Shown here: in pieces, positions 1-64,000 of the stretch
Layout: each line of letters begins with the position of its first letter
How positions within the stretch are numbered: position 1 is the stretch's first letter
The notes under the pieces: model-generated
Seen by the model: the letters and a program-made list of their open reading frames with translations, nothing else
Database searches by the model: none
Told to the model about the DNA's origin: nothing
Program-made: the position numbers and the translations under genes
Assembly (NCBI GenBank): GCA_902603905.1
Contig: CACKWM010000002.1
Coordinates: 62,001 to 126,000, forward strand
Source: an uncultured Pelagibacteraceae bacterium
Lineage (GTDB): Bacteria; Pseudomonadota; Alphaproteobacteria; Pelagibacterales; Pelagibacteraceae
Reading direction: 5' to 3'
Length of the DNA: 64,000 nucleotides

Positions 1-735
1 ATCATTTTTTTCTCCAAATTTAAAAAAAGTTTTTTTTTGGTTATCATCTCCAATTAGATATTCATCAAAAAGACCTTTTTTTTCCATATCTTGAAAATTT
101 GAAAAACTTGATGTTTTTATACAATTATTTATTCTTTCCTCAGAAAAGTTAGTTTTTATATTTAGCTTATTTAAATAATCTAAAATTTTGTAAATTTCTT
201 TTCTTAAATCATTTACCATATCTTCATATTTTATCAGTAATACATTTTTATTATTTTTTACCCAAGAAAAATAATGTTGCCCCCAAGAACTTAACATGGT
301 TTTTATTCCATTTATTAAACTCCAATTTTTATCTAACATCATTTTTAACGCCTCTTCATCTGTATATGAAAAATGATTTTTAACTGATGTAAAAACAGTT
401 CTAGGATCTCTAACAATATAAATTGCCCCTAAAGTATTTTTTGAGTTAGTAAAATTATTGTTTTTCCAAGCAGCTAAAAGGTGGTGGGTTTTTAAAAAAT
501 TAGTTTTTTGATTAAGGTTTAATTTTTCTTGTGAAGCCAACCAATATTTGGACATCTCGTCGAAGCTATGAAGATCTTTTGTAAATTCAATTAAATGTTC
601 AGGATTTGGATATTTTGGAAAAGAATTAAGATGTTTAAAATCTACATTTCCATCTTTAGAGAAAAATAGAGATGTTAAAATTGATCTAACCCAAGTATTT
701 CCGCTTTTAGGATATGACGCTAACCAAATTATCAT
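1..735 (-). CDS. Sulfotransferase-family protein (3' end outside window)
   Basis: Reverse-strand reading from ATG at 733-735 gives MIIWLASYPKSGNTWVRSILTSLFFSKDG..., with the PAPS-binding 'YPKSGNTW' motif and 'IYIVRDPRTVFTSVKNHFS'; open to the window edge. Confidence 0.88.
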   Translation of the reverse strand, partial: MIIWLASYPKSGNTWVRSILTSLFFSKDGNVDFKHLNSFPKYPNPEHLIEFTKDLHSFDEMSKYWLASQEKLNLNQKTNFLKTHHLLAAWKNNNFTNSKNTLGAIYIVRDPRTVFTSVKNHFSYTDEEALKMMLDKNWSLINGIKTMLSSWGQHYFSWVKNNKNVLLIKYEDMVNDLRKEIYKILDYLNKLNIKTNFSEERINNCIKTSSFSNFQDMEKKGLFDEYLIGDDNQKKTFFKFGEKND

Positions 736-784
736 GGTATATTTTAGTGATATTTATTAATTTAATACAATATATAATAATTCA

Positions 785-2116
785 ATGACTATTTATGCTT
801 TATCTACAGGCCCAGGTATTTCTGGTGTTGCTGTTATTAGAGTATCTGGAAAAGAGACAGCTTCTGTAGTTAAAAAAATAACTGGTAAAGACTTGCCTAC
901 CGCAAGAATAGCCACACTTAGAAAAATCAATAATATCAACACTTCTGAGCTAATTGATGAAGGTATAATATTATGGTTTCCTGGCCCTGAGAGCTACACG
1001 GGTGAGGATATGGCTGAAATTCATGTCCATGGTAGCAGAGCAGTAATTCAAGCTGTTCAGAATTCAATTTCTCAAATTAAAAATTGTAGATTAGCTGAAC
1101 CAGGAGAATTTACAAAAATAGCTTTTCAGAATAACAAAATAAATTTACTTAAAGCAGAAAGCATAGCTGATTTAATTTCAGCAGAAACAGAAATTCAAAG
1201 GCAACAAGCGATTAAAATAATGTCAGGAGCTAGCTCTGATAAATTTAATTCATGGAGAGAAGGCTTATTAAAAATTTTATCCAACGTTGAAGCAAAAATT
1301 GATTTTTCTGATGAAGATCTACCAGATAATCTTTTAAAAGATATAAAAGTAAAAGCCGAGAAAATTAAATTTGAAATTAAAAAAGCTTTAAATGATCAAA
1401 AAGTTGGAGAAAGAATTAGAGAAGGATTTAAGATAGCAATTGTAGGACCAACTAATGCAGGGAAGTCTAGTTTATTAAATTATCTATCGAGAAGAGAAGT
1501 AGCTATAGTTTCAGAAATAGCTGGAACAACAAGAGATGTTATTGAAACACACCTTAATATAGATGGACTGCCTGTAGTAGTTTCCGATACAGCAGGAATA
1601 AGAAAATCAAAAAATGAGATAGAAAAAAAAGGAATTAAATTAGCACTTAAAAGGGCTGAAGATGCTGACTTAAATATAGTAGTTATAGAGCCAAAAAGTG
1701 GCTATTTTGCTGGATTTTTAAAGGATTTGATATCTAGTAAATCTATACTTGTCATTAATAAATCTGATATGGGAATTAATAATATGGTTCAAGAATTTAA
1801 AAAATATAATCCAATTTATATTTCATTAAAAGAAGAGAAAAATCTTAATCAACTAATATCAGCAATAAAAGATAAATTAAAAAATCAGTTCATAAAGTCT
1901 GAAGATATTTTGATTACTAGAGAAAGACACAGACAACATTTAGAGCAATGTGTTGCCCACCTTGAGGATTTCAAAAATAAAAATATATCTGAAGAATTTG
2001 ATAAAGCTGCAGAAGATCTTAGATTGGCTACGAGGCACCTAGGAATTATTGTTGGTAGAGTAGATGTTGAAGAGATATTAGGGTCAATTTTTAATGACTT
2101 TTGTATAGGCAAATAA
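785..2116 (+). CDS. mnmE: tRNA uridine-5-carboxymethylaminomethyl modification GTPase MnmE
   Basis: GPTNAGKSSLLN P-loop, DTAGIR, C-terminal CIGK motif; followed by mnmG. Confidence 0.97.
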   Translation: MTIYALSTGPGISGVAVIRVSGKETASVVKKITGKDLPTARIATLRKINNINTSELIDEGIILWFPGPESYTGEDMAEIHVHGSRAVIQAVQNSISQIKNCRLAEPGEFTKIAFQNNKINLLKAESIADLISAETEIQRQQAIKIMSGASSDKFNSWREGLLKILSNVEAKIDFSDEDLPDNLLKDIKVKAEKIKFEIKKALNDQKVGERIREGFKIAIVGPTNAGKSSLLNYLSRREVAIVSEIAGTTRDVIETHLNIDGLPVVVSDTAGIRKSKNEIEKKGIKLALKRAEDADLNIVVIEPKSGYFAGFLKDLISSKSILVINKSDMGINNMVQEFKKYNPIYISLKEEKNLNQLISAIKDKLKNQFIKSEDILITRERHRQHLEQCVAHLEDFKNKNISEEFDKAAEDLRLATRHLGIIVGRVDVEEILGSIFNDFCIGK

Positions 2117-2192
2117 GCACTGATTTTTCTATGTTATTTAACAATTATTACTGATTTCTTGTAAAAAAATATATCAATTATAAATTACAACT

Positions 2193-4064
2193 ATGAAAAA
2201 TGATTTATCATTTGATGTAGTTGTTATCGGAGGTGGGCATGCTGGATGTGAAGCCGCAGCCGCAGCTGCTCGGTTAGGAGTGGACACTGCCCTCTTCACA
2301 CATAAAATAGAAACAATTGGTGAGATGTCTTGTAATCCTGCTATTGGGGGACTCGGAAAAGGACACCTTGTAAGAGAGATAGATGCATTAGATGGATTAA
2401 TGGGTGATATAGCAGATAAGTCTGGAATACAATTTAGGTTATTAAATAGAAGCAGAGGACCTGCAGTACGTGGACCTAGAACTCAGTCAGATAGATCATT
2501 ATATCGTAAATTTATGCAAGAAAAACTATTAAACTACTGTAATTTAAGCGTTTTTTCGGATCCTGTAATTAAGTTTATATTTTCGAAAAACAGCGTAAAT
2601 GGTTTCATAACCCTATCTGGAAAAAAAGTTTTATGTAGCAAGCTAATACTTACAACCGGCACTTTTTTGAATGGTCTTATACATATAGGAGATGAAAAGA
2701 CTCCAGCTGGAAGATATGCTGAGAAACCTTCTACCGGCTTAAGTGAACAACTAGAAAAATATAATTTTAAAATTGGACGATTAAAAACGGGTACCCCTCC
2801 AAGGCTTGATGGACGAACAATTAATTTTAAAAATTTAGAAGAACAGTTTGCAGATGATGATCCATATTACTTTTCATTTTTGACAAAAAAAACATTAAAC
2901 AAACAAGTGTCTTGTCGAATGACTTACACTAATGAAAAAGTACATAACATCATTTCAAACAATTTAAAGAGGAGTGCAATGTACTCTGGTAGTATAAAAG
3001 GTGTTGGACCAAGGTACTGTCCCTCAATAGAAGACAAGATAGTAAAATTTTCTAAAAAACAACGTCATCAAATTTTTTTAGAGCCTGAGGGCTTGAATGA
3101 TCCTACTATTTACCCAAATGGTATCTCTACATCACTACCTGCGGTTGTACAGCAGGAAATAGTCAATAATATCAATGGTTTAGAAAATGTTAAGATATTA
3201 AGGCCAGGGTACGCTATTGAATATGATTATATAGATCCAAGAGAACTTTTTTTAACTCTTGAAACGAAAAAGCTTCACAATCTTTATTTAGCTGGTCAAG
3301 TTAATGGAACTACAGGCTATGAAGAAGCAGCGGCCCAAGGTTTAATAGCTGGTATAAATGCGGCTTTATCTTTTAAAGGGTCTGAGCCTTTTATTTTAGA
3401 TCGTTCTGATGCTTACATTGGTGTTATGATAGATGATTTAGTTACAAAAGGTGTTGCTGAGCCATATAGAATGTTTACGTCTAGAGCTGAATATAGGCTA
3501 AGTTTAAGATCAGATAATGCTGATAAGAGGTTAACAGATAAGGGTATTAAGATAGGTTTAATTAGCGATGAAAGAAAAAGTTTCTATCAGGATAAATCTG
3601 TTAAAATAAACATTATTTTAAGAAAAATGCTAAAATTGAATATATCACCTTCAAAAGTTGATAAATTTGATATTAAAATTGCTAAAGATGGAGTTTTAAG
3701 ATCTTCGAGCGAAATTCTTGCGCAAAAAGGTGTTAACATGCATAAAATTAGAGAAATTTGGCCAAATATACCTTTTTTTAATAAAGAAATTGATGAACAA
3801 ATTGAAATTAATGCTCATTACAAAGGATATTTAAGAAAACAAAGAGCAGATATATTAGCGTTTAAAAGAGATGAGAATCTTATTATTCCTGATAAAGTTA
3901 ATTATGATGCCCTATCGGGATTATCAAATGAAGTTAAGTCTAAATTCAAGCAAATTAAGCCAAAAACTATGGGACAAGCTTTAAGAATTGATGGAATTAC
4001 TCCAGCAGCTGTTTATATCTTATTGTCATATGTAAAAAGAAAGTCTATTAAGCATATAGCTTAA
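2193..4064 (+). CDS. mnmG: tRNA uridine-5-carboxymethylaminomethyl modification enzyme MnmG (GidA)
   Basis: [16 protein letters not shown] motif, [16 protein letters not shown], full length 623 aa. Confidence 0.98.
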
Positions 4065-4705
4065 TGGATGCAAATTTCAAAAAATACTCAATATTAGATA
4101 AATTTAATGTTTCACGTGGAACATGTATTGATTTTGAAAAGTTTATTTCATTAATTAGAGAAAAAAACCAGGAAATTAACATAATTAGCAAAAAAACTGA
4201 TAAAATATCAATAATAAGAGAAAGACATATAATAGATTCAGCGCAAGCTATTGATTTTATTGATTTAAATGATAATATATGCAGTGATTTGGGTACAGGA
4301 GCAGGATTACCAGGTGTAGTTCTAGCAATTATGATGAAAAATTTAAATAAGCCTATGAAATTTAAACTATATGAAAAAAGTCATCTAAAAAGTGCCTTCT
4401 TGAGAGACGTAACGAGAAAACTTAATCTAAATATTGAAATTGTAGAGGGTGATATTTTTAAAAAAATTAATTTAAGTTCAGATATTGTTATTGGAAGAGC
4501 TTTTAAACCTTTGCCAGTGGTATTGGAATTAATGAATAAGAATTTTGTTAATTATAAAAACTTAATTTTATTTATGGGGAAAAATGGAAAACAAACATTG
4601 AAGGATGCTTTTAAGGACTGGAAATTTGAGTATAAGGAAAAGATGAGCTTAACAAGCGATGATTCTTTTTTAATAAAAATAAAAAATATAAAAAAAAAAA
4701 ATTGA
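4064..4705 (+). CDS. rsmG: 16S rRNA (guanine527-N7)-methyltransferase RsmG (GidB)
   Basis: DLGTGAGLPGVVLAI SAM-binding motif; synteny mnmG-rsmG-parA. Confidence 0.95.
   Translation: MDANFKKYSILDKFNVSRGTCIDFEKFISLIREKNQEINIISKKTDKISIIRERHIIDSAQAIDFIDLNDNICSDLGTGAGLPGVVLAIMMKNLNKPMKFKLYEKSHLKSAFLRDVTRKLNLNIEIVEGDIFKKINLSSDIVIGRAFKPLPVVLELMNKNFVNYKNLILFMGKNGKQTLKDAFKDWKFEYKEKMSLTSDDSFLIKIKNIKKKN
4108..4123. promoter_or_regulatory. Chromosomal parS (ParB-binding) site inside rsmG
   Basis: TGTTTCACGTGGAACA read directly; matches the bacterial parS consensus TGTTNCACGTGNAACA, palindromic except for one symmetric pair; about 0.6 kb upstream of parA. Confidence 0.9.
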
Positions 4706-5505
4706 ATAAAACACAAATCATATCTGTAATAAATCAAAAAGGTGGAGTAGGGAAAACAACAACAGTAATAAATCTTGCTGCAGGTTTAGTTCAGGAAAAT
4801 AAAAAAATTTTAGTAATTGATTTAGATCCTCAGGGTAATGCAACAACTGGATTAGGTTTATCAAATTTAGATAATTCTAGTGAAACAATTTATGGAGTAT
4901 TAAATGGAGCAAAAAACATCACAGAAGTTATTAAAAAAACTCAATTTGAAAATTTAGAATTGATTTCTTCAAATGTTGATCTTTCTGGATTAGAGGTAGA
5001 AACAGCTGGGGATAGCAAAAGGGCTTTTATTTTAAAAGATCAATTAATGGCTTATTTAAAGGATTCTGGAGCAAAATATGACTATATTCTTATAGATTGT
5101 CCTCCATCATTAAGCCTTTTAACAGTAATGGCTTTAGTGTCATCTCATTCACTTGTGGTTCCTTTACAGACTGAATTTTTTGCTCTTGAGGGATTAACAC
5201 AATTAATGAAAACCATAGATAGAGTAAAAGTAAATTTAAATCCTAGTTTAAAAATCAGAGGCATTCTTTTAACAATGTATGACAAAAGAAATAAACTTTC
5301 TTCTCAAGTTGAAAAGGAGGCGAGGGACTATTTTGCTAATCAAGTTTATAATACTGTAATACCAAGAAATGTAAGATTATCAGAAGCACCTTCACATGGA
5401 GTACCTGTTTTAATTTATGATAAAACTTGCCCAGGCAGTAAATCATATTTTAGTTTTACTGATGAATTTATTAACCAAGAAAAACAATTTGAAACAGCCG
5501 CATAA
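4702..5505 (+). CDS. parA: Chromosome partitioning ATPase ParA/Soj
   Basis: KGGVGKTTTVINLA deviant Walker A, DLDPQGNATTGLG; TTG start overlapping rsmG. Confidence 0.97.
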   Translation: MNKTQIISVINQKGGVGKTTTVINLAAGLVQENKKILVIDLDPQGNATTGLGLSNLDNSSETIYGVLNGAKNITEVIKKTQFENLELISSNVDLSGLEVETAGDSKRAFILKDQLMAYLKDSGAKYDYILIDCPPSLSLLTVMALVSSHSLVVPLQTEFFALEGLTQLMKTIDRVKVNLNPSLKIRGILLTMYDKRNKLSSQVEKEARDYFANQVYNTVIPRNVRLSEAPSHGVPVLIYDKTCPGSKSYFSFTDEFINQEKQFETAA

Positions 5506-6353
5506 TGGATGCATTAAAAATTAAAAAAGGTTTGGGCAGAGGATTATCATCTTTGATTGGTGACACAAAAGTAGATACAAATATTAACAAGTTATCTATT
5601 GGGGAACTGATTAGAAACAAATATCAGCCAAGGAAAAATTTTAATCAGGAAAATTTAGATGAGTTAACAAATTCAATTAAAGAGCGTGGAATTATCCAGC
5701 CAATTGTTGTTAGAAAATCTGCAGATCAAAAATCAAAATATGAAATAATAGCAGGAGAAAGAAGATGGTTAGCTGCACAGAATGCTGGTCTTCATGAAGT
5801 TCCAGTTGTTATAACCGAAGCTGATGATCTTAAATCTCTTGAGTTTGCCATTGTAGAAAATGTTCAAAGAATTGATCTTAATGTTGTCGAAGAAGCTGAA
5901 GGTTATCAGCGATTAATCGATGATTTTTCTTATGATCAAAACAAAGTTGCACAATTTATTGGAAAAAGTAGAAGCCATGTTGCAAATTGTTTACGGTTAT
6001 TGAATTTACCATCTGAAGTGGTTGATTTAATTAAAAATAATAAATTAACACAAGGTCATGCTAAAATATTGGTAGGATTACAAAATGCTCATTTCTTAGC
6101 AAAAAAAATAATTGAAAAAAATTTATCTGTTAGACAAACTGAAAATTTAGTCAAAATATTTAAGACAAATAAAGTACCCAAATTTAATAAAAAAGATCCA
6201 AATATAAAAAATCTTGAATTGAGTCTTATTGAAAAGATTGGCTTAAATGTCTTAATTAAAAATAATAAAAAAAATGCTGGATCCATTACACTTGAGTACA
6301 AGAATCTTGAACAATTAAATAAATTAATAGAGGTTATTAAATTTAATTATTAG
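5505..6353 (+). CDS. parB: Chromosome partitioning protein ParB/Spo0J
   Basis: KKGLGRGLSSLIGD N-terminus, GERRWLAAQNAG and ENVQRIDLN motifs. Confidence 0.97.
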   Translation: MDALKIKKGLGRGLSSLIGDTKVDTNINKLSIGELIRNKYQPRKNFNQENLDELTNSIKERGIIQPIVVRKSADQKSKYEIIAGERRWLAAQNAGLHEVPVVITEADDLKSLEFAIVENVQRIDLNVVEEAEGYQRLIDDFSYDQNKVAQFIGKSRSHVANCLRLLNLPSEVVDLIKNNKLTQGHAKILVGLQNAHFLAKKIIEKNLSVRQTENLVKIFKTNKVPKFNKKDPNIKNLELSLIEKIGLNVLIKNNKKNAGSITLEYKNLEQLNKLIEVIKFNY

Positions 6354-7335
6354 TTTTATTTGATTGTGTAATAATAAAGTCAAACAAAATATTAATTGAA
6401 TTTGAGGAATTTTTTTTAATTAATAACTCAATTTCATTAATTTTATATATTAAATTTTCTACTTTTTTTAATGTCCAGTTTTTAACTTGTTCCTTAATAA
6501 TTTCTTTGTCTTTCCAAAAAATAGGAGGCTTAAATGAAGTTATTAATTGGTCAATATTCTCGTTTTCTTTTGTTTGACTTTTCAATTTATTTAATCTTTT
6601 TGCTTTTATTAAAAAGGTTTTAATAATTAAAATACAATCTTCTGTGCTATAATTATTTTCATTTAAAATATTTATTGTTTTTTTTGAATTTTTTGCAAGA
6701 CAACTATCAACTAACTCATTTACACTATAATTTTCTGCAAGATTAGTTAATTTTAAAATATCATCAACATTTATTATTTTTTTACTTTTAGTAAAATTTT
6801 CAATCTTTATTATTTCATTATTTAAATTTAATCTGTCACCTCTTGATCTTGCAACTAGTATATTGATTGTTTCTTGAGATATTGGTATTTTTTTTTCTCT
6901 AAAATACGTGTTTGCAATATTGTTCAATGTCTGAAAATTATCAGAATAAAAGGGAACACAAACAATATTTTTATTTTTTTCAAATAACATCCTCAATTTT
7001 GATTTTTTTTCTAAAATATTAGCTAATAAAATTATTTTTGTATCTTCAATATTTTTTTCAATAATTTCTTCAATAATATTTACAATTTTATCAGTACTTC
7101 TTAAAATTATTATTAACTTTTCTGTTTCAAAAAATGATTTTGAAAGAATTTTATTAAAAAAATTTTCTTTATTGTTTAAAATTTCTTTTTCATCATACTT
7201 ATAGATATTTTTTGAGAATTTTTTAAAAGTATCGTCAATAACTTTATTTTTAAAGCCTTCATTTTCACCATATAAAAGATAAACATTATTTTTTTTTAAA
7301 TTTATTTTATTTATTTCGTATGATTTTATTATCAT
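6343..7335 (-). CDS. holA: DNA polymerase III subunit delta
   Basis: Length 330 aa, N-terminal YLLYGENEGFK, 'ARSRGDRLNLNNEIIKIENF'; synteny leuS-lptE-holA beside parB. Confidence 0.85.
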   Translation of the reverse strand: MIIKSYEINKINLKKNNVYLLYGENEGFKNKVIDDTFKKFSKNIYKYDEKEILNNKENFFNKILSKSFFETEKLIIILRSTDKIVNIIEEIIEKNIEDTKIILLANILEKKSKLRMLFEKNKNIVCVPFYSDNFQTLNNIANTYFREKKIPISQETINILVARSRGDRLNLNNEIIKIENFTKSKKIINVDDILKLTNLAENYSVNELVDSCLAKNSKKTINILNENNYSTEDCILIIKTFLIKAKRLNKLKSQTKENENIDQLITSFKPPIFWKDKEIIKEQVKNWTLKKVENLIYKINEIELLIKKNSSNSINILFDFIITQSNKTNN

Positions 7336-7336
7336 T

Positions 7337-7786
7337 TTACAAATCTGATAAATATATTACTGATTTTTCAACTATTTTATTTATTAAAGTATTTTCAATT
7401 TCTTTTTCATATTGTTTTAATGCAAATTTGTCTGAATTATTACTATAATTAAAGCTTGATGAAAAACTTTCTGTTTTATTATAGTTTCCACTAATAATAT
7501 TAATATTTAACTCAATTATCATTTGAAACCTTGATGGGTCACCTTTATTATCTTTTTGTGTAGTTTCAATTTTTTTAACTGAGTTAATTTCTATTTGAAT
7601 TATATTTTTACTACTTTTATTAGAAAATATTTTTAATTTATTTGCAATTTTTGAGTTTAATTTACTCGTTTTTTTTTGGGATATTTTTTGTATATAAAAA
7701 TTTTTTTCCTTTGAAGAGTATATTGGGGCATATCCACAATTATTAAGAATAAACGATGCAATAATGATAATGATTATTTTTCTCAT
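7337..7786 (-). CDS. lptE: LPS-assembly lipoprotein LptE-like
   Basis: Lipoprotein signal ending ...[11 protein letters not shown]; located between leuS and holA. Confidence 0.8.
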
Positions 7787-10329
7787 TTTATAATTAAATT
7801 TATTAGTTTATTTTTTATATATATTACCCTACTAATATTTTTGTTTTGTAAAAATTTACTAGTTTTAAAATTATTTTTTATTTCATTTATCAATGTTTTC
7901 TCATCCATATTTAAATTTGTATTAATTATATCTCTCTTTTTTCCATTAATTTGAACAACAATTTTATAATTTTCCACTATTGAAACTTTTTTATCTATTA
8001 CAGGCCAATCAAGTTTATTATCACATTTCAATTCATCTAAGCATTCGGATGCAAAATGAGGTAAAACAGGAGACATTAATTTAAGAATTTTTGTATAGTT
8101 TTCAGCTAAGTTTTTCTTGTTTATCGGTTTTTCTATTTCTTTAATTAAAAAGTTATATGTCTCGTAGAAGTTTGCAACAATTACATTATTATGGAATTTT
8201 TCTAAATTAGCATTTATTTTATTAATTAGTTGGTTAGTAAATTTTGAAATTTCATCAGAGTTTTGTTTAGACTCATCTGCTATTTTTAATTTAGCTTTAA
8301 TTTTTTCATGCAAGTTCCACAATTTTTGAATAAATTTATAACATGCAACTATGCCTTGTTCGGTCCATTGAACATCTTTTTCTGGTGGACTGTCGGACAA
8401 CATAAATAGTCTTACAGAATCTGCACCATAATTTTCAATAATTTGTTCAGGATCAATAGTATTTTTTTTTGATTTTGACATAGATTCTGAAGGACCAACA
8501 ATTACTTTTTTTGTTTTGTCTTTTTTTAGAAAATAATTTTTACCATCTTTAATTTCGACTTCATCAGGACTTAACCATTTATTATTTTCATCTTTATAAG
8601 TTTCATGGCAAACCATTCCTTGAGTAAATAATCCTTGAAATGGTTCGCTCAAATTAAATTTTTCATTTTTATAATTTAATGCTCTTGTAAAAAATCTTGA
8701 ATAAAGTAAATGCAGTATTGCATGCTCAACACCTCCAATGTATTGATCAACAGGCATCCAATATTTGGCTTCATCGTAATCAAATCCATATTTTTTATTG
8801 TTAGGTGAGCAAAATCTAAGAAAATACCAAGATGAATCAACAAATGTATCCAGAGTATCTGTTTCTCTAGTTAGTTCTTTTCCATCTATTTTTATTTTTT
8901 TCCATTCTTTGTTTGTATCTAACGGATTACCTTTACAGTTAAGATCTATATTTTCTGGTAATTTTACTGGTAGGTTTTCTTTGGCTATAGGAAAAACTTT
9001 TCCATGTTCGTCATAAGCTATAGGTATTGGACATCCCCAATATCTTTGTCTAGATACTCCCCAATCCTTAAGTCTAAAGTTAATTTTTTTTTCACCTAAC
9101 TTTTTTTTTTCAAGTATTTCTATAGTTTTGTAGATTGATTCATCTGGAACTTTAAAACCATTTAAAAAATCAGAATTAATAACAACTCCTGGTCCTGTAT
9201 AAGCTTCTTTAAGAACTTTATAATTATCATCTTCATTTATAGGTTTTACTACAGTTGTAACTTTCAGGTTATATTTGTTTGCAAAGTCTAAATCTCTTTG
9301 ATCATGCGCTGGACATCCAAAAACTGCTCCAAAGCCATAATCCATTAAGACAAAATTTGCAAAATATACAGGGACTTTTTGTTTTTCATTTAATGGGTTA
9401 ATAGCAAGCAAATCGGTTTTGAATCCAATTTTTTCGCCAATTGCAATTGACTCTTCTGTAGTACCAGTTTTTGAACATTCTTCTTTAAATTTAATAAATT
9501 TTGGATCTTTTAAAAAATGTTCTGAAATAGGATGATCAATAGAAACAGCTAGAAAAGAAAAACCAAACAAAGTATCCGGTCTTGTTGTAAAACATTTAAT
9601 AGTATTAATGGGCAATTTACCCTCTATTTTAAAGTCAATTTCACAACCAAAAGATTTTCCAATCCAATTTTTCTGCATTGTTTTTACTTTTTCTGGCCAA
9701 TTTTTTAATTCATCAAGTCCTTTAAGGAGTTCTTCAGAAAATTTAGAAATATTGAAGAACCATTGATTTAATTTTTTTCTTTCAACAGTTACTCCTGATC
9801 TCCACCCCTTACCATCAATCACTTGTTCATTTGCTAAGACTGTTTGTTCAACAGGATCCCAATTTACATAATTTTCTTTTCGATAAACCAAACCTTTCTC
9901 ATATAATTCTAAAAAAAAAAGCTGTTGATGTTTGTAATATTCTGGCGAACAAGTTGAGATTTCTCTTGTCCAATCAATTGATAACCCTATTTTTTTTAAC
10001 TGATTTTTCATTGTTAAAACATTAGATTCTGTCCATGTTTTTGGATCTAAATTATTTTCTCTAGCAGCATTTTCTGCGGGCAAGCCAAAAGAATCCCATC
10101 CCATTGGATGCAATACATTGTATCCTTTCATCATTTTAAATCTTGCTAATACGTCACCTATTGTATAATTTCTAACGTGACCCATATGAATTTTACCAGA
10201 AGGGTAGGGAAACATTTCTAAGCAGTAAAATTTTTTTTTACCTTTTTTAATAGTACTTTCAAAAGTCTTATTTTTTTCCCAATAATTCTGCCACTTTTTT
10301 TCAATTGTTTTAAAATTATACCTATTCAC
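7783..10329 (-). CDS. leuS: Leucyl-tRNA synthetase
   Basis: [29 protein letters not shown] (KMSKS) motifs; 848 aa. Confidence 0.98.
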
Positions 10330-10354
10330 AAAAATGATTTTAATTATAAAATAT

Positions 10355-10924
10355 CTAATTTATTAAATCACCAGTAACTGGTTTTTCTTTACGATATTCT
10401 TCTGCATTTTTTTTAAATTTATTTTTTTCTAGAAGAGCTGCTTTTTTTAAAATTGCTAACTTTATTTCATTTTCTAGATTGGAGCTTATTTTATTTATAT
10501 CACAATCATTTAATGTATTCAGCTTACATATTTTTTCGTGTATATTAACTTTTAAAGCATCTGCCCTAATTTCATTAGTTAGAAAACGTACAGTAATTTT
10601 CAACATTCTTTTTTCGTTTTCAGCTTTTGAATTTCCTGAAAACCAATCAGTGATTATAATGCCACCAGAGTAACTTGCATTAGTGAACGGAACAAAATCA
10701 AGAACATCTATTGAAGCTCTCCAAAGTTCGTTAGAGGATGCGAAGTCAAATACACCACCAGCTGCACCTTTTTTTCCAAAACGTATACCTCTACCTTCTT
10801 CAATATTCTTTGCTACCCTGTCTTTAACATTAACTGGATTATCCTTAACAGGTGAATGCTTATAAATTCCACATGCAGTCATAATAAGTGACGTTGTTAT
10901 TAGTAATAATGTCAATTTTTTCAT
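10355..10924 (-). CDS. DUF3576-like lipoprotein
   Basis: Likely start [21 protein letters not shown] (lipobox); position upstream of leuS as in other Alphaproteobacteria. Confidence 0.7.
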
Positions 10925-11110
10925 GAAAGGCCTTATTTTATCCAAAAATCACTTGTTTTATACAATATCAACAAAAAAAAACTAAATAATAGTGACAAAA
11001 ATGCAACATGTATTAAAAAAAACTGTAAAAATGGTGTTTCTAATATATTTGAAACATAAAAATGGTACTTTTCCATCATTCATATGAATAATAATAACAA
11101 AAGGAGAATT

Positions 11111-12175
11111 ATGAATAACTTGAAAAAATTGGGTGTTACAGCATTAGCGGGTTCGCTAGCAGCTGTTAGTGCTCAAGCAGGTGAAATGAGTATGAATGGT
11201 TCTGCCAATATGACGTACTACACTACTAGTAAGTCAGAAGGTAAAGGAATTGGTACTGACAAAGGACTTACTGTTTCTGGTTCAGGTGAACTAGATAATG
11301 GTTGGACTTTTTCAATCTACACATACTTTAGTGATGCACTAGGAATTTCATCACACGCAACTTCTTTGACTATGGGTTCAATGGGAACAATAACTGCTGG
11401 TCAAGCATGGGGCGGAAACAGTACAAAGTACGATGAGGAAGTTCCTCAAGCGTATGAACAAACATCAGACAGACAACAAAACGCAGCTAACCAAGTTGGT
11501 AACTGGATGGATAACGGTGGTTTAACATGGACTCCTCCTGCTTTCGATTTAGGTGGTTTAAGTGTTCAAGCACATCTTGGATTTTCTCCAGATGCAGATG
11601 ACGTAGCAACTAACAATGGTTCAGTTGGTGCTAAGTCAGGTACATGGGGATCTGGTAAAGACCTTGGTTTAACTGTAACTGGTCTAGTTGATGGTCTAAC
11701 TCTTGGTGTTTATGGAGCTACAAGAGAAAATGAAAGCCCAGTATCAGATGGACACAGAGATGAGTTCAACGGTTCATGGTACGCAAAATATTCAATGGGA
11801 TCAGTTTCTTTTGGATATTCTGAAGCATACTATGATAGCGGTATAGATGGCACAACAACTGCTGCTACTACAGCTAAGGTTATTGGAACATCTGATGGTA
11901 TATTTGAAAACAGCCAAATGTCTATTGCGTTTAACGTAAATGACAATTTGTCACTTTCATATACTGAGTCTACAGATACATACGATGCTTCATCTAACGT
12001 ATCTAGTGGTACAGAGATTGTTGACGTTGATCAGGAAACTGAAGCGTTACAAGCTGCGTACTCTATGGGTGGTATGACTATCAAAGCATTCCAAATGGAA
12101 GCTACAAACCCAGGTTGGGATTCAGATGCTACGAAAAATACGTTTAGTGAGATATCTATCGGATTATCATTCTAA
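11111..12175 (+). CDS. Outer-membrane porin
   Basis: SD AAGGAGAA at 11100-11107 before ATG at 11111; signal peptide ending AVSAQA; Gly/Ser/aromatic-rich repeats typical of beta-barrels; C-terminal ...SIGLSF ending in Phe. Confidence 0.88.
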   Translation: MNNLKKLGVTALAGSLAAVSAQAGEMSMNGSANMTYYTTSKSEGKGIGTDKGLTVSGSGELDNGWTFSIYTYFSDALGISSHATSLTMGSMGTITAGQAWGGNSTKYDEEVPQAYEQTSDRQQNAANQVGNWMDNGGLTWTPPAFDLGGLSVQAHLGFSPDADDVATNNGSVGAKSGTWGSGKDLGLTVTGLVDGLTLGVYGATRENESPVSDGHRDEFNGSWYAKYSMGSVSFGYSEAYYDSGIDGTTTAATTAKVIGTSDGIFENSQMSIAFNVNDNLSLSYTESTDTYDASSNVSSGTEIVDVDQETEALQAAYSMGGMTIKAFQMEATNPGWDSDATKNTFSEISIGLSF

Positions 12176-12176
12176 A

Positions 12177-12761
12177 TTAGTAGCTATTTAAGCAATTTAA
12201 AAACGGCCTAAGTTTTCTTAGGCCGTTTTTTTTTATCCATCTTATTCCTGCAAAACCATAACAATTTAGAAGATTAATTTTTCTTATATTTGTTTCATTA
12301 ATTCCGCCCAGTGCAATGAAGCTTATTTTTTTGTTAATAGCTAAGTGATTAAATTTGTTAACTCCAAGGAAATGTTTTTTTTTATTTACTTTAAATATGG
12401 GAGCCAAAAAAATTAACTTACATCCTTGCTTTTGCTTAATACTAATTTCTTGAATTGAATGTGCTGATCCTAAAATTAAAAAATTTTTCTTTTTAGGAAA
12501 AATATTAAATATAGTTTCTTTGTTGAATGATGGTAAATAAACCCCATCTAAATCAAGATTTATTGCCATTTTATAGTTATTTGATAAGTAAAATTTAATT
12601 TTTCTTTTTTTGCAGTAATTCTTAATTATTGTGATTAATGATTTGGATGGTTTATTTTCATAATTTCTATAAATCAAAGCAATATTTTTAGGCAAATATT
12701 CAATATCCTTTTCTTTAAAATCATCAATAAAGTGATAAATTTTTGGAAAATTATGTTTCAT
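12177..12761 (-). CDS. Thiamine-phosphate synthase / TenI-family protein
   Basis: LDGVYLPS, LILGSAHSIQEI, GCKLIFLAPIF, FIALGGINETNI resemble the ThiE/TenI TIM barrel with divergent active-site motifs. Confidence 0.75.
   Translation of the reverse strand: MKHNFPKIYHFIDDFKEKDIEYLPKNIALIYRNYENKPSKSLITIIKNYCKKRKIKFYLSNNYKMAINLDLDGVYLPSFNKETIFNIFPKKKNFLILGSAHSIQEISIKQKQGCKLIFLAPIFKVNKKKHFLGVNKFNHLAINKKISFIALGGINETNIRKINLLNCYGFAGIRWIKKNGLRKLRPFLNCLNSY
12199..12234. terminator. Intrinsic terminator downstream of the porin
   Basis: AAAAACGGCCTAAG-TTTT-CTTAGGCCGTTTTT followed by TTTT: perfect 14-bp stem, 4-nt loop, T-run of 9. Confidence 0.95.
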
Positions 12762-13421
12762 AAGTCTATTAATAACTTAGATTTAATTAAAAAAGAAATT
12801 CAATCTAGAATTTCAGAACTGAATTATCAAAATTATGATCCTAAAATTATTGCAGTATGCAAAACTTTTCCTATTTCTGAAATTTTACCATTAATTAATC
12901 ATGGACATCTTCATTTTGGTGAAAATAAAGTTCAAGAATCAATATCAAAATGGACAGATATTAAAAGTGATTTTAAAAATATTAAATTACATATGGTTGG
13001 AAAGTTACAAACTAACAAAGTAAAGCATGTTTTGCCTCTTTTTGATTATATTCACTCATTAGATAATTTTAAATTAGCTGAAAAAATATCCAATGAACAA
13101 CTAAAAATTGGAAAAAAAATTAAAATTTTTATTCAAGTAAATGTTGGGAGTGAATCTCAAAAAGGTGGAATTTTGGAAGAAAATTTAATTACTTTTTATA
13201 AAAAATGTAAAAATGATCTTGGTTTAGAAATTGAAGGTCTAATGTGCATTCCTCCAAATGATAACAAATCTGAAATTTACTTTTCTAAAATGAGAAAATT
13301 ATCTGATGAAATTAATTTGCCTGAATTAAGCATGGGTATGTCTGATGATTATTTAAAAGCTTGCGAATATAAAACTACTTTTTTTAGAATTGGTTCTAAA
13401 ATTTTTGGTAAAAGAAATTAG
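12753..13421 (+). CDS. YggS/PLPBP-family pyridoxal-phosphate homeostasis protein
   Basis: IIAVCKTFP, HFGENKVQE, HMVGKLQTNK, GLMCIPP, LSMGMSDDY; likely ATG at 12753. Confidence 0.93.
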   Translation: MFHKSINNLDLIKKEIQSRISELNYQNYDPKIIAVCKTFPISEILPLINHGHLHFGENKVQESISKWTDIKSDFKNIKLHMVGKLQTNKVKHVLPLFDYIHSLDNFKLAEKISNEQLKIGKKIKIFIQVNVGSESQKGGILEENLITFYKKCKNDLGLEIEGLMCIPPNDNKSEIYFSKMRKLSDEINLPELSMGMSDDYLKACEYKTTFFRIGSKIFGKRN

Positions 13422-13909
13422 TTAATTTTAATTGTTGATTTTTTATTAATTAATTTTATTAAAATTAAAAAATCTTTTTTTAACAATGCTATACATCCTG
13501 CGGTTGGTGTAAAATTTTTTGTTAAGTGAATAAAAATTGCACTACCTTTATTTGGTTTTGTTATTTTTGTATTATATTCAATTACTAATAAATAATTATA
13601 TTTATAATCTTTTCTAAATAATTTTTCATGTTTGATTTTTTTATTGTTTTTTATTTCTTTGTTGTAAAATTTACTATTTGAATCGTTACACCACCCCATA
13701 TTTTTTTCAATTTTTTTTACTGTTAATTTTGATATAGGTTTTTTTACTCTATCTTTTCTATAATAAAGTGTACCTAAATTAAATGTTCCTTTAGGAGTGC
13801 ATTTATCGCCTTCAATTTTATTTTTTTTTAAACCATTCTTTCCGATGCAACATTTAAATTTAAAATCATCAATTTTTAAAGTATATTTATTTTTTAAAGT
13901 TATTTTCAT
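13418..13909 (-). CDS. L,D-transpeptidase (YkuD) family protein
   Basis: KCTPKGTF...; IFIHLTKNFTPTAGCIAL fits the HX..GC catalytic motif. Confidence 0.85.
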   Translation of the reverse strand: MKITLKNKYTLKIDDFKFKCCIGKNGLKKNKIEGDKCTPKGTFNLGTLYYRKDRVKKPISKLTVKKIEKNMGWCNDSNSKFYNKEIKNNKKIKHEKLFRKDYKYNYLLVIEYNTKITKPNKGSAIFIHLTKNFTPTAGCIALLKKDFLILIKLINKKSTIKIN

Positions 13910-13922
13910 AATTTTAATTTAA

Positions 13923-14513
13923 ATGGCCAAACAAACAGTACACATTATTGATTTTGAAATACTATATAATATTTTTGATGAAATTAAGGATTATTTAGAA
14001 TTTCAAATTTTTCACTATAAAAATGAAGAAAATTTTTTAAATACTAATAATTTAAATCTTAACGATTCTTTAATTTTAGTAAAATCTATTAAAAAAGTTT
14101 TTTTAAATAATGACAGAATTGATAGAAAAAAAATTTTTTCTATTTCAAAATATCCAATAACAATAGATAAACTAGTTGAACTATTAAATGTTAATTTAAT
14201 TAAACAAAAATACAATTATCAATCTAATATTGATATTAAGGATTATGTATTAGATTTAAATTCAAGAACAATTACAAAAGACAAGGAAAGTTTAAAACTT
14301 ACCCAAAAAGAAATTGATATTATTCTTTTTCTTAATGATTATAAAAAACCCCAAAAAGTTAATATTCTTCAAAATAAAGTTTGGGGTTATTCCTTAGAAC
14401 TTGAAACACATACTGTTGAAACACATATTTATAGATTAAGAAAAAAAATTAATGATAAATTCAAGGATAATAATTTTATTTTAAGCAGTGATGATGGATA
14501 TTTTATTAAATGA
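13923..14513 (+). CDS. OmpR-type winged-helix protein with degenerate receiver domain
   Basis: C-terminal LTQKEIDIILFLND...VWGYSLELETHTVETHIYRLRKKI...GYFIK; N-terminus lacks a clear phospho-acceptor Asp motif. Confidence 0.82.
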   Translation: MAKQTVHIIDFEILYNIFDEIKDYLEFQIFHYKNEENFLNTNNLNLNDSLILVKSIKKVFLNNDRIDRKKIFSISKYPITIDKLVELLNVNLIKQKYNYQSNIDIKDYVLDLNSRTITKDKESLKLTQKEIDIILFLNDYKKPQKVNILQNKVWGYSLELETHTVETHIYRLRKKINDKFKDNNFILSSDDGYFIK

Positions 14514-14617
14514 AAAAAAAAAATTTAATTGCTAAAGACTTAAGATCTCCAAAGTATCGACCTAGGATAGTTAAAGCAAAAAAAGGAAAAGGAAGTTTTA
14601 AAAGAAGAAAAAAATAA
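14510..14617 (+). CDS. ArfA-like alternative ribosome-rescue factor (35 aa)
   Basis: ATG overlaps the preceding stop (ATGA); translation MKKKNLIAKDLRSPKYRPRIVKAKKGKGSFKRRKK; 'P.(F/Y)R.R..K.KKGKGS(F/Y).R' matches the ArfA core '[24 protein letters not shown]' recalled from E. coli. Confidence 0.8.
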   Translation: MKKKNLIAKDLRSPKYRPRIVKAKKGKGSFKRRKK

Positions 14618-14618
14618 A

Positions 14619-15551
14619 TTAATTTAATCTTGCTCCAATTTTTTGAATTATTTTTGAAGACATTTCAGTACCTTTTTCTAGACTTTCCTTTAAAGATAAA
14701 TTGTTAACATGACCATGTAAAAAGCCTGATGCAAATAAATCTCCAGCACCAGTTAAATCAACAATTTTTAAATCTTTTTTACTATTACATTCAACCACTT
14801 CATTTTTTTTAATTGCTATACTCCCTTTTTCACCACGAGTAATAACAATTATTTTTTCAAGCTGTTTGGCAAATGAAATTACTTCATCAAAATTTTTTGT
14901 ATCAATTAAAGACAATGCTTCCTGCTCATTGGCAAAAATAATATCTAATTTATTTTTAACTAGATCTAAAAAATGAGGTTTATGTCTTTCTACACAAAAT
15001 AAATCTGATAATGACATTGCCGCTTTATTTGCGTTTTCAATTGCTTTATTGAAGGCTTTTTTTGGATCACCTTCATCCCACAAATACCCTTCTAAAAATG
15101 TTATTTTACTATTTTTAACAGCATTAACATCAACATCATTTTCATTAATTTTTCCTGCTATACCAAGAAATGTACACATAGTTCTCTCAGAGTCTGGAGT
15201 AATTAATATTAGACAAGTTCCAGTTGGTAATTCTTCTTTTTTTTTAGAATAAAAATATTCTACGTTTTCTTTTTTTAACCCATCTTCATATTTACCACCA
15301 AGATCATCTTCGTTTACTTTGCCAATGAATCCTACTTTATTACCCAATTGAGACAGTCCTACGATAGAATTTGCAACTGATCCACCAGAAACAGTTTTTT
15401 CTATTTTAAGGTTGGTTAATAATTTTTTAAATTCATTTTCATCAAAAATTAATTTCATCGTACTTTTTGTCAAACCGTTTTGAGAAATAAAATTGTCATC
15501 AACCTTACAGATAACATCTACAATTGCATTTCCTATTCCTAAAATTTTCAT
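14619..15551 (-). CDS. PfkB-family carbohydrate/adenosine kinase
   Basis: GNAIVDV, SGGSVANSI, VDLTGAGDLFASGF signature. Confidence 0.92.
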   Translation of the reverse strand: MKILGIGNAIVDVICKVDDNFISQNGLTKSTMKLIFDENEFKKLLTNLKIEKTVSGGSVANSIVGLSQLGNKVGFIGKVNEDDLGGKYEDGLKKENVEYFYSKKKEELPTGTCLILITPDSERTMCTFLGIAGKINENDVDVNAVKNSKITFLEGYLWDEGDPKKAFNKAIENANKAAMSLSDLFCVERHKPHFLDLVKNKLDIIFANEQEALSLIDTKNFDEVISFAKQLEKIIVITRGEKGSIAIKKNEVVECNSKKDLKIVDLTGAGDLFASGFLHGHVNNLSLKESLEKGTEMSSKIIQKIGARLN

Positions 15552-15553
15552 AA

Positions 15554-16207
15554 TTAAGCTTTCTTTGTTTTTATTGGTGATTTTCTCTTAGGATAACAAG
15601 TAGTACAAATTTTACAAGTTAAACCATAACATTCTCTTGCCTTACAATATTCTCTTCCATAATAAATTATTTGTAGGTGAAGTTTATTCCAAAATTTTTT
15701 ATGAAATAATCTTTTTAAATCTTTCTCGGTTTGAACGACATTTTTGCCATTAGTTAAGCCCCATCTTTGAGCTAATCGGTGAATATGGGTATCAACTGGA
15801 AAAGCTGAATGTCCAAATCCCTGTGACATAACTACACTAGCAGTTTTATGCCCAACACCAGGAAGCTTTTCAAGTTCCTCAAAAGTTTCAGGGACTTTTC
15901 CCTTATGTTTTTCAATCAGTTGTTTTGAAAGAAAATAAACACTTTTAGCCTTAACTCTATAAATACCTATACTCTTAATTAATCTTTCAATTTTTTTTCT
16001 TCCTAACTTTACAAAATGTTCTGGCTTATTATATTTTGGGTAAATACTTTTAGTTACATTATTTACATTAACATCTGTAGTTTGAGCAGATAGCAACACA
16101 GAAACCAAAAGAGTGAATTTATTTCTATGTTTTAAAGGAATTGGTGTTTTTGGATAAATTCTATTTAGAATTTTTAATATTATTTTAGATCTTTGAACTT
16201 CATTCAT
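15554..16207 (-). CDS. nth: Endonuclease III
   Basis: LPGVGHKTASVV HhH motif, VDTHIHRLAQRWGL, C-terminal 4Fe-4S cysteines CX6CX2CX5C. Confidence 0.96.
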   Translation of the reverse strand: MNEVQRSKIILKILNRIYPKTPIPLKHRNKFTLLVSVLLSAQTTDVNVNNVTKSIYPKYNKPEHFVKLGRKKIERLIKSIGIYRVKAKSVYFLSKQLIEKHKGKVPETFEELEKLPGVGHKTASVVMSQGFGHSAFPVDTHIHRLAQRWGLTNGKNVVQTEKDLKRLFHKKFWNKLHLQIIYYGREYCKARECYGLTCKICTTCYPKRKSPIKTKKA

Positions 16208-16980
16208 TTAAAGTTCAAAACGTCTCTCATTGAATAGAGGCCAGGTTTTTTGTTCATTAACCACCTAGCTGCTGTAAATGCTCCTTCAGAATAAAGAGCT
16301 CTATCGAATGCTTCGTGGTTTAATGTAATTATTTCTTTACCACTTGAGAAAGTTACTTCATGTTCACCAACTACCTCACCTTTTCTTAATGAATTAAAAT
16401 TAATTTTTTTACCATAAGGAAAAGATTTTTTGTTTAAATATTTTTTTCCAATTAATTTGTAAAAGTCTTTGTTTTTTCCAACAGCTATACCTTTTCCAAG
16501 CATCAAAGCTGTACCTGATGGATGATCTTTTTTATGCTTATGGTGTATTTCAAAAACTTTGCTTAAGAAGTTATTTCCAAGAGACTTAGATGCAATTTCA
16601 GTTAAGTACATTAATAAGTTTATTCCTAAACTCATATTACCAGCCCTAAGTATTGGTATTTTTCTTGCATATTTTTTAATCAAGTTTTCTTCTTTTTTAG
16701 AAAAACCAGTCGTTCCAATAACTACTCTTTTTTTTAGTTTAGATGCAATTTTAAGCACTTCTAAGGTGCATTTTGGAACAGTAAAATCTATGATTACATT
16801 TGCTTTTTTAAATGCATTTTTAGTATTTAAATCAGGTCTAACTCCACTAATTTTTTTATTAATTATCCTATTTTCTGTAAGAGCAACTAACTTAAAGTTT
16901 TTATCAGATTTAGAAGATTTAATGAGTTGTTGGCCCATTCTTCCCATACATCCCGTAATAGCTAAATTAATTTTTTTCAT
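16204..16980 (-). CDS. dapB: 4-hydroxy-tetrahydrodipicolinate reductase
   Basis: MKKINLAITGCMGRMGQ, EIHHKHKKDHPSGTA; ORF-track N-terminal extension overlaps the 55-aa ORF and is probably not used. Confidence 0.96.
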   Translation of the reverse strand: MKKINLAITGCMGRMGQQLIKSSKSDKNFKLVALTENRIINKKISGVRPDLNTKNAFKKANVIIDFTVPKCTLEVLKIASKLKKRVVIGTTGFSKKEENLIKKYARKIPILRAGNMSLGINLLMYLTEIASKSLGNNFLSKVFEIHHKHKKDHPSGTALMLGKGIAVGKNKDFYKLIGKKYLNKKSFPYGKKINFNSLRKGEVVGEHEVTFSSGKEIITLNHEAFDRALYSEGAFTAARWLMNKKPGLYSMRDVLNFK

Positions 16981-17147
16981 TAAATGACAAAATATAAAAC
17001 TATCATAACAACTATAACAATTATAGCCCAAATAGATAAATTAGTTAAAAACTGTTTTAATTTGTAATTAGATCTCAAGAAAGCTGGAAGAACTAATATT
17101 AATACAGCAATTAATGAAATAGCCGGGATAATTTGTTCCCAGTTCAT
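16980..17147 (-). CDS. Small hydrophobic membrane protein (55 aa), unknown function
   Basis: MNWEQIIPAISLIAVLILVLPAFLRSNYKLKQFLTNLSIWAIIVIVVMIVLYFVI; start abuts the dnaJ stop (TAAATG) and stop overlaps the dapB start (TAATG); two predicted TM segments. Confidence 0.75.
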   Translation of the reverse strand: MNWEQIIPAISLIAVLILVLPAFLRSNYKLKQFLTNLSIWAIIVIVVMIVLYFVI

Positions 17148-18278
17148 TTAATTTTTCCAAAAACTTTTTGCTTTTTGAAAGAATTTTTTAATACTTGGAT
17201 TTGATTTTTCATTTTCAATTTTTCTGAATTTTTCAAGTAATTCTTTTTGTTCTTTATTAAGTGATACAGGAACTTCTGTATTTACTTGAACATAAAGGTC
17301 ACCATTTCCACTGCCTCTCATATATGGCATACCTTTACCTTTAAGCCTAAATTGTTTTCCACCTTGTGTTCCAGCAGGTATTTTAATTTTAGCCTTTGCA
17401 CCATCTATTGTAGGTATTTCTAAAGAAGTACCTAAAGCAGCATCTGCAATAGATACAGGGTACTCAAAAAATAAATTTTCATCTGATCTTTTAAATAATT
17501 CGTGTGAATAAACATTTATAAATAAATATAAATCTCCACTTCCTGCGCCTCTAGAACCTGCCTCACCTTTGCCAGCTAACCTTATTCTCGTTCCATCATC
17601 AACACCCTTTGGAATAGTTACTGATAATCTTTTTGAAGCCTGTTTTTTACCTTGTCCACCACAGCTATTGCATGGATTAGTAATTTCTTCTCCAGTTCCA
17701 GAGCATTGTGGACATGTTTGTTGAACTGTAAAAAAACCCTGGCTAGATCTTACTTGTCCATGACCTTCACACATTGAACATGAGCCAGCATTATGTCCTG
17801 GCTTAGAACCACTTCCACTACAGGTATTACATTTTTCTGAAGTTGAAAATTTTATGTCTTGTTTTTTCCCATTATAAGCCTCTTCTAGTGTAATTGATAA
17901 GTCATACCTAAGATCTGATCCTCTAAAATTTGATTTTCTGCTTCTTCTTCCTCTGCCACCACCACCAAAGTCACTAAAAAAATCTTCGAAAATATCTGAA
18001 AAATGATTTGAAAAATCAAAGTTTCCAAAACCACCTCTACCACCTGCTCCATTTTCAAATGCAGCGTGACCGAAATTATCGTAATTCTGCTTTCTATCTT
18101 TATCTGAAAGGACGTGATATGCTTCACTCGCTTCTTTAAATTTTTCTTCCGAAGATTTATCTCCTGGGTTTTTATCAGGATGATGTTTTACAGCTAATTT
18201 TCTATATGCTGCTTTTATTTGTTCTGGAGATGAATTTTTTTGAACACCCAAGACATCATAGTAATCTCTTTTTGACAT
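17148..18278 (-). CDS. dnaJ: Chaperone DnaJ
   Basis: J domain YYDVLGV...HPD, four CXXCXGXG zinc repeats. Confidence 0.98.
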
Positions 18279-18308
18279 AACTAGTTAAAGACAAACTGGT
18301 TGTTAGTC

Positions 18309-20240
18309 TTAAGCGCTTTTTTCTTTATTTTCGTCTTTTACTTCTTCAAAGTCTGCATCAACAACATTGTCGTCTTTTTTTCCTTTATCATCTTTTTTAG
18401 CATCACCTTTAGAAGCGTCAGGCTTTGCATCTTTTTGTTGAGATTTATAGATTGCTTCACCTAATTTCATAGAAGACTGTACTAAATCTTGAGTTTTCTT
18501 TTTAATATCTTCTAAATCAGTTCCTTTAAGAGAATTTCTTAAATTTGCAGCTGACATTTCTATAGCTTTTTTATCAGCTTCAGAAACTTTAGCGCCATGT
18601 TCTTTCAGATTCTTTTCAGTAGAATGTAAAAGAGTATCAGCTTGATTTCTTGCATCAACTGACTCTCTTTTTTTCTTATCAGCTTCTTTATTTGCTTCAG
18701 CGTCTTTGACCATTTTGTTAATTTCTTCTTCACTTAAACCACCAGAAGCTTGAATTTGAATTTTTTGCTCTTTACCAGTTCCTTTATCTTTTGCTGAAAC
18801 ATTAACTATTCCATTTGCATCAATATCAAAGGTTACTTCAATTTGAGGAACACCTCTTTGAGCTGGAGCAATTCCAACTAATTCAAAATTTCCAAGCAAT
18901 TTATTGTCAGAGGCCATTTCTCTTTCTCCCTGTAAAACTCTTATGGATACAGCGGGCTGATTGTCTTCAGCTGTTGAGAAAACTTGGCTTTTTTTAGTTG
19001 GTATTGTTGTGTTTTTATCAATTAATCTTGTTGATACGCCTCCCAAAGTTTCAATTCCAAGTGACAAAGGTGTAACGTCAAGAAGAAGAACATCTTTAAC
19101 ATCACCCTGGAGAACTCCTGCTTGTATTGCTGCTCCCATAGCAACAACTTCATCAGGGTTAACACTTTTATTTGGATCTTTACCAAAGAAATTTTTAACT
19201 TGTTCAATAACTTTTGGCATTCTAGTCATACCACCAACCATTATAACTTCATTAATTTCACCAGCAGTTAAACCAGCATCTTTTAATGCAGTTTTGCAAG
19301 GAGGTAATGTTCTTGCAATTAAATCTTCTACTAAAGCTTCCAATTTAGCTCTAGTCATTTTTAAATTAATATGTTTAGGGCCAGTTTTATCAGCAGTGAT
19401 GAAAGGTAGATTAACTTCCGTTTGAGTAGCAGAAGATAATTCTATCTTAGCCTTTTCAGCAGCTTCTTTTAATCTTTGAAGAGCTAATTTATCTGTTTTT
19501 AAATCTACACCATTATCTTTTTTAAATTCATTAACTAAGTAATCAACAATTGTATTATCAAAGTCTTCACCACCTAAAAAAGTATCTCCATTAGTTGATT
19601 TAACTTCAAATACACCATCGCCTAATTCAAGAATTGAAACATCAAATGTTCCTCCTCCTAAATCATATACTGCAATTTTTTTATTTGCTTTTTTATCTAG
19701 TCCATAAGCTAAAGAGGCGGCAGTTGGTTCATTTATAATTCTTAAAACTTCTAAGCCAGCAATTTTACCTGCATCTTTTGTTGCTTGTCTTTGTGCATCA
19801 TTAAAGTATGCTGGAACTGTAATTACTGCTTTTGATACTTCTTGACCCAAATATTTTTCTGCAGTTTCTTTCATTTTTTGAAGTATGAATGCAGAAATTT
19901 GAGACGGTGAATATTTTTTTCCTTTTGCTTCAATCCAAGCATCACCTTTTTCTGAATTAATTATTTTAAAAGGAGCTGATTCAATATCTTTTTTAACTGT
20001 AGAATCTTCAAAATTTCTTCCAATTAATCTTTTAACAGCAAAAATTGTATTTTCAGGATTTGTTACCGCTTGCCTTTTAGCTGGTTGACCAATTAATTTT
20101 TCATCAGTATCAGTAAATGCTACAACAGAAGGAGTTGTTCTTGCTCCTTCAGCATTTTCCAAAACTTTTGCCTGTGCACCTTCCATTATGGATACACATG
20201 AATTTGTTGTTCCTAAATCTATTCCTATTACTTTACTCAT
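18309..20240 (-). CDS. dnaK: Chaperone DnaK (Hsp70)
   Basis: [41 protein letters not shown]. Confidence 0.99.
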
Positions 20241-20298
20241 TTTAATTCCTCTTTTTCATATAAGTGTTAATTATTGATGTACAAGCCTATTTTGTGCA

Positions 20299-20892
20299 TT
20301 ATTTCTTGCTTTTTTCTTCCTTTTTTTCAGTTTTTTTAGATACAGCGACTAATGAAGGGCGCAGCAACCTATCTTTCATTTTGAATCCTTTTTGGATTTC
20401 TTGAACAATGGTTCCAGGCTCTTTATTATTATCTTCAACTTCCATCATTGCTTGGTGCAGATTTGGATCAAGTTTTTTATCTAGAGCTACTATTTCTTCA
20501 ATGTTATTTTTTTTAAAAATAGAAATTAAATCTTTTTTTACTATATCAAGATGCTCCAATGTTTTTTTTAAAACATCAGATTCTTTTATTTTTTCATCAT
20601 TCTCTAAAGACTGTTTGGCTCGATCAAAGTTATCAATTAAATTTAAAGATTCTCTTGCAAATGAAAAGCCTCCATATTCAAATGCATCATCTTTTTCTTT
20701 TTCAAATCTTCTTCTTTGATTTTCCATTTCTGCTAATGTTCTAGCTAGTTTTTCTTCAAGTTCTTTAATTTTGTCTTCTGGTGATAATTTAACTTCCGTT
20801 TCTTTTAATTCTTCTTTCTTTTCTGAATCTGGAGTAGATTTTATTTTATTATTCTTTTTTTCCTCAGTTTTAGAGTTTTGTTCTTTTTCCAT
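20299..20892 (-). CDS. grpE: Nucleotide exchange factor GrpE
   Basis: Position upstream of dnaK; C-terminal 'LDPNLHQAMMEVEDNNKEPGTIVQEIQKGFKMKDRLLRPSLVAVSK'. Confidence 0.95.
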   Translation of the reverse strand: MEKEQNSKTEEKKNNKIKSTPDSEKKEELKETEVKLSPEDKIKELEEKLARTLAEMENQRRRFEKEKDDAFEYGGFSFARESLNLIDNFDRAKQSLENDEKIKESDVLKKTLEHLDIVKKDLISIFKKNNIEEIVALDKKLDPNLHQAMMEVEDNNKEPGTIVQEIQKGFKMKDRLLRPSLVAVSKKTEKKEEKSKK

Positions 20893-20928
20893 ATAAACTT
20901 ATATGGTAAGAAATTTCATAATTGCTAG

Positions 20929-21531
20929 ATGAAACAAAAAAAAAATATTAATATAATTGTAGGCACAAATAACGCTGGAAAATTAAGAGAAATAAAGGAT
21001 TTACTACCTAAAAATTTAATAATTTATTCACCTAAAAATTTAAAACTTAAAAGTCCAAAGGAGAATGGAAAATCATTTAAGGAAAACTCATTAATTAAAG
21101 CTAAATTTTTTTCAAAAAAGACAAAAATGGTTTGTTTGGCGGATGACTCAGGTCTTGAAATAAATATTTTAGATAAAAAACCAGGCATTTTTTCATCTAG
21201 ATGGGCAGGACCAAAAGGTAATTTTAACTTTGCAATAAAAAAAGTATTTAATGAGTTAAAAAAAAAGGATCCAAATTGGAAAAATAAAAAAATTTTAGCT
21301 CAATTTATTTGTGTTTTAACTTTGTATTGGCCTAATGGTAAATTTGTAAATTCAGTTGGAAAAGTAAAAGGTTATATTTTAAATACAAAAAGAGGAAATA
21401 ATGGTTTTGGCTATGATCCAATTTTTAAACCTTTAAACAAAAAAATTACCTTTGGTGAAATGAAACCTAAAAAAAAATATAAAATAGATCATCGTTTTCA
21501 AGCCTTTAAAAAAATTAAAAAATTTTTTTAA
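20929..21531 (+). CDS. rdgB: XTP/dITP pyrophosphatase (RdgB/HAM1)
   Basis: GTNNAGKLREI, ADDSGLEI, PGIFSSRWAG, GFGYDPIF. Confidence 0.95.
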   Translation: MKQKKNINIIVGTNNAGKLREIKDLLPKNLIIYSPKNLKLKSPKENGKSFKENSLIKAKFFSKKTKMVCLADDSGLEINILDKKPGIFSSRWAGPKGNFNFAIKKVFNELKKKDPNWKNKKILAQFICVLTLYWPNGKFVNSVGKVKGYILNTKRGNNGFGYDPIFKPLNKKITFGEMKPKKKYKIDHRFQAFKKIKKFF

Positions 21532-22666
21532 AATTATTATCTTCAACTTTGTAAAAGTTAAGTTTGTGATTAATCTTATTATCTTTTACTTCAAATATAC
21601 CCATTTTTCCTTTAAACATGTTTTTTTCTAAAAACATTTTTTTATCAATAATAAAATCATTTTGAAGTGCTAAATAATAGACTAGTCCAATTAAATCATA
21701 ACTCAAAAATGATAATTGATTAGGATATTCCTCAAAAGTTTTGTAATAAGTTTCTATAAATTTATTATAGTTTTCTTTGTTTATTGAAGGAAAAAATATT
21801 GGCTGCAAGTTTGTTTCTTTAAGTAATGATTCATCAAACCACTGATTTAAAGTTACAAAATAAACTTTTTTTGGAGAAACATCAGTGTACAAAAGTGAAG
21901 TTGTAATGCTTTTTAAACTTTCATCAAAATCTGCTATTATGACAGAGTCAAAACCTATTTTTCCAAGTGTATGTCTTCTTTCAAGTTTTTTTATTTTTTT
22001 TTCTTTATTTGCTTCATTAGAGTTTTTTAATCTTTCTATTTCGTCCTCAAGGTTTTGTTTCCTTATATGATATTTTGTTATTTTTTCTATTTGATTTGTC
22101 AGCTTAGTTGGATCTGAATCATAATAGAAAACTTCTTTGATTTTTATTTTTGATTGCTTAATAGATTTTTCTATTTCTTCTTTGTAATTTTCTTTAGGTA
22201 TTAAAAAAATTGTTTTATTAATTTCATTTAATTTTTGAAATTTTACTATTGTTTTAAGTTGTGAATTCGAATTTATTCCTGCACTAATAATATTTTTTGG
22301 GTTTTTAATCACTTTATTGGTTAATGATAAAAAAGTTACATCTTTTAATTCATCTAAATAAATTAAATTTTCATTAAAAACTGGTCCTATAATTATTTTA
22401 ATGCCACTTTCGTAAAGTTTTTTAGCATTTTTTAAAGTTATTTCTGGGTTTGAGGCTGTGTCTTTAGGAAATATTTCTATGGATGAGTTATTAATTTTAT
22501 TTACTGCAAGCCTAACAGATTTAATAATTGATTTACCAATTTCACTATTTTCTCCAGTTATTGGAACTAATAGTCCAATTTTAATTTTTTCTTCTGCAGA
22601 TGTGTTTTGAATCGTTAAAACTGAAGTTATACAAAAGAAAATTATAATTTTAATAAATATTTTCAT
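21515..22666 (-). CDS. Penicillin-binding protein activator (LpoA-like / periplasmic-binding fold)
   Basis: Signal peptide MKIFIKIIIFFCITSVLTIQNTSA, KIGLLVPITGENSEIGKSI; divergent from rsmI as typical. Confidence 0.78.
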   Translation of the reverse strand: MKIFIKIIIFFCITSVLTIQNTSAEEKIKIGLLVPITGENSEIGKSIIKSVRLAVNKINNSSIEIFPKDTASNPEITLKNAKKLYESGIKIIIGPVFNENLIYLDELKDVTFLSLTNKVIKNPKNIISAGINSNSQLKTIVKFQKLNEINKTIFLIPKENYKEEIEKSIKQSKIKIKEVFYYDSDPTKLTNQIEKITKYHIRKQNLEDEIERLKNSNEANKEKKIKKLERRHTLGKIGFDSVIIADFDESLKSITTSLLYTDVSPKKVYFVTLNQWFDESLLKETNLQPIFFPSINKENYNKFIETYYKTFEEYPNQLSFLSYDLIGLVYYLALQNDFIIDKKMFLEKNMFKGKMGIFEVKDNKINHKLNFYKVEDNNFKKIF

Positions 22667-22698
22667 TTTAATGTTATTATTATAATGATTATATTTTA

Positions 22699-23562
22699 AT
22701 GATTCCACAAAGAGACAATAAAATTAATGAAATAAAATATGGTTTATATGTTGTATCTACCCCAATTGGCAATCTAAAAGATATAACTTTAAGAGCTATC
22801 GAAATTTTAAAACAATCAGAATACATACTTTGTGAAGATACTAGAGTTTCAAAAAATTTATTAGAAAAATATAATATTAAATCAAAATTAATTTCCAATC
22901 ACAAATTTAATGAAAATAAAAATATAAATAAGATAATTCAAATTTTGAAAGCAAAAACAATTGTATCAATTATCTCTGATGCTGGAACTCCTGGTATTTC
23001 TGATCCAGGTAAAATTATAGTAAACGAATGTATTAAAAATAACATTGAAGTTTATCCAGTGCCAGGACCATCGGCAGTAACAGCTTCGGTTTCAATTAGT
23101 GGTTTTTTTGAAAAGTATTATTTTTATGGTTTTTTTCCAGAAAAAAACAAAGACATAAAAGAGGATTTTAAAATTTTGTCAAATTTGAATTGTTCAATTG
23201 TATTTTTTATTTCTCCAAAAAAAATTAATAAAGCTATTGGAGTTATAAAAAATTTTTTTTCCAATAGAAAAATATTAATTTGTAGAGAGATCTCTAAATT
23301 ATATGAAGAACACATAAGAACTAATGTAAATAAGCTTGAATTGTTTGACAAATTGCCAAAGGGGGAGCTTACAGTTGTATTATCTGAAAAATATGTAAAA
23401 AAAAATATTTACAAAAAGCTTAACGAATCAGATAAAAAAAATATTAAAAAAATGATTAAAAATTTAAGTGTAAAAGATATTATTAATTTGATTGGCCAAA
23501 ATAAAAACATTTCTAAGAAAGAGATATATAACTATTGTTTAAAATTAAAAAATGAGAAATAA
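22699..23562 (+). CDS. rsmI: 16S rRNA (cytidine1402-2'-O)-methyltransferase
   Basis: LYVVSTPIGNLKDITLRAIE, CEDTRVSKNLL, SDAGTPGISDPG. Confidence 0.96.
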   Translation: MIPQRDNKINEIKYGLYVVSTPIGNLKDITLRAIEILKQSEYILCEDTRVSKNLLEKYNIKSKLISNHKFNENKNINKIIQILKAKTIVSIISDAGTPGISDPGKIIVNECIKNNIEVYPVPGPSAVTASVSISGFFEKYYFYGFFPEKNKDIKEDFKILSNLNCSIVFFISPKKINKAIGVIKNFFSNRKILICREISKLYEEHIRTNVNKLELFDKLPKGELTVVLSEKYVKKNIYKKLNESDKKNIKKMIKNLSVKDIINLIGQNKNISKKEIYNYCLKLKNEK

Positions 23563-24145
23563 GCTTTTATTAATTTTTATAACTTTATTAATGCTTAGCA
23601 GTTGTGTAGGTACTGGTTCGAAAGGTGTTTTTGGAACAGGAGTTAGTATTGCTCTAGACCCACGATCACTTGGCACTCAAATTGATGATTCTATAATGCA
23701 AAAAAATTTAGTAACAAGATTAACATTATTAGATAAAAATTATTTTTTGTCAGTTAATGCAAAAGTTTTAGATGGACGAATATTTTTAACAGGCAAAGTT
23801 GATAATCCAGAAGAAAAATTACAAATTACAAAATCAGCTTGGGAAACAGCTGGAGTAAGATCAGTTAAAAATGATATTAAGATTAAAGAAGAATTTGATT
23901 TTAAAAGTTCAGCAAAAGATTTATTAATTACTTCGCAGTTAAGAACAGCTTTAATATTAAATAAGAATATAAAGTCAGTAAATTATAATATCGATACTTA
24001 TAAAAAGAAAATTTTTATTTATGGAATAGCAAGAAATTCTGATGAAAAAAAAGAAGTAATTGATGAAGCAAAGCAAATACTTGATGTTAAAGATGTGGTT
24101 TCTAGTATTTTGTTAGTAGAAGATTTAAGAATTCAAAAAGATTAA
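23552..24145 (+). CDS. BON-domain lipoprotein (DolP/YraP-like)
   Basis: Lipobox LMLSSCVGTG; two BON-like repeats; follows rsmI. Confidence 0.85.
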   Translation: MRNKLLLIFITLLMLSSCVGTGSKGVFGTGVSIALDPRSLGTQIDDSIMQKNLVTRLTLLDKNYFLSVNAKVLDGRIFLTGKVDNPEEKLQITKSAWETAGVRSVKNDIKIKEEFDFKSSAKDLLITSQLRTALILNKNIKSVNYNIDTYKKKIFIYGIARNSDEKKEVIDEAKQILDVKDVVSSILLVEDLRIQKD

Positions 24146-26430
24146 TTTTTCTTACCATAATTAATCACTCCTGCAGAATAAGCAGCAATACAGGCTAAAT
24201 TCAGAATGTCTGAAGTTGAAGATCTTAAAGGTGCAATTTCAATTGGTTGACCCAATCCAATTAATAAAGGACCTATAACTTTTGCTCCACCTAATGATTT
24301 CATCATTTTATATGAAATTGCAGCACTATGCTGACCCGGCATAACTAATATATTTGCATTTCCTACTATTCCTGAAAAAGAATATAGTGACTTATATTCT
24401 TCGTTTAAGGCCACATCAGGTTGCATCTCACCATCAAATTGAAAATCGACTTTTTTATCTTGTAATATTTCTACTGCATCTCTTACATGTTTTGTACTTT
24501 CAGTTGCTGGTTGTCCAAATGTGGAATGAGAAACAAATGCAACTTTTGGATCAAAACCAAATAGTCTTACAACTCTAGCAGCTGAAATTGCTATTTCAGT
24601 AAGTTGATTTGCAGTTGGGTTTTCATGAACACTCGTATCTCCTATAAATACTGTCTTACCTTTGTTCACAACCATATTTAAACCAAACATTATTTCTCCA
24701 GATCTTGCATCAATTACTTTGTTTATTTTTTCTAATGAAGTAGCATATTTTCTAGTATTTCCAGTGACAGCACCATCAGCATCACCGCATGAAACCATAC
24801 AAGATGTCCAAATTACTCTATCATTTCTTATTAGTCGGTCACAATCTCTCTCTAACAAACCTTCTTTTCTTTGTAATTTTTTAAATAAATAATTTACATA
24901 TTTCTCTCTCTTTTTTTTGTCATTTGAATTAACTATTTCAATATTAAAATTTTCACTATAACCAATATTTTTGAGTTGTTCTTTTATTTTATCTTTTTTT
25001 CCTACTAATATAGGGATACCTAATTTGCTATTTTTAAATGCAATTGCAGCTTTTAAAGTATTTTCATCTTCACCATCTGCAAAAACAATTCTTTTTTGCG
25101 TTTTTTTTATTTGAGAATTTATTCCCTGCATTATTGTAACTGATGGATCAAGTCTTTGTTTAAGTTGTTCTTTATAATTTTCAAAATTTTTTATTTCTTT
25201 TCTTGCAACACCACTTTTAATAGCGGCTTTTGCTACTGCTACTGGAATTTCAGTAATTAATCTTGGATCAAAAGTTGAAGGAATAATATATTCTTTTCCA
25301 TATTTTGGTCTTTCACCACCCATAGCAGCAACTACCTCATCAGGAACATCTTCTCTTGCAAGAGCCGCAATAGCATTTGCAGCTGCAACCTTCATTTCTT
25401 CGTTTATTGTTTTCGCCCTAACATCTAAAGCTCCTCTAAAAATATATGGAAAACCAATTAAATTATTTACTTGGTTAGGATAGTCGGATCTTCCAGTTGC
25501 TACAATTGCATCTTTACGAACTTCTTCAACTTCTTCAGGTGTAATTTCTGGATCTGGGTTTGCACATGCAAAAATAATTGGATTTTTAGCCATTTTTTTT
25601 ACCATTTTTTTTGATAAAATACTTTTAGAAGACAATCCTAAAAAGACATCAGCACCAATAATTGCTTCATCTAGAGTTCTTTTTTTTGTTTCAATTGCAT
25701 GAGATGATTTCCATTGATTAAGATTATCTCTACCTCGATAAAGAACACCTTTACTATCAAGCATTATTATATTTTTTTGAGGAACACCGGTATTTTTTAA
25801 TAAATTAGTACAAGCTACAGCTGAAGCTCCAGCTCCATTTACAACTACTTTAATTTTTTTTATTGATTTTTTTGATATATCAAGTGCGTTAATCAATGCC
25901 GCATTAGTTATTATTGCAGTGCCGTGTTGATCATCATGAAATACTGGAATATCTAATATTTCTTTTAATTTTTCTTCAATAATAAAACAGTCGGGTGCTG
26001 CTATATCTTCTAAATTTATTCCACCAAAACTACCTGCAATATTTTTAACACTTTTAACGATTTCATTTGGGTCCGATGAGTCAATTTCAATATCAATAGA
26101 GTTAATATCTGCAAATCTTTTAAATAATACTGCTTTTCCTTCCATGACTGGTTTTGAAGCTAAAGCTCCCAAATTTCCCATTCCTAAAACTGCTGAACCA
26201 TTACTTATTACAGCTACCAAATTTCCTTTGCTTGTGTAGTCATAAGCAGCTTCCGGGTTTTCTGATATTGCTCTTACAGGTGCCGCAACTCCAGGAGAAT
26301 AAGCCAAAGCCAAATCTCTTTTTGTTGTCATAGGCTTTGACGAAATAATCTCAATCTTGCCAGATTTATTACTATTATGAAAATCTAATGCTTCTTTATC
26401 TGTGTAATGATCAATTTTTTTTTTTTTCAT
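24142..26430 (-). CDS. maeB: NADP-dependent malic enzyme with phosphotransacetylase-like domain
   Basis: LAYSPGVAAPVRAI, FHDDQHGTAIITNAAL, C-terminal PTA-like domain; 762 aa. Confidence 0.95.
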   Translation of the reverse strand: MKKKKIDHYTDKEALDFHNSNKSGKIEIISSKPMTTKRDLALAYSPGVAAPVRAISENPEAAYDYTSKGNLVAVISNGSAVLGMGNLGALASKPVMEGKAVLFKRFADINSIDIEIDSSDPNEIVKSVKNIAGSFGGINLEDIAAPDCFIIEEKLKEILDIPVFHDDQHGTAIITNAALINALDISKKSIKKIKVVVNGAGASAVACTNLLKNTGVPQKNIIMLDSKGVLYRGRDNLNQWKSSHAIETKKRTLDEAIIGADVFLGLSSKSILSKKMVKKMAKNPIIFACANPDPEITPEEVEEVRKDAIVATGRSDYPNQVNNLIGFPYIFRGALDVRAKTINEEMKVAAANAIAALAREDVPDEVVAAMGGERPKYGKEYIIPSTFDPRLITEIPVAVAKAAIKSGVARKEIKNFENYKEQLKQRLDPSVTIMQGINSQIKKTQKRIVFADGEDENTLKAAIAFKNSKLGIPILVGKKDKIKEQLKNIGYSENFNIEIVNSNDKKKREKYVNYLFKKLQRKEGLLERDCDRLIRNDRVIWTSCMVSCGDADGAVTGNTRKYATSLEKINKVIDARSGEIMFGLNMVVNKGKTVFIGDTSVHENPTANQLTEIAISAARVVRLFGFDPKVAFVSHSTFGQPATESTKHVRDAVEILQDKKVDFQFDGEMQPDVALNEEYKSLYSFSGIVGNANILVMPGQHSAAISYKMMKSLGGAKVIGPLLIGLGQPIEIAPLRSSTSDILNLACIAAYSAGVINYGKKN

Positions 26431-26480
26431 TTAGGATAATTAGCTATACAATTGGAGCAATTTTAAGACTAATATGATTT

Positions 26481-28010
26481 ATGAACCTTATTAAGTCAAC
26501 AGGCACTTTTAGTTTTTTTACAATAATTAGCAGAATATTAGGTTACTTAAGAGATATTTTAATTGCCATATTCCTCGGGTCTGGTCCAGTCGCTGATGCT
26601 TTCTTTGTAGCATTTAGAATTCCAAACACATTTAGAAGATTATTTTCTGAAGGAACTTTTAATGCAGCTTTTGTCCCAAGTTATGCATCAGAGATAGCAA
26701 ATGGGAAAGAACAATCAGAAAAATTTGCAACAAATATATTTAGTTTATTAATTTTAAGTTTATTTTTTTTAGTTTTAATTATTGAAATACTAATGCCACT
26801 ATTTGTATTTCTTATCGCCCCTGGATTTAGCGGCAGCACAGACAAAATGAATTTAGCAATTAACTTAACAAGAATAACTTTTCCTTTTTTATTTTTTGTC
26901 AGTTTATCATCTTTTTTTTCTGCAATACTTAATTCTCATAATAGATTTGCAATTGCAGCAGCAGCTCCAATAATATTAAATTTTTTTTTAATATCAGTTT
27001 TAATTTATGGAAACATTTTAGGAGACAAACTTGTTTACTATTTATCCTATGCTGTAACTATTGCAGGCATAATTCAATTTTTATTTTTATATAAATATGT
27101 GAGAAAATTCTATTCACCTCAATTTTTATTAAAATTTTCAATTGATGAAAAAGTAAAAAAATTTTTTAAAAAACTCTTACCTAGTATTTTTTCTTCTGGT
27201 GTAACTCAAATTAATATTTTAATTGGAACTATTATTGCATCATTTCAAGCGGGTGCAGTTTCTTATCTTTATTATGCAGATAGAATTTACCAAATAAATT
27301 TGGCAATCGCAGGAATAGCAATCGGAACAGTAATTTTACCACAACTCTCTAAATACATTCAAAATGAAGATACTGAGAAAATAATTATGATACAAAATAA
27401 AGCACTAGAGCTAAGTTTATTTTTAAGTATTCCTGCTGCTGTAGCTTTATTAATAGCTTCAGAAGAAATTATATCAGCGTTATTTGGTTATGGTTCTTTT
27501 GATGAAGATGGAGTTAAAAATTCTGCAAAAGCGTTATTTTATTTTGCATTAGGTTTGCCAGCATTTTCATTAATAAAAGTATTTTCAAGTTTTTTCTTTG
27601 CGAGACATAATACTAAATTACCATTTTATATTTCATTAATTGCAGTTTTATTAAATATTATTATTAGTGTTATTTTTTTTAAAAAAATTGGATTTATAAT
27701 TATTCCTATTGCAACAACTATATCGTCTTGGTTTAATTCTATTTTATTATTTATTTTTTTAAAAAAAGAAAATTTATTTAAATTTAATTTAATTTTTTTC
27801 TCTAGATTTATAAGAATAATTTTTTCCGTGATTGTTATGGGCTTTTTCTTTAATTATTTAATTATTTATTTTGCATCAAATCTGGCTTTTGAACAAAGTT
27901 ATAAATCAGCCTATTTAGTTGGATTGATATTAATTGGTTTAATTTCTTACTTACTGGTTTCGATTTTTATCAAGGCTTTTAAAATTAGCGATATTAATCT
28001 AAAGTATTAA
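26481..28010 (+). CDS. murJ: Lipid II flippase MurJ
   Basis: MVF polytopic protein: [51 protein letters not shown]. Confidence 0.96.
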
Positions 28011-28014
28011 CTTT

Positions 28015-29016
28015 ATGTTTAAAAAAATTTTTTCAGGAGTCCAGCCTTCGGGCAATCTTCATTTAGGCAACTATTTGGGAGCAATAAAGAATTTTGTTGA
28101 TCTTCAAAATCAAAAAGAAACTGAGTGTATTTATTGTATAGTAGATCTTCACGCAATTACAGTAAAACAAGAACCAAAAGAATTAAAAAAAAACATTAGA
28201 GAAACTTTGGCAACTTTTATTGCCAGCGGATTAGATTATGAAAAAAGTATAATTTTTAATCAATCATCAGTCACTGCTCATGCAGAAGGAGCTTGGATAC
28301 TTAGTTGCATTGCAAGAATGGGATGGTTAAATAGGATGACACAATTTAAAGAAAAAGCTGGAAAAGATAAAGAAAAAGCTAGCGTTGGGCTTTATGCTTA
28401 TCCAGTTTTAATGGCAGCTGACATACTGCTTTATGATTCAACTCATGTACCAGTCGGTCATGATCAAAAGCAACATCTTGAGCTGTGTCGAGATATTGCC
28501 CAAAGATTTAATAGTGATTTTAATGTTGAAGATTTTTTCAAAGTTCCAGAGTCTTTAATCCAAAAAAATTTTTCAAGAATTATGAGTCTTAAAGATGGTA
28601 TGAAAAAAATGAGTAAATCAGATCCATCAGATTTAAGCAGAATTAATCTTACAGATGAAAAAGATTTAATAGTTAATAAAATAAAAAAAGCAAAGACAGA
28701 TAATATGCCTATGCCAAATATAGAAGAAAATTTAGAAAAAAGACCAGAAGTTAAAAATTTATTAGGAATTTATTCAAGTTTATCAAATCAAACTTTAGAT
28801 CAATCAAAAAAAGAATTTAGTGGAAAAAATTTTTCAGATTTTAAAGAAAAACTTTCTGATTTATTAGTTGAAAAAATTACTCCAATTTCAAAAGAAATAA
28901 AAAAATTATTAAATGATGAGAAAAATTTAGATCACATTTTATATGATGGGTCACAAAAAGCTGATAAAATTGCATCAAAAAAGATTAAAAAAATTAAACA
29001 AATAATAGGTTTTTAA
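28015..29016 (+). CDS. trpS: Tryptophanyl-tRNA synthetase
   Basis: [27 protein letters not shown]. Confidence 0.98.
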
Positions 29017-29035
29017 GTTATTATATAAGGAAAAT

Positions 29036-29578
29036 ATGTTTGTTCAGACTCAGGAAACACCAAACCCAAATTCACTTAAATTTATTCCAGGCAAATTAGT
29101 TTCTAATTCTGGATCATTTGAGATTAATAACAAAGATGAAGTTAATAATGATTTGATAAGAAATATACTTTCAATAAATGGTGTAACAGGAATTTTTCTA
29201 GGAAAAGATTTTTTATCAGTAAATAAAAATGAAAATATAAACTGGGAAGAATTAAAACATATTGTGATTTCATTTATTAATGAGTATTACGCCGATGGAA
29301 AAGAATTTATTATTGATAAAAAATTAGATAATGAAAAACAAAATGATTTTAGCGAAATAGAAAAAAAAATAATAAAAATTTTAGATGAAAAAATAAAGCC
29401 TGCAGTTGCAAGAGATGGTGGAGATATAAAATTCAAAGAATTTAAAAATGGCGTGGTTACAGTGGAGCTTCAAGGAAGTTGTTCTGGCTGTCCAAGTTCA
29501 ATAGTTACTTTAAAACAAGGTGTTCAAAATCTTTTGCAGCACTATATTCCTGAAGTAAAAGAGGTTATCTCAGTTTGA
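29036..29578 (+). CDS. NifU-domain Fe-S scaffold/carrier (Nfu family)
   Basis: N-terminal TQETPNPNSLKFIPG (Nfu_N), C-terminal RDGGDI...GSCSGCPSS. Confidence 0.95.
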   Translation: MFVQTQETPNPNSLKFIPGKLVSNSGSFEINNKDEVNNDLIRNILSINGVTGIFLGKDFLSVNKNENINWEELKHIVISFINEYYADGKEFIIDKKLDNEKQNDFSEIEKKIIKILDEKIKPAVARDGGDIKFKEFKNGVVTVELQGSCSGCPSSIVTLKQGVQNLLQHYIPEVKEVISV

Positions 29579-29608
29579 AATTATAATTATATAATGTATA
29601 GGTAAATA

Positions 29609-30742
29609 ATGAATAATAAAAATTCATTAAAGCTAAATCAAATTAAGCAATTTTTGTTAAGTAAAGGCTTTATTATAATTAAAAAAAAAAAAATAACTTT
29701 CTTTAGTGTAGAATTAAGAAGTTTATATTTAACTACTCTATCTAGTTTTGCCATTATTATTTTTTCTTTTTTTCTTCCTGCAATTATTGAGTTAAAAAAA
29801 AATACTTTTACTGCTTCAAAAGAAATTGAAAACAAATCTAAAAGTAATTTTGAAAGAGTTTTGGATGGAGAAGCTTTAAGAAAACCTTCTAAGTTAGACG
29901 AAGGTCTTAACTTAAAAAATTTATTTGATGATGTATTTAAATTTGATGATTTGCCGAGCGATACAGTAAGATTAAGTGCTTCAACAATTCAACAATTGTT
30001 TCAAGAAACTAATTATAATTTAAAAGATGTAAGAAAAACAAAACTTGTAAAACCAGTTAAACTTTCACTTCTTCCCAATGAAATAAAAATGATTGAAGAT
30101 ACTAAAAAAAGAAAAAATTTGTTTATACAAATTATTTTACCTTTAATTATTGATGAAAATAATAGAATTAAGCTGAATCGTAAAAAATTATTTACCATTT
30201 TAAATAAAAATCATAATTCTAATTCTGAAAAAGAATGGTTAAATAAAAAATTTAAACAATATGGAGTTATTAATAAAGACTTATCTACTTTAAAAGTAAG
30301 AATGGATACAATCCCTGTGTCTTTAGCTATAGCTCAAGCTGCAAAAGAAACGGGCTGGGGAACATCAAGATTTGCACTAGAAGGAAATGCTTTATTTGGT
30401 CAGTGGACTTGGTCAGGAGAAGGAATAAAACCAGCTGATGCAGATAATAATGCTACTCATAAAGTTATGAAGTTTAAAATTTTAAAATCATCAATAAGAG
30501 CATATCAAAGAAATTTAAATACTCACTCAGGTTATAGTGAATTTAGAATGGCAAGAGCTGAGTTAAGAGATCATGGAAGAAGTTTAGATGGTATGATTCT
30601 TGCAACTTATTTAGACAATTATGCAGAAACTGGGAAGGAATATGTAAAAATTATAAAACAAATTATTAAACAAAATAATTTAACAGATTTTGATGATGTT
30701 AAGTTACTTCCATCTAGCATTCAATTGAAGAATCTTATCTAA
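29609..30742 (+). CDS. Bax-like / glucosaminidase-domain protein
   Basis: SLAIAQAAKETGWGTSRFALEGNALFGQWTW; N-terminal TM segment. Confidence 0.87.
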   Translation: MNNKNSLKLNQIKQFLLSKGFIIIKKKKITFFSVELRSLYLTTLSSFAIIIFSFFLPAIIELKKNTFTASKEIENKSKSNFERVLDGEALRKPSKLDEGLNLKNLFDDVFKFDDLPSDTVRLSASTIQQLFQETNYNLKDVRKTKLVKPVKLSLLPNEIKMIEDTKKRKNLFIQIILPLIIDENNRIKLNRKKLFTILNKNHNSNSEKEWLNKKFKQYGVINKDLSTLKVRMDTIPVSLAIAQAAKETGWGTSRFALEGNALFGQWTWSGEGIKPADADNNATHKVMKFKILKSSIRAYQRNLNTHSGYSEFRMARAELRDHGRSLDGMILATYLDNYAETGKEYVKIIKQIIKQNNLTDFDDVKLLPSSIQLKNLI

Positions 30743-31800
30743 TCAGTCTCTACAGAAAATTGAACACCAAACCATCGCCAAATACCATTATCATTTAAAG
30801 AGCAATTTATTCTCCCCCTACGAAACAAAAATTTATCTCTAAATTTAATTTTTAAAATATTATTATTAATAGATGTATAAGATTTTTCCCATTTGTTACC
30901 CTCATCAGAAAAACAATTAATATTTTTAAGATTTTTTTGATCTTTAAAAAATTCAACAGAAAATTTTGGAGGATTATTTTTATTATTTATATATTTTTCA
31001 TCTGGTAACAATTTTTTGAATTGTAAAGGTTGTAAATTAATTAAGAATTTAAATCTTTCAAGGTCACCATATTTTTCATTGATTGGAAAACGCGGCAATT
31101 CAAAAATATCTTTATTAACATCTATTACTCCAGAATGTTGACCAAAAGAATATTTAAAGTTTTTTGTTATATAATTTTTAATTAACTTACTGTATTCACC
31201 AAATGGATAAGAAAAAAATATAGGATTATATCCTAGTTTATTCCTAAAAATTTCTATTGATTTATCAATATCTTTTAAAAATTTTTGTTCACTAAAATCA
31301 ACTAAGTAATCATGAGAATGAGAGTGATTACCAATATATGCAAATTTTTCTTTTTCAATTTCTTTTATTTCATTCCAATTCATATACCCAGAATTACCAA
31401 CAGCTTCTGTTGATATAAATAAAATAAAAGGTATTTGGTTTTCTTTTAAAAAAGGCCAAGCATTTTCATAGAAGGAAGTAAATCCATCATCGATAGTAAT
31501 TAATATTTTTTTTTCTTTTTTTGGTTTTATAAAATTTAAGTCAAATTCTTTTGGATCATAAAAATCATATTTCTTATCTTTTATAATTTTTATATGTTGT
31601 TCAAATACATTCATTTGAATATTGGTAGAAGGATATTTATTTTCGTTAAATCTATGGTACATTAATGCAAGTGTTCCCATTTCATTAGAATAGTATTTGA
31701 TATTATTTTCTTCTGCCCTAGAATTGGAATTAATTAATATTAATATAATGAATAGTTTGATTATAGATGCGGCTGCAGATAAAATTTTTTTATCACTCAT
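30739..31800 (-). CDS. Polysaccharide deacetylase (NodB-type)
   Basis: ILITIDDGFTSFYENAWPFL, IGNHSHSHDYL, FFSYPFGEYS. Confidence 0.92.
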   Translation of the reverse strand: MSDKKILSAAASIIKLFIILILINSNSRAEENNIKYYSNEMGTLALMYHRFNENKYPSTNIQMNVFEQHIKIIKDKKYDFYDPKEFDLNFIKPKKEKKILITIDDGFTSFYENAWPFLKENQIPFILFISTEAVGNSGYMNWNEIKEIEKEKFAYIGNHSHSHDYLVDFSEQKFLKDIDKSIEIFRNKLGYNPIFFSYPFGEYSKLIKNYITKNFKYSFGQHSGVIDVNKDIFELPRFPINEKYGDLERFKFLINLQPLQFKKLLPDEKYINNKNNPPKFSVEFFKDQKNLKNINCFSDEGNKWEKSYTSINNNILKIKFRDKFLFRRGRINCSLNDNGIWRWFGVQFSVETD

Positions 31801-32134
31801 TATTGATAAAAATATTTATACCTGTAGTCATGAAAATAGCAAAAGTAATTTTGAAAAACTTATTATTTTAATTAATGACTTTTTAAATAAAAATAAAACC
31901 TCTATTAAGAAAATAGATAAAATTTATGTAAATAGAGGGCCAGGAAGCTTTGCTGGCATAAGAAATTCTCTTTCAATTGTAAAAGGTTTGTTTTTGACAC
32001 AAAAAATAGATTATTATTGTTTTAGTTTTCTTGATTTTAATAAATCTGCTAATGTCAAATACGAAGATGTCCCCATTTTATGTGCTAAATATAAAATTAA
32101 AAAAAATTTGATTAATCCACTTTATTTAAGTTAA
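31748..32134 (+). CDS. tsaB: Short TsaB-like tRNA threonylcarbamoyladenosine biosynthesis protein
   Basis: MNSLIIDAAADKIFLSLI, IDKIYVNRGPGSFAGIRNSLSIVKG, terminal NPLYLS; 128 aa from ATG at 31748. Confidence 0.82.
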   Translation: MNSLIIDAAADKIFLSLIIDKNIYTCSHENSKSNFEKLIILINDFLNKNKTSIKKIDKIYVNRGPGSFAGIRNSLSIVKGLFLTQKIDYYCFSFLDFNKSANVKYEDVPILCAKYKIKKNLINPLYLS

Positions 32135-32142
32135 AATAAACT

Positions 32143-32553
32143 ATGTCAGAAACTATTGAACAGAAATGTATAGCAAAAGGAGTTAAGCTTACAGATCAAA
32201 GAAAAATTATTGCCAAAGTAATGTCAGAGGCAAATGATCATCCTAATGTTGATGAACTTTATAATAGAGTTTCTAAAATTGATTCAAAAATTAGTATTGC
32301 AACAGTTTATAGGACTGTAAAATTATTTGAAGAATCTGGAATATTAACTAAACATGAATTTAAAGGTGGCAAGGCACGTTATGAGGAGTTGAATGAAAGT
32401 CATCATGATCATTTAATAGATGTGAAGTCTGGAGAAATTATTGAATTTGTTGATCAAGAAATAGAGAACCTACAAAAAAAAGTGGCTGAAAAATATGGAT
32501 ATGATTTAGTAGATCATAAGCTAGAATTATATGGGGTTAAGAAAAAACCTTAA
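32143..32553 (+). CDS. fur: Fur-family metal-dependent regulator (Fur/Mur)
   Basis: LTDQRKIIAKVM...ISIATVYRTVKLFEESGIL...SHHDHLIDVKSGEIIEF. Confidence 0.93.
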   Translation: MSETIEQKCIAKGVKLTDQRKIIAKVMSEANDHPNVDELYNRVSKIDSKISIATVYRTVKLFEESGILTKHEFKGGKARYEELNESHHDHLIDVKSGEIIEFVDQEIENLQKKVAEKYGYDLVDHKLELYGVKKKP

Positions 32554-32556
32554 TTG

Positions 32557-33894
32557 ATGGAAAAAAAAATATTTATTAAAACATTTGGCTGTCAAATGAA
32601 TGAATACGATTCTGATCGTATATATGATTCAGTAAAAAAAATTGGTTTTAAAAAAACTAATGATCAAAAAAATGCAGATTGTTATGTTTTAAATACTTGC
32701 CATATAAGAGATAAAGCAAAAGAAAAAGTTTATCATGAAATCGGGAGAGTAAAAAAAATTTATAGAAGAAAAAAAAAACCAATTTTGATTGTTGCGGGTT
32801 GTGTAGCACAAGCAGAAAATCAAGAAATGTTAAAAAGAGAACCTTATATTGATATTGTAATTGGACCTCAGTCCTATCACAAAATTAATGAGTTATTAAA
32901 AAAATCAGCAACAAATCCTAAAAACGAAGAAACAGAATTTGATACAATTTCTAAATTTGAATATTTTGACAAAATAAAAAATACAGGTAATAAAGTTTCT
33001 GCTTTTTTGACTATTCAAGAAGGTTGTGACAAATTTTGTAACTTTTGTGTAGTACCGTTTACCAGAGGGCCTGAATATTCTAGACCATTAAAAAAAATAT
33101 TAAATGAAGCTGAAATTTTAATTAAAAATGGTGCTAAGGAAATTACCCTATTAGGACAAAATGTTAATGCTTATTCATATTTTGAAAATTCAAAAGAATA
33201 CAGAATTTCTAATTTAATTAATGAACTTGAAAAATATTCTGAGCTTAAGAGAATAAGATATACCACCTCACATCCAAGAGATATGACAGATGATTTAATT
33301 GACTGTTATTTGAATAATAAAAAATTAATGCCTTTTGTTCACTTACCTATTCAAAGTGGCTCGAACAAAATATTAAAGCTTATGAATAGAAAACATACAG
33401 TTGAAGACTATCTAAATATTTATGAAAGACTTAAAAAAATAAATCCTAAAATAGAATTTTCAAGTGATTTTATTATTTCTTATCCGGGTGAAACAAATGA
33501 TGATTTTAATGATACATTAAATTTAGTTAAAAAAATTAAATTTATAAATTCTTATTCATTTATATTTAGCCCTCGCCCAGGAACCAAAGCAGCTGAATTA
33601 AAATTAATAGACAACGAGGTATCTAAAGAAAGATTAAATGAAATTCAAAAAAACTTATTTAATTATCAAATAAACAAAAATAGATCTTTTGAAGGTAAGT
33701 CAGTGGAAGTATTAGTAGAAAATAGAATGCATAATCAGTTTAAATTGTTTGGCAGAAATGAATTTAATAATTCTGTAATATTTGAGGGTAATGAAAATAA
33801 TATTGGAAAAATTATCAAAGTTAAAATAGAAAATACTAATCAAAATAGTTTATTTGGAAAAATAGAAAATAATAAAAATATGAAAGCTGCATAA
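32557..33894 (+). CDS. miaB: tRNA-2-methylthio-N6-dimethylallyladenosine synthase
   Basis: FIKTFGCQMNEYDSDRI, EGCDKFCNFCVVPFTRGPEYSR. Confidence 0.97.
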   Translation: MEKKIFIKTFGCQMNEYDSDRIYDSVKKIGFKKTNDQKNADCYVLNTCHIRDKAKEKVYHEIGRVKKIYRRKKKPILIVAGCVAQAENQEMLKREPYIDIVIGPQSYHKINELLKKSATNPKNEETEFDTISKFEYFDKIKNTGNKVSAFLTIQEGCDKFCNFCVVPFTRGPEYSRPLKKILNEAEILIKNGAKEITLLGQNVNAYSYFENSKEYRISNLINELEKYSELKRIRYTTSHPRDMTDDLIDCYLNNKKLMPFVHLPIQSGSNKILKLMNRKHTVEDYLNIYERLKKINPKIEFSSDFIISYPGETNDDFNDTLNLVKKIKFINSYSFIFSPRPGTKAAELKLIDNEVSKERLNEIQKNLFNYQINKNRSFEGKSVEVLVENRMHNQFKLFGRNEFNNSVIFEGNENNIGKIIKVKIENTNQNSLFGKIENNKNMKAA

Positions 33895-33895
33895 T

Positions 33896-34903
33896 TTGAG
33901 TAAAATTTCTCCAAAAAAAATAGTTTCTAATTTAAAATTTGTTTATTCTGATAATGGAACTTTGAGTGTTATTTTTCAAAATAATGATCTTTTATTTGGT
34001 GTTACTGGGGAATTTAATGACAATTTAAGAGAATTAGAAAAAATAACTAAAGCAAACATATCTTCAAGAGGAAATTCAATTTTAATAAAAAGTGATCAAA
34101 AAAAAAATGAATTAATTAAAAATGCAATTAGATTTTTGGCTGAACAGTTCGTTATTAATGGAACTATTGAAAAAAAGGATATAATTTCATCTGTAAATAA
34201 ATTTATGATAGATGAAAAAATAAATAATTCTGGAAAAAATATTGAATATATTATTAAGACTCCAAAGAAATCTGTAATTCCAAGATCAGAAAAACAAAAA
34301 AAATATGTAAGATCACTTAAAGATAGTGAAATAATAATATCAACAGGCCCAGCTGGTACTGGCAAAACGTTCTTGGCAGTTGCAGTTGCTTTAACAATGT
34401 TACTTGATAAAAAAATTGAAAAAATAATCTTATCAAGGCCAGCTGTAGAAGCAGGAGAAAGATTGGGATTTTTACCCGGCGATATGCGTGAAAAAGTTGA
34501 CCCATATCTTAGACCATTATACGATTCTCTTTACGACCTTTTAGATTTTGAAAAAATACAAAAAAGAATTGAAATAGGGGATATTGAAATTGCACCTCTT
34601 GCTTTTATGAGAGGAAGAACACTAAAGAATTCTTTTGCAATTTTAGATGAAGCTCAAAATGCAACAGACACTCAAATAAAAATGTTTTTAACTAGAATTG
34701 GGGAAAATTCAAAAATTGTTATAAATGGAGATCCTTCCCAAATTGATTTACCAAATAAATCTTTATCAGGACTTAATCGATCAAAGAAACTATTAGGACA
34801 TATGAAAGAAATTTCTGTTGTTGACTTTGATCATAATGATGTAGTTAGACATCCTTTGGTGTCAAAGATAGTTAAGGCTTATTCAGATCAAAGTAATGAT
34901 TAA
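33896..34903 (+). CDS. PhoH-family ATPase
   Basis: ISTGPAGTGKTFLAVAVAL, ILSRPAVEAGERLGFLPGD, FAILDEAQNAT; TTG start. Confidence 0.96.
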   Translation: MSKISPKKIVSNLKFVYSDNGTLSVIFQNNDLLFGVTGEFNDNLRELEKITKANISSRGNSILIKSDQKKNELIKNAIRFLAEQFVINGTIEKKDIISSVNKFMIDEKINNSGKNIEYIIKTPKKSVIPRSEKQKKYVRSLKDSEIIISTGPAGTGKTFLAVAVALTMLLDKKIEKIILSRPAVEAGERLGFLPGDMREKVDPYLRPLYDSLYDLLDFEKIQKRIEIGDIEIAPLAFMRGRTLKNSFAILDEAQNATDTQIKMFLTRIGENSKIVINGDPSQIDLPNKSLSGLNRSKKLLGHMKEISVVDFDHNDVVRHPLVSKIVKAYSDQSND

Positions 34904-35342
34904 AGCCAATGTAGTTTTAGATACTCCTATTTGGGGGAAAAAAATAAAAAAACCAAATATTTATATTAAAAAAAGATTAAATTTACTTTCTAAATTAAGC
35001 CCTTTTAAAAATAAAATACATGAATTTACTATCTTTCTTACAAACAATAAAAAAATGAAAAGTCTAAATAATCAATTTAGAAAAAAAAATAAAACAACAG
35101 ATGTTCTTTCATTTCCATTTAATTATAAATTTAATAAAAATTCATATTTAGGTGATATAGCCATAAGTTATGAAATTGTTAATAAGAGATCAATCAAGTC
35201 AAATTTTTTTTTAGAATTCGATAAAATGTGGATACATGGATATTTGCATATACTTGGATATGATCACAATAAATTAAGAAATTTTAAAAAAATGAGTAAA
35301 AAAGAAAATTTAATATTAAACTATTTTTACAATAAAAATTGA
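34896..35342 (+). CDS. ybeY: Endoribonuclease YbeY
   Basis: KTTDVLSFPF, WIHGYLHILGYDH motif. Confidence 0.95.
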   Translation: MIKANVVLDTPIWGKKIKKPNIYIKKRLNLLSKLSPFKNKIHEFTIFLTNNKKMKSLNNQFRKKNKTTDVLSFPFNYKFNKNSYLGDIAISYEIVNKRSIKSNFFLEFDKMWIHGYLHILGYDHNKLRNFKKMSKKENLILNYFYNKN

Positions 35343-36886
35343 AATCAATATTAACTCATAAACTTTTGATATATGTAATACCTTTTTTTTTAGGTGTATT
35401 TACATCATTTAGTCTACCGCCTTATAATTTTTTAATAATAAATTTTATAACATTTCCATTTTTATTATTTTTTCTTATTTATAATTTTAAGAAATCAAAA
35501 TGGATTTCGTTCAAAATAGGATGGTTATTTGGTTTTGGCTATTTTATTCTAAATCTTTATTGGATCACCTATGCACTTACTTTTGAAGAAATTTTTAAAC
35601 CTTTAATACCCTTTGCATTAATTCTTATTCCTTTATTTTTAGGAATTTTTTATGGTTTTGGTACTTTAATTTGTTCATTCTTTAATTTAAAAAAAAATTT
35701 TTCAACAATTTTAGTTTTTGCAACAATTTTTTCTCTAATTGAATTTATTAGAGGTTTTGTTCTGGGCGGCTTTCCTTGGAATATGATAGTTTATAGTTGG
35801 ACGAATTATTTACATCATATACAAATACTTTCACTAGTTGGAACCTATTCTTTTAACTTAATATCTATAACTATTTTTTTATTACCTTTTTTAATTTTTT
35901 TTAAAAAAGAAATAAAATTAAAAGTGTTTATAATTTTGCTTTTATTATTTATTTTGATTTGCAATGGTTTTTATGGGTATATAAAAATTAAAAATGATGA
36001 AAAATTATATACAGAACTTAAAGATTTCAAAATAAAGATAGTCTCTCCAAAAATATCAATTAATAGATTTTTTCAACCTGATAATGAAGGTGCTATAATT
36101 GAAGAATTAATTAAATTAAGTAATCCTAACAATTTGGATAAGACCATCTTTGTTTTTCCTGAGGGAGCTTTAGCAGGTGTTAACCTTAATAAATTGAAAA
36201 ATTTTAAAGAAATATTTTTAAAAAAATTTTCAGAAAAACATAAAATTATAATGGGAATAAATACTGAAAAAAAAGTAGAAAATTCTTTTAAAATATATAA
36301 TTCAATGGTTATTTTAGATAATGAACTAAATTTAATAAGTGAATATAATAAAATTAAGCTAGTTCCCTTTGGTGAATTTTTACCTTTTGAAAATTTTTTT
36401 AAAAAATTTGGTTTAAAAAAAGTTGGTTATGGTTATCAATCATTTAGTGTTGGGAATGAAAGAAAACCCATATCTTTTGGTTTTAATAATTTGAATTTTA
36501 TCCCCTTAATTTGTTATGAAATAATTTATTCTGGTAAAATTAGTTTATTTCAAGATGAAGCTAATTTTATTATTAATATTTCTGAGGACGGCTGGTTTGG
36601 AGAATCTATAGGTCCACATCAACATTTTTCACACACTATTTTTAGAGCCGTAGAAGAAGGTAAAAATATAATTAGATCAACAAATAATGGTATTTCGGCA
36701 TATATAGATAGTAATGGCATTGTAATTTCTAAGCTAGAGTCAACCAAAAAGGGAGTTATTGAAATAAATAATTATAAAAAATTTAATGAGACTCTTTTTT
36801 CAAAATTTGGTAACAAGATATTTTTTTATATAATATTATTTTATGTTATTACAATTTTTTTAATCAAAAGATGGGAGAATAAATGA
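35339..36886 (+). CDS. lnt: Apolipoprotein N-acyltransferase
   Basis: [29 protein letters not shown], follows ybeY. Confidence 0.94.
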
Positions 36887-38046
36887 AGAAAGATTTTTTA
36901 TTTACGAGTGAGTCAGTTTCAGAAGGACATCCAGATAAAGTCTGTGATAGAATATCAGATATGGTTGTTGATACTTATTTAAGCTCAGAACCACAATCAA
37001 GAGTAGCATGTGAAACATTAACAACTACAAACAAAGTTGTTTTAGCAGGTGAAACACGAGGACCAAATATTAATAGAGATGATTTAATTTCAAAGGTAAG
37101 AGAATGTATTAAAGACATTGGTTATGATCAAAAAGGTTTTACATGGAAAGAAGCGACTAAAATAGAAAGTCATCTCCATTCCCAATCTTCAGATATTGCT
37201 ATGGGAGTAGACTCATCTGGAAATAAAGATGAAGGAGCAGGAGATCAAGGTATAATGTTTGGTTATGCTTGTAATGAAACAGATGTTTTGATGCCAGCAC
37301 CAATTCATTATTCACACAAAATTCTAAGACTTATGGCGGAAGATAGAAAGTCAGGAAAGCTAAAAAATATAGAACCAGATTCTAAAAGTCAAATTACAAT
37401 TGAATATAAAGATGGAAAACCAGCATCAGTTAAATCAGTTGTTATTTCAACGCAACATTCAGCTGATATAAATCAATCTCAAGTTAGAGAATTAGTGAAA
37501 CCATATATTGAAAAATCAATTCCAAAAAATTTAATAAATGGATTAGATGATACAGAAATTTATGTTAATCCAACAGGTAATTTTGTTATAGGAGGACCAG
37601 ATGGAGATAGTGGACTAACAGGAAGAAAGATCATTGTTGATACTTACGGAGGCGCCGCACCTCACGGTGGAGGAGCTTTTTCTGGAAAAGATCCAACAAA
37701 AGTAGATAGATCAGCAGCTTATGCCGCAAGATATCTTGCAAAAAATGTTGTGGCCTCAAAAATTGCAGACAAATGTCTAATTCAACTTGCCTACGCGATA
37801 GGTGTATCTAAACCGCTATCTATTTATGTTGATCTTTTTGCTAATGATGAAGAAAAAAATAAACATGTGGAAAAACTGATTAATGAAAATTTTGATTTAA
37901 GCCCAAGAGGAATAAGGGAAATGTTAGGCTTGAATAAAGCTATATATCAAAAAACGGCAGCTTATGGACATTTTGGTAGAGATTCTGAATCAGATGGATC
38001 TTTTTCATGGGAAAAAACTGATAAAAAGGACGTTTTTTGCAAGTAA
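36883..38046 (+). CDS. metK: S-adenosylmethionine synthetase
   Basis: [51 protein letters not shown] overlaps the lnt stop. Confidence 0.99.
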
Positions 38047-38100
38047 TAAGTTGAAAATTAGAAAAAAATAAATATATTCACCGTACATTGTTGAAATATC

Positions 38101-38127
38101 AAAATGGGCCTCGGCCCATTTTTTTTT
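38101..38127 (+). promoter_or_regulatory. Terminator/attenuator-like hairpin in the nusA 5' leader
   Basis: AAAATGGGC-CTCG-GCCCATTTT followed by a further TTTTT, then SD GGAGG at 38128-38132 and ATG at 38143; 9-bp stem. Confidence 0.8.
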
Positions 38128-38142
38128 GGAGGCAACAAAACT

Positions 38143-39696
38143 ATGTTAAATAAAAGAGCAGATAAACTAGAACTATTAAGAATAGCTGAGGCTGTAGCTT
38201 TAGAAAAATCTATAGATAAAGAGTTAATTATAAGTTCTATGGAAACAGGTATTGCAAAAGCTGCTAAATCAAAATTTGGCCAAGATAATGAAATTAAAGT
38301 TTTAATTAATAGAGATAATGGAGATATAGGAATTTTTAGAAAATTGATAATTGTTGAAAAACCAGAAAATATAAATACCGAAATAAGCCTTCAAAATGCA
38401 ATTATTTTAAGTGAAGAAAATAAAACTAAAAAAATTGGAGATGAAGTTTTACAAACACTGCCTTCATTTGATTTTGGAAGGATTGCTGCACAAACAGCAA
38501 AACAAGTAATTAGTTTTAACGTTAGAGAAGCTGAAAGAGAAAGGCAATATAATGATTTTATAGACAAGAAAGAAACAATTCTAAGTGGTATTGTAAAACG
38601 TTTAGAATTTGGAAATGTTATTGTTGACCTTGGAAAAGCTGAAGCAATAATTCAAAAAAATGAAATGATACCAAGGGAAAACATAAAAGCAGGAGACCGT
38701 ATAAAAGCTTATTGTTGTGATGTTAGAAGAGAAAGTAGAGGACAACAAATATTTTTATCTAGAGCTCATCCTAAGTTTATGGAAAAATTATTTATCCAAG
38801 AAGTTCCAGAAATTTATGATGGACTAATCGAAATTAAATCCTCTGCAAGAGATCCTGGAAGTAGGGCAAAAATTTGTGTTAAGGCAATAGACACATCTTT
38901 AGATCCTGTTGGTGCATGCGTAGGAATGAGAGGATCAAGAGTTCAAGCGGTAGTTAATGAATTACAAGGAGAAAAAATTGACATTGTTAATTGGTCAGAG
39001 GATCCAGCTATTGTAGTTTCAAATGCACTATCTCCTGCTGAAGTACAAAGAGTGAATGTTGATAATGTTTCAAAAAGGTTAGATGTAATTTTAACTGAAG
39101 AAAATTTAAGTAAAGCAATCGGAAGAAGGGGCCAAAATGTGAGATTAGCAACCAAATTAATGAATTATGAAATTAACATAATGACTGATCAAGAAGACTC
39201 TGAAAGAAGACAAGTAGAATTTAAGGAAAAGACCGAAAATTTTGTAAAAAATTTAGAATTAGATGAAACATTAGGTCAGTTGCTTGTTGCCGAAGGTTTT
39301 TCATCAATAGATGATATTAAAGATAGTTTGCCAGAAGCTTTAATGAAAATTGAAGGAATTGAAGAAGAAACTGCTAAAGCGCTGATTGAAAGAGCAAAAG
39401 AATTTTATCAAAAAGATCAAGCAGAAATTTCAAATAGAATTAAAGATTTAGGATTGGATAATGAATTGATAAATCATAAAGGATTAACACCAGGAATGCT
39501 TGTTACACTTGGTGAACAAAAAATTTTAACATTGTCAGATTTTGCAGATCTTGCGTCTGATGAATTAACTGGCGGTTATGACATAGTTAAAGGCGAGAGA
39601 GTTAAAATTAATGGTTATTTGGAAGAATTCGCTTTATCAAAAAATGAATCAGATGAATTAATTATGTCCGCAAGAAACAAAATTTACAAAGATTGA
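38143..39696 (+). CDS. nusA: Transcription termination/antitermination protein NusA
   Basis: MLNKRADKLELLRIAEAVALEKSID start after GGAGG; S1/KH motifs DPVGACVGMRGSRVQ, AIGRRGQNVRLA. Confidence 0.97.
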   Translation: MLNKRADKLELLRIAEAVALEKSIDKELIISSMETGIAKAAKSKFGQDNEIKVLINRDNGDIGIFRKLIIVEKPENINTEISLQNAIILSEENKTKKIGDEVLQTLPSFDFGRIAAQTAKQVISFNVREAERERQYNDFIDKKETILSGIVKRLEFGNVIVDLGKAEAIIQKNEMIPRENIKAGDRIKAYCCDVRRESRGQQIFLSRAHPKFMEKLFIQEVPEIYDGLIEIKSSARDPGSRAKICVKAIDTSLDPVGACVGMRGSRVQAVVNELQGEKIDIVNWSEDPAIVVSNALSPAEVQRVNVDNVSKRLDVILTEENLSKAIGRRGQNVRLATKLMNYEINIMTDQEDSERRQVEFKEKTENFVKNLELDETLGQLLVAEGFSSIDDIKDSLPEALMKIEGIEEETAKALIERAKEFYQKDQAEISNRIKDLGLDNELINHKGLTPGMLVTLGEQKILTLSDFADLASDELTGGYDIVKGERVKINGYLEEFALSKNESDELIMSARNKIYKD

Positions 39697-39706
39697 GTGA
39701 TGAAAT

Positions 39707-41920
39707 ATGACAAAAAAAACAAAATTAACACTTTCTGGAATTGCAAAAAAATCTATTGAAAATATAGAATTAGCTAAGACTCAAAGTAAAAATACAGTAG
39801 TTATTGAAAAAAAAACAAGTAGATTTGGTGGAAAAAGTTCATTTAATAGATCTCCTGACCAAAGTCACAAACAGCAAAAAAAATCTTTTTTTTCTCCAAA
39901 ACCTAAAGGATTTTCTAAACCTCAAACTCCAATTAATAATAATTTTGAAAAACGTAAACTTGCGGAACAAAGAGCCACTAGAAGAGTCAAAGGTGAATTA
40001 ACAACTAAAGATCCAAAAGCAAAATTAGGGTCAAAAAAGAGAGAATTAAAACTTACGATTTCTAGAGCTTTAAATGATGAAATTGAAACGCGATCAAGAA
40101 GTTTAGCTTCTTTGAAGAGAGCAAAACAAAAAGAAAATAGAGATATTAAAAAAAAGGAAACTCAAGAAAATTTTAAACCTGTAAAAAGAAATGTAAATAT
40201 TCCTGAGTCAATAACCGTTAGAGACTTGGCAAATAGAATGGCAGAACAATCCAGTAGTTTGATTAAACACTTGCTTGGCATGGGTGTTACAGTAACAATT
40301 AATCAGAGTCTTGCAGCTGATACTGCTGAATATTTGGTTAAAGAGTTTGGTCATCATCCAATAAGAGAAAACAAAGCAGAAGAAATAATTCAAAAAATTA
40401 AAGAATCTAGATCTGAAAATTTAAAAAATAGACCTCCGATTGTTACAGTGATGGGTCATGTAGACCATGGAAAAACATCATTATTAGATGTTTTGAGAAG
40501 TACAAATGTTGTATCTGGTGAATTTGGCGGAATCACTCAACACATAGGAGCTTATCAAATAGAACATAATTCAAATAAATTAACATTTATTGACACACCA
40601 GGTCATGCAGCATTTACTGAGATGAGAGCTAGAGGTTCAAAATTAACTGATGTGGTTGTATTAGTAGTTGCTGCGGATGATGGTGTTAAACCACAAACAA
40701 TAGAATCTATAAAACATGCTAAAGCTGCAAAAGTACCAATAGTTGTGGCTATTAATAAATGTGATTTGCCAGAAGCAGATCCACAAAAAATTAAAAACCA
40801 ATTATTAGAACATGAATTAATTGCGGAAGAGTTATCAGGAGATACTTTGATGATTGAGATATCCACCAAAACAAAAAAAAATTTAGATAAACTTGTTGAG
40901 TCCATAGTTTTACAAGCAGAAATTTTAGATTTAAAAACTGATTTTGAGTCAAAAGCAACAGGCATAGTTTTAGAATCAAAAATTGATATAGGAAGAGGTC
41001 CGGTTGCAACAGTTATTATTACTTCAGGAACATTAAAAAAAGGTGATTATTTTGTAAGTGGTCTAAAGTGGGGAAAAGTTAGAGCATTGATAAATGATAA
41101 TGGAAAAAATGTTAACGAAGCTTCACCAGCTTCACCAGTTGAAATACTTGGAATTAATGGAGCAGCTAAAGCTGGTGATGATTTTTTAGTTTTGGAAACT
41201 GAAAAAGAAACTAAATCATTAGCTGAAGCAAGAATTCATGAAACTCAAGATGGTAAAAATCCTCTAACATTTGCAACTCAAGAGTCAGCTTTTAAAGATA
41301 AAGTTTCAGAAGAGCTTAATATAATTATAAAATCTGATGTACATGGTTCGTCAGAGGCTATAAAAGGAGCAATCTCACAAATAAAACATGAAGAAGTTAA
41401 GCCTAACATTATACTATCTGACATCGGAATGGTTACAGAAACAGATATCACTTTAGCAAAAGCATCTAATGCTGTTTTAGTTGCATTTAATGTTAAACCA
41501 ACAAAAGAAGCAAAACAGCTTGCTGAAAAAGAAAAAATTACAATTTCTTCATACAATATAATTTATGAAGTTTTGGAATTTATTAAAAAAAGAATGTCTG
41601 GATTATTAGCGCCAGATATAAGTGAACAAGTAGTTGGATCGGCGGAAATACTAGAAATATTCAAAGTTTCTAAAGCTGGAAAAGTTGCTGGTTCTAAAGT
41701 AACTGATGGTGAAGTTTTAAGTACATCTAATGCAAGATTAATAAGAGATGGTGCCATTATCTATACAGGTAAAATAGCCAGTATTTACAGAGAAAAAAAT
41801 CAAGTTAAGCAAGTGGCAGCAGGACAGGAATGCGGAATAACATTAAAAGACTTTAGTGATTATCAAAAAAAAGACATAATAGAGGCATTTAACTCCACAA
41901 CAACTCAGAGAATGATATAA
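39707..41920 (+). CDS. infB: Translation initiation factor IF-2
   Basis: PPIVTVMGHVDHGKTSLLDVLR, DTPGHAAFTEMRARG, NKCD. Confidence 0.99.
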   Translation: MTKKTKLTLSGIAKKSIENIELAKTQSKNTVVIEKKTSRFGGKSSFNRSPDQSHKQQKKSFFSPKPKGFSKPQTPINNNFEKRKLAEQRATRRVKGELTTKDPKAKLGSKKRELKLTISRALNDEIETRSRSLASLKRAKQKENRDIKKKETQENFKPVKRNVNIPESITVRDLANRMAEQSSSLIKHLLGMGVTVTINQSLAADTAEYLVKEFGHHPIRENKAEEIIQKIKESRSENLKNRPPIVTVMGHVDHGKTSLLDVLRSTNVVSGEFGGITQHIGAYQIEHNSNKLTFIDTPGHAAFTEMRARGSKLTDVVVLVVAADDGVKPQTIESIKHAKAAKVPIVVAINKCDLPEADPQKIKNQLLEHELIAEELSGDTLMIEISTKTKKNLDKLVESIVLQAEILDLKTDFESKATGIVLESKIDIGRGPVATVIITSGTLKKGDYFVSGLKWGKVRALINDNGKNVNEASPASPVEILGINGAAKAGDDFLVLETEKETKSLAEARIHETQDGKNPLTFATQESAFKDKVSEELNIIIKSDVHGSSEAIKGAISQIKHEEVKPNIILSDIGMVTETDITLAKASNAVLVAFNVKPTKEAKQLAEKEKITISSYNIIYEVLEFIKKRMSGLLAPDISEQVVGSAEILEIFKVSKAGKVAGSKVTDGEVLSTSNARLIRDGAIIYTGKIASIYREKNQVKQVAAGQECGITLKDFSDYQKKDIIEAFNSTTTQRMI

Positions 41921-42288
41921 TGAGAAATAAATTAGGAAAACCAGTCACTCAAAGACAATTACGTGTTGGGGAAATGATAAAACAATCATTAGGAATGATT
42001 TTTGTTAGAAATGAAGCTAAGGTGCCAAATTTAGAAACAAACAGTATTACAGTGACAGAAGTAAAAATGAGTCCAGACCTTAAAATTGCAAAGGCATATG
42101 TTCTTCCATTAGGAGGAGAAGGAGCTGAAGAAAAAATTAATAAATTAAAAGAGTATTCATTTTTAGTTAGAAAAACACTATCTAAGAAAATTTTTATGAA
42201 ATTTTTACCAAAATTAATTTTTACTAAAGATGATTCATTTGAATATGCTGAAAAAATAGAAAATTTAATAAAACAAACAAATAAATAG
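41920..42288 (+). CDS. rbfA: Ribosome-binding factor A
   Basis: TQRQLRVGEMIKQSL, VTEVKMSPDLKIAKAYV. Confidence 0.93.
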   Translation: MRNKLGKPVTQRQLRVGEMIKQSLGMIFVRNEAKVPNLETNSITVTEVKMSPDLKIAKAYVLPLGGEGAEEKINKLKEYSFLVRKTLSKKIFMKFLPKLIFTKDDSFEYAEKIENLIKQTNK

Positions 42289-42301
42289 GAAAAGATATAA
42301 T

Positions 42302-42550
42302 ATGACAAAAAAAACAAAAGAATTAGCAATGCATGAAAAAGATACTGGATCTTCAGAAATCCAGATTGCATTGCTCACAGAAAAAATTGAAAATCTTTCA
42401 AAACACATCAAACAATTTCAAAAAGATAAACATTCTTCAGTTGGATTATTAAAAGCAGTGAATAGAAGAAAAAAGTTGTTGGATTATTTAAAAAGAAACA
42501 AGATAGATTCATATAAAAATGTATTAACCAAATTAAATTTAAGGAAATAA
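42302..42550 (+). CDS. rpsO: Ribosomal protein S15
   Basis: DTGSSEIQIALLTEKIENLSKHIKQFQKDKHSSVGLLKAVNRRKKLLDYLK. Confidence 0.98.
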   Translation: MTKKTKELAMHEKDTGSSEIQIALLTEKIENLSKHIKQFQKDKHSSVGLLKAVNRRKKLLDYLKRNKIDSYKNVLTKLNLRK

Positions 42551-44623
42551 ATGTTTAAAGTATCAAAACAAGAAATAGAAATTGAAGGAAAAAAAATAAT
42601 TTTAGAAACAGGAAAAATAGCAAGACAAGCAGATGGTGCAATTATAGCAACCTGTGGAGAAACAGTGGTAATAGCAACTGCAGTTGGAGCAAAAAAAGTT
42701 AATCCAGATGTAGATTATTTTCCATTACAAGTAAGTTACCAAGAAAAATATTATGCAGCAGGAAAAATTCCTGGAGGGTATTTTAAAAGAGAAGCAAGAC
42801 CGACAGAGGCCGAAACATTAATTTCAAGATTAATAGACAGACCTATCAGACCATTGTTTCCAGAAGAATTTAGAAATGAGGTACAAGTTTTACCTACAGT
42901 ACTTTCTTATGATGGAGTAAATGAGCCTGACATATTGGCAATTATTGCAAGTTCAGCAGCTTTAGCAATATCAGGCATGCCTTTTCAAGGACCGGTAGGA
43001 GCATCCAGAGTTGGATATATAAATGATAAATATGTTTTAAACCCATCAAAAGAAGAAATAGAAAAATCAAAATTAGATTTAGTAGTTGCTGGAACCAAAG
43101 AAGCGGTTCTTATGGTAGAATCTGAAGCTTCAGGTTTATCAGAGAAAATAATGTTAGAAGCTGTTAAATTTGGTCATGAAAAATTTGTTCCAGTCATTGA
43201 TGCAATTGAAAAGTTGGTAAAAGATTGTGGAAAAGAAAAATGGATAGTTGAAAAAAAAGATTTATCTGATTTAGAAAAAAAAATATCAACAGAATTTACA
43301 AAAGGCTTAACAGAAGCATTTGCTATTAGAGATAAGCAAAAAAGATCTAATTTAATTGCTGAGATTACTACAAAATGTAAAGAAATGTTTGAAAGTGATG
43401 AAGCTTATACTGATTTAGATGTTTTGATGATTTTAAAAAAACTTGAAAAAAAAATTGTTAGAACAGATATTTTGAAAAATAAATCAAGAATTGATGGTCG
43501 TTCTTTAACAGATGTAAGACAAATTAATTGTGAAGTAGGTGTTCTTCCAAGAACACATGGTTCTGCTTTATTTACTAGAGGTGAAACGCAAGCCTTAGTT
43601 ACTTTAACATTAGGTACTTCAGAAGATGAACAAAGAGTAGAAAGTCTTGACGGATTAAAACGTAATAGATTTATGCTTCATTATAACTTTCCACCTTTTT
43701 CAGTGGGAGAAGTTGGAAGAATTGGAACAGGTAGAAGAGAAATTGGTCATGGAAAATTAGCGTGGAGAGCGCTTAAATCATCTTTACCAGAACAGGAAAA
43801 ATTTCCTTATACTTACAGAATTGTTTCTGAAATTACCGAATCAAACGGATCATCTTCAATGGCAACAGTATGTGGATCTTCTTTAGCGTTAATGGATGCA
43901 GGAGTTCCAATGAAACAATCTGTTGCAGGAATTGCTATGGGGTTGATTAAAGAAGGAAAAGACTTTTCAGTGCTTACAGATATTTTAGGTGATGAGGATC
44001 ATTTAGGAGATATGGATTTTAAAGTTGCTGGAACAAAAGATGGTATTACTTCTTTACAGATGGACATTAAAATAACAGGAATAACTTTTGAAATTATGGA
44101 ACAAGCATTATCGCAAGCTAAAGATGGTAGAATTCATATCTTAGATGAGATGGCAAAAGCTTTAACTGGGTCAAGAAAATCAGTTTCAAAATATACTCCA
44201 AAAATTGAAACTGTTATGGTTGATAAAAAAGATATTGCAGCTGTAATTGGAAAAGGCGGCGCAACAATCAGAGAAATTGTCGAATTATCAGGAGCTAAAG
44301 TAGACGTAAAAGATACAGGAGAAGTGACTGTAGCAGCGCCAGATGAAGAATCTAGGCTTAAAGCAATGAATATGATCAAAGATATTATTGCCAAACCTGA
44401 AATGAATAAAATTTATAAAGGTAAAGTAATTAAAATTATGGATTTTGGAGCTTTTGTTAATTTTTTAGGCAAACAAGATGGACTTGTTCACATATCAGAA
44501 CTTGCACCTAAAAGAGTAGCGAAAGTTACAGACGTTGTTAAAGAAGGTGATGAAGTAACCGTTAAAGTAATTGGATTTGATAGAGGTAAAGTAAAATTAT
44601 CTATTAAGCAAGCGGTTGCATAG
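42551..44623 (+). CDS. pnp: Polyribonucleotide nucleotidyltransferase
   Basis: Two RNase PH domains, KH ([12 protein letters not shown]) and S1 domains; 690 aa. Confidence 0.99.
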
Positions 44624-44675
44624 TTAATTTTGGGTACCTGGCAACAGAAGATTTTGTGAATAGATTAATAATATT

Positions 44676-45686
44676 ATGCTTCTTAATGAATTAATAAAAG
44701 ACGAAAAAAATATTGATAAAACACTTTATTCATCTGGTCCATATTGGAATTACAAAAACAGTCGCGCAATACTTGAAATTAAAAAAAAGGGTTTAAAAGA
44801 TTTTAGGGGTATAACCGCAGGGATTGGGTCATCTTTTTCTGATAGCTTAATTTTGGATATTAGAAATGAATTAAATAATAAGGGTAGAATTGTTGGAAAA
44901 ATTTTTTCCTTACCTATATTAAATATAATTTATAATAGACAATTAAAAATAACAAAAAATCACCTCGATTCTTTTATTAAAAACCAATCAATTGTATATC
45001 AAAATAATGAAAATGTTAAAAACTTACTAAACAAATTCAAATTTAAAAACACAACAGATTTTGGATGTGTTCAATCATTTGAATTTTTAAATAAAAATTA
45101 CTCTTGTCATTATTTAAATATGGCAGACAGGATTGATAAACTATCTAAATCTTTTAATTTTAAAAGTATTAAAAGTTTTTTTGAAATTGGAGGAGGTTTT
45201 GGAGCAAATATACATTTTTTGGTTACAAATTTTCCTAATATAAAAAAAATTCTTTATTTAGATGTAGTTCCAAATATATATGTCGGTACAGAATATTTGA
45301 GGCATCATTTTAAAGAGAAGGTTAAAGATTATCTTGAATTAAGAAATTTTGAGAAGATTGGTTTTTCAAAAAATGATGAACTAGAAATTTTATGTATTCC
45401 GCCATGGTTAATAGAAAAAGTAGAAGTTGAAATAGATCACTTTCATAATGCTGCTAGTTTTGTTGAGATGCCTAAGTTAGTAATTCAAAATTATATAAAA
45501 TTTGTTAAAAAATTTAAAGTTAAAGATATATCATTAATTTCATACGAATGTTTGAATTTAAAAACAACTTTCAATCCTGAGGAGTTAAATATTTTTTTTG
45601 ACAACAAACTTAGTATTTCTTGGAAAAATTCTTTAATAAATGAATATAAAAAAAAGTTAATATATTTAACTTCTAATAAACAGTGA
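44676..45686 (+). CDS. Putative sugar O-methyltransferase
   Basis: SFFEIGGGFGANIHFLVTNFPNIKKILYLDVVPNIYVGTEYLRHHF: SAM-binding-type motif in a putative sugar O-methyltransferase-like protein. Confidence 0.7.
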   Translation: MLLNELIKDEKNIDKTLYSSGPYWNYKNSRAILEIKKKGLKDFRGITAGIGSSFSDSLILDIRNELNNKGRIVGKIFSLPILNIIYNRQLKITKNHLDSFIKNQSIVYQNNENVKNLLNKFKFKNTTDFGCVQSFEFLNKNYSCHYLNMADRIDKLSKSFNFKSIKSFFEIGGGFGANIHFLVTNFPNIKKILYLDVVPNIYVGTEYLRHHFKEKVKDYLELRNFEKIGFSKNDELEILCIPPWLIEKVEVEIDHFHNAASFVEMPKLVIQNYIKFVKKFKVKDISLISYECLNLKTTFNPEELNIFFDNKLSISWKNSLINEYKKKLIYLTSNKQ

Positions 45687-45701
45687 AGTCAAAAGACAAA
45701 A

Positions 45702-46487
45702 TTAAGTAATATTTTTAGGGTCTGGCATTCCTACTTTATTATATCCGGCATCTACATAATGAATTTCACCAGTAACGCCTCCTCCAAGGTCACTTAATAA
45801 ATATAAAGCTGAATTTCCAACATCATGGATATCTACGTTTCTTTTTAAAAATGAATGATCTTCATTCCATTTATAAAGGAATTTAGCATCTCCAATAGCT
45901 GAAGCCGCAAGAGTTTTAATTGGTCCTGCACTTATTGCGTTCACTCTAATTTCTTTTGTCCCCAGATCTCTTGCTAGATATTTAACACTTGCTTCAAGTG
46001 CAGATTTACAAACACCCATTACATTATAATTTGGAATAGCTTTGTTTGATTCATAAGTTAAAGTAAGCATGCTTCCACCTTTATTCATTATTTTAGAAGC
46101 TTCTTTTGCAACCTCTGTAAATGAAAAACATGAAATTAACATACTTCTTAAGAAGTTTTCTCTTGTAGTATTTAAATATTCTCCTGATAGTTCTGATTTA
46201 TCTGAAAAAGCAATCGCATGAACAACAAAATCAATTTGACCCCATTTTGCTTTTATATCTTCAAAAAGTTTTGTTACTTCTTCTTTTTTTTCAACATCAC
46301 AACTAAATGTTATATTTGAATTTAGTTTTTCTGCTAAAGGAATAACCCTTTTTTTTAATGCATCTCCAAGATAAGTAAATGCTAACTCTGCACCAGCGTT
46401 TGCTAATTTTTGAGATATACCCCAGGCAATTGAACGTTCATTTGCTACTCCCATTATTAATCCTTTTTTGCCTTTCATTAAGTTCAT
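45702..46487 (-). CDS. fabI: Enoyl-ACP reductase FabI
   Basis: GLIMGVANERSIAWGIS, SAGPIKTLAASAIGDA. Confidence 0.97.
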   Translation of the reverse strand: MNLMKGKKGLIMGVANERSIAWGISQKLANAGAELAFTYLGDALKKRVIPLAEKLNSNITFSCDVEKKEEVTKLFEDIKAKWGQIDFVVHAIAFSDKSELSGEYLNTTRENFLRSMLISCFSFTEVAKEASKIMNKGGSMLTLTYESNKAIPNYNVMGVCKSALEASVKYLARDLGTKEIRVNAISAGPIKTLAASAIGDAKFLYKWNEDHSFLKRNVDIHDVGNSALYLLSDLGGGVTGEIHYVDAGYNKVGMPDPKNIT

Positions 46488-46490
46488 ATA

Positions 46491-47702
46491 TTAAACTTTC
46501 TCGAATACTAAAGTTGCATTAGTACCACCAAAGCCAAAACTGTTAGACATTATTGAATTTAAAGTAACATCTTTTTCAACCTTTGTTACTATTGGGTATT
46601 TTTTTGCTTCGTCATCCATGTCCGTTATATTGACTGAAGCAGAAATAAAGTTATTTTTCATCATTATTAGACTGTAGATAGCTTCATGTGCAGATGTAGC
46701 TCCTAAAGAGTGACCAGAAAGCGATTTTGTAGAACTTATTTTAGGTACATTATCTTTAAATACTTCGCCAAGTGCTTTAAGTTCTGTAATATCACCTACT
46801 GGTGTTGAAGTTCCATGGGTATTTATGTAATCAATCTTATTTTTACTTGTGCTTAAAGCCATTTGCATACATCTTACAGCTCCTTCTCCAGAAGGTGCAA
46901 CCATATCGTAACCATCAGAAGTAGCTCCATAACCAGTTAATTCTGCATAAATTTTTGCCCCTCTTGCTTTTGCATGTTCATATTCTTCTAAAACTAAAAC
47001 TCCTCCACCTCCTGATATCACAAAGCCGTCTCTTGTTTTGTCATAGGGTCTAGAAGCTTTTTCTGGCGTGTCATTATATTTTGAAGATAAAGCTGTCATT
47101 GCATCAAACATAGCTGTTAATGCAAAATGAACTTCATCGCTACCACCAGCAAAAATTATTTTTTGTTTTCCTAGTTGTATTAGTTCCATAGCATTTCCAA
47201 TGCAGTGTCCACTAGTAGCGCATGCTGAGCTAATAGTATAATTAACTCCTTTTATCTTAAAAGGAACTGCTAATGTTGCAGATGCAGTGCTTGACATAGT
47301 TCTTGGAACTACAAATGGCCCCATTCTTTTTGGACTTTTTTCTCTAGTTTTATCAGCAGCTAAAATTACATTTTCAATTGAAGGTCCTCCAGATCCCATA
47401 ATCATACCAGTTGAAATATTACTAACATCTTTTTCTTCCAATCCAGAATCTTTAACAGCTTCTAACATAGAAATGTAATTATATGCAGAACCAGGACCCA
47501 TAAACCTCATAAATTTTCTATCAACGTGGTCTTCAATTTTTATATTTGGCTTACCATGAATGTTACTTTTTAAATTATATTCTTTGTATTCTTCAGAAAA
47601 TGAAATTCCAGATTTTGAATTTAGTAAAGATTGATAAACTTCATCTTGATTATTACCCAAGCAAGAAACAATACCAATACCTGTTACAACAATTCTTTTC
47701 AT
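46491..47702 (-). CDS. fabB: 3-oxoacyl-ACP synthase I
   Basis: [39 protein letters not shown]. Confidence 0.96.
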
Positions 47703-48205
47703 TTTTTAAACAATCCTACTTTTAAGTTTTCAGCTGAATATATTTTTTTTCCATCTGCTTTAAGTATACCATTTGCTAGTCCTACTGTAGTACCTTCCTT
47801 TATAAGAATTCTTTTCATATCTATTTCGTAACTAGCTATTTTTATATTTTTTAACACTTCTCCTGTAAATTTTACAGCATTCACTCCTAAAGCTCTTCCT
47901 TTGCCAGGTTTACCCAACCAGCCAAGATAAAATCCTACTAATTGCCACATTGCATCTAAACCTAGACATCCCGGCATAACAGGATCTTTGTTAAAGTGGC
48001 ATTCAAAAAACCAATGATTATCTTTAATATCTAATTCAGCTTTTATTAACCCTTTTTTAAATAAACCTTGGTCATTGTTAATTTCGGTTATTCTATCAAA
48101 CATTAGCATTGGAGGAAGAGGAAGTTTTGCATTTCCTGGCCCAAATAGTTTACCATTTCCACAATCTATTAGTTCTTTATAGTTGTAAGACGACTTTTTC
48201 TTCAT
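47699..48205 (-). CDS. fabA: 3-hydroxydecanoyl-ACP dehydratase/isomerase
   Basis: [33 protein letters not shown]. Confidence 0.98.
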
Positions 48206-48286
48206 AAATTTAGATATTTCTTACTTTATTTAGAATAATTTTATAATATACAAATTGTTTAAAATAGTTATAAATTTGTCAAAAAA

Positions 48287-48703
48287 ATGAAAAATAATCA
48301 CGTATTTATTGAAAAATTGAGATCTTCAGGGTTGAGACCAACCAAACAACGTATTGAAATTTGCAAGTTGTTATTTGATAGAAAAGACACTTTTCATTTT
48401 TCGATAAGTGATTTAGAAAACAATTTAGAGAATTTATCTAATAAAAAAATTTCTTTAGCTACTATTTACAATACGATTCATGCCTTTAGAGAGAAAGGCT
48501 ATTTAAAAGAAATTTCAATAAATAGTGACAAAACCTATTTTGATACAAATACTTCAGATCACCATCATTTTTTTGATGAAAGTAAAAAAAAACTTATAGA
48601 TTTAAATGATAATGATTTAGGAAAGATAAAAATAAAAAAAATTTTACCTGGAAAAAAAATTAAGTCCGTAGAAGTTTTAGTTAGAATTACAAACGATAAA
48701 TAA
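48287..48703 (+). CDS. irr: Fur-family regulator, Irr-like
   Basis: LRPTKQRIEICKLLF, ISLATIYNTIHAFREKGYLKEI, SDHHHFF; next to fabA as in other Alphaproteobacteria. Confidence 0.82.
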   Translation: MKNNHVFIEKLRSSGLRPTKQRIEICKLLFDRKDTFHFSISDLENNLENLSNKKISLATIYNTIHAFREKGYLKEISINSDKTYFDTNTSDHHHFFDESKKKLIDLNDNDLGKIKIKKILPGKKIKSVEVLVRITNDK

Positions 48704-48734
48704 ATTAAAATTATATTAGGTCAATTCTGTCATC

Positions 48735-50978
<2,244 letters not shown>

Positions 50979-50993
50979 ATTTTTAGATTTTAT

Positions 50994-51440
50994 TTAATGC
51001 AAACCCCAAATTTCATTAGTTTCTATCCAGCCTAAAAAATTTTCAGTTTTAACTTTACACCATTTTTTTTTACATTTTTTGACCAACAAAAGTCTACCTT
51101 TATTAATTTTTAATATTGGCTTCGAATATTTGCTGGGATTTTTAAATAATACTTGATCTTTTAATAGTATAAAAGATTTACCTTTTTTTAACTGTGAAGA
51201 ATGAATCCAGCCACTATTTTTTTTAAAATCAATGATTTTTCTAAAATTTTCTTTTTTATCAATAACTTTTACAGGTAAATTTTTTTTTTTATAAACATAC
51301 TTAACTGGATAATCAAATCCTGGACCATATCTAACATTAACTTTATTATTTTTTAAAACTAAGTAATAACTATTTTCGTTAGCAGAAAGAAAGTTGGTTA
51401 AAAATAAAGCAATAAACAAAATACAAAAATTTATTCTCAT
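50994..51440 (-). CDS. Secreted bacterial SH3-domain protein
   Basis: Signal peptide; VNVRYGPGFDYPVKYVYKKKNLPVKVI, SGWIHSSQL. Confidence 0.85.
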   Translation of the reverse strand: MRINFCILFIALFLTNFLSANENSYYLVLKNNKVNVRYGPGFDYPVKYVYKKKNLPVKVIDKKENFRKIIDFKKNSGWIHSSQLKKGKSFILLKDQVLFKNPSKYSKPILKINKGRLLLVKKCKKKWCKVKTENFLGWIETNEIWGLH

Positions 51441-52195
51441 TTATTACATGTACACGTTTTACTTTTGTTTAATTTAACTTTTCTAAAATTTAAATCTAAT
51501 AAATTTAGTATAAAAATATATCCATTTAAACTTTTTCCAATGCTTAATATTTTTTTTAACACCTCATTTGCTTGGATAGTTCCTATAATTCCTGCAACTG
51601 TGCCCAAAATTCCTTCAGATTCACAATTAAGCATATCATCAGATAGCTCTTTTTCTTGAAAAAAACATCTTAAACATGGTGTTTTTTTATTTTTAAAATC
51701 AAAACTAAAAATATGACCATCAAATTTGCTAATTGCACCTGAAGATAAAAATTTTTTATATTTTACACAAAAATCATTTAATAAAAATTTTGTTTTAAAA
51801 TTATCTGATCCATCAACGATATAATCATATTTATCAATAATTTTTTTAAAATTTATATTATTTAATTTTAAATTATAAGTTTGCACTTTTGTACTAGGAT
51901 TAATACGACTTAATATTTTTTTTACGATTAAAACCTTAGATTTTCCTATATCTTCCTTTGTATAAAGAGTCTGTCTATGCAAATTAGAAAGATTAACTTT
52001 ATCATAATCGATAACGCCTAATTTTCCTACACCAGCTCGTGTAAGAAACTCTGCAACAGGACATCCAAGACCACCTGCTCCAATTATTAAAACTTTTGCT
52101 GATAGAATTTTTTTTTGACCCAAGGTTCCAATATTTTTTAAAATAATCTGTCTAGAAAATCTTTCAATTAAATTTTTATTAAATTGTTTTTTCAT
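51437..52195 (-). CDS. ThiF/MoeB-family adenylyltransferase
   Basis: FSRQIILKNIGTLGQKKILSAKVLIIGAGGLGCPVAEFLTRAGVGKLGVIDYDKVNLSNLHRQ. Confidence 0.94.
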   Translation of the reverse strand: MKKQFNKNLIERFSRQIILKNIGTLGQKKILSAKVLIIGAGGLGCPVAEFLTRAGVGKLGVIDYDKVNLSNLHRQTLYTKEDIGKSKVLIVKKILSRINPSTKVQTYNLKLNNINFKKIIDKYDYIVDGSDNFKTKFLLNDFCVKYKKFLSSGAISKFDGHIFSFDFKNKKTPCLRCFFQEKELSDDMLNCESEGILGTVAGIIGTIQANEVLKKILSIGKSLNGYIFILNLLDLNFRKVKLNKSKTCTCNK

Positions 52196-52629
52196 TTACC
52201 TGTTGAGCCGAATCCACCTTTTCCTCTTATAGTATCTGGTAAATTTTCAACTTCTTCAAAGTTAATTTTGTGCACTGGCATCAAAACCATTTGAGCTATA
52301 CGGTCATTATTTTGTATAATGAATTCACTATCTCCATGATTAAAAAGTATTATTTTAATTTCACCTCTATAATCACTATCAATTGTTCCAGGAGTATTTA
52401 ATATTGAAATATTTTTTTTTGCAGCCAAACCTGATCTAGGTCTTATTTGAATTTCATAATCATTAGACATTGCAATAGAAATACCAGTTGGAACTAAACA
52501 AGATTTTTTTGCTGGTAGTTTTATTGGTTCTTTAATAAAAGCCATTAAGTCCATCCCAGATGCACCAATTGTTTTATAAGATGGTATTTGAACAGCAGGA
52601 TCTAATTTTTTTACTAATACTTTTACCAT
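52192..52629 (-). CDS. dut: dUTP pyrophosphatase
   Basis: IGASGMDLMA, RPRSGLAAK, NTPGTIDSDYRGEI, RGKGGFGSTGK. Confidence 0.98.
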   Translation of the reverse strand: MVKVLVKKLDPAVQIPSYKTIGASGMDLMAFIKEPIKLPAKKSCLVPTGISIAMSNDYEIQIRPRSGLAAKKNISILNTPGTIDSDYRGEIKIILFNHGDSEFIIQNNDRIAQMVLMPVHKINFEEVENLPDTIRGKGGFGSTGK

Positions 52630-52635
52630 TAAGCG

Positions 52636-53841
52636 TTAGTTTAATTTGTTCACAACTCTATCTACAATTTCTTCTGCAATCTCAGATTTCTTTTTTATAT
52701 AGAGTTTTTCATCATTAATTTTTTTATTTTTATATAAAATTTTTACCTCATTAAATTCTGATTCAAAACCAATCGATTTATTAGAAATATCATTTGCAAT
52801 AATCCAATCACAGTTTTTTTCCATTAATTTTTTTCTTGAATTTTCTTCTATGTTGCTCGTTTCTGCGGCAAAACCAATCACAAGTTTTGGTCTCAGAGAA
52901 TTATGATTTGAAACATAATTTAATATGTCAATATTTTTTTCTAGATTTAAATTTATAAAATCCTTTTTTTTAATTTTTTCTTTTTTTTTTTCTTTTATTT
53001 TAAAATCTGCAACAGCTGCACAGAAAATAGCAACATCAACTGGTAAATTATGCTGTGTAGATTTGAACATTTCTTCTGCTGTTTCTACCTGTATTAAATT
53101 TACATCATTGCTAATTTTCAAATTTGTTGGACCTGATATTAATGTGGTTTCAAAACCCTTTTTTGATAATACTTTTGCTAATTCAAAACCCTGTTTGCCA
53201 CTTGATTTATTAGTAATAAACCTAACAGGATCAATATATTCACGAGTAGGTCCTGCCGTAACTAATGCTTTAAATTTTTTAGTTTTATTAAAATTAAAAA
53301 AATATGTTTCAATTTTTTTTATAATTTCATTAGGTTCGGTCATTTTACCTTCACCAAATTCACCACATGCCATATCTCCTATCTCAGGACCAATTATTTT
53401 ATAGCCGTATTTTTTTAATTTATTCAGATTTTCTTTAGTTGAAGGATGTTCCCACATTCTGACATTCATCGCAGGAGTTAAAAATATATCTTTATTTGAA
53501 GCAAGAATTACAGTTGAGGCTAAATCATCAGAGGATCCAACGCTTAGCTTTGAAATGGTATTTGCTGTTGCTGGCGCAACCAATATTAAATCAGACCACC
53601 TTGAAAGTGATATATGATCCATTTCAGCTTCATTTTCAGCATTAAATAAATCATCATAAACTTTTTCTTGAGAAAGTGATGAAACTGATAATGGAGTAAC
53701 AAATTCTTTAGCACTTTTTGTAAGTATTGTTTTTACAATAGCACCTCTTTTTTTTAATAGTCTTATAACTTCAAGGCTTTTATATGCTGAAATTCCTCCA
53801 CAGATTATTAGTAATATCTTTTTATTATTAATATTGTTCAT
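52636..53841 (-). CDS. coaBC: Phosphopantothenoylcysteine decarboxylase / phosphopantothenate-cysteine ligase
   Basis: ICGGISAYKSLEVIRLLKK, PAMNVRMWEHP, ALVTAGPTREYIDPVRFITNKSSGKQG. Confidence 0.97.
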   Translation of the reverse strand: MNNINNKKILLIICGGISAYKSLEVIRLLKKRGAIVKTILTKSAKEFVTPLSVSSLSQEKVYDDLFNAENEAEMDHISLSRWSDLILVAPATANTISKLSVGSSDDLASTVILASNKDIFLTPAMNVRMWEHPSTKENLNKLKKYGYKIIGPEIGDMACGEFGEGKMTEPNEIIKKIETYFFNFNKTKKFKALVTAGPTREYIDPVRFITNKSSGKQGFELAKVLSKKGFETTLISGPTNLKISNDVNLIQVETAEEMFKSTQHNLPVDVAIFCAAVADFKIKEKKKEKIKKKDFINLNLEKNIDILNYVSNHNSLRPKLVIGFAAETSNIEENSRKKLMEKNCDWIIANDISNKSIGFESEFNEVKILYKNKKINDEKLYIKKKSEIAEEIVDRVVNKLN

Positions 53842-53849
53842 AAACGGAA

Positions 53850-55427
53850 TTAAAATACTAATAGACCTAAAATTACAAGTAATAATAAACCAATTACTGT
53901 CTGATTTCTTATAGTTATCATTTCTGTTTTTTTTTCATTTAGAGCTAAGTAAGAATTTGAATTTTGTGGTATTTGTCCACTTGCAAAGTATGTTAAAGCT
54001 TGATTTGCTTTGTCCATAATTTCTGGCAATTCTGGTAATCGTTTAATAACTTCAGAAGTATTTTCAATAGTTTCATTTAAATAATTTATGGGGTCTTTTG
54101 TTTCTTTTAACCAATTTTCTAAAACTGGTTTTGAAGTTTCCCAAATATTAGTTTCTGGATTTAGTTGTCTTGCTACACCTTCTACAACTACCATTGTTTT
54201 TTGAAGTAATAGTAATTGTGGTTGAGTTTGCATATTAAATTTTTCTGTTATTTCAAAAAGCTGTTTAAGCAAGTTGCCACCAGAAATATCTTTAACCGAT
54301 TGTCCAAAAATTGGTTCACCAATAGATCTTAAAGCTTGAGCAAATTCATCAATTGAAACATTTTTTGATACCAAACCTGCTAATAAATGAACTTCAGCTA
54401 CTTTTTTATAATCCCTTTTTACAAAGCCGAACAAAATTTCTGCTAAATACCTTTTATTTAATTTATCTAATCTTCCCATGATGCCAAAATCTACTGGTAT
54501 AATTTCTCCATTTTTATTTACAAATAGATTACCTTGATGCATGTCAGCATGAAAAAAACCATCTCTAATAGCATGCCTTAAAAAATGCTGAATTACATTT
54601 GATGCAAGTTTTTTAGTATCAATGTTTCTCTTTTCCATTTCTTCTTTTTCTCTAATAGAAATTCCCTCAATCCATTCTAAGGCTAAAATATTTTCACTTG
54701 TAAAATTCCAAAATATTTTAGGAACATTAAAACCAAAATCATTTTTTGTATTTTCTTGAAATTCGTTTGCTGCTGCAGCTTCAAATCTTAAATCTAATTC
54801 TAGGTTTGTAATTTCTTTGAGAAGAAAAACTATTTCAACTAATTTTAATCTTTTTGTTTTTTTTACCGTTCCTTCAATTATAAAAGCTAAAAGCATCAAA
54901 GCATCAATTTCTTCATTAAAAATTTTTTTAATATTTGGTCTTAAGATTTTTATAGCAATATCATTTATTGTTCCGTTGTCATTCAGTTGCGCTTTATGTA
55001 CTTGTGCTATAGATGCGGCGGCAACTGGTTCACTTATATTCATAAGAGAATTGTAATTATTTTCACCCAACTCTTTTTTCATAATTTTTTTTGCTTCTTC
55101 TGAAGGAAATGGGGGAAGTTTATCTTGAAGTTTTTCTAATTTTTTTGCAACTTCATCACCAATAATGTCAGGTCTGGTGGACAAAAATTGTCCAAGTTTA
55201 ATAAAAGTTGTTCCCATTTCTTGGATTGAACTACACAATCTTTGCTCTTCATTTAAGCCACTGGTTTTTTTTTGATTAGAAAAAGTAAAAGATAATAAAT
55301 AGAAAAAAAACTTTATTGTTTTTGGAGGTTCATGAATTTTAGAAATTATTTCCATAGCATCTGATTGAGCTAATTTTCTAGCTATTTTAAATAATGTTAT
55401 AATTTTATTAATCATTAAATTTTCCAA
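53850..55427 (-). CDS. ubiB: Ubiquinone biosynthesis kinase-like protein UbiB
   Basis: ABC1/ADCK motifs AAASIAQVHKA, DGFFHADMHQGNLFV, PVDFGIMGRLD. Confidence 0.96.
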   Translation of the reverse strand: MENLMINKIITLFKIARKLAQSDAMEIISKIHEPPKTIKFFFYLLSFTFSNQKKTSGLNEEQRLCSSIQEMGTTFIKLGQFLSTRPDIIGDEVAKKLEKLQDKLPPFPSEEAKKIMKKELGENNYNSLMNISEPVAAASIAQVHKAQLNDNGTINDIAIKILRPNIKKIFNEEIDALMLLAFIIEGTVKKTKRLKLVEIVFLLKEITNLELDLRFEAAAANEFQENTKNDFGFNVPKIFWNFTSENILALEWIEGISIREKEEMEKRNIDTKKLASNVIQHFLRHAIRDGFFHADMHQGNLFVNKNGEIIPVDFGIMGRLDKLNKRYLAEILFGFVKRDYKKVAEVHLLAGLVSKNVSIDEFAQALRSIGEPIFGQSVKDISGGNLLKQLFEITEKFNMQTQPQLLLLQKTMVVVEGVARQLNPETNIWETSKPVLENWLKETKDPINYLNETIENTSEVIKRLPELPEIMDKANQALTYFASGQIPQNSNSYLALNEKKTEMITIRNQTVIGLLLLVILGLLVF

Positions 55428-56119
55428 CCTGAATGTATAGCAACAATACCACCACTTAGGTTTCTATATGAGCATTTAATAAAACTATTTTTTAACATTA
55501 GTTCAATTAATTTTTCTTGATTTATAAAATTTTCTATACTTTTAATTAAATATTCGTAAGGCTCCTTTTCACCTACAACTAATTTTCCTAAATGAGGAAT
55601 TATTTTACTGTAATTTTTATAAAAGATATTTAATTGAGAATTTTGAATTTTTGAAAATTCTAAACAAAAAAATCTTCCACCTGGCTTTAAAACTCTATAA
55701 GCTTCTTTTAAAGATTTATTAATATTTTTAGTGTTTCTAAGCCCAAAACTAATTGTGTAATAATCAAAGTAATTGTTGGGAGCTAAAATTTTTTCTGCAT
55801 AACCTTTCTTCCAGGTTAAATTTTTGTATTTTTTTAATCTTTCTTTACCTTTTTTTAACATATTAGAATTAGGGTCTACACATAATACCTTTCCTGTAAA
55901 GTTAGTATTTTGTAAAAAAAGTTTTCCTAGATCACCTGTTCCACAGGCCATATCTATTAATTTTTTTTTATCTGATGGAGACATCCAATTTATAAGATCT
56001 TTTTTCCATAATCTGTGAATTCCTAAAGACATAAAGTCGTTCATTAAATCATATTTGTCATAGACTTTAGTAAAAACATTTTCAACTAGCCCTTTTTTAT
56101 TTTGAAGATTTTGATGCAT
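55415..56119 (-). CDS. ubiE: Demethylmenaquinone/ubiquinone methyltransferase UbiE
   Basis: VFTKVYDKYDLMNDFMSLGIHRLWK, DMACGTGDLG; ATG likely at 56117-56119. Confidence 0.95.
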   Translation of the reverse strand: MHQNLQNKKGLVENVFTKVYDKYDLMNDFMSLGIHRLWKKDLINWMSPSDKKKLIDMACGTGDLGKLFLQNTNFTGKVLCVDPNSNMLKKGKERLKKYKNLTWKKGYAEKILAPNNYFDYYTISFGLRNTKNINKSLKEAYRVLKPGGRFFCLEFSKIQNSQLNIFYKNYSKIIPHLGKLVVGEKEPYEYLIKSIENFINQEKLIELMLKNSFIKCSYRNLSGGIVAIHSGWKI

Positions 56120-56157
56120 ATTAATTAAATAATTTATATGTAATAATATAATAGGAA

Positions 56158-57015
56158 ATGCCAGAATTACCAGAAATTGAAATTGTAAAACAATCATTAG
56201 ATAAGAAGGTAAAATTTGAAAAAATTAAAAAAGTAGTTGTAAGAAATAGAAGTTTAAGATTTAAAGTTCCTAAAAATTTTGAAAGTATTTTAAAAAACAA
56301 AATAATTAAGAAAATATCAAGAAAATCAAAATACTTAATATTACATTTAGGAAATATTTGTTGTGTAATTCATTTAGGAATGTCAGGGACTATTCATATA
56401 ATAAATAGTAAAAATTCTAATAAACATTCAAATACAAGTTTTTATGGTTCTTTAAACTTACCATTAAAACACAATCATATTGAATTTTTTTTAAGAAATT
56501 CTCAATTTGTTTATAACGATCCAAGAAGATTTGGTTTTTTTATAATATTAAAAAAAGAAAATTTATTAAATTTTTTTAAAAATATTGGACCAGAACCATT
56601 AGATAATCAATTCAATATAAATTATATAGAAAATTATTTTAAAAATAAAAAAAAAAATATAAAAAGTTTTCTTTTGGATCAAAAATTTGTTTCTGGCATA
56701 GGTAATATTTATGCAAATGAAATACTTTTTATATGTAAAATAAATCCTTTACAAAAAGTAAAGTATCTCACCAAAATTGATATTAAAAAAATTAGATATT
56801 TTTCAAAATTGATATTAAATAGAGCAATAAAAAAAGGAGGCTCAAGTATTAAAGATTTTAAAAATGTAGAAGGTCAAAATGGAAGTTATCAAAATCAATT
56901 TAAAGTTTACAAAAGGGAAAATTTAAAATGTTTAAATAAAGGTTGTACTGGCAAAATTAAGAAAAAATTTATTTCAAAAAGATCAACTTTTTTTTGCAAT
57001 AATTGCCAAAAATAA
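56158..57015 (+). CDS. mutM: Formamidopyrimidine-DNA glycosylase
   Basis: MPELPEIEIVKQSL, SGIGNIYANEILF, C-terminal Zn finger. Confidence 0.98.
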   Translation: MPELPEIEIVKQSLDKKVKFEKIKKVVVRNRSLRFKVPKNFESILKNKIIKKISRKSKYLILHLGNICCVIHLGMSGTIHIINSKNSNKHSNTSFYGSLNLPLKHNHIEFFLRNSQFVYNDPRRFGFFIILKKENLLNFFKNIGPEPLDNQFNINYIENYFKNKKKNIKSFLLDQKFVSGIGNIYANEILFICKINPLQKVKYLTKIDIKKIRYFSKLILNRAIKKGGSSIKDFKNVEGQNGSYQNQFKVYKRENLKCLNKGCTGKIKKKFISKRSTFFCNNCQK

Positions 57016-57045
57016 ACAATTATTTTATTGACCACTCTATATTCT

Positions 57046-57061
57046 CCAGTTATATAACTGG
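57046..57061. promoter_or_regulatory. Perfect 16-bp palindrome just upstream of the rpsT start codon
   Basis: CCAGTTATATAACTGG; RNA hairpin of 6-bp stem and 4-nt loop ending 4 nt before ATG at 57066. Confidence 0.6.
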
Positions 57062-57065
57062 CCCT

Positions 57066-57326
57066 ATGGCAAATACAAAATCAGCTATTAAAAGAATTAA
57101 AAGAATTTCAAGACAAACAGTTGTTAATAAAGCTAGAAAAAGCAAGTTTAAGAATGCAATTAAAAAAATGAATTCATTATTGGATACTAAAAAAAAAAAA
57201 GAAGCTTTAGCCTTTTTACCAAAACTAAATTCAGAATTAATGAAAGTTGCTAAGACTGGAATTATAAAAAAGCAAAACGCGTCAAGAAATATTTCAAGAA
57301 TTTCAAGGAAAATTAACGCACTTTAA
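57066..57326 (+). CDS. rpsT: Ribosomal protein S20
   Basis: MANTKSAIKRIKRISRQTVVNKARKSKFK. Confidence 0.97.
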   Translation: MANTKSAIKRIKRISRQTVVNKARKSKFKNAIKKMNSLLDTKKKKEALAFLPKLNSELMKVAKTGIIKKQNASRNISRISRKINAL

Positions 57327-57621
57327 TAACTACTAAAAGTTGATTCAATAAACTAACTACTCTTGGTTGTTAGTTGGTTCTTATATTTCAACTTAAGATA
57401 TTTATACTAAATATAATTTTTTTTTATCCTTAAACACAACATATAGAAACTTATTTAATAATTTTTTTTTTCTAAAAAATTATTAATTTTTTTTTAAAAT
57501 TTTTTTTTAAATTCAATCTAAAATATAATTGATTCACTCACAGATTTTATTTTTTTTTAGATTTTGAAAAATTTTTATTGCTTTAATATACTTAAACCCT
57601 TAACTGGAACTTCTTCACACT
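57327..57621. other. Long AT-rich intergenic region upstream of dnaA; candidate replication origin
   Basis: About 295 bp gap in an otherwise gapless region; four T9-T10 tracts (starting 57462, 57487, 57500, 57550); adjacent to dnaA-dnaN; no perfect DnaA box seen. Confidence 0.4.
57564..57592 (+). promoter_or_regulatory. Predicted sigma70-type dnaA promoter
   Basis: TTGAAA (57564-57569) - 17 nt - TATACT (57587-57592), 29 nt before the dnaA ATG. Confidence 0.65.
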
Positions 57622-59046
57622 ATGAACAATAAAAATCTTTTAAATAAAAAAACTGACAACTTGTTATCAAACAAACTAGATTGGAACATAATTCAAGCGG
57701 AAATGAAAAATAAATTGGGCATGGATATTTATGAAAGTTGGCTTAGAAAAATTGAATTTGTTGAAGAGTTAAAAAATTATGTATTATTATCGGTATCAAC
57801 GAGATTTATTAGAGATTGGATTACATCTAGGTATTTAGATCAAATTTTGCAAATTATAAAAAAATATAAAAAAGACATAAATAGAATTGAATTAAGAATT
57901 AGTGAAAAAAAGGAAAAGGATATTAATCAAACATCCAATGCAAATATCAATTTATTAAATAAAAATGATAATGTATCATTTATAAAGGATTCTTATTTAA
58001 AATATAATAGAATTGACCCAAATAAAAAATTTACCAATTTTATAATTGGATCTAGTAATAAACTAGCATTTGAAGCATCAAAAAAGGTATCAGAGAAGAT
58101 TTCTTATTATAACCCACTATACATTTATGGTGGTGTTGGTATGGGAAAAACTCACTTGTTAAATGCTATAGGTTTAAGTTTGAAAGAAAAAAATAAGGTT
58201 ATGTTTATTTCAGCTGAAAGATTTATGTATCAATTTGTCAAATCAATTAAGACAAATGATATGGTTAAGTTTAAAGAATATTTTAGAAATACAGATATTT
58301 TATTGATTGATGATATACAATTTATGAATGGTAAAGAAGCAATGCAAGAAGAATTCTTTCATACTTTTAATGCTTTATTAGATAAGGGATCCCAAGTAAT
58401 TCTTTCAGCAGACAGACCTCCAAATAAACTATCTAGAATTCAGGAAAGAATTAAGTCAAGGTTTGCAGGTGGTTTAGTGGTAGATATTCAAAAACCTGAT
58501 TATGAACTTAGAAATAAAATAGTAAAAAATAAAATTGATGAATTAAATGTTTTTTATTCAAATCATGTAAATATTTCTGATGAAATACAAAAACTTATTA
58601 GTTTAGAAATTAAAACAAGTATTAGAGAATTGGTAGGAGCTATTAACAGAATTGTATCTTTCTCGAGAATTTACAACAAAGTTCCAAGCATTTCTGAAGT
58701 AAAAGTTATTTTAAAAGATTTACTAAATTTATCTGAAAATAAGGTAACAATTGATCTTATTCAATCGCTTGTGTGTAAATTTTTTAAAATAAGTAAAAAT
58801 GAAATGTTATCTTCACGAAGATCAAGATATTTAGTAAGGCCAAGACAAACGGCTATTTATTTAGCAAAAATCCTTACTTCAAAATCATTACCAGAGATTG
58901 GGCGAGAATTTTCAAATAGAGATCATACGACAATAATACATTCTGTTAGAACAATAGAAAAATTAAAAGAAAATGACACAGAATTAGGTGCAAATATTGA
59001 TAATTTAAAAAATCAAATTTTATATAATAAAGAAAATGAAGTTTAA
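57622..59046 (+). CDS. dnaA: Chromosomal replication initiator DnaA
   Basis: YGGVGMGKTHLLNAIG, LLIDDIQFMNGKEAMQEEFFHTFNAL, FSNRDHTTIIHSVRTIEKL. Confidence 0.99.
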   Translation: MNNKNLLNKKTDNLLSNKLDWNIIQAEMKNKLGMDIYESWLRKIEFVEELKNYVLLSVSTRFIRDWITSRYLDQILQIIKKYKKDINRIELRISEKKEKDINQTSNANINLLNKNDNVSFIKDSYLKYNRIDPNKKFTNFIIGSSNKLAFEASKKVSEKISYYNPLYIYGGVGMGKTHLLNAIGLSLKEKNKVMFISAERFMYQFVKSIKTNDMVKFKEYFRNTDILLIDDIQFMNGKEAMQEEFFHTFNALLDKGSQVILSADRPPNKLSRIQERIKSRFAGGLVVDIQKPDYELRNKIVKNKIDELNVFYSNHVNISDEIQKLISLEIKTSIRELVGAINRIVSFSRIYNKVPSISEVKVILKDLLNLSENKVTIDLIQSLVCKFFKISKNEMLSSRRSRYLVRPRQTAIYLAKILTSKSLPEIGREFSNRDHTTIIHSVRTIEKLKENDTELGANIDNLKNQILYNKENEV

Positions 59047-60148
59047 CGTTAATCAACAAGATCTACAAAAATCATTAAATTATTGTCAAGGTGTAATAGA
59101 AAAAAGAAGTACTCTGCCAATTTTATCAAATGTACTTTTAAATGTTAGCAACTCAAAACTCACTGTTACTGCTACAGATCTTGATTTAATTTTTATTCAT
59201 GAAATAGATAATGTTGAAATAATTGAAGAAGGAAAAACTACAGCAACTTCTTCAATAATGTATGATATAATAAGAAAATTTTCATCTGGAAAAAAAATAA
59301 ATTTATTTTTAAGTGCTCAAAATAAATTGCAACTTGAATCAGAAAAATCAGTTTTTCATCTTAACTGTATAAATGAAAGTGAGTTTCCATTAACAGATGA
59401 AAATTTTAATGAAAATGAATTTTTGGTAAAATCTAAACAATTGCTAAAATTACTTAATAAGTGTAAATTTTCGGTATCAAATGATGAGACTAGACATTAT
59501 TTAAGTGGAGTTTTTTTACACCAAACACAGATTGAAGATAAAATATTTTTAACTGCGGCTGCAACTGATAGCCACCGAATGTCGATTTCTAAATTGAGAC
59601 TGAATGAAAAAGTAGAATTTGAACCAGTAATTTTGCCAAAAAAAACAATATTTCAATTATGTTCACTTCTTGAAGACTACGAAGGAGATGTTAAAATTTC
59701 TAATATTAAATCTAAAATTAAATTTGAATTAAATAATAGCATTTTAATTTCAAAATTAATTGATGGTAAATTTCCAAATTACGTTCAAGTTATTCCAAAA
59801 AACAACCAAAAAAAACTAGAGACAGATTTAAAGTTGTTTTTAGATTCTGTAGACAGAGTAGCATCAGTTTCGCTTGATAAAAAAGACGGTGTAAAATTTA
59901 ATTTATCAAAAAATACATTAAATTTATCAGTTAATAATGCTAATAGTGGTGATGGAAAAGAAAGTCTAAATGTTAAGTTTGATCATGATTTGGAAATAAG
60001 TTTTAATTCAAGATATTTAATTGATGTAGCCTCTCAACTAGATGGAGATAAAATAGAGATTTTTTTTAATGATATGGGGTCCCCAGCTTTGATTAAAGAT
60101 CCTTCAGATTTTGATAGTATCTATGTAATTATGCCAATGAAAGGTTAG
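59036..60148 (+). CDS. dnaN: DNA polymerase III beta sliding clamp
   Basis: MKFNVNQQDLQKSLNYCQGVIEKRSTLPILSNVLL, C-terminal YVIMPMKG. Confidence 0.98.
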   Translation: MKFNVNQQDLQKSLNYCQGVIEKRSTLPILSNVLLNVSNSKLTVTATDLDLIFIHEIDNVEIIEEGKTTATSSIMYDIIRKFSSGKKINLFLSAQNKLQLESEKSVFHLNCINESEFPLTDENFNENEFLVKSKQLLKLLNKCKFSVSNDETRHYLSGVFLHQTQIEDKIFLTAAATDSHRMSISKLRLNEKVEFEPVILPKKTIFQLCSLLEDYEGDVKISNIKSKIKFELNNSILISKLIDGKFPNYVQVIPKNNQKKLETDLKLFLDSVDRVASVSLDKKDGVKFNLSKNTLNLSVNNANSGDGKESLNVKFDHDLEISFNSRYLIDVASQLDGDKIEIFFNDMGSPALIKDPSDFDSIYVIMPMKG

Positions 60149-60846
60149 TTTAAATTATCCAATTCAAAATAAATATTTTCTTGCAATTTTTTTAAAAAGA
60201 TATCTTTATTTAATCCACTTTCTATTGGTTTTAAAATTGAAATAGTTAGATTTTTATTTGGTTTCATCTTACCTTTTTTAGGCCAAATACTTCCAGAGTT
60301 AATTGCTAAAGGTTGACATTTAATTTTTAGCTGATCATAAATTCTACTTGCGCCTTTTTTGAAAGGAGCTCTATCTTCAGGTGCTAGTCTTGTACCCTGA
60401 GGAAAAATTATTAAAGGTCTGTTTGAAGATTTTATTAAGTGAGAAATTTGATCAAAAAATCCAATATTTTCTTTAGTTACTTTATTCCGATCAATACAAA
60501 TTGAGCCAATTTTATTTAAATACAATCCAAATACTGGGATTTTTAGTAATTCTTTTTTTAAAATAAATACTGGTGAATTAAATATAGTTTGTAAAAAAAA
60601 TGTTTCAAACATTGATTGATGGGAAGATGCAATGAAAAATTTTTCATTTTTAATTATATTTTCTTTACCTTTAATAATGATTTTTGTTGATAGAAAAATT
60701 TTTAGACAAATTGCAGACCAGTGGCCCATAATTTTTCCACCAAATAGAACAATATTTTGAGATAGAAATAAAGATGGTAAAAAAATAATACAAATTAAAA
60801 TAATTCCTGTGAAAAAAAAAATTGAAAATAAAAAATTTCTTATCAT
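60145..60846 (-). CDS. 1-acyl-sn-glycerol-3-phosphate acyltransferase (PlsC family)
   Basis: ASSHQSMFETFFL (HX4D-like), FPQGTR motif. Confidence 0.92.
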   Translation of the reverse strand: MIRNFLFSIFFFTGIILICIIFLPSLFLSQNIVLFGGKIMGHWSAICLKIFLSTKIIIKGKENIIKNEKFFIASSHQSMFETFFLQTIFNSPVFILKKELLKIPVFGLYLNKIGSICIDRNKVTKENIGFFDQISHLIKSSNRPLIIFPQGTRLAPEDRAPFKKGASRIYDQLKIKCQPLAINSGSIWPKKGKMKPNKNLTISILKPIESGLNKDIFLKKLQENIYFELDNLN

Positions 60847-60862
60847 TTCCTAAAGTTAGGAG

Positions 60863-62077
60863 CTATATTAAATCTATTAGTTTTTGTCTTTTTTTAATAA
60901 TATTAATTTTAGATCCTTTAATTAAAATTTCTATTGGTTTTGGCCTAACGTTATAATTTGAACTTAAAGACATACCATATGCACCCACATCACATATTAT
61001 TATTAAATCTTTTTCTTTTAATTTTTGAAAATTTTTTGAAGTTAAAAATTTATCAGTACTTTCACATATTGGTCCAACAAATTCATAAGTTTTTTTAGAA
61101 CTTTTACTTTTTTTAATTACAGGTATAATTTTGTGATTTGCACCATAGAGCGCTGGTCTTATTAAATCATTCATAGCAGAATCTAATATTATAAAATCTT
61201 TGTTTTTAGTTTTTTTTATATAAATTATTTTTGATATAAGTATACCAGTATCACCAATAATAGATCTTCCCGGTTCAAAAATAATTTTAGAATTGTGATT
61301 TTTTAAAAATTTGCTTATTGAAACACTATACCTTTTATAATTTAGTTTTTTACTTTTATTTTGGTAAGGAATTCCAATCCCCCCACCTAAATCAACAAAT
61401 TCAAATTTATGATTTGATTTCCTTATAACTCGATCTATTACTTTAAGCATTTTTTCATAAGGAAGATTATTAACTATTTGACTTCCTATATGGACACTAA
61501 GACATTTAAGATTAATGTATTTAGATTTTTTTGTATATTTTACCAATTCAGTAAATTTTTTTTCAGTGAGACCAAATTTATCTTCTTTTTTCCCAGTAGA
61601 AATTTGATTTATGGTTCTAGCATCTGTATTTGGATTTAATCTGATTCCAATATTTACTATTTTTTTTTTATATTTAGCAATTTTTTCAATTTCAATTAAT
61701 TCACTTTTAGATTCTACATTTATTAATAATATATTTTTATTAATTGCATAGTTTAATTCTTTTGTAGTTTTCCCAACTCCTGAAAAAACAATTTTTTTGT
61801 TATTTATTCTAGCCTTTAAAGCTTTCATTAATTCTCCCATTGAAACAACATCTGCCCCAACCCCAAATTTTTTAATTTCACGTAATAAATTTACATTTGC
61901 ATTTGATTTAACAGAAAAACAAATTAGTGGACTAAAAGATTTAAAATTTTTTTTAAAACTGATTATATTTTCTTTTAATTTTTTATATGAATAACAATAA
62001 ATAGGTGTACCAAATTTTTTTGCTAAATATTTAGCTCTAACACCTTCTATTGAAAAACTTTTATTTAAATATTTCAT
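60863..62077 (-). CDS. lysA: Diaminopimelate decarboxylase
   Basis: FSVKSNANVNLL, FVDLGGGIGIPY, GPICESTDKF; 404 aa. Confidence 0.97.
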   Translation of the reverse strand: MKYLNKSFSIEGVRAKYLAKKFGTPIYCYSYKKLKENIISFKKNFKSFSPLICFSVKSNANVNLLREIKKFGVGADVVSMGELMKALKARINNKKIVFSGVGKTTKELNYAINKNILLINVESKSELIEIEKIAKYKKKIVNIGIRLNPNTDARTINQISTGKKEDKFGLTEKKFTELVKYTKKSKYINLKCLSVHIGSQIVNNLPYEKMLKVIDRVIRKSNHKFEFVDLGGGIGIPYQNKSKKLNYKRYSVSISKFLKNHNSKIIFEPGRSIIGDTGILISKIIYIKKTKNKDFIILDSAMNDLIRPALYGANHKIIPVIKKSKSSKKTYEFVGPICESTDKFLTSKNFQKLKEKDLIIICDVGAYGMSLSSNYNVRPKPIEILIKGSKINIIKKRQKLIDLI

Positions 62078-62193
62078 TAAATTTTAGTAATAAAGATATT
62101 ATTTTTTTTTGCTTTGTATTCTGGATCTCCTTTTTTTCCACAAGAAAATAAAAAGAATATACACAAAGTTATTAATATTGTTTTTTTAATCAT
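62077..62193 (-). CDS. LptM/YifL-like small lipoprotein (38 aa)
   Basis: MIKKTILITLCIFFLFSCGKKGDPEYKAKKNNIFITKI; lipobox LFSC followed by GKKGDPE, like the LptM 'CG.KGP' signature; between argH and lysA; stop overlaps the lysA ATG (TAATG). Confidence 0.82.
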   Translation of the reverse strand: MIKKTILITLCIFFLFSCGKKGDPEYKAKKNNIFITKI

Positions 62194-62194
62194 T

Positions 62195-63583
62195 TTAATT
62201 TTTTTTATGTTTAGTTATCATCTTTTTGATATTATCAAAAGATGTTCCGCCATATGATTTTTTAGATCTCACTGAGTATTCTAAATCAAAAATCTTTAAT
62301 ACATCGTTTGTGAGTTTTGGTTCTATTTTATTTAATTCATTTATATTCAATTCATCTAGTTTTTTTTTCTTTTTTTCAGCGTAATTAACAATTAAAGCAG
62401 TAACTTGATATGCTTTTCTAAAAGACATGGCATGATTTTTTACAAGATAATCCGCTAAATCAGTTGCTGTGATATATCCAATATTTGCAAGTTCTAGCAT
62501 TTTTTTTTTATTAGGTTTAAAATTTTTTAAAATTTCGTTAAGTATTAAAACACAATTAATTAATGTTTCATTTGATTTAAAAACTATTTCTTTATCATCT
62601 TGAAGATCTTTAAAATAAGATAATGGTAAACCTTTTAATATTGTTAGCATTGAAAATAAATTTCCAAAACTAGTACCTGATTTACCTCTTAAATATTCTA
62701 GTAGATCAGGATTTTTTTTTTGTGGCATTATTGATGAGCCTGTGACCACGCCATCAGAAAGATTAATAAGATTAAACGCATCTGAATTCCATATTATGAA
62801 TTCTTCTGCTATTCTTGAAATATGTAAAGAACATACTGAAACACTATATAAAAAATCTAAAACAAAATCTCTATCAGAAACAGTATCAATTGAATTATTT
62901 GTTGGTTTTTTAAAACCTAATTTTTTTGTTGTAAAATTTCTATCTATATTAAATGAAGTTCCAGTTAAAGCTGCTGCACCAAGTGGGTTTTCAGACAAAC
63001 TTTCTAAATTATTAATAAATCTTTGTTTATCTCTTTTAAACATTTCCACATAAGCTAATAGATAATGAGCAAAAGATACTGCTTGGGCATTTTTTAGGTG
63101 TGTAAATCCAGGCATGATTGTTTTCACATTTTTTTCTGCAATTTTTAAAATTATATTTACTGTATTGTCTAAATTCTTATTTATTTTAATAGTCGCTGAT
63201 CTTAACCACATTTTAAAATCTGTGATTACTTGATCATTTCTAGATCTTGCAGTGTGAATATATCCTGCCTCATCACCAATTAATTCAAATAATCTATTTT
63301 CAATATTTATATGAATATCTTCATATTTTTTGTTGTACTCAAATTTTTTTTTAACTATCTCTTTTTCGATTTTATTCAAACCATAAATAATTTTGTTTTT
63401 TATTTTAAATGATATTATTTTTTGTCTAAACAACATTTCAACGTGTGCAATAGATCCTACAATATCTTCTTTATAAAGTTTTTTATCAATCTCTATGGAA
63501 CTTCCAATTTTTTGAAAGGCAGTTGAGGTATTTTTTTTAATTCTTACATTCCAGATTGTTTTGTTGTTTTTATTTTTGTTCAT
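62195..63583 (-). CDS. argH: Argininosuccinate lyase
   Basis: ARSRNDQVITDFKMWLR, GSSIMPQKKNPD, C-terminal SYGGTS. Confidence 0.98.
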   Translation of the reverse strand: MNKNKNNKTIWNVRIKKNTSTAFQKIGSSIEIDKKLYKEDIVGSIAHVEMLFRQKIISFKIKNKIIYGLNKIEKEIVKKKFEYNKKYEDIHINIENRLFELIGDEAGYIHTARSRNDQVITDFKMWLRSATIKINKNLDNTVNIILKIAEKNVKTIMPGFTHLKNAQAVSFAHYLLAYVEMFKRDKQRFINNLESLSENPLGAAALTGTSFNIDRNFTTKKLGFKKPTNNSIDTVSDRDFVLDFLYSVSVCSLHISRIAEEFIIWNSDAFNLINLSDGVVTGSSIMPQKKNPDLLEYLRGKSGTSFGNLFSMLTILKGLPLSYFKDLQDDKEIVFKSNETLINCVLILNEILKNFKPNKKKMLELANIGYITATDLADYLVKNHAMSFRKAYQVTALIVNYAEKKKKKLDELNINELNKIEPKLTNDVLKIFDLEYSVRSKKSYGGTSFDNIKKMITKHKKN

Positions 63584-63632
63584 GATATTTAACTATACTC
63601 ATTTGGTATAAAATTTTTAGTACTAAATTCTT

Positions 63633-64000
63633 ATGACTTTCTGTCTTAAAACAATAATTATAAAACCTGAAAACGATATTCCAATTAATAATGCAATAAT
63701 ATTACTACATGGATACGGTGGTGATGGAAAAGACATAAGCATGTTAAGTCTAAATTGGAAAAGATTTTTACCTAATACTATTTTTTTATGTCCTGATGCT
63801 CACGAAAGATGCCCCATAAGCCCTAATGGATTTCAATGGTTTGACTTAACGAAAGAAGATCCTCAATACATTTTGGAACAATCAATAAAAGCTGAAAATC
63901 AACTTCATCAATTTATTGATGAAATTAAAAAAGAATATAATTTAAAAAATTCTCAGATTAGTTTATGTGGTTTTAGCCAGGGATGTATGATGTCTATAAA
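63633..64000 (+). CDS. Phospholipase/carboxylesterase family alpha/beta hydrolase (truncated by window end)
   Basis: MTFCLKTIIIKPENDIPINNAIILLHGYGGDGKD...ISLCGFSQGCMMSI: GXSXG nucleophile motif. Confidence 0.9.
   Translation, partial: MTFCLKTIIIKPENDIPINNAIILLHGYGGDGKDISMLSLNWKRFLPNTIFLCPDAHERCPISPNGFQWFDLTKEDPQYILEQSIKAENQLHQFIDEIKKEYNLKNSQISLCGFSQGCMMSI

Follow-up and report, generated by a model that had tools for sequence, protein, structure and literature searches.

A short open reading frame (ORF) between argH and lysA, found in the window analyzed here (a stretch of 64,000 nucleotides from an uncultured Pelagibacteraceae bacterium), most likely encodes the SAR11 orthologue of LptM, a small lipoprotein known to assist in assembling the lipopolysaccharide exporter of the outer membrane. 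We hold it highly probable that the whole is best explained by a SAR11 lptM gene with a predicted role at the gate of LptD and an inherited position between argH and lysA. The protein is of a known kind, here extended to SAR11, and is ordinary for its class though it falls below the standard family cut-offs. LptM is thereby added to the repertoire of SAR11, which is among the most abundant marine bacteria and in which the curated models miss it. A survey of Pfam motifs has assigned LptM to 57% of alphaproteobacterial genomes (PMC10567701); as the curated models miss the SAR11 protein, surveys of this type probably undercount. SAR11 can also be regarded as a natural experiment showing which parts of LptM and LptD survive in a pared-down system: LptM has retained the lysine at mature position 4, and LptD its glutamate together with the C173/C725 pair, which provides support from an independent lineage for the structural model derived from Escherichia coli. 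In the literature library searched, no paper names both Pelagibacter and LptM.

A conserved gene at the argH-lysA junction

The 38-codon ORF is translated as MIKKTILITLCIFFLFSCGKKGDPEYKAKKNNIFITKI, and removal of a 17-residue lipoprotein signal leaves the mature sequence CGKKGDPEYKAKKNNIFITKI (Table 1). The argH stop codon (62195-62197, minus strand) ends one base ahead of the lptM ATG, while the TAA of lptM shares one base with the lysA ATG (62075-62077, minus strand), so that the TAATG overlap described in the first-pass annotation is correct. The same annotation had located lptE in the window, which is plausible for the gene listed in Table 1.

Table 1. Features at and around the lptM locus, in window coordinates.
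Feature	Position	Strand	Evidence or remark
lptM coding sequence	62077..62193	-	38 aa + stop; in 107/107 loci; one copy in own genome
Lipoprotein signal peptide, residues 1-17, lipobox L-F-S-C	62143..62193	-	sequence
Conserved core C18-Y26 (CGKKGDPEY)	62116..62142	-	dN/dS and hhalign; lipidated Cys; matches E. coli LptM 20-28
Variable tail, residues 27-38	62080..62115	-	dN/dS ~0.43
TAATG overlap, lptM stop/lysA start	62075..62079	-	sequence
argH, upstream neighbour	62195..63583	-	TIGR00838, 529.7 bits
lysA, downstream neighbour	60863..62077	-	TIGR01048, 421 bits
Probable lptE, translocon partner	7337..7786	-	PF04390 E 0.002, below cut-off; adjoins leuS

A chance origin of the ORF is excluded. 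The motif CGxKG occurs once in the six frames of the whole window, in this ORF, and 100 windows simulated with a first-order Markov model contained no lipobox-CGxKG ORF and, on average, 0.15 bare CGxKG motifs. For comparison among relatives, 109 loci around lysA were gathered, the window's own included, two of which end before the junction; by its named relatives the window belongs to the Pelagibacteraceae (SAR11). In all 107 loci that hold it, an ORF with a lipobox and CGxK lies between argH and lysA, and the gene proposed from the window is therefore real and conserved. A profile made from the relatives together with the window copy detects a single copy in the genome of origin (C2:124080-124193, E 3e-18) and matches 16 of 16 near-complete relatives, giving in each genome one strong match, at lysA; the few additional matches in those genomes are all weak.

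Which residues define the gene? Loci failing a strict CGxKG pattern were read one by one, and all loci were then extracted uniformly with the pattern CG-x-K, which left no locus outside. The lipobox with Cys-Gly and the lysine at mature position 4 are invariant in alignment A1 and in all extracted loci, the invariance of the lysine among the latter being partly by construction because it belongs to the extraction pattern. The lipobox residue at -1 is S, A or G in 84 of 85 unique relatives. Mature position 5 is G in the window copy and in 65 of the 85 unique proteins of the subset compared, and N, S, A, E, D or T in the others. Of the signature first proposed, the lipobox, Cys-Gly and Lys are conserved but the last G is variable: CGxKG, not strictly kept, seems the wrong signature here, and what is conserved as a core is CG(K/R/V)K, in most cases with xDP after it.

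Comparison of the window lptM with ten near relatives by the Nei-Gojobori method gave a dN/dS of 0.25 overall; the value is about 0.06 in the ten-residue stretch that begins at the lipobox Cys, 0.27 in the signal and about 0.43 in the tail. These are summed pairwise values and are rough for so short a gene, but the contrast is nonetheless large. The gene is under purifying selection, which is strongest in the core. Copies across the order are 37-54 aa long. The suggestion that 38 aa is unusually short and might define a minimal functional core was rejected, since many alphaproteobacterial LptMs above the cut-off at argH-lysA have 39-46 aa, which makes the length ordinary, and the sufficiency of the N-terminal part for binding to LptDE has already been published (PMC12644819).

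Probable identity of the protein as LptM

The window protein scores 17.5 bits (E 0.0033) against the NCBIfam model NF047847, for which the cut-off is 27.7 bits. This cut-off of a 31-position model is a detection threshold and no biological feature; orthology was therefore rested on synteny and bridging members, and the claim was lowered accordingly. PF13627 of Pfam does not match the window protein, and a search of its own genome with PF13627 gave no match. Unlike the window copy, a protein of the sister family from the same order, encoded at this same locus (L019, 40 aa), passes NF047847 with 31.3 bits, and its sequence CGKKGPLELP bridges CGLKGPLYFP of E. coli and CGKKGDPEYK of SAR11. At E <= 0.05 the same model picks up 28 of the 38 aligned sequences. 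Profile comparison by hhalign with an alignment of E. coli and alphaproteobacterial LptMs gave a probability of 97%, part of which is generic lipobox signal. Direct detection of E. coli LptM in the PDB with the order's profile was also tried and is weak: YifL comes third, at E 0.24, among unrelated lipoproteins, and the best match is an unrelated lipoprotein that also starts with SCGKK. The identification as LptM made from the window alone has good support from synteny, from bridging sequences and from partner residues, while the score of the window copy remains below the NCBIfam and Pfam cut-offs.

Synteny was assessed with 30 cut-off-passing LptM loci of the class, fetched as the best-scoring matches with position playing no part in the choice; 25 of them are flanked by argH and lysA. 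This placement in the operon has exceptions, because two LptM genes above the cut-off in the class (L122 and L124) were found without argH or lysA nearby. LptMs at argH-lysA elsewhere in the Alphaproteobacteria share gene order and core with those of SAR11 and are similar in length, whereas SAR11 mostly has DP where the others have PL, DL or PP and then E-x-P, and it scores lower. The sister-family LptMs of the same order (L019 and L028) have the locus and the length of SAR11. Comparison with Gammaproteobacteria is represented by E. coli only. LptM of E. coli (YifL; PF13627/NF047847) has, like that of SAR11, a lipobox Cys followed by Gly, a Lys at mature position 4 and a short tail, and both genes lie near a gene of the lysine/DAP pathway, dapF in E. 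coli and lysA in SAR11; in contrast, the E. coli protein has 67 aa and the window copy 38 aa, and the tails have no evident similarity.

Could this be a small lipoprotein of unrelated function that shares the CGxK start by coincidence? SCGKK is indeed seen in lipoproteins of other kinds, some of the members are also matched by generic lipoprotein models, and the resemblance to E. coli LptM in direct comparison is weak. Coincidence is nevertheless unlikely when the argH-lysA position is common to cut-off-passing LptM genes across the class, a member of the same order bridges the gap from above the cut-off, each genome has a single copy and the partner residues of LptD are conserved. The short tail and the low family-model scores might alternatively be taken as marks of a decayed, non-functional LptM remnant, but this is hardly credible for a gene that all the intact junctions examined retain, within small genomes, and that has a core dN/dS of about 0.06.

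The junction itself invites another reading, in which the ORF couples its translation to that of lysA or acts as a leader, TAATG passing ribosomes to lysA and the peptide being incidental. The one-base overlap recurs in 67 of 107 loci; elsewhere the spacing differs, the distance to lysA ranging from -19 to +16, E. coli lptM adjoins dapF instead, and constraint at the protein level is strong in the core, not in the tail. A coupler with an incidental peptide is accordingly very improbable, although translational coupling to lysA may be a secondary feature of an LptM gene.

LptD and a predicted role at its gate

In E. coli, LptM promotes correct oxidation of LptD, so that DsbC becomes essential without LptM, and Lys23 of LptM has been predicted to pair with E275 of LptD (PMC10567701). 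In the genome of origin, LptD (796 aa) is encoded at G000:C3:66698-67669, away from the lptM locus. An alignment of 24 LptDs of the order with E. coli LptD and 30 other alphaproteobacterial LptDs revealed equivalents of E. coli C173 and C725 in 24 of 24 LptDs of the order and a Glu at the E275 position in 23 of 24, while equivalents of C31 and C724 are absent from the order's LptDs. Judged from these sequences, the set formed by the inter-domain cysteines and the acidic residue predicted to face Lys23 is present, though pared down. Because C31 and C724 are absent, the disulfide rearrangement of E. coli cannot run unchanged, and the role of LptM in oxidation must differ in detail. A third LptD cysteine lies a few residues past the C173 equivalent in all 25 sequences aligned. 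The LptD of the genome of origin (L147) has the pair C238/C245 and C754 near the C-terminus; apart from the signal region, the LptDs of the order have hardly any cysteines beyond such a pair and a C-terminal one. Of 41 genomes, 38 contain a DsbA-like oxidase family, and the N-terminal domain of DsbC was found in none of the 41 relatives; the missing DsbC is not special to SAR11, since DsbC_N was found only in E. coli among the control genomes. E. coli has two inter-domain disulfide positions in LptD, whereas SAR11 has one and no DsbC was found in it.

An outline of the predicted process is as follows: after export, SAR11 LptM would receive its lipid on Cys18 and then be placed in the outer membrane. 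On the basis of E. coli structures and models together with conservation, roughly the first ten residues of the mature protein would lie at the lateral gate of LptD, as would the acyl chains, and Lys21, which is invariant and stands at mature position 4, would meet the conserved acidic residue of LptD. LptM may hold LptD in a state permitting a disulfide between the equivalents of C173 and C725, the only inter-domain disulfide position that SAR11 LptD retains, and the presence of LptM may ease the opening or mobility of the gate. What the structures show of LptM is mainly its first ten residues after the signal, and E. coli LptM without residues 44-67 still co-purifies with LptDE (PMC12644819; PMC12685063); the short variable tail of SAR11 LptM would be dispensable for binding. 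The placement between argH and lysA would reflect an inherited operon position, not a function in lysine synthesis.

Cysteine-pair alleles

Among 85 unique Pelagibacter-type LptMs, the mature part has no extra cysteine in 75, exactly two in 10 and one in none. Alleles with the pair (e.g., CGKKGCP...C) were found at L069, L074, L079, L080, L083 and L086, and further at L088, L095, L097, L104 and L106. They are scattered on the argH and lysA trees, and their flanks are nearly identical to those of alleles without the pair; L074 and L008, for example, share 96% identity in ArgH and 95% in LysA, with quite different LptM tails. This scatter suggests that small segments have been exchanged, or that the pair has been gained and lost repeatedly. 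Co-inheritance of LptM and LptD alleles as a sign of interaction is not supported: for nearly the same genomes, the LptM allele type requires five label changes on the LptD tree vs. four on the argH and lysA trees. As the cysteine-pair type does not track the LptD type, no functional conclusion has been drawn. It is improbable that SAR11 LptM acts on a pared-down system (a single inter-domain disulfide position, another LptD cysteine close by as the third and no DsbC-type isomerase) in which the cysteine-pair alleles, about a tenth of those in SAR11, would take part directly in LptD disulfide exchange. The LptDs L218 and L207, from the genomes of L008 and L073, belong to different deep clades despite about 95% LysA identity; in this pair LptD is far more divergent than the housekeeping neighbours, as if alleles had been swapped.
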